From assembly GCF_014873915.1 (NCBI RefSeq), contig NZ_JADBEJ010000001.1:248001-312000 (forward strand): a stretch of 64,000 nt of DNA. The letters run 5' to 3'. Below the pieces are notes generated by a model. The model saw only the letters and a program-made list of their open reading frames with translations, had not been told where the DNA came from and searched no databases. Shown here piece after piece: positions 1 through 64,000 of this stretch (position 1 is the first letter of the stretch; the number at the start of each line of letters is the position of its first letter). The stretch comes from Amycolatopsis roodepoortensis (GTDB lineage: Bacteria; Actinomycetota; Actinomycetes; Mycobacteriales; Pseudonocardiaceae). The translations under genes and the position numbers were made by a program.

Positions 1-1
1 C

Positions 2-892
2 GGCCAGGCGATCTTCGAAGGCCTCAAAGCGTACCGTCAGCCGGATGGCACGATCGCGGCGTTCCGCCCCGACGCGAACGCGATCCGCTTCCGTAACTCG
101 GCCGAGCGGCTCGCCATGCCGCAGCTGCCGGTGGAGACCTTCCTCGACTCCATCCGCGAGCTCATCGCGGTCGACAGCCGCTGGGTGCCGACGAAGCCGG
201 GCGAGTCGCTGTACCTGCGGCCGTTCATGATCTCCACCGAAGCCGGGCTCGGCGTCAACCGGCCCGCGAACGAGTACCTCTACGCGCTGATCGGCTCGCC
301 CGCCGGCTCGTACTTCTCCGGCGGCGTGAAGCCGGTGAGCGTCTGGCTCTCGACCGAGTACGTGCGCGCCGTCCCCGGCGGCACCGGCGAAGCGAAGTGC
401 GCGGGCAACTACGCGGCGTCCTTCGTCGCGCAGGCGCAGGCCGTGGAGAAGGGCTGCGACCAGGTCGTGTGGCTCGACGCGGTCGAACGGCGCTGGGTCG
501 AGGAAATGGGCGGGATGAACCTGTTCTTCGTCTTCGGCTCCGGTGACGAGGCCCGCGTCGTGACCCCGGAACTGACCGGTTCGCTGCTGCCTGGCGTGAC
601 CCGTAAGTCGCTGCTGGAACTGGCGAAGTCGTTCGGGCACAAGGTCGAGGAGCGGCGCGTCTCCACCGACGAGTGGGAGAAGGCGGCGGCTTCCGGCGAG
701 CTGACCGAGGTGTTCGCCTGCGGGACCGCGGCGGTCATCACACCGGTCGGGCACGTGAAGCACGCGGGCGGCGAGTTCTCCGTCGCGGGCGGGCAGCCCG
801 GCGAGCTGACGATGAAGCTGCGCGGCGCGCTGACCGGGATCCAGGAGGGCACCCGGCCCGCGCCGGAAGGCTGGATGTACCCGCTGGGCTGA
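2..892 (+). CDS. ilvE: Branched-chain amino acid aminotransferase (5' end outside window)
   Basis: PLP-dependent fold-type IV transaminase that catalyses the last step of Leu/Ile/Val synthesis and the first step of their breakdown, in the cytosol. The reading frame is already open at the left edge with [12 protein letters not shown], a conserved stretch of the family, so the true start lies before the window and about 296 residues are visible. The PLP lysine lies in [10 protein letters not shown], followed by [11 protein letters not shown] and, near the C-terminus, the cofactor-phosphate-binding ACGTAA stretch. The C-terminus (EGWMYPLG) is complete. It is the first gene of a block whose order matches M. 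tuberculosis Rv2210c onwards. A perfect palindrome begins 7 bp after the stop. Confidence 0.96.
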
Positions 893-898
893 CGCTCA

Positions 899-955
899 AG
901 TACGTGAAGGCCCCCTTCATTGCGCTAGACGCAATGAAGGGGGCCTTCACGTACT
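899..955. repeat. Palindromic repeat, GTGAAGGCC family (loop type ctaga)
   Basis: Perfect 26-bp inverted repeat with the 5-nt loop ctaga. The core is GTGAAGGCCCCCTTC. It lies between the convergent ilvE and cobT genes, so it could end transcripts from both sides, although no T-run follows. The copy at 42730-42783 has the same loop; other copies in the window have different inner stems. Confidence 0.9.
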
Positions 956-963
956 CCCCGCAT

Positions 964-2040
964 TCAGGAAGGAGGGGCCTCGATCAGCGGACCGCTGACG
1001 CCGGCCTGTTCGTGCGTGGCCATCTCCGCCAGCACCCGCGTCGCCATGAAGACCAGCGGCAGCGCCGCGACCGCGCCCGTCCCCTCGCCGAGGCGCACGT
1101 CCAGGTCCAGGATCGGGTCCAGGTCGAGGTGCTCCAGCGCCAGCGCGTGCGCGGGTTCGCCGCCACGCTGACCCGCCGCCCACCACTGCCGCGCGCCGGG
1201 GACGAGTTCCTCGGCGACCAGCGCGGCCGCGGAGGCGACCAGCCCGTCCAGGATCACCGGCGTCTTCCGGAGCGAGGCCTGCGCGAGGAAACCCGCCATC
1301 GCCGCGATGTCGGCGCCCGCGGCGGTGCGCAGCAGGGCGACCGGGTCGGCCAGCACGGTCCGCGCGCGCCGCAGCGCGTCCCGGACCGCCGCGGCCTTGC
1401 GCATCCAGGCGTTGTCGTCGATCCCCGAACCGCGGCCGACGACGGCCACCGGCTCACTGCCGGTCAGCGCCGCGACCAGCACCGAGGCGGGCGTGCTGTT
1501 GCCGATCCCGAGGTCGCCCGCGATGAGCAGGTCGGCCCCGCCGTCGACCTCGGCGTCGGCGATCGCCCGGCCCGCTCGGACGGCGGCACGCGCCTCCTCG
1601 TCGGTCAGCGCGTCCTCGACGTCGATCGAGCCGGACCCGCGCCGCACCTTGAACTCGCCGATCGACCGCGTCGCGGGGGCGTCGCTGTCGACGGCCATGT
1701 CGACGACCCGGACGCTCGCGCCCGCCGACGCCGCCAGGACGTTGATGGCCGCGCCGCCGGTCAGCATGCTGCCGACGAGTTGCGCGGTGACCTCACTCGG
1801 ATAGGCCGAGACGCCCTTCGCCGCGATGCCGTGATCCCCGGCGAACACCACGACCCGGGGCCGCGTGAACGGCCGCGGCGGCGACTGGCCCTGGCAGGCC
1901 GCGACCCATACGCCCAGTTCTTCGAGCCTGCCCAGCGAACCGGCCGGTTTGATCAATTTGGAGTGCAGGGCGATCGCCGCCGAGCGCGCGTGTTCGTCAG
2001 GCTGCTCGACTTCGGCGAACTCGAGGATTTCGTCGTTCAA
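964..2040 (-). CDS. cobT: Nicotinate-nucleotide--dimethylbenzimidazole phosphoribosyltransferase
   Basis: Makes alpha-ribazole phosphate from nicotinate mononucleotide and 5,6-dimethylbenzimidazole for the lower ligand of cobalamin. About 358 aa, the usual family length. Visible family stretches are [49 protein letters not shown] and, at the C-terminus, RLGEGTGA with the catalytic Glu. I chose the TTG at 2040, preceded by an AGGGG ribosome-binding sequence. The frame stays open far upstream, but that stretch is antisense to the next gene and shows no homology. It is divergent from the cytidylyltransferase (69 bp between starts). No other cobalamin genes are in the window. Confidence 0.94.
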
Positions 2041-2109
2041 CGCCCTGCCCCTTCGGATCGCTTCGGTGGCCGGGCCCAACCTACCCACCCGCCTGTGCAA
2101 GAGTTGCCT

Positions 2110-2802
2110 GTGGCTCAGACGAAGGCCGCCGGGGTGGTGCTCGCGAGCGGCGCGGGCACCCGGGTCGGCGCCAAGCTCAACAAGGTGTACCTGCCGGTGG
2201 CGGGCGAACGGATCGTCGCGTGGTCGCTCGCCGCCTTCGCCCGCGTGCCCGGGATCGACGTGCTCGTGCTGGTCATCCGGCCGCAGGACACCGAACTCGC
2301 GCAGGAGGTGCTCGCCGCGCATCCGGGCGAGGTCGAACTCGTCCACGGCGGCGCGACGCGCCAGGGCTCGGAGCTGAACGCCTTGCGCCACTTGGCTTCC
2401 CGCATCGAGAGCGGCGAGATCGACGCGGTACTGCTGCACGACGCGGCCCGTCCGCTCGTCACCCCGGAACTGATCGCGGACGTCCTCGCCGCCACGCGGC
2501 GCCACGGGGGAGCGGTACCCGGCGTCGCGGCCGACGACATCGTGCGGGTCGGCGGCGACACGGTTTCCGGCGCGCTGCCCGGGGCGATCAGGGTGCAGAC
2601 ACCGCAGGGTTTCCGCGCGGCCCCGTTGCTCGAAGCCTACGAAACGGCCGAGCGTGAGGGTTTCGTCGGCACGGACACGTCTTCGTGCATGGAAAGGTTC
2701 TCCGCGCTGCCGGTGCGGTGGGTTCCGGGCAGCGCGGAGAACCTCAAGATCACCTACCCGCACGACCTCGTTGTCGCCGAGCAGGTGATCGGCCGAGGTT
2801 AG
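2110..2802 (+). CDS. IspD/TarI-like nucleotidyltransferase
   Basis: 230-aa member of the IspD/TarI cytidylyltransferase family, which couples CTP to a sugar- or polyol-phosphate (methylerythritol phosphate for IspD, ribitol phosphate for TarI). Seen: the nucleotide-binding loop [20 protein letters not shown] with Arg and Lys in the expected places, [23 protein letters not shown], and the C-terminal [15 protein letters not shown]. The usual T-D-[DE]-A motif reads [10 protein letters not shown], so the substrate site is altered. The genomic partner ispF is not adjacent. It may be the true IspD or a paralogue with another substrate, so I give no symbol. The GTG start gives the normal length. Confidence 0.8.
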
Positions 2803-3203
2803 GGATCTCCCTGGTCGGCCTTGGTCGGGATGGCGGGCAGAATCGTGACCGGCCTTCGTGCCTCCATCGGGATCACGCAGTCCGGATGTGGTTGCAGCAG
2901 CTGGATCGGCGCGGCGGCGTCGCCGGGCGCCGGGATGGTGAGCACGGCGCGCAGGGTCCAGTCGGCCGTGGAGTGGTACTGCCAAGAGACGAGCGCCGGG
3001 CGGAAGACGTCCGTGTCGGCAAGTGTGGTGACGCGGAAGGCGCTCGCCCGTTCTTCCCCGCGGAGGATGAGGACGTCGGCGCAGGTGTCCCATTGGAAGA
3101 CCGCGGCACAGACCTCCGGTTCCTCCCGGGGGCCGAAGATGTAGACGACCCACCTGCGTCTTCGAAGCTCTTCGAGCAGTTCGTCGATGCTCAGATGGTT
3201 CAT
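2799..3203 (-). CDS. Conserved hypothetical protein
   Basis: A 134-aa soluble protein of unknown function that I do not recognise. It begins [25 protein letters not shown] and is rich in aromatic and beta-type residues ([37 protein letters not shown]). There is no signal peptide, membrane segment or known catalytic motif. I chose the ATG at 3203 because a run of six G residues lies just upstream; a TTG at 3215 would add four residues. It overlaps the convergent cytidylyltransferase gene by 4 bp. Codon use is typical of the genome. A divergent GntR regulator lies about 170 bp away. Confidence 0.7.
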
Positions 3204-3245
3204 CGAGCCCCCCAACGGGTTTCGGGAACTTCTCGGAGAGTAACA

Positions 3246-3338
3246 GGTGTACTAGAGCACCGTCCAGAATGTGTACTAGTACGTAATAATGGGGTGTGAG
3301 CAGGATCCTTGGTGCTCGCCCATTGGTGTGCTAGAACG
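3246..3338. promoter_or_regulatory. Candidate GntR operator sites
   Basis: Upstream of the GntR gene lies a perfect 10-bp palindrome gtactagtac (3273-3282), flanked by two related sequences: gtgtactagagcac (3247-3260) and gtgtgctagaac (3327-3338). The spaced copies and their position before a HutC-type regulator suggest autoregulation. A TAATAAT sequence follows the central palindrome at 3284-3290 and could be a -10 element. This is inferred from pattern only. Confidence 0.5.
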
Positions 3339-3373
3339 CTTGTGCGCACCGCGCGACCTTGTGAGGAGTCACC

Positions 3374-4123
3374 TTGCCCGCCGTCGATCGACCCGAACCG
3401 CCGTATCTCCAGATCGCGGGCAACATTCGCGACGACATCGTTTCGGGCAGGCTCAAGGAAGGCGACGCGGTCCCGTCCGCGCGTGAGATAGCCAGAAACT
3501 GGAACGTCGCGATGGCGACGGCGATGAAGGTGCTCTCGACGCTGCGCGCCGAAGGTCTGGTCCGCGCCGTACGCGGCGTCGGCACAGTGGTGCAGACCAG
3601 GACACTGCACCGCTCCGCGCACGATCGGACGATCTCGATCGCGCGAACCGGCAAGGTCTATCCGCCGGGCCACTACGCGAAAATCCGCGAAGCGGGCCTG
3701 CTGCCGGCGCCGGACAGGGTCGCGGGCGCGCTCGGAATCGATGAAGGCGCTCCGGTGATCCGGCGGCGCAGGACCACGTACGCGAGCGAAGGCCGGCCGG
3801 TGTCGACGTCGGTCTCGTGGTTCGACGGCGCTGTCGCGTCAAAGGCTCCGTTGCTCTTCGAACCGGTGCGGATCGTCGAAGGAACGGTCAAGTATGTGGC
3901 GGACCGGACAGGCCGGGTTCTGACCTCGACTCATTCTCAGCACGCCGCGGGGCTGGCGGGTGCCGAGGACGCGGCGGAACTCGGCGTGGCCGAAGGTTCG
4001 GCGATTCTGTTGAGTCGCAACAGGTTCATGTCCGCCGAGGGTGACGTACTCGAGTACGGCGAATCGGCGGCGTTGCCGGACCACTGGATTTTCTACGAAT
4101 ACAACATCGAGGACGGGGCATGA
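3374..4123 (+). CDS. GntR/HutC-family transcriptional regulator
   Basis: A 249-aa repressor-type protein. Residues about 8-75 form a GntR winged helix-turn-helix (PPYLQIAGNIRDDIVSGRLK, then VPSAREIARNWNVAMATAMK and AEGLVRAVRGVGTVV). Residues about 90-245 resemble the UTRA effector-binding domain of the HutC subfamily. The TTG start at 3374 follows a GAGGAG ribosome-binding site. Its TGA overlaps the ATG of purC (ATGA), so the two genes are co-transcribed and translationally coupled. Candidate operators lie in its own promoter. The effector is unknown; linkage to purC suggests a purine-pathway metabolite. Confidence 0.9.
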   Translation: MPAVDRPEPPYLQIAGNIRDDIVSGRLKEGDAVPSAREIARNWNVAMATAMKVLSTLRAEGLVRAVRGVGTVVQTRTLHRSAHDRTISIARTGKVYPPGHYAKIREAGLLPAPDRVAGALGIDEGAPVIRRRRTTYASEGRPVSTSVSWFDGAVASKAPLLFEPVRIVEGTVKYVADRTGRVLTSTHSQHAAGLAGAEDAAELGVAEGSAILLSRNRFMSAEGDVLEYGESAALPDHWIFYEYNIEDGA

Positions 4124-4971
4124 AGCACATTCACGCGGGTAAGGTCCGGGACCTTTACGAAATCGACGGCGACATTCTGCTCGTCGCGTCGGATCGCGTT
4201 TCGGTCTACGACGTCTCGCTGCCGACCCCGATCCCGGACAAGGGTGCGCTGCTGAACCAGCTTTCCGCCTGGTGGTTCGAAAAGATGGCCGACGTGGTGC
4301 CGAACCACGTCCTCTCCACGACGGACGTCCCCGCCGAATTCGCCGGCCGCGCCATGCGGTGCAAGCCGCTGAAGATGATCCAGGTCGAGTGCATCGCGCG
4401 TGGTTATCTCACCGGTCTCGGAATGCGTGAATACCGGCGCGACGGCAAGGTTTCCGGCGTCGAACTGCCCGCCGGTCTCGTCGAAGCGGACAAGCTGCCC
4501 GAGCCGATCTTCACGCCCACCACGAAGATCTCCGACACCGGCCACGACGAGTTCATGACCTTCGCCGACGTCGTGAACGAGATCGGCAAGGAGACCGCGG
4601 ATCGCCTCCGCGATCTGACGCTGGAGGTCTATACCAAGGGCGCGGAGCACGCGGCGAAGAACGGCATCATCATCGCCGACACCAAGATCGAATTCGGGTT
4701 CGACGCCGACGGTGTGCTGACGCTCGGGGACGAGGTGCTCACGTCGGACTCGTCGCGGTTCTGGCCCGCCGACGAGTACGAGCCCGGCCGCACGCAGCAC
4801 GCGTTCGACAAGCAGTTCGTCCGCGACTGGTCCACGACCACCGGCTGGGACAAGACGCCGCCCGGGCCGGCCATTCCGGACGAGATCGTCGAGGCGACCC
4901 GCAAGCGCTACACCGAGGTCTACGAAAGGATCACCGGGAAGACCTGGATTCCCGGTGGTGGTCATGCCTGA
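4120..4971 (+). CDS. purC: Phosphoribosylaminoimidazole-succinocarboxamide synthase
   Basis: SAICAR synthetase of de novo purine synthesis; joins aspartate to CAIR using ATP, in the cytosol. The 283-aa length is normal for the actinobacterial form. Diagnostic stretches: HAGKVRDLYEIDGDILLVASDRVSVYD at the N-terminus (key residues K9, R11, D12, S25, D26), IECIARGYLTG-like VECIARGYLTGLG, and IIIADTKIEFGF with LGDEVLTSDSSRFWP. The ATG overlaps the stop of the GntR gene by 4 bp, an unusual pairing because purC normally sits beside purD or purB. A small gene overlaps its 3' end. Confidence 0.96.
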   Translation: MKHIHAGKVRDLYEIDGDILLVASDRVSVYDVSLPTPIPDKGALLNQLSAWWFEKMADVVPNHVLSTTDVPAEFAGRAMRCKPLKMIQVECIARGYLTGLGMREYRRDGKVSGVELPAGLVEADKLPEPIFTPTTKISDTGHDEFMTFADVVNEIGKETADRLRDLTLEVYTKGAEHAAKNGIIIADTKIEFGFDADGVLTLGDEVLTSDSSRFWPADEYEPGRTQHAFDKQFVRDWSTTTGWDKTPPGPAIPDEIVEATRKRYTEVYERITGKTWIPGGGHA

Positions 4972-5191
4972 ACAGCAGGTCTACGACCCGTACCGGCTGA
5001 TCGACGACGTCGAGGGCCTGCTGATCCAGCGGGGTCACCGGCCGCAGCGGCTCGACGGCCGGACCGGTGACCGGGTCGCCGGCGCGAGCAGGTTGCTGCG
5101 GGGCTTGGGCATCGATCCCTTGCGTGCCCCCGGTGACGCCCTCGACCTCGACGGCCAGATCGCCTACCAGTCCCGGGTACACGGCGACTGA
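4964..5191 (+). CDS. Small hypothetical protein
   Basis: A 75-aa soluble, charged protein of unknown function (MPEQQVYDPYRLIDDVEGLL...). The ATG at 4964 overlaps the purC stop, so it is probably translated by coupling with purC. GTG codons at 4955 and 4958 are alternatives. GC-rich third positions fit real coding. No recognisable motif. It is followed 8 bp later by a long hairpin that would end the GntR-purC transcript. Confidence 0.6.
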   Translation: MPEQQVYDPYRLIDDVEGLLIQRGHRPQRLDGRTGDRVAGASRLLRGLGIDPLRAPGDALDLDGQIAYQSRVHGD

Positions 5192-5199
5192 CCTCTGTC

Positions 5200-5252
5200 G
5201 CAGTTAGTCGGCTAAATGCGGGAAAAGCGTCCGCATTTAGCCGACTGACTGC
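5200..5252. terminator. Long hairpin between convergent genes
   Basis: Two 22-nt arms with a single mismatch (gcagttagtcggctaaatgcgg and its near complement) around a 9-nt loop gaaaagcgt. It sits between the small gene after purC and the converging aldo/keto reductase, so it could terminate both. No T-tract. A short related sequence, CGCATTCAGAGGAC, occurs after ctaF (13240) and after bsaP (about 40892). Confidence 0.7.
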
Positions 5253-5262
5253 GTTCCGAGGA

Positions 5263-6252
5263 TCAGGGTGAGCGGGTCAGCGTCGGGTCGGTCTCGGTGA
5301 CGCCGTCGAGGGCCTCGTCGATCGCGGCGAGCAGATCCGCGTCCAGCTTCACGCCGGCCGCCTTCACGTTCTCGTGCACCTGCTCCGGCCGCGAAGCGCC
5401 GATGATCGCCGAGGCGACGTTCGGGTTCTGCAGCACCCACGCCACGGACAGCTGGGCCATCGTCAGGCCCGCCTTGTCCGCGATCGGCTGAAGCCGCTGG
5501 ACGCGCTCGAGGACGTCGTCGTTGAGGAAGCGGGCGACCATGTTGGCGCCGCCCTTCTCGTCGGTCGCGCGGGAGCCCTCGGGCAGCGGCTGACCGGGCT
5601 TGTACTTGCCGGTGAGCACGCCCTGCGCGATCGGCGACCAGACGATCTGGCTGAGCCCTTCACGTTCGGACGCCGGGATGACCTGCGCTTCGATGACCCG
5701 CCACAGCGCGTTGTACTGCGGCTGGTTCGAGATGAGGGGCACCTTGAGCTCGCGTGCGATCGCCGCGCCCTGGGTGATCTGCTCGGCGGTCCACTCGGAA
5801 ACGCCGACGTAGAGCACCTTGCCCTGGCGGACGAGGTCGGCGAAGGCGAGGAACGTCTCTTCGAGCGGGACGGTCCGGTCGAAGCGGTGCGCCTGGTAGA
5901 GGTCGACGTAGTCGGTGCCGAGCCGCTTCAGCGAAGCGTGCGCCGACTCCATGATGTGCTTGCGGCCGAGGCCCTGGTCGTTCGGACCCTTGGGGCCGGT
6001 CGGCCAGTAGACCTTGGTGAAGATCTCCAGGCTTTCGCGGCGCAGGCCCTTCAGGCCGCGGCCGAGTACCGATTCGGCGGCCGTGTTCGCGTAGACGTCG
6101 GCGGTGTCGAACGTGGTGATGCCCACGTCGAGCGCCGCCTTGATGCAGGCCTGGGCCTGGTCCTCTTCCACCTGGGACCCGTGGGTGAGCCAGTTGCCGT
6201 ACGAGATCTCACTGACATTGAGGCCGCTGCGGCCGAGTCGTCGAAACTCCAT
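5263..6252 (-). CDS. Aldo/keto reductase, Kv-beta-like subfamily
   Basis: A 329-aa NAD(P)H-dependent oxidoreductase with a TIM-barrel fold. The catalytic tetrad is present: D49 (TTFDTADVY), Y54, K80 (FTKVYW) and H122 (QAHRFD). The N-terminal MEFRRLGRSGLNVSEISYGNW and C-terminal ASAIIGASRPEQVHENV are typical of AKR6/YghZ-like enzymes, which reduce small aldehydes or act on the potassium-channel beta-subunit fold. The substrate cannot be told from sequence. The gene is monocistronic, between a hairpin and a DUF3043 gene. Confidence 0.92.
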   Translation of the reverse strand: MEFRRLGRSGLNVSEISYGNWLTHGSQVEEDQAQACIKAALDVGITTFDTADVYANTAAESVLGRGLKGLRRESLEIFTKVYWPTGPKGPNDQGLGRKHIMESAHASLKRLGTDYVDLYQAHRFDRTVPLEETFLAFADLVRQGKVLYVGVSEWTAEQITQGAAIARELKVPLISNQPQYNALWRVIEAQVIPASEREGLSQIVWSPIAQGVLTGKYKPGQPLPEGSRATDEKGGANMVARFLNDDVLERVQRLQPIADKAGLTMAQLSVAWVLQNPNVASAIIGASRPEQVHENVKAAGVKLDADLLAAIDEALDGVTETDPTLTRSP

Positions 6253-6307
6253 GGACGCGACTCTACCCCAGGCCGTTAGCCACGCTAACGACCCGGGTTT
6301 CCGCAGA

Positions 6308-6964
6308 TCAGACCTTGTCGCCGGGCTTCACGCGCGGCTTCGGGACCCGCAGCTTGCGGATCTGGCTCGCGCGGATGAAGGAGTACCAGCCGACGGACGT
6401 GCCCTTGATCGTCTCGTTCGGGAACTTCAGGCGGACCATCTTCGCGATCCGGCGCCCGCTGAGGAAGCCCTCGACGATCATGCCGAGCAGCATCACGGTG
6501 CACAGCAGCGTCGCGTACCGCTGGACCTCGGGGTACGGCAGGATCAGCGCGACGAACACGAGGATCGCCAGCGGCATGAACAGGCCGAGCAGGTTGCGCC
6601 GCGAGTCGACCAGGTCACGGATGTAGGCCTTGACCGGGCCGCGGTCACGGGGGAGCAGGTACTTGTCCTCGCCCGCCATCATCCGCTCACGGCGTTCCTT
6701 GGCGGCGTTGCGCTGCTTGAGCTTGTACTCCGGGTCGGCCTTCGCGGACTTCCGGAGCTCCTTGTTGCGCTTCATCGCCTCCCGCATGGTGGTCGGCGGG
6801 GGCGCCACCGGGCCGCGGCGCTTGGCCTCGGCCTCACGCCGCTTGGGCGTGGCCTTGCCCTTTCCGGGCGTGTACGACTTGGCCTGGACCTCGACGGCCT
6901 CGTCGCCGGGGGTCTCGGTGTCCGTCGTGGCGGAGTCTGTGGTGCTACGGCGCAGGAACCTCAC
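6308..6964 (-). CDS. DUF3043 membrane protein
   Basis: A 218-aa protein of the DUF3043 family found throughout actinobacteria (matches the Rv2206 position in M. tuberculosis). The first about 110 residues are highly charged and Lys/Arg-rich (GKGKATPKRREAEAKRR, MKRNKELRKSAK), presumably cytoplasmic. Then come two membrane segments, NLLGLFMPLAILVFVALILP and YATLLCTVMLLGMIVEGFL, and a basic C-terminal tail. Function unknown. It is divergent from erpA, as in the mycobacterial arrangement. Confidence 0.9.
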   Translation of the reverse strand: MRFLRRSTTDSATTDTETPGDEAVEVQAKSYTPGKGKATPKRREAEAKRRGPVAPPPTTMREAMKRNKELRKSAKADPEYKLKQRNAAKERRERMMAGEDKYLLPRDRGPVKAYIRDLVDSRRNLLGLFMPLAILVFVALILPYPEVQRYATLLCTVMLLGMIVEGFLSGRRIAKMVRLKFPNETIKGTSVGWYSFIRASQIRKLRVPKPRVKPGDKV

Positions 6965-7107
6965 CCCACCAGGGTAGTCGCGGGCGTCACGGTCCCACGC
7001 ACCAGGCCGAGCGATATGTCACCATGGTGGGGAACAGATCGGGACTCCGACGTGTTGGACCATGTGCAAGACGAGTACCCGCAGCGAGTTCGACCAGAGG
7101 GAGAACC

Positions 7108-7485
7108 ATGACGACCGCTGAGCAGGCAGCCGCAGCTCAGGCCGAAACCGCCGAGGAGACCCACGGCGTGACGTTGACCGACGCCGCCGCCAGCAAGGCG
7201 AAGGCCCTGCTCGAGCAGGAGGGCCGCGACGACATGCACCTGCGCATCGCCGTCCAGCCCGGTGGGTGCGCGGGCCTGCGCTACCAGCTGTTCTTCGACG
7301 AGCGCACGCTCGACGGTGACCTGTTCCGTGACTTCGACGGCCTCCGCGTCGCCGTCGACCGGATGAGCGCGCCGTACGTGTCCAGCGCCGTGATCGACTT
7401 CGTCGACTCGATCGAGAAGCAGGGCTTCACGATCGACAACCCCAACGCGACCGGAAGCTGCGCCTGCGGCGACAGCTTCCACTGA
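7108..7485 (+). CDS. erpA: A-type Fe-S cluster carrier (HesB/IscA/ErpA)
   Basis: A 125-aa A-type carrier that delivers Fe-S clusters to apo-proteins. The three ligand cysteines are present: one in GGCAGLRYQL and two in SCACGDSF at the C-terminus. The ATG at 7108 follows an AGAGGGAG ribosome-binding site; the open frame runs further up but lacks family similarity. The 20-residue Ala/Glu-rich N-terminal extension is typical of actinobacterial members. The position equals Rv2204c. A strong hairpin follows the stop. Confidence 0.95.
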   Translation: MTTAEQAAAAQAETAEETHGVTLTDAAASKAKALLEQEGRDDMHLRIAVQPGGCAGLRYQLFFDERTLDGDLFRDFDGLRVAVDRMSAPYVSSAVIDFVDSIEKQGFTIDNPNATGSCACGDSFH

Positions 7486-7498
7486 TCCGCGTCGAGGC

Positions 7499-7544
7499 AT
7501 GAAGAAGGGCCGCGAACCTCACCCAGGTCGCGGCCCTTCTTCAT
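7499..7544. terminator. Hairpin terminator after erpA
   Basis: Inverted repeat atgaagaagggccgcg...cgcggcccttcttcat with about 20-bp arms and a single extra base in the left arm. It lies between the convergent erpA and the 59-aa gene. Confidence 0.8.
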
Positions 7545-7572
7545 GCCTGCGGTTCTTGCCGCCGGAGCGGGA

Positions 7573-7752
7573 TCAGACGTAGGCGTCCAGATCGGCCACC
7601 TGGGCGTGGCACCGCTCGTCCACGGTCCAGGGGGGAGCGATCTGCCGGGGCAGGGGCAGGTTCTCGGCCTGGAGGGACGCCGGGATGCCGGCACAGTCGG
7701 CGATGAGTTCGCCGATCGATTCCGGTTCGAGGTGATACGTGGAAGTGGTCAC
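7573..7752 (-). CDS. Small hypothetical protein
   Basis: A 59-aa protein starting at GTG 7752 (MTTSTYHLEPESIGELIADCAGIPASL...), with high third-position GC. No domain recognised; two cysteines, no membrane segment. No clear ribosome-binding site; a TTG at 7761 is an alternative start. It is divergent from adoK and convergent with erpA. Confidence 0.5.
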   Translation of the reverse strand: MTTSTYHLEPESIGELIADCAGIPASLQAENLPLPRQIAPPWTVDERCHAQVADLDAYV

Positions 7753-7845
7753 GAACGACAAGCTAATGACTCGTGTCCGAGTAGGACACCACTACCAACC
7801 GGTAGTGTTGATGGCCGTGCCCGAAGCAACCCGTATGGGGCATGA

Positions 7846-8892
<1,047 letters not shown>

Positions 8893-8904
8893 GGCTGCGT
8901 TATA

Positions 8905-8959
8905 GCGCGTGAAGGCCCCCTTCCCTCGGCTCAGCCGAGGGAAGGGGGCCTTCACGCGC
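8905..8959. repeat. Palindromic repeat, GTGAAGGCC family (cggct/agccg type)
   Basis: Perfect 27-bp arms around one central base; core gcgcgtgaaggcccccttcc and inner stem ctcggct-c-agccgag. Near-identical copies occur at 23286-23338 and 36373-36427. The right arm contains the TGA stop (8952-8954, read on the minus strand) of the following hydrolase gene. Confidence 0.92.
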
Positions 8960-9605
8960 GATGGGTCAGGATGGCGGCGAGTTCGGCGGGGCGGGACAGC
9001 TGCGGACAGTGCCCGGCGTCGATCTCGATCGCGGTGACCCCGAGCCGTTCCCGGGCCGCTCGCCGCATCCAGTCCGGTTTCAAAGTGCGGTCCCGCGTGG
9101 GGACGATCACCGTCGACGGGATCTCAGGCGCGGCCCCGGCGGGATGCGTCGCGAGCACCGCGGGGTTGAACAGCCGCAGGCTCTCCAGCGCCGGCCGTTC
9201 GGTCTCGGGATCGCAGTCGTGGAAGAGGAATTCCGACGCCTTCGCGGGATCCGCCGCCGGGTCCACGCCGATCCAGTCGGGTTCGAGCACGTCCCGCGCC
9301 TCGTCGCGCAGGCTCCGGCCGCCGTCGAAGTCGGGGATGTAGGCGGCGACCCACACCATGGCCCGCGCGTCGAGCGCTTCGGCGATCGCGGGCAGCAGCA
9401 CTCCGGACCCGGAATGGGCGACGACGACCGGCCGTCCGCCGTCGTACTGCTCCCGCACGTGCTGCGCGTAGCCCTCGACCGGCAGCTCCACCGGGGTCAG
9501 CAGGTCCACGGCGATCGCGCGGTGCCCGGCGGCGGTGAGCAGCTTGGCCACGCGGTCCCAGCTCGCCGGGCTCTGCGTCGTGCCGTGCACGAGGACGAAG
9601 TCCAT
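8952..9605 (-). CDS. Alpha/beta hydrolase
   Basis: A 217-aa alpha/beta-hydrolase without signal peptide. It starts MDFVLVHGTTQSPASWDRVAKLL (oxyanion strand HG), has the nucleophile elbow VVVAHSGSGVLLP, the acid region IVPTRDRTL and the catalytic His in DAGHCPQLSRPAELA. Close to the esterase/haloperoxidase-like group. The ATG at 9605 follows GGAG. The last codons and the stop lie inside the palindromic repeat, so the repeat has shaped its C-terminus. Substrate unknown. Confidence 0.88.
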   Translation of the reverse strand: MDFVLVHGTTQSPASWDRVAKLLTAAGHRAIAVDLLTPVELPVEGYAQHVREQYDGGRPVVVAHSGSGVLLPAIAEALDARAMVWVAAYIPDFDGGRSLRDEARDVLEPDWIGVDPAADPAKASEFLFHDCDPETERPALESLRLFNPAVLATHPAGAAPEIPSTVIVPTRDRTLKPDWMRRAARERLGVTAIEIDAGHCPQLSRPAELAAILTHRA

Positions 9606-9661
9606 CGCTCCATGCTGGCCTCCACCGGGTGACCGGTGAAGGCCAGTGTCACGAGTCGTGA

Positions 9662-11596
9662 CTAGAGCTTCACCGGGTAGACGGGTTCCGGCACTTCGGG
9701 CTTGATGCGGTTCTCGACGAAGATGCCGTGCCACAGCATGAACACCAGCAGCGCCCACAGCTGACGGCTGCGGTCGAGCTGCCCGGCCTTGTGCTCTTCG
9801 AGCAGCGCCAGGACGGCCTTCTTGTCGAGCAGCGCGTCGGTCTGCGAGTCCGAGATGATGCCCTTGGCCCAGTCGTACATCTCGTTGCGCAGCCACAGCC
9901 GGATCGGCACCGGGAAGCCCAGCTTGCGCCGGTTCAGCACGTGGCCCGGGATGATCTTCGCCAGCGCCTGGCGCAGCGCGTACTTCGTGGTGCCGTGCGC
10001 GAGCTTCTGGTCGAGCGGGATCGTCGAGGCGACCTTGAACACCTCGGCGTCGAGGAACGGCACGCGCAGTTCCAGCGAGTTCGCCATGGTCACCTTGTCG
10101 GCCTTGACCAGGATGTCGCCGCGCAGCCAGGTGTAGAGGTCGACGTGCTGCATCCGCGCGACCGGGTCCCAGTTCTCGGAGATCTTGTACCAGGGCGCGG
10201 TGACGTCCTTGAAGCCGATCCCGTCCTCGTACGTGCGCAGCACCTTGCGGAGCTGGTCGTCGCGGAAGTTGCGCGCGTTGCCGTAGTAGCGGTCCTCCAG
10301 CGGCAGCGCCCCGCGCCGCAGCAGGTCCTTGCCGCGGGTGCCCTCCGGGATCTTCGTGGAGACCTTCCCGATGATCTTCCGCATCCCGCCGGGGATCTTC
10401 TCGAACGGCGCCAGCGAGATCGGCTCGTTGTAGATCGTGTAGCCGCAGAAGAGCTCGTCGGCGCCTTCGCCGGACAGCACCGCCTTGACGTGCTTGCGTG
10501 CTTCGCGGGCGATGAACCACAGCGGCACGAGTGCCGGGTCGGCCACCGGGTCGTCGAGGTACCAGACGATGAGCGGCAGCGCCTCCATCATCTCGTCCGC
10601 CGAAACCGTGCGGACCACGTGCTTCACGCCGATCGCGGCGGCCGATTCGGCGGCGACGTCGACCTCGGAGTAGCCCTCGCGCTCGAATCCGGTGGTGAAC
10701 GCGATCAGGTTCGGGTTGTGCTCCTTGGCCAGCGTCGCGGTCGCGGTGGAGTCGATACCGCCGGAGAGGAACGCGCCGACCGTGACGTCCGGGTCGGAGA
10801 TCATGTGCTTGCCGACCGAGTCGCGCATCACATCGGCGATGCGCTCGTACAGTTCGTCGGCCTCGGCCTGGCTGTTCACGGGCTTCGCGTTGAACGTCGG
10901 GTGGAAGTACCGAGTGAACTCGACGTCACCGCCGGGGACGACCCGGAACGACGTGCCGGACTCGACGCGACGGACGCCGGTGTGCATCGACTCCGGTTCC
11001 GGCACGTACTGGAGCACCAGGTAGTGCTGCAGGGCCGTCTTGTCCAGCTCGTCCTTGACCCCGAGCACGCTCGAAAGCTCCAGCAGGCTCTTCTTCTCGC
11101 TGGAGAAGGCGACCTTGCCGGGGCCGGCGGAGTAGAACAGCGGCTTGATGCCGAACGGGTCGCGCGCGCCGAAGACGACCTTCTCCTGGGAGTCCCAGAT
11201 CATGAAGGCGAACATCCCGCGCAGCTTCTTCACCGCGTCGTCGCCGAGGTAGTGGTAGGCCGCGACGATCGCCTCGCCGTCACCCTCTGTGGCGAATTTC
11301 GCACCGTGCTCGGCGGCCAGCTCGTCGCGCAGCTCTTTGTAGTTGTAGATCTCGCCGTTGAAGTTCAGCGTGTAGCGCTCAGGGGCCTCCGGCGGACCCC
11401 AGATCAGCGGCTGGTGGGCGTGGTCGACGTCGATGAAGGCCAGCCGGTTGAAGCCGTAGACCACCTCGGCGTCGGCCCAGGTGTCGTGCTCGTCGGGGCC
11501 GCGGTGCCGCTGGCAGCGCATGGCCGCGTCGACGGCGTCACGGGCGCTCGCAGCGTCGGCTTCGGTCGAACAGATCAGTCCAAGCAGGCCGCACAC
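9662..11596 (-). CDS. asnB: Asparagine synthase (glutamine-hydrolysing)
   Basis: 644-aa class-B asparagine synthetase; makes Asn from Asp, Gln and ATP. I chose the GTG at 11596 because the mature protein must begin with the glutaminase Cys (CGLLGLICS); a GTG at 11611 would add five residues and bury it. The N-terminal Ntn glutaminase domain (RHRGPDEHDTW, NFNGEIYNYKELR) is followed by the synthetase domain with the PP-loop GAFLSGGIDSTATATLA. Position and length match Rv2201. Divergent from ctaC. Confidence 0.95.
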   Translation of the reverse strand: MCGLLGLICSTEADAASARDAVDAAMRCQRHRGPDEHDTWADAEVVYGFNRLAFIDVDHAHQPLIWGPPEAPERYTLNFNGEIYNYKELRDELAAEHGAKFATEGDGEAIVAAYHYLGDDAVKKLRGMFAFMIWDSQEKVVFGARDPFGIKPLFYSAGPGKVAFSSEKKSLLELSSVLGVKDELDKTALQHYLVLQYVPEPESMHTGVRRVESGTSFRVVPGGDVEFTRYFHPTFNAKPVNSQAEADELYERIADVMRDSVGKHMISDPDVTVGAFLSGGIDSTATATLAKEHNPNLIAFTTGFEREGYSEVDVAAESAAAIGVKHVVRTVSADEMMEALPLIVWYLDDPVADPALVPLWFIAREARKHVKAVLSGEGADELFCGYTIYNEPISLAPFEKIPGGMRKIIGKVSTKIPEGTRGKDLLRRGALPLEDRYYGNARNFRDDQLRKVLRTYEDGIGFKDVTAPWYKISENWDPVARMQHVDLYTWLRGDILVKADKVTMANSLELRVPFLDAEVFKVASTIPLDQKLAHGTTKYALRQALAKIIPGHVLNRRKLGFPVPIRLWLRNEMYDWAKGIISDSQTDALLDKKAVLALLEEHKAGQLDRSRQLWALLVFMLWHGIFVENRIKPEVPEPVYPVKL

Positions 11597-11770
11597 GTCT
11601 AGTTCACACACCTCTTGTTGGCCGAGCGGGGAGAAGGGCCCAGTATGCCGGTGGGTGTGTACACCCGGATGTGGTGGGGGATACGCGTGTTGTGGTCACC
11701 CCTTGGTCAGCGCGGCGCCGCAACTCGGCTAGGCTCCGCCTGTCACGAAGATCGGTCGAGGAGGCTCTGG

Positions 11771-12727
11771 GTGAAAGGGCAAGGCGCAGTGGGAAATCCA
11801 GAGCGCACCCCAGTCAAGCGGTCTGGTCGCGTCGTCGCGCTCGCCGTGCTGGTGATGCTGACTGCGACGGGCTGTTCCGGGGAAGAGGTCCTCCGCTTCG
11901 GCTGGCCTGCCGGGGTGACCCCGCAGGCGCACGACATGCGCACGCTGTGGACGTGGACCGTCATCGCCGCGCTGGTCGTCGGCGCCATCGTCTGGGCGCT
12001 GATCTTCTGGACCGCGATCTTCCACCGCAAGAAGAAGACCGCCGACGGCGCGGAGGAGGAACTGCCCCGTCAGTTCCAGTACAACATCCCGCTGGAGATC
12101 TTCACGGTCGTCGTCCCGACGATCATGGTCTGCGTGCTGTTCTTCTTCACCGCGACCACCGAGAACCGCGTGCTCGCCGAGACGGAGAACCCGGACGTCA
12201 CGGTCGACATCGTCGCGTTCCAGTGGAACTGGGAGTTCAAGTACAAGAGCGACTCCAAGAACCACGACGACCCCGAGATCACCACGGTCGGCAGCTCGAC
12301 CGAGATCCCGCTGCTCGTCCTGCCGACGAACAAGACGATCCAGTACAACCTGCGGTCGGCCGACGTCATCCACTCGTTCTGGGTGCCGGAGTTCCACTTC
12401 AAGCGGGACGTCATGCCGGACCCGGAGAAGAACAACCAGGACTTCACCTTCCAGAACTCGATCGACAAGGAAGGTTCGTTCGTCGGCCGCTGCGCCGAGC
12501 TGTGCGGCACCTACCACTCGGGGATGAACTTCGAAGTCAGGGCGCTCTCGCCGGACAAGTACGCGCAGTACATCCAGCTCCGCGGCACGGTGAACCCGAA
12601 GAGCGGCAAGCCGAACACCGCCTCCGAGGCGCTGACGGCGATGAACTGCGGCGAGCTGTGCTCGCCCTACGCCGTCACCACCACCCCGTTCAACACCGAC
12701 CGCACCGCGCGGGTCGCGTCCAACTGA
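11771..12727 (+). CDS. ctaC: Cytochrome c oxidase subunit II
   Basis: 318-aa subunit II of the aa3 oxidase, which receives electrons from the bcc complex at its CuA centre. A lipoprotein signal with lipobox LTATGC places the modified Cys at about residue 35. Two membrane segments follow (TWTVIAALVVGAIVWALIFWTAIF and IFTVVVPTIMVCVLFFFTA), then the cupredoxin domain with CuA ligands in GRCAELCGTYHSGM. The GTG at 11771 is supported by GAGGAGG 6 bp upstream. A short insertion after the second segment and a Cys-bearing tail (MNCGELCSPY) are present. Followed 40 bp later by ctaF. Confidence 0.96.
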   Translation: MKGQGAVGNPERTPVKRSGRVVALAVLVMLTATGCSGEEVLRFGWPAGVTPQAHDMRTLWTWTVIAALVVGAIVWALIFWTAIFHRKKKTADGAEEELPRQFQYNIPLEIFTVVVPTIMVCVLFFFTATTENRVLAETENPDVTVDIVAFQWNWEFKYKSDSKNHDDPEITTVGSSTEIPLLVLPTNKTIQYNLRSADVIHSFWVPEFHFKRDVMPDPEKNNQDFTFQNSIDKEGSFVGRCAELCGTYHSGMNFEVRALSPDKYAQYIQLRGTVNPKSGKPNTASEALTAMNCGELCSPYAVTTTPFNTDRTARVASN

Positions 12728-12767
12728 CCCGGCTGTTCGAGCCCGAAACAGGAGTGAGGCAACGTCC

Positions 12768-13187
12768 ATGAAGGTCGAAGGACGGATTTTCTTCCTCGTC
12801 GCGGTCTTCTCCGTCGTCGTGGCGGGTATCTACGCGTACATGACCGGAACGATGACCCGGGACGGCGTCGAGCCGGTCGGTGTGGTGGCTCTGATCCTCA
12901 CCGGTGGCCTGGCCTTCCTGGCCGGGAGCTACCTGCAGTTCGTGGCGCGGCGCATCGAGCCGCGGCCGGAGGACCGGGAAGACGCCGAGATCAGCGACGG
13001 CGCCGGTGAGCTGGGCTTCTTCAGCCCCGGCAGCTACTGGCCGGTCGGTCTCGCGGCGGCCGCCGCGCTGACCGGTGTCGCGCTCGCGTTCTTCCACGTC
13101 TGGCTGCTGATCATCGCGCTGGGCCTGGTGATCGTCGCCATCGGCGGGCTGGTGTTCGAGTACCACACGGGCCCGAACCACGAGTGA
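12768..13187 (+). CDS. ctaF: Cytochrome c oxidase subunit IV (actinobacterial CtaF)
   Basis: 139-aa small membrane subunit of the actinobacterial aa3 oxidase. Four hydrophobic segments: FFLVAVFSVVVAGIYAYM, GVVALILTGGLAFLAGSYL, WPVGLAAAAALTGVALAFF and VWLLIIALGLVIVAIGGLVF. The pairing with ctaC is the conserved actinobacterial order (Rv2200c-Rv2199c). The catalytic subunit gene ctaD is not in the window. A hairpin terminator follows. Confidence 0.94.
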   Translation: MKVEGRIFFLVAVFSVVVAGIYAYMTGTMTRDGVEPVGVVALILTGGLAFLAGSYLQFVARRIEPRPEDREDAEISDGAGELGFFSPGSYWPVGLAAAAALTGVALAFFHVWLLIIALGLVIVAIGGLVFEYHTGPNHE

Positions 13188-13199
13188 CGTCTTGACGCC

Positions 13200-13240
13200 G
13201 AAACGGCGCCCCGCTCCCTGTGGAGCCGGGCGCCGTTTTC
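13200..13240. terminator. Rho-independent-like terminator after ctaF
   Basis: Stem gaaacggcgcc...ggcgccgttttc with a short T-run (tttt) at the 3' edge. Ends the ctaCF transcript. Confidence 0.8.
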
Positions 13241-13320
13241 GCATTCAGAGGACCCAGAGTCCCTCAAGTTCCCCTCATCCGCCCCCGGCACCACACCTTC
13301 ACGTACTTCCGAAACGGCAC

Positions 13321-14226
13321 TCACGACCCGCTGGCCCGAGTGGCCACCGCCGTCTCAAGCGCCGGCGCGGGCTTGGGTGCTCGTTTCGGCGCCAGCGCGG
13401 CGGCCAGGACGGCCAGCATGCCGAGGCCCTCCGGCCACGTCGGCCGGTGCCCATAGGCGAGGACGTCGACGACCACCGCGACCACCGGGTAGACGTAGGA
13501 CAGCAGCGCCACCGTCGTGGTCGGCAGCTTGCCGATGCTCGCGTACATCAGGACGTACATCAGCGCGGTGTGCACGGTCCCGAGCAGGATCAGCCACAGC
13601 AGCCCTGAGGTGTCCGTGGGCAGCGGAGTGACGAGCAGGGCGGGTGCGAGCACGATCGTGCCGGTCGCCAGCTGGACGGCCGCCAGGACGTGCGGGCGGA
13701 CGTGCTTGAGCTGCTTCGCGACGAAGGAAGCGCCGGCGTACAGCGCGGCCGCGCCGAGGGCGAGCGCGATCCCCTCCAGGCGGACGGGTTTCCCGTCGGC
13801 GCCGTGTGCGGAAAGCGAGATGAGCGTCACCCCGCCGAACGCGATCAGTGCCCGGACCAGCTGGCTCTTGGCCATCTTCTCGCCGAGGAACGCCGCCGCG
13901 AGACCGACCAGCATGAGCGGCTGCGTGTGGTAGACGACGGTGCTGACCCCGATCGACGACAGCGAGTACGAGGCGAACAGCAGGACCCAGTTGCCGACCA
14001 GGAACAGCCCGCCGAGGACGGCGAGCAGCAGGTCGCGGCGGCTGAGCGTCCACGGGCGGAGCCAGCCCCGGGCCGCGCTCCACACCAGGAGCAGCAGCCC
14101 GCCGACCAGGCTCCTCGCGAACGCCACGGCGGGGGCTTCGGCGCCGCTTTCGAGGACGACGGCACCGATCGTGCCGGAGAGTGCCATCGCGGCGGTCCAC
14201 TGCAGCACGGGGTTGTTCTTGTTCAT
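13321..14226 (-). CDS. EamA/DMT-family transporter
   Basis: About 301 aa, ten membrane segments in two five-helix EamA repeats (first MALSGTIGAVVLESGAEAPAVAFARSLVGG; second starting near LEGIALALGAAALYAGASF). Members such as RhtA and YdcZ-like proteins export amino acids or metabolites across the cytoplasmic membrane. ATG 14226 chosen; a TTG at 14259 is possible. It is divergent from a GlxA-type regulator (82 bp between starts), which probably controls it. Confidence 0.88.
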   Translation of the reverse strand: MNKNNPVLQWTAAMALSGTIGAVVLESGAEAPAVAFARSLVGGLLLLVWSAARGWLRPWTLSRRDLLLAVLGGLFLVGNWVLLFASYSLSSIGVSTVVYHTQPLMLVGLAAAFLGEKMAKSQLVRALIAFGGVTLISLSAHGADGKPVRLEGIALALGAAALYAGASFVAKQLKHVRPHVLAAVQLATGTIVLAPALLVTPLPTDTSGLLWLILLGTVHTALMYVLMYASIGKLPTTTVALLSYVYPVVAVVVDVLAYGHRPTWPEGLGMLAVLAAALAPKRAPKPAPALETAVATRASGS

Positions 14227-14308
14227 GGCGACCACTTTCGCCGTCGTGCCCGCGTTCAACCAGTGTCAGAGATGACATCGACCGCAAAACTTGTGACACA
14301 CTGCGCGG

Positions 14309-15271
14309 ATGGATGTGAAGAAGGTCGCGGTCGTGCTCGCCGACCAGGTCTCGCCGTTCGAACTCGGCGTCGCGTGCGAGGTCTTCGGCACCGATCGCAG
14401 CGCCGACGGAATCGAGGGCTGGGACTTCGCGGTGTGCTCGCCCGGCGGCGAGAACGTCCTGAGCTGGTCCGGCTTCGGGCTCGATGGCCTGGAGAGCCTG
14501 GACTTCGCGGCGTCCGCGGACCTGCTGATCGTGCCGACCTGCGCGCCGCGCAGCGCGAGCCCGCCGGAGCCCGTGCTCGAAGTCCTGTGTGACGCGGCGA
14601 GCCGGGGTGCCTGGGTTGCGGGTTTCTGCGCGGGTGTCTTCTCCCTCGGGTACGCGGGGTTGCTAGACGGGCGCAACTGCACCGTGCACTGGGTCTACGA
14701 GCAGGAGTTCCGGTCGCGTTTCCCGACGGCGAAGGTCGACCCGAAAGCGTTGTACGTCGACGACGGCGGCGTCCTCACGAGCGCGGGAACCGTCGCCGCC
14801 GTCGACCTGTGCCTGCACCTGGTGCGGGAATTGCGCGGCGTCGCCGCGGCCACCACGCTGGCCAGGCGGATGGTCGCGGCGCCGCATCGGGTCGGTGGTC
14901 AGGCGCAGTTCGTGCAGGCGCCGGTGCCCGAGACCGCCGCGCCGGACGACACCGTGCTCGCCGAGGCGCTCGAATGGATCGAGCGGCGCTTGGACCAGCC
15001 GTTCACCGTCGCGGAACTCGCCAGGCGCAGCGGTTTGGGGGAGCGCACGTTCCTGCGCCGGTTCTCGGCGGCCACCGGGACGACGCCGCACCGGTGGCTC
15101 ACCGAACGCCGCCTCGACCGCGCGCAGTCACTGCTCGAAGAGGGACGTCTGTCCATTGAGGACATAGCGGTCGCCTGCGGATACGCCTCCGCCGCGGCGC
15201 TGCGGCATCAGTTCGGCAAGCTGCGCGGGACCAGCCCGAGTGCTTACCGCAGAACGTTTTCCGCCGGCTAG
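14309..15271 (+). CDS. GlxA-type transcriptional regulator (DJ-1/PfpI + AraC)
   Basis: A 320-aa regulator. Residues about 5-170 are a DJ-1/PfpI-like domain (VAVVLADQVSPFELGVACEVFG, elbow AGFCAGVFSLGYAGLLDGR with a Cys, TVHWVYEQEF). Residues about 220-315 carry two AraC helix-turn-helices (FTVAELARRSGLGERTFLRR and IEDIAVACGYASAAALRHQF). It is divergent from the EamA transporter and overlaps the convergent cupin gene by 4 bp. The nearby paralogue at 15710 suggests duplication. Effector unknown. Confidence 0.92.
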   Translation: MDVKKVAVVLADQVSPFELGVACEVFGTDRSADGIEGWDFAVCSPGGENVLSWSGFGLDGLESLDFAASADLLIVPTCAPRSASPPEPVLEVLCDAASRGAWVAGFCAGVFSLGYAGLLDGRNCTVHWVYEQEFRSRFPTAKVDPKALYVDDGGVLTSAGTVAAVDLCLHLVRELRGVAAATTLARRMVAAPHRVGGQAQFVQAPVPETAAPDDTVLAEALEWIERRLDQPFTVAELARRSGLGERTFLRRFSAATGTTPHRWLTERRLDRAQSLLEEGRLSIEDIAVACGYASAAALRHQFGKLRGTSPSAYRRTFSAG

Positions 15272-15657
15272 ATTTCTTGCCCCACGGTGACATGGACATG
15301 GTCGGGGACCTCGTCGTGCTTGTCGCCGACGGTGAGCGTCCCGGTCGGCTCGAACAGCAGCAGCGAAGCACCGTCCACTGAGGACGGTTTGTGGAAGGTG
15401 CCGCGCGGGACGACGAACACGGAGCCGCGGGGGAGCGTGACGACCCGTTCGCCCGCGTCCTCGCGCAACGCGATGTCCAAGGTGCCGTCGAGGACGAGGA
15501 AGAACTCGTCGGTGTCCTCGTGGACGTGCCAGACGTGCTCGCCCGCGACCTTGGCGAGGCGGACGTCGTAGTCGTTGACGTGGGCGACGATCCGCGGGCT
15601 CCAGATCTCGTCGAAGCCGGCCAGCGCGGTGTCCAGATCGATCGGTTGCTTGCTCAT
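15268..15657 (-). CDS. Cupin-domain protein
   Basis: A 129-aa single-domain cupin. Metal-ligand motifs: EHVWHVHEDTDEFFLVLDG (cupin motif 1) and PRGSVFVVPRGTFHKP (motif 2). Such proteins bind a metal and may be isomerases, dioxygenases or small-molecule sensors. It is divergent from the second GlxA-type gene (52 bp), the likely regulator, and its 3' end overlaps the first GlxA gene by 4 bp. Confidence 0.9.
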   Translation of the reverse strand: MSKQPIDLDTALAGFDEIWSPRIVAHVNDYDVRLAKVAGEHVWHVHEDTDEFFLVLDGTLDIALREDAGERVVTLPRGSVFVVPRGTFHKPSSVDGASLLLFEPTGTLTVGDKHDEVPDHVHVTVGQEI

Positions 15658-15709
15658 GATCCGATCCTCGTCACTGGACCGCTGGAGCGGTGAGTGCTAG
15701 GAATCGCAT

Positions 15710-16675
15710 ATGTCGCATGATTCCTCGCACGAGGTCGCCGTCCTGGTCGACGAAGGATCCAATCCGTTCGAAATGGGCGTCGCGACCGAGCTGTTCGGCC
15801 TGCGGCGGCCGGAGCTGGGCAGGCCCTGGTACGGCTTCACCCTGTGCGCCGCCGAGCCGTCCGTGCGCATGCACCTGGGTATGTTCACGCTCACCGGGGT
15901 CGCCGGGCTCGAAGCCGTGGAGACCGCGGACACGGTGATCGTGCCCAACCGGCCCGATCCGGAGACCCCGGCCAAGGCGTCGGTGCTGAGGGCCGTTCGC
16001 GCCGCGGCCGAGCGGGGTGCCCGGCTGGTGAGCTTCTGCACCGGCGCCTTCACCCTCGCGCAGGCCGGTGTCCTGGACGGACGGCGCGCGACGACGCACT
16101 GGAAGTGGGCGGGACTGTTCCGCGAGCTGTATCCCCAAGTACTGCTGGAGCCCGACGTCCTCTTCGTCGACGACGGCGACGTCCTGACCGCGGCGGGCAG
16201 CGCGGCCGCGCTCGATCTGGGGCTGCACCTGATCAGCCGCGACCACGGCGCCGAGATCGCCAACGCGGTGAGCAGGCGGCTGGTGTTCGCCGGACATCGC
16301 GACGGCGGCCAGCGGCAGTTCGTCGAGCGTCCGCTGCCGCCGGTGCCGGACACCTCGCTGGCGCCGGTACTCGCCTGGGCGCGGGAACGGCTGGACCGCC
16401 CGCTCACCGTCGCCGACCTCGCCGCGCGGGCGGCGGCGAGCCAGGCGACGCTGCACCGGCGGTTTCGCGCCGAACTGGGCACGACGCCGCTGGCGTGGCT
16501 CACCACGGAACGGATCGCGCTGGCGTGCCGGCTGATCGAGCGCGGGGAGCAGCGGCTGGACCTGGTGGCGCGGGCTTCGGGGTTCGGTACCGCCGCGAAC
16601 TTGCGCACGCAACTGCGGCGGGCAACGGGGCTGACGCCTACGGCTTACCGGGCACGCTTCAGCACCGCCTCGTGA
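15710..16675 (+). CDS. GlxA-type transcriptional regulator, second copy
   Basis: A 321-aa paralogue of the protein at 14309 with the same DJ-1/PfpI plus AraC layout: VAVLVDEGSNPFEMGVATELFGL, elbow VSFCTGAFTLAQAGVLDGR, THWKWAGLF, and C-terminal helix-turn-helices LTVADLAARAAASQATLHRRF and LDLVARASGFGTAANLRTQL. It is divergent from the cupin gene. Its last two codons and stop (gcc tcg tga) lie inside a perfect 24-bp palindrome, the same ending as the mycosin-like gene at 49280. Confidence 0.92.
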   Translation: MSHDSSHEVAVLVDEGSNPFEMGVATELFGLRRPELGRPWYGFTLCAAEPSVRMHLGMFTLTGVAGLEAVETADTVIVPNRPDPETPAKASVLRAVRAAAERGARLVSFCTGAFTLAQAGVLDGRRATTHWKWAGLFRELYPQVLLEPDVLFVDDGDVLTAAGSAAALDLGLHLISRDHGAEIANAVSRRLVFAGHRDGGQRQFVERPLPPVPDTSLAPVLAWARERLDRPLTVADLAARAAASQATLHRRFRAELGTTPLAWLTTERIALACRLIERGEQRLDLVARASGFGTAANLRTQLRRATGLTPTAYRARFSTAS

Positions 16676-16716
16676 GTGGTAGGGACGGTTAGAACCGTCC
16701 CTACCACTCACGAGGC
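16667..16716. repeat. Palindrome with CTCGTGAG arms, carrying a stop codon
   Basis: Perfect 24-bp arms (gcctcgtgagtggtagggac and on to ggtt) around the 2-nt loop ag. It contains the stop codon of the upstream GlxA-type gene and may act as a terminator. The element at 49273-49322 has the same outer arm. Confidence 0.9.
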
Positions 16717-16733
16717 CGCACCGGCGATGTCAC

Positions 16734-16900
16734 GTGACCGACTGGACGACACGCGTGATCGGATGGACGACACGCGTGATCCGATGGACGACACGCGTGA
16801 TCGGATGGACGACACGACCGCGGCCTGGGGCTCCGCCGCGTGTCGTCCGTCCAATCACACGTGTCGTCCGTCCCGACACATGTGTCGTCCGTCCAATCAC
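16734..16900. repeat. Inverted array of 21-bp tandem repeats
   Basis: Four direct units (starts 16734, 16755, 16776, 16797; consensus gtgatcggatggacgacac plus gc) are followed by a 24-bp GC-rich spacer. Then come three units in the opposite orientation (starts 16840, 16861, 16882; gtgtcgtccgtccaatcac plus 2 nt). Both halves keep an exact 21-bp period, so the element can fold into an imperfect cruciform or RNA stem of about 60 bp. It lies between the convergent GlxA-type and trpD genes. No gene is seen in it. Confidence 0.9.
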
Positions 16901-16963
16901 GCGCATCGGCAGTAGGTACCCCAAGGAGGCCCTTGGCTCCAACCGTCCTCACCGCTCAGGAAG

Positions 16964-17995
<1,032 letters not shown>

Positions 17996-17999
17996 CGGC

Positions 18000-18410
18000 T
18001 CAGCCGTGCACGGCCGGCACCCGCCGGGCGCGCAGCACGTCGGCGACGGTTTCGGCGGCGGTCAGCGGGTCGAGCGGGTGGACCAGCACCGCGTCGGCCT
18101 GCGACCAGGTCGCGAGCCAGCGGTCGTCCTTGCGCCGCACCGAGACCACGATCGGCGGGCAGTCCTCGATCTCGTTCTTCAGCTGGCGGGTCAGCCCGAT
18201 GCCGCCGGTCGGCTGCGCCTCGCCGTCGAGGATGGCGAGGTCCACGTTGCCCGCGTCCATCTCGACGAGGACCTCGGAGATGCCGGACGCCTCGGTGTAG
18301 TCCACCCGGCCGAGGTCGGCGGCGGGCCTGCGGCCGACGGCGTTGATGATCGCCTCGCGCACCTCCGCCTTGTGGCTGAACACCAGGATCCGCATCGCCT
18401 GCTCGCCCAT
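18000..18410 (-). CDS. Degenerate response-regulator receiver protein
   Basis: About 136-aa stand-alone CheY-like fold without output domain (MRILVFSHKAEVREAIINAV, VDLAILDGEAQPTGGIGL, PPIVVSVRRKDDR). The phosphoacceptor-position Asp (about D62) and a Ser in VVSV are present. The N-terminal acidic pair is missing (FSHKAE) and the conserved Lys is His-Pro (LVHPLDP), so normal phosphorylation is doubtful. I chose ATG 18410 because GGAGG lies 8 bp upstream; ATG 18437 would add nine residues. It lies directly upstream of trpD. I place it with the Rv3143-type atypical receivers by resemblance only. Confidence 0.78.
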   Translation of the reverse strand: MGEQAMRILVFSHKAEVREAIINAVGRRPAADLGRVDYTEASGISEVLVEMDAGNVDLAILDGEAQPTGGIGLTRQLKNEIEDCPPIVVSVRRKDDRWLATWSQADAVLVHPLDPLTAAETVADVLRARRVPAVHG

Positions 18411-18452
18411 GAGCGCGCCTCCGCCTCGTCTAGTCATGTCGACCCCGCGATG

Positions 18453-18887
18453 TTATCCGCCATGACCGACATCACGTGGACCACCCGACGGCTGGAGCGC
18501 GTCCCAGCCCAGCGAATCCCCGCCGAGCCGCTGCGCGAGGCCCGCCATCCGTGACCGTTCCTGCGCGCAGTGCAGCGCGTCGAGGGTCTGCACCCGCACC
18601 GCGTGCGCGAGGGCGAAGTCGCCTTCGTGGCCCTGTTCTCGCAGCTCCCAGCCGTCCTGGGCGAGGATCGAGGCCGCCTCCGCCATCTTTTCGGGCGGCA
18701 GCTTCAAGTGATGGCGCAGGATCGCGGGCGCTTCGGCGACCCAAGCGGGTGATCTCGACAACGCCGAAGAATCCGCCTCGGCGGGATCGAAGGCCTCCAC
18801 GACGATCTCGACGCCGGGCGTGTCGACCGTCAGGCCTGGGAGCTTCGGCTTCTTGACCAGGTCACGAAGCCGATCTAGTAAACCCAT
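18453..18887 (-). CDS. Conserved hypothetical protein
   Basis: 144 aa, soluble, unknown function: a basic amphipathic N-terminus (MGLLDRLRDLVKKPKLPGL), then AWVAEAPAILRHHLKLPPEKMAEAASILAQDGWELREQ. The stretch DALHCAQERSRMAGLAQRLGGDSLGW follows. A GTG at 18905 could extend it by six residues; ATG 18887 has an AGGG upstream. It is divergent from ctaE and first in line before the receiver gene and trpD. Confidence 0.72.
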   Translation of the reverse strand: MGLLDRLRDLVKKPKLPGLTVDTPGVEIVVEAFDPAEADSSALSRSPAWVAEAPAILRHHLKLPPEKMAEAASILAQDGWELREQGHEGDFALAHAVRVQTLDALHCAQERSRMAGLAQRLGGDSLGWDALQPSGGPRDVGHGG

Positions 18888-18982
18888 GAGTAGCCCTGTT
18901 CCCACTTTCGTTCAGATGTGACCCGACACGCACGCGACCCGCCGTGGACCCACCCGGCGGGCCCCGTGCGTGAGAGGACATA

Positions 18983-19606
18983 ATGCGACGCGTGACAACG
19001 GCAGCTCCCACCATCAGCCAGCGGGTCCACTCGCTGAACCGGCCGAACATGGTCAGTGTCGGCACCATCGTGTGGCTGTCCAGCGAACTGATGTTCTTCG
19101 CCGGACTGTTCGCCATGTTCTTCACCGTGAAGGCGCAGAACGCGTCCGGCCAGTGGCCGCCGCCGCTGCACGGTGAGCCCTTCCACCTGAACATCGCGCT
19201 GGCGATCCCGTTCACCGTGATCCTCGTGGCGTCGTCGTTCACCTGCCAGTTCGGTGTGTTCGCCGCCGAAAAGGGTGACGTGTTCGGCCTCCGCCGCTGG
19301 TACATCATCACGTTGATCATGGGCGCGATCTTCGTGGGTGGCCAGGCTTACGAGTACCTGAACCTGATCCACGAGGGGCTGACCATCCCGTCCGGCGCGT
19401 ACGGCACGGTCTTCTACCTCGCGACCGGGTTCCACGGCCTGCACGTCATCGGCGGGCTCATCGCGTTCGTGTACTTGCTCATCCGCACCAAGCTGAGCAA
19501 GTTCACCCCGGCTCAGGCCACCTCGGCGATCGTCGTGTCGTACTACTGGCACTTCGTCGACATCGTGTGGGTGGGCCTGTTCGCGGTGATCTACATCCTT
19601 CCGTGA
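18983..19606 (+). CDS. ctaE: Cytochrome c oxidase subunit III
   Basis: 207-aa, five-helix actinobacterial subunit III of the aa3 oxidase. Segments include [78 protein letters not shown] and [21 protein letters not shown]. The phospholipid-site FHGLHV and [10 protein letters not shown] motifs are conserved. The ATG at 18983 follows GAGAGG. It heads the ctaE-qcrC-qcrA-qcrB operon. Confidence 0.96.
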
Positions 19607-19661
19607 ACGAAGCCGCCACCACGACCTATCGGCCTGAACTGACAGCAAGGGTTGCCGCAAG

Positions 19662-20480
19662 ATGACCTCCAGCAAGAACAACACGGAGCGCCGCTTCCGC
19701 AAGCGGTCGAAGGCTCGCAGGCGGTTCGCCGGCGCGCTGGCGCTCGGGATCGCGCTGCTGAGCGTGGGCGGGTTGTACGCCGTTTTCGCCCCGGAGCCGC
19801 AGACCGCGCAGGCGCAGGGCGAATCCGCCCTCCTGCGCGAGGGCGAGAAGCTCTACAACAACACGTGTATCGAATGTCACGGGCCGAAGCTCGAAGGTGT
19901 CACCGACCGTGGCCCGAGCCTCATCGGCATCGGCGACGCGGCCGTGTACTTCCAGACCTCCACCGGCCGCATGCCGGCGGTCCGCCAGGAAGCCCAGGCG
20001 CAGCGGAAGCCGCCGAAGCTGACCGAGGCCGAGATCAACGCGCTGGGTGCCTACATCCAGGCCAACGGCGGCGGCGCGCAGCGTCCCGCCGAGAAGGGTG
20101 ACGCGCTGCGTGGCGAGGACGTCGCGCGCGGCAGCGAGCTCTTCCGCCTCAACTGCGCCTCCTGCCACGGCTTCACCGGCCGCGGTGGCGCGCTGTCCTC
20201 GGGCAAGTTCGCCCCGAACCTGGACCCGGCCACGGAAGAGCAGATCTACACCGCGATGCTCACCGGGCCGCAGAACATGCCCAAGTTCTCCGACCGGCAG
20301 CTGTCGCCGGAGGAGAAGAAGGACATCATCGCGTTCGTGAAATCCGTGAGTAACGGGAACAACTCACCCGGCGGTAACTCGCTCGGCGGTCTTGGCCCGG
20401 CCTCGGAGGGCGCGATCGCGTGGATCGTCGGGATCGCCGCGCTGATCGGCGTGACGTTGTGGATTGGATCGAAGGCATGA
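19662..20480 (+). CDS. qcrC: Cytochrome bc1 complex dihaem cytochrome c subunit
   Basis: 272-aa QcrC of the actinobacterial bcc complex, which hands electrons directly to the aa3 oxidase without a soluble cytochrome c. A basic N-terminal segment precedes the membrane anchor [21 protein letters not shown]. Two CXXCH haem sites follow: CIECH (about residue 69) and CASCH (about 165). A second helix ([18 protein letters not shown]) closes the protein. The 3' end overlaps qcrA by 4 bp. Confidence 0.97.
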
Positions 20481-21610
20481 GCGCCGAAGGGCCGAAGCCG
20501 CCGACAGAGGCGGAGTTGGCGGACATGGATCGCGACCAGCTGGTCAAGCTGGGTACCGCGCTCGACGGGGTCGAGATCGTCGAATACCCGACGCCTTGGC
20601 CGGTCGAGGGGACGAAGGCGGAGAAGCGCGCCGAGCGCTCCGTCGCCCTCTGGTTCGTGCTGGCCGCGCTGTCCGGCCTCGCGTTCGTGGTCCTCATCGC
20701 GTGGCCGCACTGGTTCGAGTACAAAGAGCCGGGCAAGCACGGTTACACGATGTACACCCTGTACACGCCGCTGCTCGGGGTCACCCTCGGGCTCGCCGTG
20801 CTCAGCCTCGGTATCGGTGTGATCCTCTACACCAAGAAGTTCATCCCGGCCGAGGTCGCGGTCCAGGAGCGCGGGGACGGCGGTTCCAAGGAGGTCGACA
20901 AGGCCACCATCGTCGCCCAGCTCGCCGACTCGGGCAGCCGCAGCACGATCGCGCGCCGCTCGATGATCAAGCGGTCCGCGGGTGCCGGCGCCGGTGTGCT
21001 CGGTCTCGCCGTCGCGGCGCTGCCGGTCGCGTCCTTCATCAAGGACCCGTGGAAGGACACCGAGAACCGCGATTCGCTGTGGCACTCGGGCTGGAAGAAG
21101 AACTTCCCGGAAGAGAAGGTCTACCTGCGCCGCAACACCGGCCGTCCGCACGAGATCTCCCTGGTCAAGGCCGAGGACCTCGACGCGGGCGCGATGGAGA
21201 CGGTGTTCCCGTACCGCGAGTCCGAGAAGGACGACGAGCACGCGCTGTCGGCCGCCTTCAAGCGCGTCGACAACCCGGTCATGCTGATCCGTCTCCGCCC
21301 GACCGACGCCGCCAAGGTCGTCAAGCGTCAGGGCCAGGAGGACTACAACTTCGGCGACTACTACGCGTACACGAAGATCTGCAGCCACGTCGGCTGCCCG
21401 ACCTCCCTGTACGAGCAGCGGACCAACCGCATCCTCTGCCCCTGCCACCAGTCGCAGTTCGACGCGCTCCACTACGCCAAGCCGATTTTCGGTCCGGCGA
21501 CGAGGCCGTTGGCCCAGCTTCCGATTACAGTGGACTCTGAGGGCTACCTGATCGCGCGCGGAGACTTCAACGAGGCCGTCGGACCGGCCTTTTGGGAGCG
21601 TAAGTCATGA
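20477..21610 (+). CDS. qcrA: Cytochrome bc1 complex Rieske iron-sulfur subunit
   Basis: 377-aa Rieske protein with three N-terminal membrane segments ([39 protein letters not shown], and a Tat-like [22 protein letters not shown]). The 2Fe-2S ligands lie in ICSHVGCP (about residue 301) and [10 protein letters not shown] (about 321). The ATG at 20477 overlaps the qcrC stop (ATGA), and its own end overlaps qcrB. The double-Arg motif before the third segment fits Tat-dependent insertion known for actinobacterial Rieske proteins. Confidence 0.97.
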
Positions 21611-23274
21611 GTTCACTCACCACCCCGACGAAGGGGACGAACCCGGTCGAGAAGGCCGCGGGCGCTGGTGCGAAGTGGGCCGACGACCGGTATCACCTGG
21701 CCAAGGGCATGCGGCACCAGCTCAACAAGGTGTTCCCGACGCACTGGTCGTTCCTGCTCGGCGAGATCGCGCTCTACAGCTTCATCATCCTGTTGCTGTC
21801 GGGTGTCTATCTCACGCTGTTCTTCGACCCCTCCATGGAAGAGGTCGTCTACAACGGCAGCTACACCGGTCTGCAGGGCGTCGAGATGTCGCGGGCCTTC
21901 GCGACCACGCTGGACATCTCGTTCGACGTCCGCGGCGGTCTGTTCGTCCGCCAGCTGCACCACTGGGCCGCGCTGATCTTCGTGGCTTCGATGATGGTGC
22001 ACATGTTCCGGATCTTCTTCACCGGCGCGTTCCGTCGCCCGCGTGAGGCGAACTGGGTCATCGGCGCGCTGCTGCTGGTCCTGGGCATGTTCGAGGGCTT
22101 CTTCGGTTACTCGCTTCCGGACGACCTGCTCTCCGGTACCGGTATCCGCGCGACCCTGTCGGGCATCGTGCTCTCGGTGCCGGTCATGGGCACCTGGATC
22201 CACTGGGCGCTGTTCGGCGGGGAGTTCCCCGGCAACGAGATCATCCCGCGCCTGTACACGATCCACATCCTGCTGCTGCCGGGCATCATGCTCGGCCTGG
22301 TGGCCGCGCACCTCGCGCTCGTCTGGTACCAGAAGCACACGCAGTTCCCGGGCGTGCGCCGCAAGGAGACCAACGTCGTCGGCGTCCGCATCATGCCGGT
22401 CTTCGCGCTCAAGGGCGGTGCGTTCTTCGCGCTGGTCACCGGTGTCATCGCGCTGATGTCGGGCCTCTTCCAGATCAACCCGATCTGGAACATCGGCCCG
22501 TACAACGCGGCGCAGGTCTCGGCGGGTTCACAGCCGGACTGGTACATGGCCTGGGCCGACGGCATGCTGCGGATCTGGCCGGCGTGGGAGCTCTACCTCG
22601 GGAACTACACGGTTCCGGCGGTGTTCTTCCCCGGCGCGATCGGGATGCCGCTGCTGATCGGGTTGCTGCTGATGTATCCCTGGATCGAGCGAAAGCTGTC
22701 CAAGGACACCGCGCACCACAACCTGCTGCAGCGTCCGCGCGACGTCCCGGTCCGGACCTCGCTGGGCATCATGGCCCTGACGTTCTTCGCGGTCATCATG
22801 CTCTCGGGCTTCAACGACATCATTGCGTTCGCCTTCGACATCTCGCTGAACGCGACGACGTGGGCGGGCCGGATCGGTGTCCTGCTGGCACCGCCGATCG
22901 CGTACTACATCACCTACCGGATCTGCCTCGGCCTCCAGCGGGCCGACCGCGAGGTGCTGGAGCACGGCGTCGAAACCGGCATCATCAAGCGCCTGCCGCA
23001 CGGTGAGTTCATCGAGATCCACCAGCCGCTCGGCCCGGTGGACGACCACGGCCACGCGATCCCGCTCGAGTACCAGGGCGCGTCGGTGCCGAAGAAGATG
23101 AACAAACTCGGCTCGGCCGGGCACGCCGTCGCCGGTTCGACCTGGTCCCCGGACCCGGTCGAGGAGACGATCGCGCTGGAGCGCGCCCGGTCCAACGGGC
23201 ACGGCAACGGCAAGGTCGACGACATCGGTGGCGAGCCCTCCGAGGAGCGCAAGGAGATCACCTCCGGGCACTAG
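21607..23274 (+). CDS. qcrB: Cytochrome bc1 complex cytochrome b subunit
   Basis: 555-aa membrane subunit holding the two b haems and the quinone sites. Haem ligands lie in [20 protein letters not shown] and in the later [21 protein letters not shown]; the quinol-oxidation region [10 protein letters not shown] follows. Actinobacterial QcrB has this long hydrophilic C-terminal tail (from about residue 445). It is the last gene of the operon, followed 12 bp later by a palindromic repeat. Confidence 0.97.
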
Positions 23275-23285
23275 CTCGGGAGACA

Positions 23286-23338
23286 CGCGTGAAGGCCCCC
23301 TTCCCTCGGCTCAGCCGAGGGAAGGGGGCCTTCACGCG
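23286..23338. repeat. Palindromic repeat, GTGAAGGCC family (cggct/agccg type)
   Basis: 26-bp perfect arms around one base, nearly identical to the copies at 8905 and 36373. It lies between the converging qcrB and the RAM-domain gene, where it could terminate both. Confidence 0.92.
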
Positions 23339-23354
23339 CTACAAGGGAAGAAGC

Positions 23355-23639
23355 TCAGGCGCCTTCGACGCCGATGTCGAACGCGGACTCGCTGTCGGCC
23401 TTCGAGTACGACCGGAACGCGATATGCGTGACCGTGCTCAGCACGCCGGGGACCTTGCCGATCTTCGCCGGGATCAGATCCGCGAGGTCCTCGTGGGCCG
23501 CGACGCGGACCGAAGCGATCAGATCGACATCGCCCGCGCAGGAATAGACCTCGCGGACACCGTCGATGTCCGCGATCGCCTGTGCCGCCTCGGGGATGGC
23601 ATCGGCTTCGACCTGGATCAGCACGATCGCCGTGATCAA
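23355..23639 (-). CDS. Stand-alone Lrp/AsnC ligand-binding (RAM) domain protein
   Basis: 94 aa: only the effector-binding/oligomerisation domain of Lrp/AsnC regulators, with no DNA-binding domain (MITAIVLIQVEADAIPEAAQ, VREVYSCAGDVDLIASVRV, IGKVPGVLSTVTHIAFRSY). Such proteins bind amino acids and may modulate full-length Lrp proteins. Its ATG lies 37 bp after the exonuclease gene end, so the two may be co-transcribed. Confidence 0.9.
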   Translation of the reverse strand: MITAIVLIQVEADAIPEAAQAIADIDGVREVYSCAGDVDLIASVRVAAHEDLADLIPAKIGKVPGVLSTVTHIAFRSYSKADSESAFDIGVEGA

Positions 23640-23676
23640 AGGGTCCTCCTACGTCGGTGAATCCGGTGCCGGAATC

Positions 23677-25395
23677 CTAGCCCGCCACACGTTCCAGCGC
23701 CGTCGCGCTCGCCGCCAGGTCGAGCCATTCCTGCCAGCCGCCCGCGGCGGCGGGCTCCGCCCAGGGATGCGTCGTGCGCACGAGCCGGACGCCCGGGCGG
23801 GTCAGCCAGCGCAACAGGATCTGGACTTCCTCCGGGATCGCGCCGAAGAGCGGGCCGGGTCCCGGGATCACCGTCTCCGCGGACGCCACGAGCATCTCGA
23901 CGACCGGCATCGGCGGCACGCCGCGCCGGGCGACCCCTGCCGACGCGAGCCTGCCGTGCCGGATCACCGCCAGTTCCCAGCCGCCGTTGCCATCCGGCCC
24001 GGCGGCGATCAGCTCCGGGATACCCGCCAGCGCCGACTGCCGGTGCGCCCGGCCGACCGCGCGGATCAGGCCGGCCAGTTGATCGCGATGCTGAGCGGCC
24101 TGTTCGTAGTGCTCCGCCGCGGACAGCCGGGCCAGCTGATCGGCGGCGGCCCGCAGCGGACGTCCGTCCGTCCCGGCGATGAGCCCGGACACCGCCAGCA
24201 CGCTCGGCCGGTACGCCTCGATCGTCTGCTTCCCGGCGCACGGCGCTCCGCAGCGCCCGAGCTCGGCGAGGACACAGGGCGTCCCGTTCGGCGCCGTCGC
24301 CGAGATGCGCTGGGTGCACGTCCGCAGGCCCGAGGCGCCGGCGAGGGTGTCCGCGGCGGTCCTGGCGTCGGTCTGGGTGCGAAAGGGCCCCAGCATCCCG
24401 TCTCGCGGCATGCGGACCACCGACAGGCGCGGGAACGCCTCCTCGGTCAGCGCGACCCACCAGGCGTGCCGTGGGTTCTTGGAACGGCGGTTGTACATCG
24501 GGCGGTGGGCGGCGATCAGCCGCAGCTCCCGGACGGCGGCCTCCAGCGCGTGCGCGCATTCGACCGCGTCGACCCGTTCGGCCAGCGCGACCATCTCCCG
24601 GATCCGGCCCCGGCTTTCCGAGCCGGTGAAGTACTGCCGCACCCGGCGCCGCAGATCGGACGACGTCCCGACGTAGAGGACCTCGTCGCTCGGGCCGCGG
24701 AACAGGTAGACGCCGGGCCTCGACGGCAGATGCTCGGCCAGCGAACGTTTGCGGCGCTGGGCGGCGGTCACCTCGGGCAGATAGTCCAGCAGCTCCTCGA
24801 GGGTGTGGACGCCGAGATTGCCCACTCGTTCGAGCAAGGCGTGCAGGACGTCGACGGTGGCGCGCGCGTCCGCGAGCGCGCGGTGGTTCGGCGTGGTGCG
24901 CGCGCCGAACAACGCGGCCAGCGCGGAAAGCCGGTAGCTGGGCGTCTCGTCGCGGGAGATGACCCGGCGGGCGAGCCGGACCGTGCAGACGACGGCCGTC
25001 TTCGGCCAGTGGTAGCCGTGGCCTTCGCAGGCCGCGCGCATGAAGCCGGTGTCGAAGGCGGCGTTGTGCGCGACGAGCACGGCGCCGGAGATGAACTCGA
25101 GGAACGCGGGCAGCACGCGCTCGATGCGGGGAGCGTCGTAGACCATCGCGCCGGTGATGCCGGTGAGCTCGACGATCTGCGGCGGGATCGGCATCCCCGG
25201 ATTGACGAAGGTGGCGAATTCGCCGACGACCTCGCCGGCGCGGATCTTGACCGCCCCGATCTCGGTGATCCCGTCCGGACCGGGTTTCGTCCCCGTGGTC
25301 TCCAGGTCGAATACGACGAAAGTGATGTCCCGCAAAGGAGTTCCCAGCTCGTCGAAGGCGAGTTGCGCCGCGCCGGGCCGCCGTCCGGTGTCCAT
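23677..25395 (-). CDS. DEDD exonuclease fused to UvrC-like GIY-YIG domain
   Basis: 572 aa. Residues about 20-190 are a DnaQ-like 3'-5' exonuclease with the DEDD residues in VFDLETTG, AHNAAFDTGFM and HRALADARATVD. Residues about 225-310 form a GIY-YIG nuclease like UvrC (RPGVYLFRGPSDEVLYVGTSSDLRRRVRQYF). A cysteine cluster (CTQRISA...CVLAELGRCGAPC) and a UVR-like region follow. The same fusion is Rv2191 in M. tuberculosis. A role in DNA repair is inferred. Lies upstream of the RAM gene. Confidence 0.92.
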   Translation of the reverse strand: MDTGRRPGAAQLAFDELGTPLRDITFVVFDLETTGTKPGPDGITEIGAVKIRAGEVVGEFATFVNPGMPIPPQIVELTGITGAMVYDAPRIERVLPAFLEFISGAVLVAHNAAFDTGFMRAACEGHGYHWPKTAVVCTVRLARRVISRDETPSYRLSALAALFGARTTPNHRALADARATVDVLHALLERVGNLGVHTLEELLDYLPEVTAAQRRKRSLAEHLPSRPGVYLFRGPSDEVLYVGTSSDLRRRVRQYFTGSESRGRIREMVALAERVDAVECAHALEAAVRELRLIAAHRPMYNRRSKNPRHAWWVALTEEAFPRLSVVRMPRDGMLGPFRTQTDARTAADTLAGASGLRTCTQRISATAPNGTPCVLAELGRCGAPCAGKQTIEAYRPSVLAVSGLIAGTDGRPLRAAADQLARLSAAEHYEQAAQHRDQLAGLIRAVGRAHRQSALAGIPELIAAGPDGNGGWELAVIRHGRLASAGVARRGVPPMPVVEMLVASAETVIPGPGPLFGAIPEEVQILLRWLTRPGVRLVRTTHPWAEPAAAGGWQEWLDLAASATALERVAG

Positions 25396-25480
25396 GGTCG
25401 GGCACAGTAGGGGCGGGCACCGACAATCCTGGGGCGTCCCATCCAGCGCGCCCCGAGGGGATGGGGCCTACGCTGGAGCG

Positions 25481-26869
25481 ATGCAACCGCAGCCCGCAGT
25501 GCCCGAAACGCCCGAGGACGCCACCGGCGGCCCCTCGGGTGTCGTGGCGTCCGCGGGCACGCAGGAGACCTCCGAAGAGGTGCCCGCCGAAGGCTGGACG
25601 TCCTTGCCGGAGACCGTTCGGGAGCGGATCGCCGAGCTGGCGGCCGCCGCCGTCGGCAAACTGCCGTCCGCCGACGTGCCGAGGCAGCTGCGCCCGGTCG
25701 CGAAGTTCGCCCCGGCGAAACGCGCGAAACTCGGCGGGACGGCGTTGCTCGCCGCGTTGGGGGAGTCTTCGCAGTTCCGGGTCGCGGTCACCGAGTGGCT
25801 GCGTGACCACCGCAAGGACGCCCTCGACCCGAACGCCCCCGATTCCGTCGCCGCCGCGGCCGCCGCCGTGCTCCTCGGCGAGGCGGGCGCGGCCGGACGG
25901 GTCCGGCTGGTGGCGAAGAACGCCGAGGAGACGGCGTTGCGCGCCGAACGCGACGCCGCGCTGGCCCGAAACCAGCGGCTGGAGGCCGAACTGGCCCAGC
26001 TGCGCGAAGAGTTGCGTGAGGCCAAGGAGATCGCCAGCGGCGCGCGGGGAGAACGCGACGCCGAGGTCGAGAAGCTGCTGAAACGCTTGCGGGAACAAGG
26101 TGTCCAGCTGCGTCAGGCGAAGGACGCCGTCGCCGAGGCTCACGCCCAGCTGGAGAGCGGCGGCGCCGAGAGCGCTGAGGAGATCAAGGCGCTGAAGGCC
26201 CAGCTGGACCGTGAGCGGCAGCGTGTCGCGGCAGAGCGGGCGCGGGCCGAGAAGGCCGTCACGGACGCTGAGATCGCCCGCCAGTCCGCCCGCGAGGCGC
26301 GTCAGGCCGACGAGGTCAGGCTCGGGCTGTTGCTGGACACGATCGAAGGCGCCGTCGGCGGCCTGCGCCGGGAACTTTCGGTGAGCGCGCGGGGACAGCG
26401 GCCGGCGGACATGGTCCGCGGCGCGACGTCGGGTATCGGGGCGGGCGGCAAGATCCAGGACGTCACCGGGCTCGACCGGCATCTCGCGCTGCCGAACGTG
26501 CATCTGATCGTCGACGGCTACAACGTCACGAAGACCGGATATCCCGAGCTGGCGCTTTCCGACCAGCGCGACCGGCTGATCCACCAGCTTTCCGCGCTCG
26601 CCGCGCGGACTTCGGCCGAGGTCACCGTCGTGTTCGACGGCGCCGGTGTGCTCTCCGTGCCCGCGGCGGTGCCGCGCGGGGTGCGGGTGCTGTTCTCCGA
26701 ACGCGGCGTCCTCGCGGACGACGTCATCCGGTCCCTGGTCGCGGCGGAGCCGCCAGGGCGACCGATGGTGGTCGCGAGCACGGACCGGGCGGTGGCGGAT
26801 TCGGTGCGGCGCAAGGGCGCGCACCCGGTGCCGTCGGCGGTGCTGGTTTCACGGCTGAGCCGGGTCTAG
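25481..26869 (+). CDS. NYN-domain (YacP-like) RNase-type protein
   Basis: 462 aa. The C-terminal about 170 residues are a NYN/PIN-like metal-dependent nuclease domain with acidic residues in NVHLIVDGYNVTKTGYPEL, VTVVFDGAG, ADDVIRSLV and VVASTDRAVADSVR. A long coiled coil (about residues 150-280; NQRLEAELAQLREELREAKE and on) precedes it, and the N-terminus resembles the conserved actinobacterial extension. Likely RNA processing or turnover. The ATG at 25481 follows GGAG closely. Confidence 0.9.
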   Translation: MQPQPAVPETPEDATGGPSGVVASAGTQETSEEVPAEGWTSLPETVRERIAELAAAAVGKLPSADVPRQLRPVAKFAPAKRAKLGGTALLAALGESSQFRVAVTEWLRDHRKDALDPNAPDSVAAAAAAVLLGEAGAAGRVRLVAKNAEETALRAERDAALARNQRLEAELAQLREELREAKEIASGARGERDAEVEKLLKRLREQGVQLRQAKDAVAEAHAQLESGGAESAEEIKALKAQLDRERQRVAAERARAEKAVTDAEIARQSAREARQADEVRLGLLLDTIEGAVGGLRRELSVSARGQRPADMVRGATSGIGAGGKIQDVTGLDRHLALPNVHLIVDGYNVTKTGYPELALSDQRDRLIHQLSALAARTSAEVTVVFDGAGVLSVPAAVPRGVRVLFSERGVLADDVIRSLVAAEPPGRPMVVASTDRAVADSVRRKGAHPVPSAVLVSRLSRV

Positions 26870-26982
26870 AGGTGTGATCGCTACTTGAGCGATCGCGCGT
26901 CGAGCGGGCGTTGGGGCGCATCTCGTGTCCGTGAAGGCCTCGGTAACCCCCACGTTCGCCCACCTGCACCAGAGACACGGAA

Positions 26983-27039
26983 ATGTCGTGAAGGGCCCCT
27001 TTGAGACGGTGAACGTCTCGAAGGGGCCCTTCACGACAT
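26983..27039. repeat. Palindromic repeat, GTGAAGG family (gagacg type)
   Basis: Arms atgtcgtgaagggcccctt... pair with ...aaggggcccttcacgacat, with one mismatch and a short central loop. It shares the GTGAAGG-N-CCTT outer core with the other copies but has its own inner stem. It lies after the NYN gene. Confidence 0.85.
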
Positions 27040-27140
27040 AAGAACTCGAGGCCGGGTCTGTCGGAGGCTGAAGGAGCCGCCCGAAACTGTCGGTGGTCGC
27101 TCTTAATGTGCACCTCACCACTGAAAGTGAGGAGCCCGAC

Positions 27141-27383
27141 ATGCACGACAAGGCCATCGCCGATATAGCCGACATAGAGACGCTAGTCATCGATTGCGAC
27201 CGGTGCGCGGTCCGCGGTGACGCATGTCATGACTGTGTCGTCAGCGTCCTTCTCGGCGCCCCGCCGTCGCTCGAATGGGACGCCGACGAACGGAAAGCGG
27301 TCGACGCGCTCGCGGAAGCGGGGATGGTCCCGCGCCTCCGGATGGTCGCGATCGTGGAGCAGGAGCGCCGGAAAACCGCCTGA
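27141..27383 (+). CDS. Small Cys-rich conserved protein
   Basis: 80 aa with a cysteine cluster DCDRCAVRGDACHDCVVSVLLG (residues about 18-39), arranged C-X2-C-X5-C-X2-C, a likely zinc or Fe-S site. It then has a helical tail (ADERKAVDALAEAGMVPRL). The ATG at 27141 follows GTGAGGAG. Small proteins of this kind occur next to NlpC/P60 genes in other actinobacteria, as I recall; function unknown. No DNA-binding domain is evident. Confidence 0.8.
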   Translation: MHDKAIADIADIETLVIDCDRCAVRGDACHDCVVSVLLGAPPSLEWDADERKAVDALAEAGMVPRLRMVAIVEQERRKTA

Positions 27384-27828
27384 GACACGCCACTACCGGG
27401 GCATTCGGCGAGTGGTCGATCCGATCGGGTGAACGGTAGGTAGTCGCGACAGGTCCCAGGATGTAACGCCCGTCACATGTTTCCGCTCATGCTGGTCCGA
27501 AGGTGTTTCGGCGCATCACGCAGAGTTTTTGCGCCTGCCATGGTGGACGTCGTGCCCGTGGTTTCGTAACCTGTCCGAGATCTCGTGGCCGGAAGTCGTC
27601 GCCAGACGACGACACGGGATCGCCACCGAGGCAGCTTTGTCGGGGAGTTGCATCAGAACCAGCCGTGCGCCAAACCTGTTGCGATAGCTCTCGGCCAGGC
27701 GCAAGGCGGGAACGCGGGGAACCGCGCGGGCCTCACGGCCGGCGTCGCGGCTTCGCGGAAGAGGGCCCCCGACCTCTTCGTCCCTGGTTCCGAGTCGGTG
27801 GCCGACAGCAAAGGAGACACGCGCGACC
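27384..27828 (+). promoter_or_regulatory. 445-bp leader upstream of NlpC/P60 gene, possible structured RNA
   Basis: No gene is seen here. The region has several short inverted repeats (gtcgtcgccagacgac at about 27595-27610; tcggtggccga near 27796). A purine-rich stretch ggaacgcggggaacc lies near 27708 and AAGGAG at 27811-27816, 12 bp before the GTG. Actinobacterial wall-hydrolase genes are often controlled by a cyclic-di-AMP (ydaO-type) riboswitch. The GCGGGGAACC segment fits that class, but its conserved 3' part is not convincing here. Confidence 0.3.
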
Positions 27829-28881
27829 GTGCAGTCGCATCCAGTGAAGCGCGTGGTGTCAGGAGCTTTGGCCGCGGCCGCGGTGATCACCGCGGTGACC
27901 GTCGTCCAGGCCCCGGCCACCGCCGCCCCAGGCCCCGCCCTCCAACAGCCCCCGTCCGGCTCGGACGCGCTCGCCAAGTACCGCGACCTCGCGGCACAGG
28001 CCGAGAAGGCGAACGAAGACCTCCTCAAGGCGAAGGACGACCTCGCCGCGAAGCAGAGCGAGCTCGACAAGGCGACCGCCGACGCCGCCGCCGCCAAGGA
28101 ACTCGGTGTCAAGGCGGCCGGTGACGAGAAGACGTTCCAGGCCGAGGTGAACAAGTTCGCCGGTGCCTCCTTCACCAGCGGTGTGCAGTTGAACAAGCTG
28201 TCGTCGCTGCTGTCGGGCGCGTCGACCCAGGACTTCCTGGAGCGCTCCTCGGCGCTCGAGGTCCTCGCCGCGAACAAGAACACCGCGTTGAACAACCTGA
28301 GCGGTGCCGTCGCCCAGGCCGCGGCCGCCGCCAAGCAGGCGGCGGACGCCCAGAACGCGGCCACCGCCGCCCGTGACACGGCCGCCAAGCTGACCACGGA
28401 CATCGAGGCGCGGCAGAAGACGCTGAACGACCAGCTCGCGGAGATCCAGCGCGCGAGCAACAACCTCAGCGCCTCGGACCGCAACGCTCAGAAGGACAAG
28501 GGCGGCGCGTTCCCCAACGTGCCCGCTCCGGGTCCCGCCGCGGCGACGGCGCTGGCCGCCGCGAAGAGCAAGCTCGGCAGCCCGTACGGCTGGGGCGACA
28601 CCGGGCCGTCGTCCTTCGACTGCTCCGGTCTGATGCTCTGGGCGTACAAGCAGGCCGGGCTCACCCTGCCGCGGTCGAGCCGTCAGCAGTCGACCTTCGG
28701 CGCCGCTGTGCAGCGTTCGCAGCTCCAGCCGGGCGACCTGGTGTTCTACAACTCGCCGGTCTCGCACGTCGGCATGTACGTCGGCAACGGCATGATGGTG
28801 CACGCGCCGACCACCGGTGACGTCGTCAAGGTGTCGCCGCTACAGAACAACTACGTCGGCGCCCGTCGCCCGACGGCCTGA
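27829..28881 (+). CDS. Secreted NlpC/P60 peptidoglycan hydrolase
   Basis: 350 aa, Rv2190c/RipC-like. The signal peptide is RVVSGALAAAAVITAVTVVQAPATA. A long Ala-rich coiled coil follows (about 45-215), then a C-terminal NlpC/P60 domain with catalytic Cys in SSFDCSGLMLWAYKQAG, His in SHVGMYVGNGMMVHAP, and LQPGDLVFYN. It should cleave D-Glu-mDAP links in wall peptides, with the coiled coil as a regulatory/FtsX-interacting region. The GTG start is supported by the signal sequence; the AAGGAG is rather far (12 bp). Confidence 0.93.
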   Translation: MQSHPVKRVVSGALAAAAVITAVTVVQAPATAAPGPALQQPPSGSDALAKYRDLAAQAEKANEDLLKAKDDLAAKQSELDKATADAAAAKELGVKAAGDEKTFQAEVNKFAGASFTSGVQLNKLSSLLSGASTQDFLERSSALEVLAANKNTALNNLSGAVAQAAAAAKQAADAQNAATAARDTAAKLTTDIEARQKTLNDQLAEIQRASNNLSASDRNAQKDKGGAFPNVPAPGPAAATALAAAKSKLGSPYGWGDTGPSSFDCSGLMLWAYKQAGLTLPRSSRQQSTFGAAVQRSQLQPGDLVFYNSPVSHVGMYVGNGMMVHAPTTGDVVKVSPLQNNYVGARRPTA

Positions 28882-28893
28882 CGAACAGACGAC

Positions 28894-28928
28894 AAGGGGC
28901 GGTACCGCGCAGGCGGTGCCGCCCCTTT
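28894..28928 (+). terminator. Terminator after NlpC/P60 gene
   Basis: Stem aaggggcggtaccgc / gcggtgccgcccctt, loop gcag, followed by ttcg. Confidence 0.8.
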
Positions 28929-28958
28929 CGTATGCGGCGGGCCAAGTAGCCTGCAGGG

Positions 28959-30116
28959 GTGCTGAGGACCCTGCTGGTGACCAACGACTTCCCGCCCCGG
29001 CCAGGCGGTATCCAGAACTACCTGAACTCGCTGGCCACCCGCCTCCCCGCGGACGACCTGGTCGTCTACGCGCCGTCCTGGGAATCGAGCACCGGCTCGC
29101 ACGGCGAGTTCGACGCCGCCGCCCCGTTCGAGGTGGTGCGCCACCCGACGTCGCTGATGCTGCCTACCCCGGACGTGCTCAAGCGGGCCAAGGAGATCAT
29201 GCGCGCCCGCGACTGCGAGGCCGTTTGGTTCGGCGCCGCGGCGCCGCTGGCGTTGCTGGGGCATCCGCTGCGGGCGGCGGGCGCCCGCCGGGTCCTGGCG
29301 TCCACGCACGGCCACGAGGTCGGCTGGTCGATGCTGCCGGGTTCCCGGCAGGCGTTGCGGCGGATCGGCGACACCGTCGACGTGATCACCTACGTCAGCA
29401 AGTACACGCGCTCCCGGTTCTCGGCCGCTTTCGGCCCGATGGCGGGGCTGGAGATGCTCCCGTGCGGCGTGGACACCACGCTCTACCGCCCGGATCCGGC
29501 CGCGGGCAAGGAGATCCGCGAGCGGCACGGGCTCGGCGACCGTCCCACGATCGTCTGCGTTTCGCGGCTGGTCCCGCGCAAGGGCCAGGACATGCTGATC
29601 AAGATCCTGCCCGAGCTCCGCAAGCGGGTCCCGGACGTGGCGCTGCTGCTCGTCGGTGGCGGTCCGTACCGCAAGACGCTCACCGGGCTCGTCGAAGCGA
29701 TGGGCGTCGAAGACAGCGTCGTCATCACCGGATCGGTGCCGTGGAAGGAGCTGCCCGCGCACTACAACGCGGGTGACGTCTTCGCGATGCCCGCGCGGAC
29801 GCGCGGGAAGGGGCTCGACGTCGAAGGCCTCGGCATCGTGTACCTGGAGGCTTCGGCGACCGGGCTGCCGGTCGTCGCCGGGAATTCCGGTGGCGCGCCG
29901 GAAACGGTGCTGGACGAGGTCACCGGGCACGTCGTCGACGGCCGTGACGAGCAGCAGCTGCGGGAGACGCTGGCCGCGTTGCTGGCGGATCCGGTGCGCG
30001 CGCGGCGGATGGGGGCCGCCGGCCGAGACTGGGTCGGCGAGAACTGGCGGTGGGACACCATGGCCAGCAGGCTTTCCGGGCTGCTCGACGGTGACCCCGT
30101 CGCGGCGGTGCGCTGA
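28959..30116 (+). CDS. pimB: GDP-mannose-dependent phosphatidylinositol-mannoside mannosyltransferase PimB'
   Basis: 385-aa GT4 (GT-B fold) glycosyltransferase, syntenic with Rv2188c (PimB'), which adds the second mannose to PIM1. N-terminal LLVTNDFPPRPGGIQNYLN is the glycine-rich acceptor loop. The C-terminal half has VCVSRLVPRKGQDMLIKILPEL, the EX7E motif in KGLDVEGLGIVYLEASATGLPVV, and GNSGGAPETV. It acts at the inner face of the membrane. A GTG start at 28959 lies 30 bp after the terminator. Confidence 0.92.
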   Translation: MLRTLLVTNDFPPRPGGIQNYLNSLATRLPADDLVVYAPSWESSTGSHGEFDAAAPFEVVRHPTSLMLPTPDVLKRAKEIMRARDCEAVWFGAAAPLALLGHPLRAAGARRVLASTHGHEVGWSMLPGSRQALRRIGDTVDVITYVSKYTRSRFSAAFGPMAGLEMLPCGVDTTLYRPDPAAGKEIRERHGLGDRPTIVCVSRLVPRKGQDMLIKILPELRKRVPDVALLLVGGGPYRKTLTGLVEAMGVEDSVVITGSVPWKELPAHYNAGDVFAMPARTRGKGLDVEGLGIVYLEASATGLPVVAGNSGGAPETVLDEVTGHVVDGRDEQQLRETLAALLADPVRARRMGAAGRDWVGENWRWDTMASRLSGLLDGDPVAAVR

Positions 30117-30150
30117 GTGTCTGTTGGTGAACCCGCGCCGCGATCGACGT

Positions 30151-30206
30151 CGGCAGGGCGCGACCTGGTAAAGCTCGTTCCTGTGGGTGACCAGGGCGCC
30201 CTGCCA
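30151..30206. terminator. Possible terminator after pimB'
   Basis: cggcagggcgc (from about 30150) pairs with gcgccctgcc (to about 30206) across a 35-nt loop that has secondary pairing (acctgg/ccaggg). Lies between convergent genes. Weak evidence. Confidence 0.4.
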
Positions 30207-30241
30207 CCGCGATAGCGGGGCCTTCGGCCGGCTCTGAGGAA

Positions 30242-30865
30242 TCAGGGTTCGTAGCGCGCCGGATGCTTCGGATCGTCGACGCGGATCACCACGTCGGACA
30301 GCGCCGACGGGGCGACTTCCTGTTCGTAGCGTTCGTAGGCGGGCAGCGCCCATTGCTCGGGCACCCGCCGTTTGAGCGCGGCCGGCGAGAGCCACAGGTG
30401 CACGCTCAGGTCGAAAGCGAGCCCCGCCCCGAAGAGGAATTCACCGTCCAGCAGGACGACGCCGCCTTCGGGCAGGCTGACGCGTTCGGCACGCGTGGCA
30501 CGGTCGCGGACCGGGTCCCACAGGGACGGGAGGACCTGCCCGCTGCCGTCCTCGGCGAGCGGGTCCAGCACCTCGCGGCGCAGGGCGCCGAGGTCGAGCC
30601 AGTCGGTGTAGCGCGAATCGGGGTCCTCCTTGCCGCGTTCGAAGCGCAACGAGGCAGGCCTGAGGAAGTCGTTCGCCGAGACCCGCACCACCGCGTGACC
30701 GGCGACCCGCAGGGGATCGACCAGGGCGTCGGCGAGTTCTGTGGTGTTGGTCGCACCGGCCGCGCCGTCGATCGCGACCGCGATCCGGCGGCGGCCCGTG
30801 ATCGCCGTGATGCGCTGGGTCAGTTCGGAGACCAGCAGAGCGGGAGAAATCGGACGGTAGCGCAC
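30242..30865 (-). CDS. Uridine-kinase-like protein lacking the Walker A lysine
   Basis: 207 aa with the P-loop NTPase layout of uridine/pantothenate kinases: RRRIAVAIDGAAGATNTTELADAL at about 27-48, VRVSANDFLRP, DWLDLGALRREVLDPL, GVVLLDGEFLFG and C-terminal PSALSDVVIRVDDPKHP. The expected GxSGSGKTT reads GAAGATNTT: the conserved Lys is Asn (N40) and the second Gly is Thr. Canonical ATP-phosphate binding is therefore doubtful. The GTG at 30865 has GGAGG 10 bp upstream. It is divergent from the SRPBCC gene. Confidence 0.82.
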   Translation of the reverse strand: MRYRPISPALLVSELTQRITAITGRRRIAVAIDGAAGATNTTELADALVDPLRVAGHAVVRVSANDFLRPASLRFERGKEDPDSRYTDWLDLGALRREVLDPLAEDGSGQVLPSLWDPVRDRATRAERVSLPEGGVVLLDGEFLFGAGLAFDLSVHLWLSPAALKRRVPEQWALPAYERYEQEVAPSALSDVVIRVDDPKHPARYEP

Positions 30866-30929
30866 AGACAGAGATCCTCCACCCGGACCGGTGACTGTCG
30901 AACGGTACACCCGATGGGATGATGGCCCG

Positions 30930-31343
30930 GTGGTGAAAGCAACGGCCAAGACAGCCGGAAGTGGTTGGCAGGTAGGCGTTTCCCAGACGGTGCCGTACAC
31001 CAGCACCCAGGTCTGGGACTTCCTGGTCGGACGCGAGGGCGTCGGCATCTGGCTCGGCCCCGGCGCCGAGCTCGGCACCGAGCTGGGCGCGGCGTACGAG
31101 ACGGCGAACGGGACGACCGGCGAGATCCGCGGCCGCTCCGAGGGCGACAAGCTCCGCCTGACCTGGCGGCCGAAGGATTGGGACCACGATTCGACCCTGC
31201 AGATCACGGTGAGCGGAACCGAGCAGAAGACCACGCTCCGCTTCCACCAGGAGTGGCTCGCGGGCGCCGACGAGCGTGAGGAACAGCGGGCATACTGGAC
31301 CGAAGTGACCGAGCGAGTGGTGGCCGCGCTGGCCGAACGCTGA
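30930..31343 (+). CDS. SRPBCC (START-like) domain protein
   Basis: About 137-aa single SRPBCC lipid/ligand-binding fold (WQVGVSQTVPYTSTQVWDFL at the N-terminus, DKLRLTWRPKDWDHDSTLQITV, LRFHQEWLAGADEREEQRAYW with the long C-terminal helix). It resembles the AHSA1-like branch and Rv2185c, whose position it shares near pimB'. The start is uncertain (GTG 30930 or 30933; GTG 30891 is possible). It is followed 25 bp later by the P450 gene. Confidence 0.85.
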   Translation: MVKATAKTAGSGWQVGVSQTVPYTSTQVWDFLVGREGVGIWLGPGAELGTELGAAYETANGTTGEIRGRSEGDKLRLTWRPKDWDHDSTLQITVSGTEQKTTLRFHQEWLAGADEREEQRAYWTEVTERVVAALAER

Positions 31344-31368
31344 CCGGCGCGCCGGGGGAGGCGTACCG

Positions 31369-32568
31369 ATGGGGGAACCGAAGAACCTGGCCGAGGATCT
31401 CGTCCAGGAACCGCACCGGGTTTCGGCGCTGCTGCGCGAAGAGGGCCCGGCCCGCAAGGTCCGGATGCCGCGCGGCCTGGACGTCTGGATCGTCACCGGA
31501 TACGCAGAGGCCCGCGCGGTCCTCTCGGATTCCCGCGTCGGCAAGGATCCGGCGGCCATCCGGCGGCTGTTCGAACGCGACGGCTTCGAATCCGCGGCCG
31601 ACAGCGCGGTCCGCGCGCTCGGCGGGCATATGCTCAACTCGGACCCGCCGGACCACACCCGGCTGCGCAAACTGGTCAACCAGGCGTTCACCTCGCGCAC
31701 GGTTTCCCGGCTGCGGCCGAGGATCGAGCAGATCACCGCGGAACTGCTGGACGGCATCGGCGACGCCGAGCGCGTCGATCTGTTGCCCGCCTTCGCCGTT
31801 CCCCTGCCGATCCGGGTGATCTGCGAACTGCTCGGCGTCCACGCGGGCGACCAGCCGGCGTTCGCGACCTGGTCGAACACGATGGTCGCCTGGTCGACGC
31901 CGGAGGAGCTCCAGGCCGCGGCGGCGAAGATGCACGCGTACCTCGTCGACCTCATCGAGGAGAAGCGCGCCGAACCCGCCGAAGACCTGCTTTCGGGCCT
32001 GATCCACGCCAGCGACGAAGGTGATTCGCTCTCCGCCGACGAACTGCTGGCCATGGCGTTCCTGCTGCTGGTGGCGGGATTCGAGACGACGGTCAACCTG
32101 ATCGCGAACAGCGTCTTCGCGCTGCTGCGCGAGCCGGACCAGCTGGCCGCGCTCCGGGCCGATCCCGCCCTGCTGCCCGGCGCGATCGAGGAGTTCCTGC
32201 GCTACGACGGCGCGATCCACCTGGCGACCATCCGGTTCACCCGTGAACCCGTCCCGGTCGGTGACGTCGAGATCCCGGCGGGTGAATTCGTGCTCGTCTC
32301 CCTGCTCGGCGCGAACCGCGACGCCGGGCGGTTCGAGGACCCGCACCGGCTGGACGTCACGCGGACGGCGGCGGGGCATCTCGCGTTCGGGCACGGCATC
32401 CACTACTGCGTCGGCGCACCGCTGGCCCGGCTGGAGGCCGAGATCGCGTTGCGCGGGCTGCTGGAGCGGTTCCCGGCGCTCAGCCTGGACGCCGAGCCGG
32501 AAACCTTGCGGTGGCGGGAAAGCACCCTCGTCCACGGCCTGGAAACCCTCCCTGTGCGCCTGCGCTGA
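31369..32568 (+). CDS. Cytochrome P450 (CYP107-like)
   Basis: 399-aa soluble bacterial P450. The I-helix oxygen-binding AGFETT, ExxR (EEFLRYDG region) and the haem loop FGHGIHYCVGAPLAR (Cys about 347) are intact, so it should be active with ferredoxin partners. N-terminal substrate-recognition regions give no certain substrate. Its stop is 25 bp before bioA, so the two are probably one transcript. The Bacillus P450 BioI (CYP107H1), which makes pimeloyl-ACP, is also clustered with biotin genes. Similar function here is an inference. Confidence 0.93.
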   Translation: MGEPKNLAEDLVQEPHRVSALLREEGPARKVRMPRGLDVWIVTGYAEARAVLSDSRVGKDPAAIRRLFERDGFESAADSAVRALGGHMLNSDPPDHTRLRKLVNQAFTSRTVSRLRPRIEQITAELLDGIGDAERVDLLPAFAVPLPIRVICELLGVHAGDQPAFATWSNTMVAWSTPEELQAAAAKMHAYLVDLIEEKRAEPAEDLLSGLIHASDEGDSLSADELLAMAFLLLVAGFETTVNLIANSVFALLREPDQLAALRADPALLPGAIEEFLRYDGAIHLATIRFTREPVPVGDVEIPAGEFVLVSLLGANRDAGRFEDPHRLDVTRTAAGHLAFGHGIHYCVGAPLARLEAEIALRGLLERFPALSLDAEPETLRWRESTLVHGLETLPVRLR

Positions 32569-32593
32569 GGAGAGCGTGTCGTAGGGTCGCCGG

Positions 32594-33874
32594 ATGGACG
32601 CCGCCGAACTCCTCGCGCTCGACGCGGAACACGTCTGGCACCCGTACGGGCCGATGCCGAGCACGATCGATTCCCTGCTCGTGCGTGAGGCGAGCGGTGT
32701 CCGGCTCACCCTCGACGACGGCCGTGAGCTGGTCGACGGCATGTCCTCCTGGTGGGCGGCGATCCACGGTTACCGGCACCCGGTGCTGGACGCGGCGCTG
32801 GCCGAGCAGGCGGGCCGGATGAGTCACGTGATGTTCGGCGGGCTCACCCACGAACCGGCCATCAGGCTGGCGAAGACGCTGGTCGACCTCGCTCCGGAGG
32901 GGCTGCGGCACGTCTTCCTGTGCGATTCCGGGTCGGTGTCGGTCGAGGTCGCCGTCAAGATGTGCCTGCAGTACTGGCAGTCGGTGGGGCGCAAGGAAAA
33001 GCGGCGCCTGATGACCTGGCGCGGTGGTTACCACGGCGACACGTTCACGCCGATGAGCGTCTGCGATCCCGAGGGCGGGATGCACTCGCTGTGGCGCGGG
33101 ATCCTGCCGGATCAGCTGTTCCTGCCCAAACCGCCCGGCGGTTTCGCCGACGAGCCGGATCCGGCGTACCTCGAACTGCTCGCGACCGAGATCGAGCGGC
33201 ACGCGGGCGAGCTGGCGGCGGTCATCGTCGAGCCGGTCGTACAGGGCGCCGGCGGAATGCGGTTCCACCCGCCCGCGTACCTGCGCGCGCTGCGCGAGAT
33301 CACCGAGGCCAACGGCGTCCTGCTCATCTTCGACGAGATCGCCACCGGTTTCGGCCGCACCGGCACGATGTTCGCCGCCGAGCACGCCGGCGTCACGCCG
33401 GACGTCCTGTGCCTCGGCAAGGCGCTGACCGGTGGTTACCTCACGATGGCGGCAGCGCTGTGCACGCCGGAGATCGCCGACGGGATCTCGCGCGGCGAGC
33501 TGCCGGTGCTGGCGCACGGCCCGACGTTCATGGCGAACCCGCTGTCCTCGGCAGTCGCCAACGCCTCGCTGGGGATCCTGGCCGAGGGCGGCTGGAAGTC
33601 CGACGTCCCGCGGATCGAGGCGGCGCTGAAAGCCGGGCTCGAACCGGCTCGCGAGCTGCCCGCGGTCGCCGACGTGCGGGTGCTCGGCGCCATCGGCGTG
33701 GTGGAGCTGGACCATCCCGTGGACATGGCGGTGGCGACCGAGGTCCTCACCGCGAACGGGGTCTGGCTGCGCCCGTTCCGGAACCTGATCTACACGATGC
33801 CGCCCTACATCTCCCAGGCGGACGACCTCGCCGCGATCACCTCCGCAATGGTCTCGGCCGCCCAAAAAGCGTAA
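32594..33874 (+). CDS. bioA: Adenosylmethionine--8-amino-7-oxononanoate aminotransferase
   Basis: 426-aa PLP enzyme that converts KAPA to DAPA using SAM as amino donor. Seen: WHPYGPMP at the N-terminus, [63 protein letters not shown], and the PLP lysine in [15 protein letters not shown] (about residue 275). The GPTFMANPL and C-terminal [14 protein letters not shown] are BioA-specific. It starts the biotin genes after the P450; bioF, expected next, is missing. Confidence 0.96.
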
Positions 33875-34113
33875 ATACGGCGAAATTCAACCCAAAGAGT
33901 GTGACAGCGGCCACAGCAATCGGGAGAGGCCACGCTGGGTACAGAGCGTGGTCGCGAGTTGATCTTGGTCAAGCGAACGGGCGAGTCCGATCGAGGTCCA
34001 ACTCGGGCGGTTTGTCGTCAAAGCGTGGTTCGTCCTAGTTCCCTGGTGCACAAGCAAACCTGAGAAACCTTTGCGTAGCGGACTTTTGCGCGCCGATCGG
34101 GTTTCCTGCCCCC

Positions 34114-36372
34114 ATGATCGACTTCGTTGGTGACGAGCACGACACCGGGCCTCCGGGCCGCCGCAATCCCGCATCGACCCTCCTGAAGAACCTCCGCCAC
34201 GACCTCCCGGCTTCGGTCGTCGTCTTCCTCGTGGCCGTTCCGCTTTCGCTCGGCGTCGCACACGCCGCCGGGGCCCCCTTGCTCGCCGGACTCGTCTCCG
34301 CCGTCGTCGGCGGGATCGTCGCGAGCCTCTTCGGCGCCTCCGTCCTTCAAGTCAGCGGCCCCTCCGCGGCGCTGACCATCGTCATCGCGGAGACCATCGC
34401 CACCTTCGGCTGGGCGGCCACCTGCGCGATCACCGCCGCGGCCGGTGTGGTCCAGATCCTCTTCGGCGTCTGCCGCGTCGCGCGGGCCAGCCTGGTGATC
34501 TCGCCCGCCATCGTGCACGGCCTGCTCGCCGGGATCGGGTTGATCCTCGTCCTCGGTCAGCTGCACGTCGTGCTCGGTGGCACGCCTCGGAGTTCCGCGA
34601 TCGAGAACGTCCTCGCGCTGCCGGGCCGGATCGTCGGGCATCACGACCAGGCCGCGCTGATCGGTGTCGTCACCGTCGGTGTTCTGCTGGCCTGGACCCG
34701 GATGCCGCGTTCGGTGCGCCGCGTCCCCGGCCCGCTCGCCGCCGTCACGCTGGCGACCGGCCTTTCCGTCGCGGCCGGGATGGACCTGCCGCGCGTCGAC
34801 CTCCCGAACGGCTTGCCAGGGCTGGGTTTCGTCCCCGAGGCGCCGTCCGGTTCCTGGGCCGCGATCATCGCCGCCGTTCTCTCCATCGCGCTCATCGCCA
34901 GCCTGGAGAGCCTGCTTTCCGCCGTCGCCATCGACAAACTCCGCGAGGGGCGGCGCACCGACCTCGACCGTGAACTGATCGGACAGGGCCTGGCGAACGT
35001 CGCTTCCGGTTCGCTCGGCGGATTCCCGGTCACCGGCGTCGTCGTGCGCACCATGACCAACTTCGAAGCGGGCGCCCGCACCCGGATGTCGGCGGTCCTG
35101 CACAGCGTCTGGATCCTCGGCTGCTGCCTGTTCCTGGCGGGCGCGCTGCGGCTGATCCCGCTGGCCGCGCTCGCCGGCCTCCTCGTCTACGTCGGTGCGA
35201 AACTGGTCAACCTCACGAATCTCCGCGAGGTCCGCCGCCACGGCGATCTGCCGGTCTACTTCGCGACCCTGCTCGGCGCGGTCGCGGTCGACCTGCTCAC
35301 CGGCGTCGCCGCGGGGATCGTGGTGGCGCTCGCGCTGATGCTGCGCCGGATGCTGTTCTCCGGCATCCACGTCGAACGGGACGGCCCTCGGAGCCGCGTC
35401 GTCATCGAAGGCGCGCTCACTTTCCTTTCCGTGCCAAGGCTCACGACCGTTCTCGCCGAAGTACCCGGACGTTCGGAGGTGACGCTCGAACTGTTCGTCG
35501 ACTACCTCGACCACGCCGCTTTCGACTGCCTGCGCGGCTGGCAGCGCGCGTACGAACGCGCCGGGGGGACCGTGATCGTCGACGAGATCGGGCATCCGTG
35601 GTTCGGCCGCGGCAAGGCGGGCGTGCCGACCGTGCGCCGCGGCGTCGCCTCGCGCGTGGTGCCGCGATGGCTCGCGCCGTGGTCGCAATGGCAGGCCGAA
35701 CATCTCGAACTGCCGGGCCAGCGCGGCGGCAGCGTTCCGTTGTGCCGTGGCGCATCGGAGTTCCAGCGGCGGACGGCGCCGCTGCTGCGGAGCACGTGGG
35801 ACGGGCTGGCGAACGGGCAGCGGCCGCACACGTTGTTCGTCACCTGCGGCGACGCGCGGATCGTGCCGAACCTGATCACCACCAGCGGGCCGGGGGACCT
35901 GTTCACCGTGCGGAACATCGGAAATCTCGTCCCGCACGCCGGCGCCGAGGCGGATTTCTCGGTGGGGGCGGCGATCGAGTACGCAGTCGGGCTGCTGCGG
36001 GTGCGGGAAGTGGTGGTGTGCGGGCATTCCGGCTGTGGGGCGATGAAGGCGTTGCTCGGTGACGCGCCCACCGGTCTCGTGCACCTCGGTGGCTGGCTGC
36101 GCCACGGCGAGGCGACGTTGCGGCGCAGGGAAAGCGAAGGGCCGGTGCTGCTCGACGGTGCCCGCCCCGGCCACGAGGCGGATCTGCTCGCCCTGCACAA
36201 CGTGGTGCAGCAACTGGAAAACCTGCGTTCGTACCCGGTGGTGGAGGCCGCGCTGGCGCGGGGCGAACTCCGGCTCACGGGGATGTACTTCGACGTCGGG
36301 AAGGCGAACGTGTACCTGCTCGACGAAGCGATGCGGTCGTTCACTTCGGCGGCGACCCCGGTGAGTTCCTGA
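34114..36372 (+). CDS. SulP transporter-beta-carbonic anhydrase fusion, copy 1
   Basis: 752 aa. Residues about 30-420 form a SulP/SLC26 anion transporter (LPASVVVFLVAVPLSLGVA; LQVSGPSAALTIVIAETIA; PLAALAGLLVYVGAKLV) with 10-12 membrane segments. A STAS-like region follows (about 430-500). The C-terminal about 200 residues are a beta-carbonic anhydrase with zinc ligands in CGDARIVPN (about 577) and HSGCGA (about 637). The same architecture is Rv3273. It likely takes up bicarbonate and interconverts it with CO2. The 239-bp gap before it has no gene. A palindromic repeat separates it from a second copy. Confidence 0.94.
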   Translation: MIDFVGDEHDTGPPGRRNPASTLLKNLRHDLPASVVVFLVAVPLSLGVAHAAGAPLLAGLVSAVVGGIVASLFGASVLQVSGPSAALTIVIAETIATFGWAATCAITAAAGVVQILFGVCRVARASLVISPAIVHGLLAGIGLILVLGQLHVVLGGTPRSSAIENVLALPGRIVGHHDQAALIGVVTVGVLLAWTRMPRSVRRVPGPLAAVTLATGLSVAAGMDLPRVDLPNGLPGLGFVPEAPSGSWAAIIAAVLSIALIASLESLLSAVAIDKLREGRRTDLDRELIGQGLANVASGSLGGFPVTGVVVRTMTNFEAGARTRMSAVLHSVWILGCCLFLAGALRLIPLAALAGLLVYVGAKLVNLTNLREVRRHGDLPVYFATLLGAVAVDLLTGVAAGIVVALALMLRRMLFSGIHVERDGPRSRVVIEGALTFLSVPRLTTVLAEVPGRSEVTLELFVDYLDHAAFDCLRGWQRAYERAGGTVIVDEIGHPWFGRGKAGVPTVRRGVASRVVPRWLAPWSQWQAEHLELPGQRGGSVPLCRGASEFQRRTAPLLRSTWDGLANGQRPHTLFVTCGDARIVPNLITTSGPGDLFTVRNIGNLVPHAGAEADFSVGAAIEYAVGLLRVREVVVCGHSGCGAMKALLGDAPTGLVHLGGWLRHGEATLRRRESEGPVLLDGARPGHEADLLALHNVVQQLENLRSYPVVEAALARGELRLTGMYFDVGKANVYLLDEAMRSFTSAATPVSS

Positions 36373-36427
36373 GCGCGTGAAGGCCCCCTTCCCTCGGCTC
36401 AGCCGAGGGAAGGGGGCCTTCACGCGC
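36373..36427. repeat. Palindromic repeat, GTGAAGGCC family (cggct/agccg type)
   Basis: Perfect 27-bp arms around one base, the same sequence as at 8905. It lies directly after the stop of the first SulP-carbonic anhydrase gene (no gap) and in front of its paralogue. Confidence 0.92.
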
Positions 36428-36598
36428 AATCGGGCCGAGTTGACCGGGCGGCCGACCGATACATCCCAGGATTCGGGAGCCCACAAGGCTTTTCGCAACG
36501 CCCTAGACATCTGCGGGCAACAGAACAGGTCAAAAGTGGGCTACGCCACCCATCTGTCAGGTGATATTCACTCGATCAGGTGGTGCATATCGGACAAT

Positions 36599-36616
36599 TC
36601 ACCAGTTTCCTGGTGA
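36599..36616. promoter_or_regulatory. Inverted repeat before the second SulP-carbonic anhydrase gene
   Basis: tcaccag-tttc-ctggtga ends 2 bp before the chosen ATG. A second short inverted repeat, gatcat-gatggt-gatcatc, overlaps the start. Either an operator or a small mRNA hairpin covering the start region; not seen upstream of copy 1. Confidence 0.35.
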
Positions 36617-36618
36617 TC

Positions 36619-38826
36619 ATGATGGTGATCATCAAGAAACCTCTCGCCGTGCTCCGGCACGACCTGCCCGCTTCGTTGGTGGTGTTCCTCGTCGCCGTCC
36701 CGCTGTCACTCGGGATCGCGCTCGCGTCAGGGGCGCCGATCGTCGCGGGGTTGATCGCCGCCGTGGTGGGAGGTGTGGTCGCCGGAGCCCTCGGCGGTTC
36801 CGCCCTCCAAGTCAGCGGCCCGGCCGCCGGGTTGACGGTGATCATGGCCGAGACCATCGCGACCTTCGGCTGGGCGACGACCTGCGCGATCACCGTCGTC
36901 GCGGGTGCGCTCCAGATCCTGCTGGGCCTGAGCCGCATCGCCCGCGCGGCGCTCGCGATCTCGCCCGCCATCGTCCACGGCATGCTCGCCGGTATCGGCG
37001 TCACGATCGTCCTCGGCCAGCTCCACGTCGTACTGGGCGGAACGGCCCAGAGCTCCGCGCTCAAGAACATCGCCGAACTGCCCGCGCAGATCGTCGGCCA
37101 CCACGACACCGCCGCGTTGATCGGCGTGCTCACCATCGGCATCCTGCTGCTGTGGCCGCGGCTTCCCGCGTCCGTCCGCAAGGTGCCCGGCCCGCTCGCC
37201 GCGATCGCGCTGGTGACCGTGCTGTCCGTGGCCGCGGGGATGACGCTGCCCCGCGTCGACCTGCCGGGTGACCTGCTCAACATCCGCTTCGCGCCGGAAT
37301 TCCCGGACGCGGGCTGGGGCGCGTTCGCCGTCGCGGTCATCACCATCGCGCTGATCGCCAGCGTGGAAAGCCTGCTCTCGGCCGTCGCCGTCGACAAGAT
37401 GCACACCGGCCCGCGGTCGAACCTCGACCGCGAGCTGATCGGGCAAGGCGCCGCGAACATGACCTCCGGCGCGCTGGGCGGGCTCCCGGTCACCGGCGTG
37501 ATCGTCCGCAGTTCCACCAACGTCGCCGCCGGCGCCCGCACCCGCGTGTCCGCGATCCTGCACGGCGTCTGGATCCTCGTGTTCGTCGCCGCGTTCGCCG
37601 GGCTGATCCAGAACATCCCGCTCGCCGCGCTGGCGGGCCTGCTCGTCCACGTCGGCGCGAAACTGGTCAACCCCGGCCACATGAAGCAGGTCCTCAAACA
37701 CGGCGACCTGGGGCTGTACCTTGTGACGCTCGCCGGGGTGGTCGTCTTCGACCTGCTCACCGGCGTCCTGCTCGGGATCGCGCTTTCGGTGCTGCTCATG
37801 CTCCGGCGCACGGTGTGGTCCGGGATCCACGCCGAACGCGCCGGTGACGAATGGCGCGTCGTCGTCGAAGGTGTCCTGACGTTCCTTTCGGTGCCGAGGC
37901 TCAGCCGGGTGCTCGCGACCGTGCCCGACGGCGCGAAGGTGACCCTGGAGCTGGTCGTCGACTACCTCGACCACGCCGCCTTCGAGAGCCTGTCGAACTG
38001 GCAGCAGGCGCACGAACGCGCCGGTGGGAAGGTGATCGTCGACGAGGTCGGGCATCCGTGGTTCGCCAACGGCAAATCCGGCGACCCCACGCTGACCAGG
38101 ACGGCCGCGGTGCGGTCGGTGCCGCGGTTCCTCGCGCCGTGGTCCGACTGGCAGGCCAAGGACGTCGAGGTGCCCGGCCAGCGCGGCGGGCCGACCCTGC
38201 GCGGGGCGACCGAGTTCCAGCGGCGCACGGCCGCGCTCATGCAGCCCGCGCTCAGCAAACTGGCGGGCGGCCAGTCGCCGCACACCCTGTTCATCACCTG
38301 CGGTGACGCGCGGATCGTGCCGAACATGATCACCACCAGCGGTCCCGGCGACCTGTTCACCGTCCGCAACATCGGGAACCTGGTGCCCGCCCGCCGGGCC
38401 GACCCGTCGATGGGCGCCACCGTCGAATTCGCCGTCGGTGTGCTGAAGGTGCGCGAGATCGTGGTCTGCGGGCATTCGGGCTGCGGAGCGATGCAGGCGC
38501 TGGCCACCGGCGCCCCGGACGGCGCGCCGATGCTGGCCTCCTGGCTGCGGCACGCCGAGCCGAGCGCGAACCGCAAGGCGGCGGTAACCCTCGACGGCGA
38601 ACGTCCGGACGCCGAGGTCGACCGGCTGGCCCTGCAGAACGTGCTGCAGCAGCTGGAGCACCTGCGCCACTACCCGCTGATCGCCGAGGCGGAGGCGCGC
38701 GGCGAACTGCACCTGACCGGGATGTACTTCGACGTCGGGGCGGCGCAGGTCTACCTGTCCGACGACGAGAGCCCGGCGTTCACCCCGGTCGGCGCCGTCG
38801 CCGCCGTGCCCGAACAGGGGAGCTGA
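36619..38826 (+). CDS. SulP transporter-beta-carbonic anhydrase fusion, copy 2
   Basis: 735 aa from ATG 36619; GTG 36580 would add 13 residues. Same layout as copy 1: SulP domain (LPASLVVFLVAVPLSLGIALA, LQVSGPAAGLTVIMAETIA), STAS-like middle, and carbonic anhydrase with CGDARIVPN (about 560) and HSGCGA (about 618). Clearly a tandem duplicate that has diverged. The two differ most in the linker and the N-terminus. bioD starts 47 bp downstream, so they may share a transcript. Confidence 0.94.
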   Translation: MMVIIKKPLAVLRHDLPASLVVFLVAVPLSLGIALASGAPIVAGLIAAVVGGVVAGALGGSALQVSGPAAGLTVIMAETIATFGWATTCAITVVAGALQILLGLSRIARAALAISPAIVHGMLAGIGVTIVLGQLHVVLGGTAQSSALKNIAELPAQIVGHHDTAALIGVLTIGILLLWPRLPASVRKVPGPLAAIALVTVLSVAAGMTLPRVDLPGDLLNIRFAPEFPDAGWGAFAVAVITIALIASVESLLSAVAVDKMHTGPRSNLDRELIGQGAANMTSGALGGLPVTGVIVRSSTNVAAGARTRVSAILHGVWILVFVAAFAGLIQNIPLAALAGLLVHVGAKLVNPGHMKQVLKHGDLGLYLVTLAGVVVFDLLTGVLLGIALSVLLMLRRTVWSGIHAERAGDEWRVVVEGVLTFLSVPRLSRVLATVPDGAKVTLELVVDYLDHAAFESLSNWQQAHERAGGKVIVDEVGHPWFANGKSGDPTLTRTAAVRSVPRFLAPWSDWQAKDVEVPGQRGGPTLRGATEFQRRTAALMQPALSKLAGGQSPHTLFITCGDARIVPNMITTSGPGDLFTVRNIGNLVPARRADPSMGATVEFAVGVLKVREIVVCGHSGCGAMQALATGAPDGAPMLASWLRHAEPSANRKAAVTLDGERPDAEVDRLALQNVLQQLEHLRHYPLIAEAEARGELHLTGMYFDVGAAQVYLSDDESPAFTPVGAVAAVPEQGS

Positions 38827-38873
38827 CGGCCCGTTCAGCGCGACTCGATTCCGACCCACTAGATTCAACGCAC

Positions 38874-39596
38874 GTGAGCATGCTGGTCATGACCGGCACC
38901 GGTACGGGTGTCGGCAAGACGATCTCCACCGCCGCCATCGCCGCTCTGGCCGCCGGTCAGGGCCAGCGTGTCGCCGTGCTGAAACCGGCGCAGACCGGGG
39001 TGGGCCCGGACGAACCGGGCGACCTCGCCGACGTGCTCCGGCTCGCCGGCCCGGTCACCACCCGTGAGCTGCGGAGATACCCGGATCCGCTGTCGCCGGA
39101 GGCGGCCGCCAGGACCTCGGGACTGCCGACGCTGACCCCGAGCGAGATCGCCGCCGCGGCGAGCGACCTCGATGGCGAACACGACCTCACGCTCATCGAG
39201 GGCGCGGGCGGCCTGCTGGTCCGCTTCGACGCCGCCGGGGCCACCCTCGCCGACGTCGCGTGGTCGCTGGGCGCGCTGGTCCTCATCGTCGCGGAGGCCG
39301 GGCTGGGCACGCTCAACGCGACCGCGCTGACCGCCGAGGTCGCCACCAAACGCGGCCTCACCGTGGCCGGGGTGATCATCGGCTCATGGCCCGACGAGCC
39401 GGATCTGGCGGCGGTGTCGAATCTGGCCGACCTGCCGGTCGCCGCCGGCGCCCCGCTGCTGGGCGTGTTGCCCGCCGGGCTGGGCACGGCGGGGCCCGAG
39501 GAGTTCGCCGACCGGGCCAAGGCGGGTCTCTCGCCGTGGTTCGGCGGGGAGTTCGACCCCGAATGCTTCGTCGGCCGCGCGTCGGCCCAGAAGTGA
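38874..39596 (+). CDS. bioD: Dethiobiotin synthetase
   Basis: 240-aa enzyme that closes the ureido ring of dethiobiotin from DAPA, CO2 and ATP. P-loop TGTGTGVGKT (residues about 7-16), the substrate Lys-Thr region KPAQTG, and LIEGAGGLLVRFD are visible. GTG start at 38874. It lies after the bicarbonate transporter/carbonic anhydrase genes and 84 bp before bioB. Confidence 0.95.
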   Translation: MSMLVMTGTGTGVGKTISTAAIAALAAGQGQRVAVLKPAQTGVGPDEPGDLADVLRLAGPVTTRELRRYPDPLSPEAAARTSGLPTLTPSEIAAAASDLDGEHDLTLIEGAGGLLVRFDAAGATLADVAWSLGALVLIVAEAGLGTLNATALTAEVATKRGLTVAGVIIGSWPDEPDLAAVSNLADLPVAAGAPLLGVLPAGLGTAGPEEFADRAKAGLSPWFGGEFDPECFVGRASAQK

Positions 39597-39680
39597 CCTG
39601 CGTCGCTGTGGCCGAGAGGCCCGGTCGTGCACGATGATGTGCCTTCGCTTCACCGCCCCACCCCGAACAGGAGCCGCCTC

Positions 39681-40697
39681 GTGACCACTGCCCCGGAGAC
39701 CGTCGACATCCTCGCCGTGGCGCGTGACCAGGTCCTCGAGCGTGGTGTCGGGCTGAGCGAAGAGCAGATCCTCGAGGTCCTGCGGCTCGACGACGACCAC
39801 CTGACGGACCTGCTGGCGCTGGCCCACGAGGTCCGGATGCGCTGGTGCGGCCCCGAGGTCGAGGTCGAGGGCATCATCAGCCTCAAGACCGGCGGCTGCC
39901 CCGAGGACTGCCACTTCTGCTCGCAGTCCGGCCGCTTCCCGACGCCGGTGCGGTCGGCGTGGCTGGACATCCCCGGCCTGGTCAAGGCCGCCCGCCAGAC
40001 CGCCGAGACCGGCGCGACCGAGTTCTGCATCGTCGCCGCCGTCCGTGGCCCCGACAAGCGGCTGCTCTCGCAGGTCCGCGAGGGGATCAAGGCCATCCGC
40101 GAGGACGGCAACGACATCCAGATCGCCTGCTCGCTCGGCATGCTCACGCAGGAGCAGGTCGACGAGCTCGTCGAGATGGGTGTCCACCGCTACAACCACA
40201 ACCTGGAGACCGCGCGCTCGCATTTCGCGAACGTCGTCACCACGCACACGTGGGAAGAGCGCTGGGAGACCCTGCGCATGATCCGCGAGGCGGGTATGGA
40301 GGTCTGCTGCGGCGGCATCATCGGCATGGGGGAGAGCATCGAGCAGCGCGCCGAGTTCGCCGCGCAGCTGGCCGAGCTGAACCCGGACGAGTGCACGATG
40401 AACTTCCTCATCCCGCAGCCGGGCACGCCGTACGAGGACTACGAGGTCGTCGAGGGCAAGGACGCGCTGCGGACCGTGGCCGCGTTCCGGCTGGCGATGC
40501 CCCGTCCGCTGCTCCGCTTCTCCGGCGGCCGTGAGCTGACCTTCGGTGACCTCGGCACCAAGCAGGGCATGCTCGGCGGCATCAACGCGATCATCGTCGG
40601 CAACTACCTGACCAACCTCGGCCGCCCGGCCACCGCGGATCTGGCGATGCTCGACGAGCTGAAGATGCCGGTGAAGGCGATCAGTGACGTCCTCTGA
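39681..40697 (+). CDS. bioB: Biotin synthase (radical SAM)
   Basis: 338-aa enzyme inserting sulfur into dethiobiotin. The SAM-cluster motif is CPEDCHFC, followed by further conserved stretches: [46 protein letters not shown], and the C-terminal [28 protein letters not shown]. The GTG at 39681 has ACAGGAG upstream. In this actinobacterial type, the auxiliary protein gene overlaps the 3' end by 14 bp. Confidence 0.96.
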
Positions 40698-40887
40698 CGA
40701 ACCCGCGTTCTGCGTCCACTGTGGACAGCCGTCCGACGGTGGCGCGGAACATCCCGCCTGCCACAACCCGAGAACGGCACTCGAACCGCCGCGCTACTGC
40801 ACGTACTGCGCGCGGCGGATGGTCGTCCAGATCACCCCGGTCGGCTGGACGGCCCGGTGCAGCCGTCACGGTGAACTCGTCGGCTGA
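40684..40887 (+). CDS. bsaP: Biotin synthase auxiliary protein
   Basis: 67-aa protein with cysteine motifs [18 protein letters not shown] and RCSRHG, the pattern of the small actinobacterial BsaP (Rv1590) that works with BioB, probably at its Fe-S clusters. The GTG at 40684 lies inside bioB, 14 bp before the end, so translation is coupled. No other domain. Identification rests on synteny (bioB, small Cys protein, DUF2567) and the cysteine pattern. Confidence 0.88.
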
Positions 40888-40984
40888 CTTCCCGCATTCA
40901 GAGGACGAAACGCGGTGGAGGCGCGTGCGCTGGGGGCGTCATTGGTTACGCTCTGCACAAGCAGCACGAGGGAGGAGTCCGGGG

Positions 40985-41590
40985 TTGGGCGAGACGACGG
41001 GTAAACCGGCGCACCTGTCTACCAGTGTGCCCGACCCCTGGTCGGTGCCCGTGCTGCCGAGGCCGCGCCGCCCGCACCCCAAGGTCGTCGTCAAGGCCGA
41101 TCTGCTGCCGGCGATCAGCGTCCTGTCCACGGCGGGACTGCTCGGCTTCCCGCTGGCCTGGCTGTGGTCGCGGCTCGCGCCGCCCCAGCGGATGCGGGTG
41201 ATCAACGACCGCGGTGGCCTCGCCCCGCTGGAGCTGGAGAGCTGGCACCGCTTCGACGATCTGGCCGTTTACGGTTTCCTCGCGCTCGGAGCCGGGCTGC
41301 TGATCGGCATCGTGACCTGGCTGCTCCGGGAGCGCCGCGGTCCGGTCGTCCTGATCGCCGCGACCGGTGGCGCGACCCTCGCGGGCTGGCTGGGGACGAC
41401 GATGGGCGTCGCGTTCGCCAACGGCCGCTACGAGATCGCCTCGACCCCCGCCGTCGGCGACGTCATCGCGAAGGCGCCGCAGATCGAGTCCCCGTGGATC
41501 ATGCTCGCCGCGCCGTTGATGACGACGCTGGCGTACACGTTGCTGACCGCGTGGAACGGACGGGAAGACCTGGGCCGCCGCCTCGGCTGA
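40985..41590 (+). CDS. DUF2567 membrane protein
   Basis: 201 aa from TTG 40985 (GAGGGAGGAG upstream, 8 bp). Four membrane segments (LLPAISVLSTAGLLGFPLAWLW, YGFLALGAGLLIGIVTWLL, VVLIAATGGATLAGWLGTTMG, IMLAAPLMTTLAYTLLTAW). DUF2567 family, position of Rv1591 after bioB-bsaP. Function unknown; a link to biotin is only by neighbourhood. Confidence 0.85.
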   Translation: MGETTGKPAHLSTSVPDPWSVPVLPRPRRPHPKVVVKADLLPAISVLSTAGLLGFPLAWLWSRLAPPQRMRVINDRGGLAPLELESWHRFDDLAVYGFLALGAGLLIGIVTWLLRERRGPVVLIAATGGATLAGWLGTTMGVAFANGRYEIASTPAVGDVIAKAPQIESPWIMLAAPLMTTLAYTLLTAWNGREDLGRRLG

Positions 41591-41638
41591 CGGATTTCCT
41601 CTAGGGTGGGCCGGGACACATCTCTAGGGGGCATTCTC

Positions 41639-42691
41639 TTGACCGACGACATCGAGGTTTCCCGGCACAACGCCGTCCGTTTCCCGGGGATCAGCCCGCG
41701 CGCCTACGAACACCCCGTGGACCGCGGCGCGCTGGCCACGCTGCGCGCCGTTCCCGGATTCGCGCAGGTCGTGAAGGCGGTTTCGGGCTTCTACGCCGAA
41801 CGCGGCGAGCGGCTGATGGCCCTCGCGTCCGCGATCAGGGTCGGCCCGAAGCAGTATCCGGAACTGGACAGACTGCGCAACGAATGCGCCGAAACGCTCG
41901 ACCTCGACCGCGTGCCGAACCTGTTCGTCGCCCGCAGCCCCGAGGTCAACGCGCAGACGATCGGCATGGACGAGCCGTTCATCGTGCTCAACACCGCGGC
42001 CGTCGAAGCGATGGACCTCGCGTCGCTGCGGTTCGTGATCGGGCACGAGATGGGGCACGTGCTGTCCGGGCACGCGGTGTACCGCACGATCATGATCCGG
42101 CTGATCGGCCTGCAGATGTCGATGTCGTGGACGCCGGTGAGCGCGATCGGCATCCGCGTGGTCATCGCCGCGCTGCGCGAGTGGTACCGCAAGGCCGAGC
42201 TGTCCTGCGACCGCGCCGGGCTGCTGTGCTCGCAGGATCCGACGGCGGCGCTGCGCTCGCAGATCCTGGTCGCGGGCGGGATCGACCCGGCGAAGATCGA
42301 CATCCCGGCCTTCCTGCAGCAGGCGTCGGAGTACGAGTCGGTCGAGGACATCCGGGACAGCTACCTGAAGCTGCGTTACGTCGAGACGATGTCGCATCCG
42401 CTGGCCGTCGTGCGCGCCGCGCAGTTGCAGAAGTGGGCCGCGTCGGAGGAGTACCGGGGGATCCTGGCGGGCGAGTACCCGCGCCGCGACGAGGACGCGC
42501 CGTCGTCCAACTGGACCGAAGACCTGAAGTCGGCCGCGAAGTCGTACAAGGACTCCTGGAACGGCTCGACCGACCCGCTGACGAAGGTGTTCAGCGACGT
42601 CGGCGAAGCGGTGTCCGGGGCGGCGGGCAAGGTGTGGAGCAAGTTCGGCGGGGGCAACGGATCGGACGAGTCCTCGGACCAGGGCAAGTAG
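41639..42691 (+). CDS. M48-family zinc metallopeptidase
   Basis: 350 aa, TTG start at 41639 with AGGGGG 8 bp upstream (GTG 41606 possible). The zinc motif HEXXH is in RFVIGHEMGHVLSGH (about residue 137), and the third-ligand region includes KAELSCDRAGLL. It has no clear signal peptide; a hydrophobic stretch MIRLIGLQMSMSW...AIGIRVVIAAL follows the active site, so it may sit at the membrane. The C-terminal about 60 residues are Ser/Lys/Gly-rich. Homologous to HtpX/YhfN-like peptidases; target unknown. Confidence 0.9.
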   Translation: MTDDIEVSRHNAVRFPGISPRAYEHPVDRGALATLRAVPGFAQVVKAVSGFYAERGERLMALASAIRVGPKQYPELDRLRNECAETLDLDRVPNLFVARSPEVNAQTIGMDEPFIVLNTAAVEAMDLASLRFVIGHEMGHVLSGHAVYRTIMIRLIGLQMSMSWTPVSAIGIRVVIAALREWYRKAELSCDRAGLLCSQDPTAALRSQILVAGGIDPAKIDIPAFLQQASEYESVEDIRDSYLKLRYVETMSHPLAVVRAAQLQKWAASEEYRGILAGEYPRRDEDAPSSNWTEDLKSAAKSYKDSWNGSTDPLTKVFSDVGEAVSGAAGKVWSKFGGGNGSDESSDQGK

Positions 42692-42729
42692 CGCATCGGC
42701 TCGGTACCGGGCGCCCGTGCCTCGCTGAA

Positions 42730-42783
42730 GTACATGAAGGCCCCTTCCTGTACCTAGACGCAAGGATGGGGGCCTTCATGTAC
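42730..42783. repeat. Palindromic repeat, GTGAAGGCC family, decayed (loop ctaga)
   Basis: Outer arms gtacatgaaggcccc / gggggccttcatgtac and loop ctaga, like the copy at 899-955; the left inner arm (ttcctgtac) no longer pairs fully with cgcaaggat. Confidence 0.8.
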
Positions 42784-42790
42784 CGGGAAA

Positions 42791-42842
42791 CGTGTGAAGG
42801 TCGAGTTTCTTCGGCTGAGCCGAGCGAAGGGGTCTTCACGCG
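42791..42842. repeat. Palindromic repeat, GTGAAGG family, decayed (cggct/agccg type)
   Basis: cgtgtgaagg...tcttcacgcg with the inner cggct-g-agccg still intact; several mismatches in the middle stem. 7 bp after the previous copy. Confidence 0.75.
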
Positions 42843-42900
42843 CGGCCGCTGTGGCTGCTGTGGTCGCTGGTGTATCTGGGACGAGAGCGGCGACTCCGAA

Positions 42901-42955
42901 GGTGGTGAAGGCCTCCTTCACTACTTTCAGAGTAGGCAAGGAGGCCTTCGCTACC
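42901..42955. repeat. Palindromic repeat, GTGAAGG family (ctact type)
   Basis: ggtggtgaaggcctccttca... against ...ggaggccttcgctacc around the loop ttcag, three mismatches. Together the three copies fill most of the 315-bp gap 42692-43006, in which I see no gene. Confidence 0.75.
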
Positions 42956-43006
42956 AGCCGCAGCCGAGTCCTCAAGGCGCTGCGGACCCGCCGCTCACGA
43001 GGCGCC

Positions 43007-43723
43007 TCAGTTCAGGTTCGAGGGGCGGGTGAACTCGCCCAGTTCCCCCGGCGGCATCGGGACCGCGCCGAGCGTGCTGAGGAACCCGGCCTCCCGCGTC
43101 AGCAGCCGGCACGCGATCCGCAGCCGCCGCAGCGGGTTCGTCTCCTCCAGCAGGCGCTGCCGGTCCTCCAGCGGGAGCAGGCAGTCCGCGGTGAGCCGGT
43201 ACGCGAGCGCCGCGATGTCGCCGTCCTCGGGCGGGGTGGTCCAGTCGTCGGCGTGCCAGGCGGATTCGCAGTAGCGCCGGTGCGCGGCCTTCGCGACGTC
43301 GGCGAGCCTGTTCACGGTGTCGCCGGGTACCGAGGCGACCCGGTCGTCGGGCACCCATTCGACCGCGCCGATCAGGTACGGCGCGGAAACGCGGTCGATC
43401 TCGAGCAGCCTGAACCGGCGCCGCGCGGTGGTGACGACGTCGAATCTGCCGTCCGGCAGCCGTTTCGCCTCGCGCAGCACCGTGCTGCAGCCGACCTCAT
43501 GGACGTGCTCCGGCCCGCTGACCTCCCGCACCATCGCCGAACGCAGCGCGACGACGCCGAACTCGCGGTCCGGGACGACCTCGCCGACGAGGTCGGCCAT
43601 CAGCTGCCGGTACCGCGGTTCGAAGATGTGCAACGGAAGGTGTGTTCCGGGCAGAAGCACGGTCTGTAGCGGGAACAGCGGCAAGATCGCCTTCCCGGTG
43701 GACTCCTCGCTCGGCTCGGTCAC
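43007..43723 (-). CDS. LON peptidase substrate-binding domain protein
   Basis: 238 aa; the N-terminal domain of Lon proteases (PUA-like) without ATPase or protease parts: AILPLFPLQTVLLPGTHLPLHIFEPRYRQLM, EFGVVALRS, VGCSTVLREAKRLPDGRFDVVTTARRRFRLLEI. Stand-alone forms are common in actinobacteria; role unknown, possibly binding unfolded or acylated proteins. GTG start at 43723. Its stop lies in sequence resembling a half CTCACGAG arm. Confidence 0.88.
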   Translation of the reverse strand: MTEPSEESTGKAILPLFPLQTVLLPGTHLPLHIFEPRYRQLMADLVGEVVPDREFGVVALRSAMVREVSGPEHVHEVGCSTVLREAKRLPDGRFDVVTTARRRFRLLEIDRVSAPYLIGAVEWVPDDRVASVPGDTVNRLADVAKAAHRRYCESAWHADDWTTPPEDGDIAALAYRLTADCLLPLEDRQRLLEETNPLRRLRIACRLLTREAGFLSTLGAVPMPPGELGEFTRPSNLN

Positions 43724-43763
43724 CCGTTCAAGGTACGGGGACCGGGAGGAGTTCGCAGGGCGG

Positions 43764-44462
43764 TCACTTCCCGGCGGGCGGGCGGAAGACGGCGAACGGG
43801 TCGGTGATCTGCATCCCCTTGCCCGCGAAGGAGAAGAGCGCCGCCGGACGGCCGCCGCTGCGGCCGGGCGGGGCGGTGTGCCCGGTGGGCAGGAGCAGCC
43901 CGCGCCGGGACAGCACCCGCTGCAGGTTCGTCGCGGACACCCGGTAACCCAGCGCAGCCGAGTAGAGGCCCCGCAACGCCGATACGGTGAACTCTTCCGG
44001 GGCGAGCGCGAACCCGAGATTCGTGTAGCAGAGCTTCGAGCGGAGCCGGTCCCGTGCGCGCAGCACGATGGACTCGTGGTCGAACGCGGTCCGCGGCAGC
44101 TCGGAAACGTCGTGCCACTCGGTGTCTTCGGGCACCTCGGGGTCCACATCGGACGGTACGAGGCCGAGGAACGCCGTCGCGACGACGCGAGGGCCCGGCA
44201 CCCGGTCCGGCGCGCTGAAGACCGCCAGCTGCTCCACATGCTTCAGCTGGCGTACGTCGACCTTCTCCGCGAGCTGCCGCCGGATGGACGCCTCGACGTC
44301 TTCATCCGGGCGAAGCCTGCCGCCGGGGAGCGACCAGCGGCCCAGGTGCGGATCGAGCGCGCGCCGCCACAGCAGGACCCGGAGTGTGTCGGAGCGCACT
44401 TGAAGGACCGCTCCCAAGACCTCGTGGGCGAGGGGGGTCTGGGTGTTAAGATGACTTCGCAC
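43764..44462 (-). CDS. nrtR: Nudix-like repressor of NAD synthesis (NrtR type)
   Basis: 232 aa: an N-terminal Nudix domain ([21 protein letters not shown]...GRWSLPGG) and a C-terminal winged helix-like region ([22 protein letters not shown]). The Nudix box ([20 protein letters not shown] and on) has Gln for the catalytic Glu after Arg and KVDV at its end. It is therefore likely a ligand-sensing, non-hydrolysing domain, as in NrtR proteins that sense ADP-ribose. Divergent from nadABC with a shared palindrome. A TATAAT box lies 8 nt before the GTG, so the mRNA is probably leaderless. Confidence 0.85.
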
Positions 44463-44488
44463 GGTTTTCGATTATAAGGCGAAAACCG
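44462..44488. promoter_or_regulatory. Probable NrtR operator and divergent promoter
   Basis: Perfect 9-bp arms cggttttcg / cgaaaaccg around attataagg. On the minus strand the spacer reads TATAAT, placed 8 nt before the nrtR GTG. On the plus strand gattataag could be the -10 of nadA, with its start 27 bp further. Binding here would block both promoters. Confidence 0.7.
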
Positions 44489-44514
44489 GAGACAGGTCCA
44501 GGAGGGCCAGAACC

Positions 44515-45525
44515 ATGACGAGCACCCTGCAGAACGATTTGACTCCGTACGGTGGCGTGGTCGCCGACGCGGCTTGGGCGGAGGAGGTGCGGAGCCTCGC
44601 GCGCAAACGCGACGCCGTCCTGCTCGCGCACAACTACCAGGTCCCCGAGATCCAGGACATCGCCGATTTCACCGGCGACTCCCTCGCGCTGAGCCGTATC
44701 GCGGCGAGCAGCGACGCGTCCACCATCGTCTTCTGCGGCGTGCACTTCATGGCCGAGACGGCGAAGATCCTGGCACCCGAGAAGACGGTCCTGATCCCGG
44801 ACGCGCGGGCGGGCTGCTCGCTCGCGGACTCGATCACCGGCGCCGAACTGCGCGCCTGGAAGGCCGAGCACCCGGGCGCGGTCGTCGTGTCGTACGTGAA
44901 CACCACGGCCGAGGTCAAGGCGGAGACCGACATCTGCTGCACGTCGTCGAACGCCGTCGACGTGGTCGCCTCCATCCCCGCCGACCAGGAGGTTCTCTTC
45001 CTGCCGGACCAGTTCCTCGGCGCGCACGTCAAACGCGTGACCGGCCGGGAGAACATGCACATCTGGGCCGGGGAGTGCCACGTGCACGCCGGGATCAACG
45101 GCGCCGAGCTGGCCGAGCGCGCCTCGGAGAACCCGGACGCCGACCTGTTCATCCACCCGGAATGCGGCTGCGCGACCTCGGCGCTGTACCTCGCCGGCGA
45201 GGGCGCCGTCGCCCCCGAGCGGGTCAAGATCCTCTCGACCGGCGACATGGTCCACGCCGCCCGCGACACCAAGGCGAAGTCGGTGCTCGTGGCCACCGAG
45301 ATCGGGATGATCCACCAGCTGCGCAAGGCCGCGCCGGAGATCGACTTCCGCGCGGTGAACGACCGGGCGTCCTGCCGGTACATGAAGATGATCACGCCTG
45401 CCGCCCTGCTGCGGTCGCTGCGTGAGGGTGCCGACGAGGTCCACGTCGACGCCGAGACCGCCGCCCGTGCCCGCGCTTCCGTGCAGCGCATGATCGAGAT
45501 CGGGCAGCCTGGCGGCGGAGAATGA
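44515..45525 (+). CDS. nadA: Quinolinate synthase
   Basis: 336-aa 4Fe-4S enzyme that condenses iminoaspartate and dihydroxyacetone phosphate to quinolinate. Seen: [75 protein letters not shown] and [10 protein letters not shown], supplying the three cluster cysteines. The ATG has AGGAGGG upstream. First gene of the nadABC operon; overlaps nadB by 4 bp. Confidence 0.97.
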
Positions 45526-47177
45526 CCGACCCGGTTACTGCCCTTCAGGCGAAAACCCACCCGGTCTGGGAGGCCGCCGCCGATCTCGTGGTGATCGGCA
45601 GCGGCGTCGCGGGGCTCACCGCGGCGCTGCGCGCGCGGGAGCTCGGGCTGCACGTCCTGGTGGTCACCAAGGCGACGGTCTCCGACGGCAACACCCGGTG
45701 GGCCCAGGGCGGTATCGCGGTCGTCCTGGAGGGTGAACACGAGCGAGGCGATTCGGTCGGCAAGCACGCCGAGGACACCCTCACCGCCGGCGCCGGGCTC
45801 TGCGACGAGGACGCCGTCCGGTCGATCATCGCCGGCGGCCCGGCCGCGGTGGCCCGCTTGCGCGCCGAAGGTGCGCATTTCGACCCGGCTGCCGAAGGGC
45901 GGCCCGAACTGGCCCGCACGCGGGAAGGCGGGCACAGCGCGTTCCGCGTCATCCACGCGGGTGGCGACGCGACCGGCGCGGAGGTCGAGCGGACGCTGGT
46001 CGCGACGGCCGGTGACCGGCGGATCCCGGTGCTGGAGCACCACATCGCCGTCGACGCGATCCGCACGCCCGCGGGCGAGGTCGTCGGCGTGACCGTCCTG
46101 GACCACAACGGGGTGCCCGGCGTCGTCCGTGCGCCGGCGGTGCTGCTGGCCAGCGGCGGGCTGGGGCAGCTCTACCAGGCGACGTCGAATCCGGAGATCG
46201 CCACCGGCGACGGGCTGGCGCTCGCGTTGCGCGCGGGGGCGCAGGTCGCGGACGTCGAGTTCGTCCAGTTCCATCCGACGGTCCTGTTCACGCCCGGTGC
46301 GCGCGGCCGTCTTCCGCTGGTCACCGAGGCGGTGCGCGGTGAAGGCGCGACGTTGCACGACACGACGGGCGCTCCGGTGATGCGGGGAGTCCACCCGCTC
46401 GGCGATCTCGCGCCACGGGACGTGGTCTCGGCGGCTATCACCCGCCGGATGGTGCAGGCTCCCGGTGGGGTCGACGACCACGTTTTCCTCGACGCGACAG
46501 GGATCTCCGGTTTCGCCAAGCGGTTCCCGACCGTGCACGCGGCGTGCGCGGCGATCGGGCTGGACCCGGCGAAGGAACCGATCCCGGTCACGCCCGCGGC
46601 GCATTTCGCCTGCGGTGGTGTGGTGACCACTGTGGACGGACGCTCCGGCGTCCGCGGTCTCTACGCGGCGGGTGAGGTCGCCAGGACCGGTCTGCACGGC
46701 GCGAATCGCCTGGCCTCCAACAGTTTGCTCGAAGGACTGGTGGTGGGGCAGCGAGTGGCGGAAGCGGTCGCCATCGATCTCGCCGCCGGATTGCTGGGCG
46801 ATCCGCGTCGCGGTGTGCTCGTGCCCCCGGCGAAGGTCGCGGTGGCCGATCGCGACGCGTTGCAGCGGGCGATGAGCCGGTACGCCGCCATCGGCCGGGA
46901 CGCCGAAGGTCTTTCGGTCGTGGGCTCGGTGCTGGACCTTTCGGTCAGTGAGAGTCCTTTGTGGACTCCTCGGGTCGTCGAGGACGCGGCGCTCACCTTG
47001 GTGGCGGAGGCACTGGTCGCGGCGGCGGCGCGCCGGACGGAGTCCCGCGGCTGTCACGTGCGGACCGATTTCCCCGGACGCGACGACGACGTCTGGCAAC
47101 GCGGTCAGCTCATCCGGCTCAGCCCGTCGGGGCAGCCGGTGCTGGCCGATCCGATCGCTTTGGAGGGTGTGGCATGA
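45522..47177 (+). CDS. nadB: L-aspartate oxidase
   Basis: 551-aa FAD enzyme making iminoaspartate from aspartate. The FAD-binding [22 protein letters not shown] is at about residue 20, followed by [61 protein letters not shown] and [20 protein letters not shown]. Overlaps nadA (ATGA) and nadC by 4 bp. Confidence 0.97.
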
Positions 47178-48064
47178 CCGAATTCTCCCCGTGGGTGGTC
47201 GAGGCGCTGGCCGATCACGGTCTCGACGCCGCCGATGTGCACCGTGTCGTCACGACGGCGCTGGCCGAGGATCTGCGGTACGGGCCCGACGCGACGACGA
47301 ACGCCACCGTGTCCGAATCCGCTCGCGCGCTGGCCGAGCTCACGCCGAGGACGGCCGGTGTGGTCGCCGGGATCCCGGTGGCGCTGGCGGTGTTCGACGT
47401 CGTGCTCGGCCCGGGCCTGGAGATCCTGGCCGCCCGTGACGACGGCGACCGGCTGACCGCCGGGGAGCCCGCCCTGGTCGTGCGGGGGCCGGTGCGCGGC
47501 CTGCTCACCGCCGAACGCACCGCGCTGAACCTGCTGTGCCACCTGTCCGGTATCGCCACCGCGACCGCCGCCTGGGTGCGCGCCGTGGAGGGAACCGGTT
47601 GCCGGATCAGGGATTCCCGCAAGACGCTGCCTGGGTTGCGGTTGCTGGAGAAGTACGCCGTGCGCGCCGGCGGCGGGGTGAACCACCGGCTCGGGCTCGG
47701 CGACGCGGTGCTGATCAAGGACAACCACGTGGTCGCCGCCGGTTCGGTGACCGCCGCGCTCGCGGCCGCGCGCGAGCACGCGCCCGAACTGCATTGCGAG
47801 GTCGAGGTCGACGACCTGGCCCAGCTGGACGAGGCGCTCGCCGCGGGGGCCGACGAGGTACTGCTGGACAACTTCACGCCCGACGAATGCGCGAAGGCCG
47901 TCGACCGGCGCGACGAGGTTTCACCGAAGACCCGCCTGGAATCCTCGGGTGGTCTGCGGCTGGACGTCGCGCGGGCGTACGCGGAGTCCGGTGTGGATTT
48001 CCTCGCCGTCGGAGCACTCACGCATTCCTCGCCCGCACTCGACCTCGGGATGGACCTGCGCTGA
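47174..48064 (+). CDS. nadC: Nicotinate-nucleotide pyrophosphorylase (carboxylating)
   Basis: 296-aa quinolinate phosphoribosyltransferase that gives nicotinate mononucleotide and CO2. Conserved parts: ALAEDLRYGPDATTNATV, AERTALNLLCHLSGIATAT, IRDSRKTLPGLRLLEKYAVRAGGGVNHR (substrate Arg/Lys), VLIKDNHV and LESSGGL. ATG at 47174 overlaps nadB. A perfect hairpin follows 11 bp after the stop. Confidence 0.97.
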   Translation: MTEFSPWVVEALADHGLDAADVHRVVTTALAEDLRYGPDATTNATVSESARALAELTPRTAGVVAGIPVALAVFDVVLGPGLEILAARDDGDRLTAGEPALVVRGPVRGLLTAERTALNLLCHLSGIATATAAWVRAVEGTGCRIRDSRKTLPGLRLLEKYAVRAGGGVNHRLGLGDAVLIKDNHVVAAGSVTAALAAAREHAPELHCEVEVDDLAQLDEALAAGADEVLLDNFTPDECAKAVDRRDEVSPKTRLESSGGLRLDVARAYAESGVDFLAVGALTHSSPALDLGMDLR

Positions 48065-48075
48065 CGTGCGGCACT

Positions 48076-48104
48076 AGAATTCCCTTGTGTGACAAGGGAA
48101 TTCT
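48076..48104 (+). promoter_or_regulatory. Perfect hairpin touching the ribosome-binding site of the mycosin-like gene
   Basis: 13-bp arms agaattcccttgt / acaagggaattct around the loop gtg. GGAGGA begins at the next base and ATG follows at once. It may end nadC transcription, bind a regulator, or limit translation of the next gene. Confidence 0.65.
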
Positions 48105-48110
48105 GGAGGA

Positions 48111-49280
48111 ATGGTGGGCTTTGCCGGTAAAAGTGCCGTCGCGGGATGCGTCGGTTTCGTGGCACTGCTCGGCACCCCCGTCCCGTCGACGGCGGTCGCC
48201 GAGCAGTGTGCGAACCCGACGGGCACCTACACCGCGGCCGTCCCGTGGGGACAGCGGCTGATCGATCCCGTGCGGATCTGGCCGCTCTCCCGCGGCACCG
48301 GCCAGCTGGTCGCGGTGATCGGCACCGGGGTCGACGGCGGCAACGGCCAGTTCGCGCCCGGCCAGCTCCTCGGCGGCCAGGGCACCCAGGCCGACGACTG
48401 CGACGGCCGGGGCACCATCGCGGCCGGGATCGTCGGCGCGCAACCGGATCCGTCCACGACGTTCACCGGGATCGCGCCGGGCGCCAAGATCCTGCCGATC
48501 CGCTACACCCAGGTGAACGGCGGCGGCGACCCCGGGCAGCTCGCGGGCGCCATCGAAACCGCGCTGAACCGCGGCGCCGGGATCATCCTGATCGCCGTCC
48601 CGGCCGCCTCCGACAGCCCAGCGTTGACCGGTGCCGTGTCGCGTGCCAAGGAGAAAGGCGCCTTGATCGTCTCTCCCGCCGCGGGGACGCAACAGGGCCA
48701 GACCTCCTATCCGACCGCGACACCGGGCGTGCTCGCGGTGGGATCGACCAATCAGACCGGTGCGGCGGTGCAGACGGAATCCGGTTCCTACGTGGGGATC
48801 TCCGCGCCCGGCGCCGAACTGGTCAGCACGTCCGCGGGCGCGGGCGGGACCGTGGCGCACCGGTGGCCGGTGAGTGACCCGAGCCTGGCCGCCGCGCACG
48901 TCGCCGGTGTCGCCGCGCTCGTGCGCGCGTATCACCCGGAGCTGACACCCGAGCAGGTCGTCACGCGGCTGACGCTGACCGCGCACCGCGGCCCGAGCGG
49001 TGGGCACGACCCCCGGCGGGGCTGGGGCGCGATCGACGCCTACGCCGCCGTTTCCGCCTCGATCCCGGCCGGCACGCCCGGCCCGGGAGGGCCGCCGAGC
49101 GCGGGCCCGGACACCTTCGTCGTCCCCGCCGCCGCTCCCGCGCGGGCCAACGCGGACAAGGTCTCCGGTGTGCTCGCCATCTCCGGGGTGGCGGCGGCCA
49201 TCGCGGCGGGCGTGGTGGTGGCCGCGGTCCGGCGGGGCAAGCGCCGGGGCTGGAAGCCTTCGCGGTTCCGCGCCTCGTGA
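48111..49280 (+). CDS. Mycosin-like subtilase with lost catalytic residues
   Basis: 389 aa with the layout of MycP proteases of ESX systems: signal peptide (AVAGCVGFVALLGTPVPSTAVA), subtilase domain, Pro-rich linker, C-terminal membrane helix (VSGVLAISGVAAAIAAGVVVAAV) and basic tail. The catalytic Asp of VIDTGV is Gly (VIGTGV, G71), the His of GHGT is Arg (GRGT, R100), and the oxyanion Asn is Thr (AAGT, T193). Only the Ser remains (SDPSLAAAHVAG, S258). A structural MycP role is more likely than proteolysis. The ATG may instead be GTG 48114, given the tight spacing to GGAGG. Convergent with ESX genes. Confidence 0.88.
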   Translation: MVGFAGKSAVAGCVGFVALLGTPVPSTAVAEQCANPTGTYTAAVPWGQRLIDPVRIWPLSRGTGQLVAVIGTGVDGGNGQFAPGQLLGGQGTQADDCDGRGTIAAGIVGAQPDPSTTFTGIAPGAKILPIRYTQVNGGGDPGQLAGAIETALNRGAGIILIAVPAASDSPALTGAVSRAKEKGALIVSPAAGTQQGQTSYPTATPGVLAVGSTNQTGAAVQTESGSYVGISAPGAELVSTSAGAGGTVAHRWPVSDPSLAAAHVAGVAALVRAYHPELTPEQVVTRLTLTAHRGPSGGHDPRRGWGAIDAYAAVSASIPAGTPGPGGPPSAGPDTFVVPAAAPARANADKVSGVLAISGVAAAIAAGVVVAAVRRGKRRGWKPSRFRAS

Positions 49281-49322
49281 GCGGCAGCGGTGTACTGGGG
49301 GACACCGCCGCCGCTCACGAGG
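49273..49322. repeat. Palindrome with CTCGTGAG arms, carrying a stop codon
   Basis: cctcgtgagcggcagcggtgt pairs with acaccgccgccgctcacgagg (one mismatch). It contains the last codons and TGA of the mycosin-like gene; likely terminator for that gene and the convergent 125-aa gene. Same outer arm as at 16667. Confidence 0.85.
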
Positions 49323-49344
49323 TCTTTCGCGACCCCCTGGGGTT

Positions 49345-49722
49345 TTAGGGGACGGGTACGCAGGCCGTCGAGCCCACGATGGCCACGCCGTCGCCGGCGC
49401 GGGAGACGTGCACGTTGAAGTCGGCGCCGTCGCGGCTGAACTGGGCGATCAGCTCACGCGGGTTGCTGCGGTCGCGGGTGCGCCAGCCCTGGCTTTCCAG
49501 CAGCGGCAGCACGACGTCGACCAGTTTGCGGATCGCGTCGGTCGCGTCGTCCACCCGGAGGCCGTACTGCCAGCAGAGCAACCGGCCCGGCTGCGTCGGG
49601 TCGCAGTCCAGCTCGCCTTCCACGGTGCGCTCCGCGCTGGAGCCGAAGGTGCCCGCGACGCCGTCGATGACCGCGGTCAGGTCCTCGGCCAGCGGGTCGA
49701 GCTCGGTGTTCCTGGTGATCAT
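49345..49722 (-). CDS. Small protein after the DUF1023 hydrolase, possible chaperone or immunity protein
   Basis: 125 aa (MITRNTELDPLAEDLTAVIDGVAGTF...ISR-type beta stretch...VAIVGSTACVPVP), no signal peptide, three Cys. The pattern of a helix (DAIRKLVDVVLPLLESQGW) followed by beta strands (ELIAQFSRDGADFNVHVSR, GVAIVGSTACV) resembles small proteins often next to T7SS substrates, some of which are immunity proteins; this is recollection. ATG 49722 follows GAGGGG. It starts 10 bp after the end of the hydrolase gene, so it belongs to the same operon. Confidence 0.72.
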   Translation of the reverse strand: MITRNTELDPLAEDLTAVIDGVAGTFGSSAERTVEGELDCDPTQPGRLLCWQYGLRVDDATDAIRKLVDVVLPLLESQGWRTRDRSNPRELIAQFSRDGADFNVHVSRAGDGVAIVGSTACVPVP

Positions 49723-49732
49723 GTCCAGCCCC

Positions 49733-51079
49733 TCACAAGCCTCGTCCGACGCCTTCGATGACCATCTCGCGCAGTGAGCCACCGGTGAAGCCCTCGTGGG
49801 TGACCGCGCCGCCGGTGATCACACCGTAGATGTTGTTCCAGGAATCGGAACCCGGCTTGAGCACCCCGCTGTGGGATTCGAGGCCCCACTGCAGATCGCC
49901 GTTCGCGTCGCGGCCCGTTTCCAGTTCGACGACGCCGGGGAAGCGGTCGGGGTCCGCTCCGTGCCCGGCGCCGAGCCATTCGACGAGGCCCGCGTTGCCC
50001 TGTGCCACCACGATCGGGTCGAAGGGGGCCGTCATGGAGTACCGCTGCACACCGGCTTGGCTGGCCGGGAGGTCGTCCGGGCCCCAGATCCCGTGGCCCA
50101 TCCCCGCGGACTCGACGTGCAGCACCTGGTCGGCCCGCAGGCCGAGCTGCTCGGCGAGCCCCACGGTCGCGCCGCCGTAGCTGTGCCCGACGGCGGTGAC
50201 CACGACGCCCGGTCCGGCGTGGCTGTCGATCTGGCCGCGCAGTTCGTCGCCGAACGCCTTGAGATCGGGCGCCATCGTCTGCGCGTAGTGCGCGGCCGGC
50301 CCTTCCGTGACGACGTTCTGCGGGAAGACCCCGTCGGCCCAGACCACCATCGCGGTACGCCCGGTGGCGTCCGCGGCGACCAGGCTCTTGCCGAGGTCGG
50401 CGTAACTCTGGAAGTTGCCGAACGAGGTGTTGACGCCGGGGACGAACAAGCCGACGTTGCGGGTGCCCGGCTCGATGCGGCCGACCAGTTCGGCGATGCG
50501 CCCGTTTCCGGACGGGTCGAACCGCAGGATCTGCCGGTCGTTGGCGAGGATGTCCTCGTACAGCGCGATCCGGGTGCGCGCGCTCGCGATGTCGTCGGCT
50601 TTTCCGCCCTGAGCCAGGAGGTTCGCGAGACGCTCGCGTTCGGTGGTCAGCGCGTCGGTGACCTTCGTGCGGTTTTCGGCGATCGCGGTGGCCCACGAGC
50701 CGGTGTCGGCCGCGCCGCCGACGCCTGCCGGATTCCCGGCCTTGGGCAACGGGTTCTCCGGCATGAGTGACCGGTACGCGGCGGCGATCTGGACGTCGGC
50801 GCGCCGGTATCCGCCGCCCGCGGCCGTCAGGCCCTGGTGGATCACCGTCGCCTTGGTGATCTGGCCGTCGAGTTTGCCCGCGACGTCCTTGATCGTCTTG
50901 GTGTACGTGGCCGAAGCCGCGCCGGAAGCCGAAACCTGGCCGAACGCGGTGGCGGGGACGTTCTCACCCGCCAGCGCGGTCTGCGCGGTCTTGAGCACGC
51001 CGGCGCGCTGTTCGAGTTCGGCCGCCGCCGCTTCGAGCCTGGCGGGGGCGACTCGGTAACCGCCCGCACTGGATGCCAT
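49733..51079 (-). CDS. DUF1023 alpha/beta hydrolase with WXG100-like N-terminus (probable T7SS substrate)
   Basis: 448 aa. Residues about 10-105 form an ESX-type helical hairpin with loop AFGQVSAS and export motif YRRAD (91-95, YxxxD). Residues about 185-448 are a DUF1023 alpha/beta hydrolase with nucleophile motif AVGHSYGGATVGLAEQLG (S300) and likely acid/His in PFDPIVV and ESHSGVL. Probably secreted as an esterase or lipase-type enzyme. ATG 51079 follows AGGAGAGG; a GTG precedes it. Between the PPE-like gene and the 125-aa gene. Confidence 0.85.
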   Translation of the reverse strand: MASSAGGYRVAPARLEAAAAELEQRAGVLKTAQTALAGENVPATAFGQVSASGAASATYTKTIKDVAGKLDGQITKATVIHQGLTAAGGGYRRADVQIAAAYRSLMPENPLPKAGNPAGVGGAADTGSWATAIAENRTKVTDALTTERERLANLLAQGGKADDIASARTRIALYEDILANDRQILRFDPSGNGRIAELVGRIEPGTRNVGLFVPGVNTSFGNFQSYADLGKSLVAADATGRTAMVVWADGVFPQNVVTEGPAAHYAQTMAPDLKAFGDELRGQIDSHAGPGVVVTAVGHSYGGATVGLAEQLGLRADQVLHVESAGMGHGIWGPDDLPASQAGVQRYSMTAPFDPIVVAQGNAGLVEWLGAGHGADPDRFPGVVELETGRDANGDLQWGLESHSGVLKPGSDSWNNIYGVITGGAVTHEGFTGGSLREMVIEGVGRGL

Positions 51080-51109
51080 CACCGAGCCGCCTCTCCTGGT
51101 GGAAAACGA

Positions 51110-52429
51110 TCAGTACTGTTCGGGTTCTTCGCCGAGCACGGCGGGAGCGACCGGGGACGACTGGCCCCAGACGTTCTCGGTCTCCACGAGCCACGGCGGG
51201 ATACGCCGCCCGGAGCCCATGTCGCCGCCCGCGCCCATGCCCATCGGCATCATGGGCATCATCGGCATCGCGCCCTTGGCCGCCGCCGCGCCCGCGGCGC
51301 CGGCCGCTCCGCCCGCCAGGCCGCTCATCGCGCTGCCAGAGCCGCCGTCGCCCGCCAGACCGGAGAACGCCGCCGGGGCCTCACCGGGACCGGAGAATCC
51401 GCCGCCGCCTCCGCCGGCGCCGATCGCGCCGCCGTCCAGCGACGGCGCTCCGCCACCGCCGATCGGGATGCCGCCGCCGGTGCCGCCCGCGGTCGCGCCC
51501 GCGCCCGCGCCGCCGGCACCGCCGCCGACGATCTCGCCGTCCTTCTTCTCGTCCTTGGGGTTCTTGCCGTTCGCCCACGGGGGCACCCGCGGCATGATCG
51601 AGCCGAACCGGCCGAACGCGGCGGCCGAGGCCGCGGCGAGACCGGCGGTGAACATGTCGCCGAACAGCGGGTTCGATTTGGGCACCTGGCCCGGCTGTCC
51701 GGTGGTGGGCGGCGTGGAGCCGTCGGACGGCAGCGGATGCGTGTTGTCGCCCGGCACCACGCCGACGCCGGGGGTTCCACCGATGTCGTTGCCGACCGAG
51801 CCACCCGGGGCGGTGCCGCCACCGGTGACCGGCGGCGGGGCGACGGCGTTCGGTGAGGCCGGAATGGACTCCTCCGCGGTGGAGTACTCGCCCGCGAGCT
51901 GGGTCATCACCACGATCGCCTTGCTGTGCGCCGCGCTGGCCGCGCCCGCGGCCTGCTGCTGCGCTTCGACGTTCGCGATGGCCTGCTGCCGCTGCTGCGC
52001 GGCGTTGATGATCGTCGCCTGCGACGAATCCGGCGGCAGCAGCGGCGGGTTGACGGCCAGCGCGAGATCCGCGGGGGAGACGTCGGGCACCGCGACGGGC
52101 GGCGGCATCTCCTTCTTGGCCTTCACCAGCGCGTCCGCGGCGTCCTCGAGGAGGTTGTTCATCGCCTGCGCGGTCTGGGCGACCTTGCGGATTCCGCCGA
52201 CGAGATCGCTGATCATGGTGTGGTACTTGTCGGCGGCGCCACCGGTCCAGTTGCCGGAGAACTCCTTCAGCTCGCCGGTCAGGTTCTCGGCCTGTTCGAA
52301 GAGCCCGAGGCCGGTGGACTGCCATTTGTGGGCCGCGTGGCGCGCCGTGTTGGGGTCGCCCGCCTGCAGCATCGCGTAGAGCTGCTGGTGCGAGTACGCG
52401 GCGAAGTTCGTGTGCGCGGTCTCGGTCAT
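51110..52429 (-). CDS. PPE-like, Gly/Ala-rich T7SS protein
   Basis: 439 aa. N-terminal helical region with W61-T-G63 (SGNWTGGAADKYHTMI) and YSTAE (182-186, YxxxE) fits a PPE-like ESX substrate. The C-terminal half is low complexity: Gly/Ala-rich and Pro-rich stretches and a Met-rich run (MPMMPMMPMGMG), ending in charged VETENVWGQSSPV. No enzymatic domain. Overlaps the 134-aa gene by 4 bp, so they are co-translated. Confidence 0.82.
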   Translation of the reverse strand: MTETAHTNFAAYSHQQLYAMLQAGDPNTARHAAHKWQSTGLGLFEQAENLTGELKEFSGNWTGGAADKYHTMISDLVGGIRKVAQTAQAMNNLLEDAADALVKAKKEMPPPVAVPDVSPADLALAVNPPLLPPDSSQATIINAAQQRQQAIANVEAQQQAAGAASAAHSKAIVVMTQLAGEYSTAEESIPASPNAVAPPPVTGGGTAPGGSVGNDIGGTPGVGVVPGDNTHPLPSDGSTPPTTGQPGQVPKSNPLFGDMFTAGLAAASAAAFGRFGSIMPRVPPWANGKNPKDEKKDGEIVGGGAGGAGAGATAGGTGGGIPIGGGGAPSLDGGAIGAGGGGGGFSGPGEAPAAFSGLAGDGGSGSAMSGLAGGAAGAAGAAAAKGAMPMMPMMPMGMGAGGDMGSGRRIPPWLVETENVWGQSSPVAPAVLGEEPEQY

Positions 52430-52830
52430 CCCTTGTTCCCCCCGCCGTTCGAGCCGCTGTTACCGCCCAGCACGCCCCCGAGGACGTTGAGCAACGGATC
52501 GAGCAGCCCGGTCTGCTGGCTCGCGTGGTTGATGTCGCCCGCCACCGAGTCGTCCGCGGCCGCGTAGCCGTCGGCAACGGTCGTCGTGACGTCCTGCGCG
52601 AAGGTGATCGCGCCCTTGACCTGGTCCAGCAGGCCCTGCATCTCGGCGACGGCCGCCTGGTGCGCCTTGTTGAGTGAGCCCGCCTCTCCGAACTCACCGA
52701 ACAGCAGCGGCTGCTCGGTCAGGGTCAGCAGGAAGTCGTTCGGCTTGGACATCGCGTGGATCTGGGTCTCCAGTTCCCGCACGAAGTCCTTCAGTGATTC
52801 CAGATGGACGTAGTACGACTGGTCTTGCAT
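52426..52830 (-). CDS. ESX-associated helical protein with YxxxD motif
   Basis: 134 aa, mostly helical: MQDQSYYVHLESLKDFVRELETQI, turn LLFGEFGEAGS (no WXG), then VAEMQGLLDQVKGAITFAQDV, YAAAD (89-93, YxxxD), and a Gly/Asn-rich tail. Likely partner of the overlapping PPE-like protein. ATG 52830. 114 bp downstream of the WXG100 gene, in the same direction. Confidence 0.8.
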   Translation of the reverse strand: MQDQSYYVHLESLKDFVRELETQIHAMSKPNDFLLTLTEQPLLFGEFGEAGSLNKAHQAAVAEMQGLLDQVKGAITFAQDVTTTVADGYAAADDSVAGDINHASQQTGLLDPLLNVLGGVLGGNSGSNGGGNKG

Positions 52831-52944
52831 TGATCCCGGCTCTCTCGTGAACGGCCACGCCGACAAGGGGGACGACTACGCGCAAAGCCGGCCGGCCGGT
52901 GCCGAGGGGGGTGAAAGCACCGGCCGGCCGACGGATGGGGACGA

Positions 52945-53247
52945 TCAGCCGGCGAACAGGCCCTGGTTGCGGTTCTCCAGGCTGTGCTGGAGATCGTGGG
53001 CGTCGCCGACCTTGCCACCGAACTGCGCGATGATCGCCACGATGTCCGCGGTGGCCTGGCGCAGGCGGGTTTCAGACGCACGGGCGGCCTCACCGGCGGA
53101 GCTGCCGGAGGCGTACCAGGTCTGGGTGATCGGCTGCAGGTTGGTGTGCAGCTGTTCGAGCTGGGACGTGAGCGCCTTGGCCTTGGCGGCCAGCGAGGCC
53201 GAGCTGTGCTGCAGCGCGGCGAAGTTGATTTCGACGACGTCAGCCAT
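52945..53247 (-). CDS. WXG100-family protein (ESAT-6-like)
   Basis: 100 aa, exactly the family size: two helices joined by TWYASGSSAGEAA, where W44-Y-A replaces WXG. No YxxxD/E at the C-terminus (ends NRNQGLFAG), as expected for the partner that lacks the export motif. Together with the next gene (22 bp gap between them) it should form the ESX heterodimer. Confidence 0.9.
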   Translation of the reverse strand: MADVVEINFAALQHSSASLAAKAKALTSQLEQLHTNLQPITQTWYASGSSAGEAARASETRLRQATADIVAIIAQFGGKVGDAHDLQHSLENRNQGLFAG

Positions 53248-53268
53248 GATTGGTGGTCCTCTCGCGGA

Positions 53269-53610
53269 TCAGGGGTTCAGCCGGTGGATCACGGTCTGGT
53301 CGACGACTCCGCTGACCCCGGTGAGGCTTTCCCGGACCTGCTCGTCACCCGAGTTGTAGTTCCGGTTGCTCTCGTGCACGAGGCGCGACATCGTGTTGAG
53401 CTCGTTCACGGCGATGGTCATCTTCTCCTGCAGACGGCGCTGCAGATCCCAGAACGCGACCGCCTGGTCACCCTTGTAGTTGTGCAGGGTCTGGGTCAGC
53501 TCGCTCTCCAAGCTGGCCATCGTGGTCTTGGCGTTCGACGCGGTCTCCTCGAACCCCTGGACGGCGCGCGCCATCGCAGCTGCGTCTGCCTGATATCCCG
53601 TACCGGTCAT
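53269..53610 (-). CDS. WXG100-like protein (CFP-10-like partner)
   Basis: 113 aa. Helix 1 AAAMARAVQGFEETASNAKTTMASLE, turn YKGDQAVAFW where Y45-K-G47 stands in for WXG, helix 2 DLQRRLQEKMTIAVNELNTM, then YNSGD (85-89, YxxxD) as export motif. ATG 53610 lies 11 bp after GAGGAGGTGG. First gene of the cassette running towards 49345. Confidence 0.88.
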   Translation of the reverse strand: MTGTGYQADAAAMARAVQGFEETASNAKTTMASLESELTQTLHNYKGDQAVAFWDLQRRLQEKMTIAVNELNTMSRLVHESNRNYNSGDEQVRESLTGVSGVVDQTVIHRLNP

Positions 53611-53840
53611 TGATGGGCCACCTCCTCTCATCTCGCTGGAAATCCCGGTGAGCACCAGGGGACGCCCTGTCTGCTCTTGTGAAGGACACGCTAGAAAAGA
53701 GGGGAGTGCGGTCAAACGGCACAACTGCCGGTCGCGCTGACGGCACTATTACCCACAGGTCGGTGGTAGGGCTTTCCCCACCCTCGATCTGGGGGAATGC
53801 TCCAGTGTCCGGATCGGAGCTTCCCGGCACGCTCGATCCC

Positions 53841-54794
53841 ATGGTGGACAACGGATCCAGGGTTGTGCTGCATCGACCGTTGATGATCTTGGCGGCGGCG
53901 ATGGCGGTGCTCGGGGTCGTCGCGCTCGGCGGTCTCGTTTTCGACGACCGCAGCCTCGTCAACGCGCCCATTTGGCTCAAACCGCTCAAGTTCACGATTT
54001 CCGTCGGGCTCTACGCGGTGACGCTGGCATGGCTGATCGGGCAGCTGAACCGGGGCAAGCGGCTCGGCTGGTGGCTCGGGACGGTGTTCGCCGCCGGGCT
54101 CGGCCTGGACATGGCGTTGCTGTTCTGGCAGATCGCCGTTCGCGGCCGGACACTCCACTTCAACCGGGAGACGCCCGCCGATCAGTGGATCAACAACATG
54201 GTCGCGAACGGCGCCTTCACCGGCTGGGGAGCGACGGCGGCCATCGCGCTTCTCCTGCTGTTCCAACGTCTTCCCGACCGGGCGATGAACTCCGCGTTAC
54301 GCGCGGGTGCCGCGCTGTCGGTCGCCGGAATCGGCGTCGCGCTGCTGATGTTCGGGCCGAACGAACAGCAGATGGCCCAGTTCCGCGCCGGCGAACGCCC
54401 GTCGGTCCTCGGTGCCCACGCGGTCGGTGTCCCCGACGGCGGCCCGGGGCTGCCGGTGCTGGGCTGGAGTACCGTGGGCGGGGACATGCGGATCCCGCAT
54501 TTCTTCGGGATCCACGCGATCCAGGTGCTGCCACTGGTGGCCTTCGGGCTGCTCAAGCTCGCCCGGCGGTATCCGGTGCTCGAATCGGAATTCGTGCGGC
54601 GGAATCTGGGGCGGACCGCGTCGGTGGGCTTCGCCGGGGTGCTCGTGCTGCTCACCTGGCAAGCCCAGCGAGGACAGTCCATCGTGCACCCGGATTTCTG
54701 GACGCTGGTCGCGGGTGCGGGGATTCTCGCCGTCGTGGCCGCCGGTTCGGCACTTTCGCTCCGGCCTACGCGGCCGATGCACCAGCTGACGTGA
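53841..54794 (+). CDS. Uncharacterised multi-pass membrane protein
   Basis: 317 aa from ATG 53841 (GTG 53805 possible), about 8 hydrophobic segments (LMILAAAMAVLGVVALGGLVF; FTISVGLYAVTLAWLIGQL; LGWWLGTVFAAGLGLDMALLFWQIAV; AATAAIALLLLFQ...). Conserved-looking loops include IWLKPLKF, HFNRETPADQWINN, GPNEQQ and DMRIPHFFGIHAIQVLPL. I recognise the last as typical of an unnamed membrane family; function unknown. Divergent from the ESX cassette. Confidence 0.82.
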   Translation: MVDNGSRVVLHRPLMILAAAMAVLGVVALGGLVFDDRSLVNAPIWLKPLKFTISVGLYAVTLAWLIGQLNRGKRLGWWLGTVFAAGLGLDMALLFWQIAVRGRTLHFNRETPADQWINNMVANGAFTGWGATAAIALLLLFQRLPDRAMNSALRAGAALSVAGIGVALLMFGPNEQQMAQFRAGERPSVLGAHAVGVPDGGPGLPVLGWSTVGGDMRIPHFFGIHAIQVLPLVAFGLLKLARRYPVLESEFVRRNLGRTASVGFAGVLVLLTWQAQRGQSIVHPDFWTLVAGAGILAVVAAGSALSLRPTRPMHQLT

Positions 54795-54861
54795 TCTTCG
54801 CGAAATCCGTTCGGCACCTTCATCGCGATCCGATAGCTTTCGGGGCGACAAAGGGGGAACT

Positions 54862-55608
54862 GTGACTCGTAGACGGTTGACGGGCGTCGTGCTCGTCGCC
54901 ACGGTGGTAGTGATCGGCGGGGTGGCCTGTTCGTCGGGGTCTTCTCCCGACGCGGCCGCTCCGGCGACGCCCGAGGTGTTCGGTCCGGCGGGATATCGCG
55001 GGCTGACCTTGGGCATGGCAAAGGACGCCGCGCTGGCGGGCGGGAAGCTCGCCACGGCACCGACGTCCACTTTGGACGGTTGCGCTGATTTCTCCTACAC
55101 CGGCGGCCCGGCACCCGACCCGGTGCGGATGAAGGCGGAGGCCGACGCGGAGACCAAGGCCAAGGAACTGAACAAGAAGGCCGACGAACTCCAGGCCGAT
55201 CCGGAGCCCAAGCCGGGTGCCTCCGCGGAGGAGAGCGCCAAGGCGGCGGAGAAGTCGGCCGCGGACACCCGGTTGTTCGCCGACGCCGCTCAGGCGTCCG
55301 CCGATCTGGCGGGCAAGCGGGAGGAACGCGACAAGGCCTTCGTGGCCGCCGGTGGGGCCTCGTTCGGCAAGGACGGGTTGCGAGAACTCGCCGCTCCTCC
55401 GGGCGCGAAGACGGCGGAAGGGGTCGGGGCCGGTTCGTCGCCGGCGGAACTCAAGGCGGCCTACGACGCCAAGGGATTGAAGGCCGGTGACAACGGCCGG
55501 TTCCAGATGCCTGTCGACGGGAAGCCGGGGTGGGTTTTCGAGTTCACCGTCAACGGGGACAAGGTCGGCTCGGTGTCGATGATCGACCCGAAGGCGAAGT
55601 GCTCCTGA
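54862..55608 (+). CDS. Predicted lipoprotein
   Basis: 248 aa with lipoprotein signal TGVVLVATVVVIGGVACSS (lipobox GVAC, Cys about 23). Then an Ala/Glu/Lys-rich region (KAEADAETKAKELNKKADEL and following) and a C-terminal beta-type part (GKPGWVFEFTVNGDKVGSVSMIDPKAKC). No enzyme motif. GTG start with AAAGGGGGAA upstream. Function unknown; cell-surface position expected. Confidence 0.8.
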   Translation: MTRRRLTGVVLVATVVVIGGVACSSGSSPDAAAPATPEVFGPAGYRGLTLGMAKDAALAGGKLATAPTSTLDGCADFSYTGGPAPDPVRMKAEADAETKAKELNKKADELQADPEPKPGASAEESAKAAEKSAADTRLFADAAQASADLAGKREERDKAFVAAGGASFGKDGLRELAAPPGAKTAEGVGAGSSPAELKAAYDAKGLKAGDNGRFQMPVDGKPGWVFEFTVNGDKVGSVSMIDPKAKCS

Positions 55609-55628
55609 GCTAACCGGTTGCCAGGCGA

Positions 55629-55662
55629 GGAAAGGGCCGTTCGTTTCCGGACGGCCCTTTCC
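55629..55662. terminator. Bidirectional hairpin terminator
   Basis: Perfect 12-bp arms ggaaagggccgt / acggccctttcc with loop tcgtttccgg, between the lipoprotein and the convergent protease gene. Confidence 0.8.
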
Positions 55663-55669
55663 CGTCGGT

Positions 55670-56374
55670 TCAGACTCCCGCGGTGGTGCGGATCCAGTCG
55701 CGGCTCGCCGCGACGCTGGCGTAGTTCTGGGTGCCCTGCGGGTTCGTGCCGGAGTTGCTGCCGGTCGAGCAGACACCGACCTGGACGCCGTTCGCGAGCT
55801 GCGGGCCGCCCGAGTCGCCGTGCCAGGCCGAACCGTTGACGCCGACGCTGGCGATGGCCTGGCCGCCGTACGCGTCGCTGCTGGTGCCGGTGATGCGGAC
55901 GTCGGCCGTCTTCAGAACGCTCGACGGCGGGTTGTTGCCCTGCGTACGGCCCCAGCCGTAGATCTGGTTGGTGGTTCCGTTGGCCGGGTTCGCGGTGCCG
56001 AGCTTCATGTACGTCGTGCTGACTGCGGTCGTGAGGTGCAGGAGGGCGATGTCGCCGCTCGGGGCGGCCTTCTGCTGGTCGACGTCGGCTTCGGTGCCCT
56101 GGTTCAGGTTGACGTTGCCGACCTTGACGTGCATGCCGGGCTTGTTCAGGCAGTGCTTCGCGGTAAGGACCCACTGCGGGGCGATGATCGTGCCGGAGCA
56201 GTTGAAACCGCCGAACGCGGTGGCGTCGTCCCAGTAGATCTGGGCGCCCCACGGCGCGGAACTCACGGTGCCGCCGCCGATGATGTCCTGGCCCGCGTTC
56301 GCGGCGGGGGTGGCGGCAAGGGTCAGCGCCGCGGCGGCACCGGCCACCGTGGCGACGATCTTGGACATACGCAT
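55670..56374 (-). CDS. Secreted trypsin-like serine protease
   Basis: 234-aa S1 protease. Signal peptide VATVAGAAAALTLAATPAANA, then IIGGGTVS at the mature start, and an intact triad: H74 in TAKHC, D108 in GDIALL, S188 in GDSGGP. Two cysteine pairs are possible (C59 with C75; C beside the Ser loop). There is little propeptide between signal and IIGGG. ATG 56374. It may act on secreted material; no link to the ESX genes is shown. Confidence 0.93.
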   Translation of the reverse strand: MRMSKIVATVAGAAAALTLAATPAANAGQDIIGGGTVSSAPWGAQIYWDDATAFGGFNCSGTIIAPQWVLTAKHCLNKPGMHVKVGNVNLNQGTEADVDQQKAAPSGDIALLHLTTAVSTTYMKLGTANPANGTTNQIYGWGRTQGNNPPSSVLKTADVRITGTSSDAYGGQAIASVGVNGSAWHGDSGGPQLANGVQVGVCSTGSNSGTNPQGTQNYASVAASRDWIRTTAGV

Positions 56375-56570
56375 GAATACGCCCTTCAGCCTGCGTCGGG
56401 GATTCCGTTTCGGTTTCACCAAGTTAGGCTGCGGTAAGGGTTTTTGTAACCTACTGAAGTCGGTGATCTCCCTTTGCGAATTCGGAATTGGGACGGATGT
56501 TGCCTTTTGCCTTGGACGTCCGTTGTATCCGGATTCCCGTAGCTCGCCCGCCGGCGTTTAGGGTGTTCGC

Positions 56571-57092
56571 GTGACGACAGTGATCGTGCTGAACGGCGGC
56601 TCCAGTTCGGGTAAATCGGGGATCGCCAGGTGTCTGCAAGCGGTATTGCCGGATCCCTGGCTCACCCTCGGCGTGGACACCCTGATCGACGCCATGCCGT
56701 CCACCGTGGACGACGGGATCGACTTCGCGGCGGACGGTGGGGTGAACGTCGGATCCGGTTTCCGGCGGATCGAGAACGCGTGGATGGCCGGTGTCGCGGC
56801 GATGGTGCGCGCGGGGGCCCGGGTCATCATCGACGACGCGTTCCTCGGTGGGGCCGCGTCGCAGCGGCGGTGGCGGGACGCGTTGAACGGACTCGACGTG
56901 CTGTGGGTCGGGGTCAGGTGTGACGGCGTCGTCGCCGCCGGGCGGGAGATGGCGCGGGGAGATCGGGTCACGGGGATGGCGGAGGCGCAGGCCGAAATCG
57001 TGCATCGGGGCGTGGTTTACGACCTTGAGGTGGACAGCGGGGTGAAGGAAGCTTTGGTTTGTGCGCGGGAGATCGCGGCTCGGGTCGGGTGA
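56571..57092 (+). CDS. Chloramphenicol 3-O-phosphotransferase homologue
   Basis: 173-aa P-loop kinase closely resembling CPT of Streptomyces venezuelae as I remember it: [24 protein letters not shown] with Walker A G9-K15-S16, catalytic-base Asp in TLGVD (D36), [11 protein letters not shown] and [25 protein letters not shown] phosphorylates the primary alcohol of chloramphenicol. GTG start with no strong ribosome-binding site. Followed 34 bp later by the inositol-phosphatase-like gene. Confidence 0.9.
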
Positions 57093-57126
57093 TTTCGGTG
57101 GGTGGGCTGGAGACGGGTGGTGCCCT

Positions 57127-57936
57127 GTGGTCACGACGATGACGGCCGGTTCCGACGTGGAGGTGGCGATCCGGGCTGTGAACGCCGCGTGTGAGGTGAT
57201 CCGGCGTGCTTACGGTGGCGCGGTCGAGCGATTCGGAAAGTGCGGCGGAGATTTCGCCACCGGGGTGGATCTCGCCGCGGAGCGCGTGATCCGGAGGAGT
57301 TTGCGGGAAGCATGCCCTCGCGATGTGATCCTCGGTGAGGAATACGGGGCGGACGAGGGGGACGGGGCCCGGACCTGGCTGGTAGACCCGCTGTGCGGGA
57401 CGGTGAACTACGCGGCGCATACCCCACTGGTGGCGGTGAACATCGCACTGCGTATCGGGAACGACGTGACCGTGGCGGTGTCGGCGGACCCCTTGTCCGG
57501 TGAGGTGTTCTGGGCGGGCGACGGCTGGGCTGCCCTCCGCCGCGACAGCCGCGACGAGCCCCTGACGCCTGCGGCGGGCGATGGACTCGTGGATGTCAAT
57601 CTCGACCCGCCGTTCCCCAACGCGGCCTCCTTCCGCGCGGCCCGGATGCTGACGGACGACGCTTTCGCCGGCCGCTTCCGTCCGCGCGTCTTGTCCACGA
57701 CGCTGGCGTTGGCCTGGGTCGCCGCCGGACGGCGGGCCGCCTACGTCACCGATGGGCACTTGCGGGACAGCGTGCACTACACCAGTGGTATCGCTCTATG
57801 CCAAGCCGCCGGCTGTGTGGTGACCAACCTTGCCGGGCAAGCGGTCCATACCGGCATCCAAGGATTGGTCGCGGCCGCCGACCCGGCGACGCACCGAGAT
57901 TTGGTCGACGTCGTGTCACGTCACCGTGACGACTGA
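57127..57936 (+). CDS. Inositol-monophosphatase-like protein with changed metal ligands
   Basis: 269 aa (GTG 57127; ATG 57139 is an alternative). IMPase fold: DFATGVDLAAERVIRRSL, ILGEEYG (Glu pair present), and TWLVDPLCGTVNYAA where the DPLDGT Asp is Cys (C90). The usual PWDIAAG reads SVHYTSG (His217 for the Asp), so two metal ligands differ. Either inactive or with altered substrate. Probably co-transcribed with the phosphotransferase. The name is by fold only. Confidence 0.82.
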   Translation: MVTTMTAGSDVEVAIRAVNAACEVIRRAYGGAVERFGKCGGDFATGVDLAAERVIRRSLREACPRDVILGEEYGADEGDGARTWLVDPLCGTVNYAAHTPLVAVNIALRIGNDVTVAVSADPLSGEVFWAGDGWAALRRDSRDEPLTPAAGDGLVDVNLDPPFPNAASFRAARMLTDDAFAGRFRPRVLSTTLALAWVAAGRRAAYVTDGHLRDSVHYTSGIALCQAAGCVVTNLAGQAVHTGIQGLVAAADPATHRDLVDVVSRHRDD

Positions 57937-58223
57937 ACAAACCGGCCATGATCGAGGCGGGAGGGCGGTCGATCGAGTCGCCAGCCCTCTTATCTCGCTT
58001 ACGTGCGGCAGTTTCCGCTCAGGCGAACACTTTTCACATCGCTGCGCGGTATGCCGAGCCGGCTTGTGCGAACGAGACGCGCTGCCGGACTCTGCTGTCG
58101 CGCCGGACTTCGGACCGGACACCGGCGTAGGCGCGCGCGGGATCTGTACCGCGCACGCGTCCAAGACGCGTTGGTGCGCTACCCGTCGCGTGTCCGGGTA
58201 GTCGTGAGGCGTGTCCGTGTCGG
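57937..58223. other. Intergenic region without a recognised gene
   Basis: No credible coding sequence. A short GC-rich inverted repeat, gcgcacgcgtc-caa-gacgcgttggtgcgc (about 58155-58183), could end the HNH gene. Confidence 0.5.
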
Positions 58224-59405
58224 TTAGAAGGGTGGGGTGTCGTCGTCGGGTTGGGGTCGTGGGTCGTGGAGTGGTTCGGGTGTGGTGGTGTAGGTGTGGC
58301 CGGTGGGGGTGGTGATGGTCATGCCGCCGTTGCTGGTGGGGGTGGTGGTCCAGCCGGGTTCTTCTTTGAGGTGGTTGTGGATGGTGCAGGCGGCGTGGCA
58401 GTTGTGGTGGTCGGTGTTGCCGTGACGGGCCCAGGTGGTGATGTGGTCGATCTCGGAGAACTCCGCCGGCCGATGGCAGCCGGGGTGGGTGCATTCCCGG
58501 TCGCGGGCTTTGATCAACCTGGCCAGTGACGCCGGGGACCGGTAAGTACCGGGACTGGCTTCGAGGAGTTGCCCGGTGAACGGGTCGGTGATCAACCGCG
58601 ACCATGTCGAGTCCGGGTCGGCGGCGATCTCGCGCACGAGCCACCCGGGAACCGGTCCGTAGCCGGCGAGAGTCGCGGGATCTTCCCGGGCGCCGATCAG
58701 GGTCAGCAAGTCGACATAGACATGGACATGCGCCCGCGGCGTCCCATGGCCATCCTCAGCCAGCAACCGCTCGGCGAAGATGTCCGCCCGGTGCTGATCC
58801 AACGTCCGGGACTGGTCGGTCCGGCGGCGTTTCTTCGCCGCCTGGCTCAGTGACGCGTAAATCGAACTCGCCACCTCGGCCGGGAGCCAGCCCGACAGCT
58901 TCGACATGGTCTCGTCCTCGTGCTCCAACGCCACATGCCGCAACGCACGCTTCTTCACGGCGCGGTCCCGGTAGCCGTCCGGGTCGAACTTCTGCACCGC
59001 GTGATCCACCGATCTCCGGATCGCGGCCGGGTCACGCCCGGCCAGACGTGTGGCCATCCACGCGTCCACCTGGGCGGCGACCTCATCCGACACCTCCCGG
59101 GTCAGCTGGGACACCTTCGACGCCTTGAACAGATCGATATCACCGTTCTCCAACGCCGCCAACGTATTCGGCAACCGCGACACCAACGCACACGACGTCT
59201 CCACCAACAGGAACGCCTGATTACGAGAGACCGAGAAGACCAGCGCGACCTCCTCGGTCACCGATCTTCGCGAACCACCCACCCCAGCGAAACCCGCTAT
59301 CGAACGCACCTGCCGCCCCTGCGCACGACGAAGCACAACCTCCTCATCAAACGCGGCATCAAGAAGACGAGCAGCTTTCGGATTAAAAGCAAAAGAAGTG
59401 GTCAT
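58224..59405 (-). CDS. DUF222/13E12-type protein with HNH endonuclease domain
   Basis: 393 aa. DUF222 domain over about residues 20-290 (FSVSRNQAFLLVETSCALVSRLP; VDAWMATRLAGRDPAAIRRSVDHAV). C-terminal HNH nuclease with Zn-type cysteines and His: ECTHPGCHRP, EIDHITTWARHGNTDHHNC, CTIHNHLK. Such 13E12-family genes are multi-copy in actinobacteria and of unclear function. ATG 59405 lies 7 nt after TATGAT, suggesting a leaderless mRNA; ATG 59417 is the alternative. Confidence 0.93.
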   Translation of the reverse strand: MTTSFAFNPKAARLLDAAFDEEVVLRRAQGRQVRSIAGFAGVGGSRRSVTEEVALVFSVSRNQAFLLVETSCALVSRLPNTLAALENGDIDLFKASKVSQLTREVSDEVAAQVDAWMATRLAGRDPAAIRRSVDHAVQKFDPDGYRDRAVKKRALRHVALEHEDETMSKLSGWLPAEVASSIYASLSQAAKKRRRTDQSRTLDQHRADIFAERLLAEDGHGTPRAHVHVYVDLLTLIGAREDPATLAGYGPVPGWLVREIAADPDSTWSRLITDPFTGQLLEASPGTYRSPASLARLIKARDRECTHPGCHRPAEFSEIDHITTWARHGNTDHHNCHAACTIHNHLKEEPGWTTTPTSNGGMTITTPTGHTYTTTPEPLHDPRPQPDDDTPPF

Positions 59406-59701
59406 GACCAAGATCATACTCGAACACCAGTTCGACCGCCACTGGATCGATAGGTTCGAGGAAAGTGTCCGAGATTAGGTTTGCGGCCACCGATGAGAAG
59501 CTGCAAAGGGGCAGATGGACAGGTCGGCCTGACTTGGCAATCAGTGGCGACGCATTCCGAACCACCTGAAAAGCACAGACTTCGGATCGGCTCACCCCGT
59601 TGCTGTGCTGCTTCGCGAGAAGACCGTGTGCAACAAAGAGACCTAATCCCGCGTTCCCTCATACAGAACTGCGCATCCCTCGACAAAGCAAAGGCGGGAA
59701 G
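59406..59701. other. Intergenic region without a recognised gene
   Basis: About 295 bp, lower in GC than the surroundings; contains the promoter of the HNH gene. Nothing else seen. Confidence 0.5.
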
Positions 59702-60661
59702 TCACCCCACCACAGGAACAGCCTCCGAAACAGCCCGCACGAGTTCCTCGACCCCCCGCCCCCACCGGGACACGATGACGAGATCCCGACTCGGGTCGAC
59801 CCACAACATGTGCTGATCGGCATTACCACGTGCGGCACGACCGGTCGACGGCGTGGACGGGAACGGGTTGAGCCACCAGAGATAGCCGTAGTCCGGCTTC
59901 AGCGGACAGGGCGTCCAACTGCGCTCGATCCAGCTTTCGCTGAGCAATCCGTCGCGGGGACAGAGCAGGGCGAGATCGGCGGCGGAGATCCACAGCCCGC
60001 CTCCCCAATGGGCACCACCGCTGACCACCGGCACGGTCTCGTCGCCGATGGTGGTCAGCGAGTTCCGGTAGCCGTGCCAGGACCACGTATCGGACGCGCC
60101 GAGCGGGCCGAGGACGTGTTCGTCCAGCACCGAAGGCAAGGAACGTGCGAAAAGATGCGTGAGGGCCAGGCAAAGGAGGTTGACGCGAACGTCGTTGTAC
60201 TCCCAGGCCGAGCCCGGCGTGCCGTCGCGGCGAGGGCCGTCCAGCCACGACGGTTTGCCCCAGAGGTACCCGTTCCATTCGCTGGTCTGCTGCAGCAGGT
60301 GATGCCAGGTGACCGAGGTCCCGGCCAGCTCCGGCAGGTCGACAGTGTCCGCCACAGGCCGGTGCGGGTCGGGGAGCAGGCCCTGATCGAACGCGACCCC
60401 GGCGACGATCGACACGACACTCTTCGTGACGCTGAAGGCCATTTCCGGCGTCTCGGGGTCACCCCACGCGGCGATGCGCTCGCCGCGGTGAAGGATCACC
60501 CCGCTGGCTCCGGACGCCGGCAGCAGCGGCCCCAGCACCTCACGATGCGAACGTTCCTTCACCTGGCTCGCCAGATACGCGTTCATGTCGCCGATCCCCG
60601 GCGTGACGCGCTCGGCCTGCGCCGCCGCGGCGGCGTGGACAGCGGGCAGATCCAGTGCCAT
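59702..60661 (-). CDS. Class-C beta-lactamase-fold serine hydrolase
   Basis: 319 aa with SxxK in AFSVTKSVVSIVAG, a YND motif in AWEYNDVRVNLL (class-C Tyr) and HWGGG late in the sequence. No signal peptide, so probably cytosolic or exported otherwise; acts more like an esterase/DD-peptidase relative than a lactamase. It starts 9 bp after the end of eccC in the same direction, so it is likely in the ESX operon. Confidence 0.88.
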   Translation of the reverse strand: MALDLPAVHAAAAAQAERVTPGIGDMNAYLASQVKERSHREVLGPLLPASGASGVILHRGERIAAWGDPETPEMAFSVTKSVVSIVAGVAFDQGLLPDPHRPVADTVDLPELAGTSVTWHHLLQQTSEWNGYLWGKPSWLDGPRRDGTPGSAWEYNDVRVNLLCLALTHLFARSLPSVLDEHVLGPLGASDTWSWHGYRNSLTTIGDETVPVVSGGAHWGGGLWISAADLALLCPRDGLLSESWIERSWTPCPLKPDYGYLWWLNPFPSTPSTGRAARGNADQHMLWVDPSRDLVIVSRWGRGVEELVRAVSEAVPVVG

Positions 60662-60670
60662 GACCCGAGA

Positions 60671-63600
60671 TTAGTCCTCCACGGGCTTCGTCCAAGCCAC
60701 CTGCACCAGCCCCGTCCCATGCCGCCGCGACACCAGCACACCCCGCCCCGCGGGCTGAGGCCCGGGCTTCACCTCCCCGAGCAGCGCCCCTTCGTCCCGC
60801 GACCCGGACATCACGAGACCGGGGGAGCCCAGCTCCCGGATCCGTTGCAGCACAGGCTCGAACAGCGAACGCCCGGCACCGCCGCTGCCGCGCGCGATGA
60901 CGAGGTGGAGCCCGATGTCCCGCGCCTGCGGCAGGAATTCCAGCAGCGGCTGCAACGGATTGCGGCCAACGGTGGCGACCATTTCGTAGTCGTCGACGAG
61001 GACGAACAGTTCCGGCCCCCGCCACCAAGACCGGTTCCGCAGCTGGTCCGGCGTGACGTCCGCGCCGGGGAGCCGGTTCCGCATGGCCTGCTGACATTGG
61101 TCGATCAGCCCGGTCAGCACGGTTTCGGAGCCCGCGTAGCCGAGCAGATGCGAATCCGGCACCGCGCCCAGCATCCCTCGCCGATAATCGGCGACGACGA
61201 TCGCGGCCTCTTCCGCCGAGTACTTCGACACGATGCCTTGCGCGATCGCGCGCAGCAGCGAGCTCTTGCCCGACTCCACGTCACCGAAGGCCAGGAAGTG
61301 CGGTTCGGTGGCGAAATCGAGATACACCGGCCGCAGGTTCGATTCCGCGATGCCGAGCGTGATCTGCTTGCGCGGCCCGGCTTCCAACGAGTCCAGCGGG
61401 ACCTCGGGAGGCAGCAGCCGGACCTGCGGCGCCGCCGCACCCTTCCACGCCGCCGAAATCCGGCGGTTCAGGTCCAGGCCACCGGCGCCGATGGTGTCCG
61501 GGCGCTGGTCCGAGTCGATCCGCGGCAGCGCCGCGAGAAAGTGGAGCTTGTCCGCCGTCAGCCCTCGGCCCGGCCTGTCCGCGGGGACGTTCTGCGCGAT
61601 CTTGCGGTCGATCAGCGAGTCCGCCGGTTCACCGAGCCGCAGTTCGAACTTCGTGCCGATGGCGTCGCGCAACGTCGCCCGCATGCCCATCCATTGGTTG
61701 ATCGAGACGACGACGTGGATGCCGAAACCGAGCCCGCGCGAGGCAAGGCTGGTGATCTGTTCCTCCAGCTGCTCGTATTCCTGGCGGATCGTGGTCCAGT
61801 TGTCCACGAACAGGAAGACGTCGCCGAACTCGCGGCCTTCCGTGCTCTCCCGGAATTCCGAACGTCGCTGGCGGAACGTCGTGATCGATTCGATCCCGTT
61901 GGCGGAGAAGAACTCCTCGCGCTGTTCGAGCAGCGTCGTCAGTTCCGCCACCACCCGGCGGCAGCGCTGGGCGTCGCGCCGGGTCGCGTAGCCGGACACG
62001 TGGGGCAGCCCGGCGATCGGCGCCAGCGCGCCACCACCCATGTCCAGCACGAACAGCTGGACCTCTTCCGGCGTATGGGTGAGCGCGAGCATCGCGGCGA
62101 TGTCCCGCATCAGGGTGCTCTTGCCGCTCTGCGGCGCCCCGACGATCAGCGCGTGCCCGGCGGCACCGGAGAAATCGGCCCACAACATGTCGCGCCGTTG
62201 TTCGAAGGGCTTGTCCACCAGCGCGACCGGGATCATCAGCTTGCCGTTCCCGCCCCAGCCGAGCGGGCACAGGCCGCGTTCGGGGTCTTCACCGAGCGGC
62301 GGCAGCAGCTGGTCCAGGGTGGGCGGTTCGGCGAGCGGCGGAAGCCAGATCTGGTGCGCTTCCGGGCCTTTGCCTTCGATCCGCGAGATCATCGCGCCGA
62401 TGATCGTCTCGCCGGTGCCCTTCTCGACCGGTTCCTCGGCTTCGACGGTCACCGGGATCTCCACCGGCGCCAGCGTGAACGGCATCAGCCCGAGACTCTG
62501 CCCGTCCTTGCGCACGATCTTGCTGCGCGGCGGCAGTTCCCCCGAGACGTACGCGGCCTTGAGCCGGATGAGGGTGTCGTTGTCGGACTTCAGATACGCC
62601 GAACCCGGCACCGGCGGCAGCTGGTAGGCGTCGGCGACACCGAGCACCGCACGGCTTTCCGACGCGGAGAACGTCCGCAGGCCGATCCGGTAGGACAGGT
62701 GCGAATCCAGCCCGCGCAGCCGTCCTTCCTCCAGCCGCTGCGAAGCCAGCAGCAGGTGGATCCCGAGGCTCCGGCCCAGCCGCCCGATCGCGACGAACAG
62801 GTCGATGAACTCCGGCCGCGAGGACAACAGCTCGCTGAATTCGTCGATGATCACCAGCAGCGACGGCAACGGCCGCAGGTTGGCGCCCGATTCCCTGGCC
62901 TTTTCGTAGTCCCGCACCGACGCGTAGTTCCCGGCCGCGTGCAGGAGTTCCTGACGTCGCAGCAGTTCGCCGTTCAGCGCGTCCGCCATGCGGTCGACCA
63001 GCGCGAGATCGTCGGACAGATTGGTGATGACGGCACAGGTGTGCGGTAGCCCGGTCATCCCGGCGAATGTCGCGCCACCCTTGAAGTCGATCAGCGCGAG
63101 GTTCAGCTTTTCCGACGAATGGGTGACGGCGAGCGCGGTGACCAGCGTCCGCAACAGCTCGCTCTTGCCGGATCCGGTCGCGCCGATGACCAGCCCGTGC
63201 GGCCCCATCCCGCCTTCGGCCGATTCCTTCAGGTCGAGTTCGACCGGCCTGCCCTCGGGGTTCACGCCCAGCGGGATGCGCAGCCGGTCCCGCGCGGATC
63301 GCGGTGCCCAGGTGACCTCGGTATCGGTGTCGCGCGGATCGCCGATGCCCAGCAGCCCGGCCAGCCCGAACGTCGCCGACATCGGCGCCTCGCTGACCAC
63401 CGCCGCGCCCTGGAACAGCGGCGTCAGCATGCGGGACAGCGCCTCGGCGGCCCCGCGGTCCAAGGTGTCCGGCTTGCCGAGGAAGCCGAGCCGTTGCTCG
63501 GTCCCGTCGCCGACGACCATCCCGAGCTGCTCCGGGCTCATGTGCAGGCTCAGCAGCCGTTCCGACGAGACCGCCCGTGGCTGCTCCGTGCCGATCTCGA

Positions 63601-64000
63601 TCACGGTGACACCGAGCTTGCCCTCTTCGGCGACGAGCCGCGTGTCGCCGTGGGTGTGCCCGCCGTCCACGATCACGACGATATGCGGCAGGTCCAGCCG
63701 GGCGTCCGGCCGCCGGGTGAACGCGGGCCGGTCGCCGAGGTCGGGGCCGAGGAGTTCGGCGAGCTTCCCGGCACCGGAGTCGACCAGCCGCCGCGGGCCG
63801 GCGGCGTCGGCGGCGGTGGAGGCGACGTGCGGCAGCCACTTCGCCCATTCCCAGTCGTGCAGCCGATCGTCCTTGACGCACAACGCGATCCGCAGGTCGC
63901 CGGGCGCGTGGAAGGTGGCGAGCTGGGTCAGCAGCGCACGCGCGGTCCCGAGCGTGTCCGGGCGCCGGCCGGACAGACTGACCTGCGCGAACGACCGGAG
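60671..64000 (-). CDS. eccC: Type VII secretion motor ATPase EccC (N-terminus outside window)
   Basis: At least 1109 residues of the FtsK/SpoIIIE-like ESX motor; frame is still open at the right edge. Three ATPase domains are visible: P-loops VIGATGSGKSELL (about 63160-63190), VGAPQSGKSTLMRD (about 62120-62145) and FGDVESGKSSLLRA (about 61262-61290), with Walker B-like LLVIIDEFSEL in the first. It drives WXG100 pairs through the membrane channel. The serine hydrolase gene follows. No EccB, EccD or EccE gene is in the window, but may lie beyond the edge. Confidence 0.95.
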   Translation of the reverse strand, partial: LRSFAQVSLSGRRPDTLGTARALLTQLATFHAPGDLRIALCVKDDRLHDWEWAKWLPHVASTAADAAGPRRLVDSGAGKLAELLGPDLGDRPAFTRRPDARLDLPHIVVIVDGGHTHGDTRLVAEEGKLGVTVIEIGTEQPRAVSSERLLSLHMSPEQLGMVVGDGTEQRLGFLGKPDTLDRGAAEALSRMLTPLFQGAAVVSEAPMSATFGLAGLLGIGDPRDTDTEVTWAPRSARDRLRIPLGVNPEGRPVELDLKESAEGGMGPHGLVIGATGSGKSELLRTLVTALAVTHSSEKLNLALIDFKGGATFAGMTGLPHTCAVITNLSDDLALVDRMADALNGELLRRQELLHAAGNYASVRDYEKARESGANLRPLPSLLVIIDEFSELLSSRPEFIDLFVAIGRLGRSLGIHLLLASQRLEEGRLRGLDSHLSYRIGLRTFSASESRAVLGVADAYQLPPVPGSAYLKSDNDTLIRLKAAYVSGELPPRSKIVRKDGQSLGLMPFTLAPVEIPVTVEAEEPVEKGTGETIIGAMISRIEGKGPEAHQIWLPPLAEPPTLDQLLPPLGEDPERGLCPLGWGGNGKLMIPVALVDKPFEQRRDMLWADFSGAAGHALIVGAPQSGKSTLMRDIAAMLALTHTPEEVQLFVLDMGGGALAPIAGLPHVSGYATRRDAQRCRRVVAELTTLLEQREEFFSANGIESITTFRQRRSEFRESTEGREFGDVFLFVDNWTTIRQEYEQLEEQITSLASRGLGFGIHVVVSINQWMGMRATLRDAIGTKFELRLGEPADSLIDRKIAQNVPADRPGRGLTADKLHFLAALPRIDSDQRPDTIGAGGLDLNRRISAAWKGAAAPQVRLLPPEVPLDSLEAGPRKQITLGIAESNLRPVYLDFATEPHFLAFGDVESGKSSLLRAIAQGIVSKYSAEEAAIVVADYRRGMLGAVPDSHLLGYAGSETVLTGLIDQCQQAMRNRLPGADVTPDQLRNRSWWRGPELFVLVDDYEMVATVGRNPLQPLLEFLPQARDIGLHLVIARGSGGAGRSLFEPVLQRIRELGSPGLVMSGSRDEGALLGEVKPGPQPAGRGVLVSRRHGTGLVQVAWTKPVED

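What the first reader, a model, noticed from the sequence alone, without database searches (positions are those of the whole stretch)
48111..49280. Mycosin-like protein without catalytic Asp, His and oxyanion Asn
Asp to Gly (71), His to Arg (100) and Asn to Thr (193) remove three of four catalytic elements, while signal peptide, fold and C-terminal helix remain and the reading frame is intact. MycP has a structural, non-proteolytic role in ESX complexes, so a 'pseudo-mycosin' paired with the substrate cassette at 49-53 kb is plausible. This would be a natural separation of the two roles.
Basis: partly seen in the sequence, partly recalled or inferred. Interest (0 to 1): 0.72.

Follow-up and report, generated by a model that had tools for sequence, protein, structure and literature searches.

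The report
Secretion system capped by dead protease
A soil actinomycete's type VII (ESX) protein-secretion locus encodes, as its only such part, a conserved protease-like protein whose cutting site has been lost, and other ESX loci have lost it too, which suggests this part's essential job is to hold the machine together rather than to cut proteins.

Summary
Confirmed, with one residue corrected, and extended. All 30 genus orthologues read lack Asp, His and Asn; 12 also lack Ser. Relatives in seven other genera of the family are dead too. dN/dS is low (median 0.16). It is the only mycosin of a complete ESX locus (eccB, eccC, eccD, eccE, WXG100/PPE-like genes) running past the window's right end. 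This genome has three eccC and three eccD but two intact mycosins, each beside another ESX. In 80 genomes the pseudo-mycosin and this locus's EccD were found together in 47 of 48; 32 genomes without the one lacked the other. Dead mycosins recur: in three other families ESX loci carry only dead ones, and two genomes searched whole had no intact mycosin match. Most likely it is the structural periplasmic cap of its ESX complex, without proteolysis. That last step is inferred from published MycP5 structure and MycP mutants, not shown here.

The parts
48111..49280 (+). Pseudo-mycosin gene (389 aa): signal-peptide-like N-terminus (by eye), mycosin/subtilisin fold, modelled C-terminal helix 350-378 followed by basic residues
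48321..48323 (+). Codon 71: Gly in place of catalytic Asp
   Evidence: 30 of 30 genus orthologues read
48408..48410 (+). Codon 100: Arg in place of catalytic His (DCDGRGT)
   Evidence: 30 of 30; 23 of 23; Gln in one further row
48684..48686 (+).
   Evidence: Asn in 100 of 102 triad-intact rows; Gly or Ala in 23 of 23 rows of this clade
48882..48884 (+). Codon 258: Ser at the nucleophile position, in DPS instead of GTS; Gly, Ala, Thr, Ile or Leu in many orthologues
49345..49782 (-). Small ORF of unknown function at the end of the convergent cassette (start uncertain)
   Evidence: no Pfam match for a 125-aa form
49733..51082 (-). Protein with alpha/beta hydrolase domain (Pfam Abhydrolase_8) and a WXG100-like N-terminus below cut-off
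51110..52429 (-). PPE/EspB-like protein (WXG100_2 over cut-off; PPE and EspB_PPE below cut-off)
52426..52866 (-). Small ORF with a YxxxD motif (YAAAD), beside the PPE-like gene
52945..53247 (-). WXG100-like protein A (25.1 bits, cut-off 27.3)
53269..53724 (-). WXG100 protein B (32.1 bits, over cut-off), with YxxxD motif (YNSGD)
60671..64000 (-). eccC of the same ESX locus (1313 aa; runs on to window-equivalent 64612). eccD, eccE and eccB follow beyond the window at genome C1:316842-318182 (+), 318387-319460 (-), 319606-321030 (+)

Best explanation
The gene encodes a catalytically dead mycosin that serves as the only mycosin of its own ESX (type VII) secretion system. It is exported, anchored by its C-terminal helix, and most likely caps and stabilises the periplasmic EccB chamber as MycP5 does in mycobacterial ESX-5, without cleaving substrates. 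Shown here: loss of Asp, His and oxyanion Asn, conservation under purifying selection, retained mycosin fold and cysteines, genomic linkage and co-occurrence with one eccBCDE lineage, and recurrence of the dead state in other ESX loci. Inferred: export and anchoring (by eye and model), and, from published MycP work, the capping and stabilising role.
Against: No experiment was run. The score is below the NCBIfam equivalog cut-off. The structure model is of middling confidence (pLDDT 62.8, pTM 0.68), and contacts with EccB were not modelled. Ser258 is kept in this protein and its nearest relatives. EccE of the locus is below its NCBIfam cut-off, though over Pfam's. In this genome two intact mycosins could in principle act in trans.
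Confidence: 0.8

Rival explanations
1. The protein has been freed from the ESX complex and acts as a regulator, for example by binding or competing with the active mycosins of the other two ESX systems or with their substrates.
For: Pseudoproteases elsewhere often act on active relatives (general knowledge); two intact mycosins are encoded in the same genome.
Against: Presence follows one ESX lineage (whether it also follows the active mycosins was not tested); the gene lies in that locus, with eccB as neighbouring query gene in 8 of 19 loci from other genomes; in another dead lineage, genomes G207 and G037 have only dead mycosin matches, so there is no active one to regulate.
Confidence: 0.08
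2. The pocket has been rebuilt for a different function, for example binding substrates or peptides through the near-invariant Arg100 without cutting.
For: Arg100 is fixed in 23 of 23 rows and 30 of 30 genus orthologues, and the neighbouring DCDGRGT and Gly/Ala71 are conserved, although a released site could drift.
Against: One further orthologue has Gln there; the nucleophile position varies among Ala, Ser, Gly, Thr, Ile and Leu; other dead mycosins have Ile, Phe, Thr, Gln, Val, Gly, Ser or Glu at the His position, one has Arg (L209), and eight keep His, so no common new chemistry is seen.
Confidence: 0.1
3. A decaying gene on the way to loss, with its ESX served in trans by an intact mycosin.
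For: Catalytic residues are lost, and two intact mycosins are available.
Against: dN/dS median 0.156; open frame in the orthologues read, kept in eight genera; co-retained with eccD; genome G207, in another dead lineage, has no other mycosin match.
Confidence: 0.02

Closest known systems
MycP1 and MycP3 (solved mycosins, PDB 4m1z, 4kpg, 4kg7)
   Different: They have the intact Asp, His, Asn and GTS motifs; this one has Gly, Arg, Gly and DPS
MycP5 in the ESX-5 inner-membrane complex (PDB 7np7; PMC8131196)
   Same: Mycosin of a complete eccBCDE system; profile match to its C-terminal part and anchor
   Different: MycP5 keeps the features needed for activity, with active sites facing the chamber; here they are gone, and the protein is shorter (389 against 585 residues)
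Protease-dead MycP1 mutants made in the laboratory (S354A, N239Y/N259Y; PMC5082899)
   Same: Mycosin without activity that still supports secretion
   Different: Those are engineered changes in a normally active protein; here the state is natural and conserved
Other S8-family pseudoproteases, such as the CspBA germination pseudoprotease
   Same: Subtilisin fold with lost catalysis (recalled, apart from the model's name)
   Different: Different pathway; only a weak, insignificant profile hit (E 0.33)

Membership tests
T7SS mycosin protease (TIGR03921) | Peptidase S8 / subtilisin fold | tested here: met
T7SS mycosin protease (TIGR03921) | Score over the curated equivalog cut-off | tested here: not met
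   237.7 against 278.75 bits
T7SS mycosin protease (TIGR03921) | Asp-His-Ser triad and oxyanion Asn | tested here: not met
   Gly71, Arg100, Gly192; Ser258 in DPS
T7SS mycosin protease (TIGR03921) | N-terminal extension Cys and Cys of the His motif | tested here: met
   C33 and C97 aligned to MycP1, invariant in 23 rows
T7SS mycosin protease (TIGR03921) | C-terminal transmembrane helix with basic tail | tested here: inconclusive
   Helix 350-378 in a low-confidence part of the model, basic tail read from sequence; no TM predictor run
T7SS mycosin protease (TIGR03921) | Sec signal peptide | not tested
   Only judged by eye from residues 1-31
T7SS mycosin protease (TIGR03921) | Proteolytic activity | not testable with these tools
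   Needs a biochemical assay
Actinobacterial ESX (T7SSa) locus | EccB, EccC, EccD over NCBIfam cut-offs | tested here: met
   268.3, 918.5/841.4 and 193.9 bits over 154, 509.15/346.55 and 94.95
Actinobacterial ESX (T7SSa) locus | EccE | tested here: met
   Pfam EccE 85 over 23.7, but NCBIfam 89.9 is under 108
Actinobacterial ESX (T7SSa) locus | WXG100 substrates | tested here: met
   One over cut-off (32.1 over 27.3), one just under (25.1)
Actinobacterial ESX (T7SSa) locus | Proteolytically intact mycosin in the locus | tested here: not met
   Only the pseudo-mycosin found in 20 such loci, in the stretches read

The most novel reading that the evidence does not exclude
Mycosin proteolysis has been discarded several times, and a sizeable class of ESX machines, in at least four families of the order, runs with only dead mycosins, in some species in the whole genome. 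The mycosin is then a pure assembly subunit, and in the clade of this window the emptied pocket has been rebuilt around a near-fixed Arg as a structural or gating element of the secretion chamber.
Probability: 0.4. Interest if true: 0.85.

Novelty: new variant of a known kind. Interest (0 to 1): 0.76.

Why it matters
Why an essential secretion subunit is a protease whose activity is dispensable has been an open question since the MycP mutant work. Nature seems to have done the experiment: ESX loci that kept the mycosin and dropped the protease. That argues that the conserved, essential role is architectural, supplies environmental species in which the structural role can be studied without proteolysis, and warns that annotating mycosin-like proteins as serine proteases, or treating the mycosin active site as universal, is unsafe. 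I found no report of natural pseudo-mycosins in the open-licence library searched (Amycolatopsis ESX search).

Tried and rejected
Considered and rejected. (1) Sequencing error or recent decay: conserved losses and dN/dS 0.156. (2) Relocated triad: no invariant His, no invariant Ser in 23 rows; His250 is His in 22 and Gln in one. (3) Functional link to the nadABC operon upstream: nadC is adjacent in all five other Amycolatopsis loci but was found in none of the 14 loci of other genera, while eccC and eccD were found in all 19. (4) A replacement protease: the trypsin-like gene at 55670-56422 lies in the locus of most Amycolatopsis but was not found in the 14 loci of other genera nor in G004, so it does not travel with the system. 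(5) Accessory role to the substrate cassette only: replaced by the full ESX locus.

Results against or limiting the reading. Ser258 is present here. L285 (G216) has an intact triad inside a dead clade, with Asp for the Asn; L313 (G206) keeps D, H and S in a changed GES context; L317 is dead in the triad but keeps the Asn. The tree of 133 rows needs only 4 changes of state, 3 forced by well-supported branches; several dead rows are long branches, so the number of losses is not settled. For the tree, rows were dropped beforehand: duplicates (L085, L091, L092, L236, L239, L240) and L207, L231, L234, L235, L237 (scripts). In one search the hits were not all read: one search read 67 rows (27 of 29 new best-per-genome loci, two dropped as cut short, plus 40 fetched hits that reach the profile end); about ten more hits reaching the profile end, in G036, G042, G091, G124, G151, G209 and G218, were not read. 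6 of the 67 lack at least one of Asp, His, Ser. This is not a census. In one search only 12 candidates per genome were scored, only 6; the order-wide search (298 genomes) found no relative of 50% identity or more outside Amycolatopsis, but none of the other positive genera shows in its listing, so its sample seems not to have held them. G070 has the pseudo-mycosin but not the EccD; it is a 74% complete assembly in about 1020 pieces. In G002, G023 and G024 the two genes are on different contigs. Of the six Amycolatopsis with the Ser-to-Ala mycosin, the surroundings of four were read. In G052 and G224 further, weaker matches exist: L340 (149.2 bits, incomplete cover) and L341 (48.7 bits) have a triad and look like other subtilases; L342 (41.2 bits) was not read. 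The scan also returned one unrelated locus (L095, 25% identity). A contact residue of MycP5 with EccB5 (Trp523) was not traced to this protein. Signal peptide and TM helix were not tested with a predictor.

Full report

The loss is conserved. Of 36 Amycolatopsis genomes searched, own included, 33 have an orthologue of at least 60% identity. The 30 of these 33 that were read all have Gly71 and Arg100, Gly or Ala at 192, and Ser (18) or Gly (12) at 258. A scan of named genomes found 33 Amycolatopsis loci plus one each of Kutzneria, Goodfellowiella and Labedaea, and one unrelated hit; Amycolatopsis and Labedaea were looked up and are Pseudonocardiaceae. In a sample of 150 genomes of the window's family, 22 (7 of the genus, 15 others) have a relative of at least 50% identity, in eight genera including Amycolatopsis; the next hits are at 45% or less. 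The 14 other-genus sequences read lack Asp, His, Asn and the GTS motif, while the eight fetched hits at 40-45% identity have the triad. A fifteenth (G070) has Gly, Gln, Gly and Ala at the four positions. In 23 representative rows position 71 is Gly (18) or Ala (5), position 100 always Arg, position 192 Gly (16) or Ala (7), and position 258 Ala in 10, Ser in 6, Gly in 4, and Thr, Ile or Leu in one each; no His and no Ser is invariant. The gene is under purifying selection: median dN/dS 0.156 over 78 pairs of 13 sequences, maximum 0.226; eccD of the same locus has 0.069.

It belongs to a complete ESX locus. The own genome has three EccC and three EccD over cut-off. Two mycosins pass the mycosin cut-off, one beside each of two of these systems, and both have the full triad. 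The third EccC occupies window 60671-64612 on the minus strand, running past the window's end; eccD, eccE and eccB follow within 9 kb. The nearest other subtilase hit on that contig is over 100 kb away. Between eccC and the pseudo-mycosin lie the convergent genes for two WXG100-like proteins, a YxxxD-bearing small protein, a PPE/EspB-like protein and a hydrolase, and several genes without evident link.

Synteny and co-occurrence. In stretches of about 30-40 kb from 19 other genomes (14 of other genera, 5 Amycolatopsis), eccC and eccD were found with the pseudo-mycosin in all 19 and eccB in 18 (in the nineteenth, G074, the stretch ended just past the pseudo-mycosin); no second mycosin was found in any. 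In eight of the 19 (five genera) eccB is the neighbouring query gene, about 0.7-4.6 kb away, in the order eccE-eccB-pseudo-mycosin-(PPE, small protein, WXG100)-eccC-...-eccD or a variant of it. The nadC neighbour of this window was found in the Amycolatopsis loci only. Using this locus's EccD as query over 80 genomes, its orthologue (48% identity or more; other listed hits 39% or less) is in exactly the 33 genus genomes that have the pseudo-mycosin and not in the three that lack it, in 14 of 15 other-genus positives (the exception is a fragmented assembly), and in none of 29 negatives. Where both are on one contig the two genes are about 11-33 kb apart (positions).

The state recurs. Reading further mycosin-like proteins turned up other dead ones: Ala/Ile/Ala at the Asp/His/Ser positions in G011 (Amycolatopsis without the first system), Gly/Ile/Ala in G073 of the same family, Ala/Phe/Ala in G047 of another family, a group in six Amycolatopsis genomes with Asp and His kept but Ser to Ala and the Asn to Arg or Pro, and three degenerate mycosins in one locus of G049. 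G011, G073, G047, G049 and four of the six were looked at in context: each sits in an eccB-eccC-eccD cluster with no intact mycosin. From a sample of 51 genomes of the order, 6 of 67 rows read lack at least one of Asp, His, Ser, and each of the six lies in an eccBCD locus as the only mycosin found. In five genomes of one family, G207 has a single mycosin match and it is dead (Ser/Gln/Ala); both matches of G037 are dead; the one full-length match of G224 and of G052 is dead, with weaker subtilase-like matches beside; the single match of G216 keeps the triad but has Asp for the Asn. In G207 and G037, rescue by an intact mycosin in trans is not available at this search depth. On a tree of 133 rows the 23 representatives of the present clade are one branch (SH-aLRT 100); the label dead needs four changes, three forced by well-supported branches. 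Long branches make the exact number uncertain.

How it most likely works. Mycobacterial work shows that deletion of mycP1 abolishes ESX-1 secretion while active-site and pocket-blocking mutants secrete, even more than wild type, and that mycosins stabilise the membrane complex (PMC5082899, abstract and two sections read). The ESX-5 structure shows three MycP5 capping the EccB5 chamber and enabling trimerisation of the EccB5 dimers (PMC8131196, passages and one section). The simplest reading is that the present protein does that structural job for its own ESX and nothing proteolytic. The loss of catalytic residues, the linkage and the recurrence are shown; the capping role is inferred.

Known or new. 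The parts are of known kinds (mycosin, ESX). A natural, conserved, recurrently evolved dead mycosin as the sole mycosin of complete ESX loci was not found in the searches made; that library holds only open-licence papers. A recent survey of type VII variants speaks of the mycosin as a protease component, in the passages seen, and an Amycolatopsis genome paper lists mycP as an S8 peptidase (passages). I call it a new variant of a known kind.

Noticed in passing
window 48074-48106: A near-perfect hairpin (about -22 kcal/mol, z -5.6) lies between nadC and the pseudo-mycosin, directly before the GGAGG; nearly the same sequence stands there in eight close relatives (L059-L066). More distant Amycolatopsis were not checked. 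Terminator, leader or operator is open.
   Followed up: partly
L129:15484-15813 (beyond the window, genome C1:316483-316812): A YbaB/EbfC nucleoid-protein gene stands next to eccD in this ESX locus and in the 19 other loci examined.
   Followed up: no
L233 (G049 C1:1628000-1646000): One ESX locus carries three mycosin-like genes, and none has an intact triad and oxyanion site.
   Followed up: partly
L285 (G216 C8:141347-142399): A mycosin with intact Asp, His and Ser but with Asp in place of the oxyanion Asn lies inside a dead clade; a possible intermediate.
   Followed up: partly
window 52945-53247: The WXG100-like protein A is very conserved (93-100% identity in most Amycolatopsis loci, lowest 81%) although under the Pfam cut-off.
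   Followed up: no
window 55670-56422: A trypsin-like protease gene sits between the substrate cassette and eccC in most Amycolatopsis but was not found in the 14 loci of other genera.
   Followed up: partly
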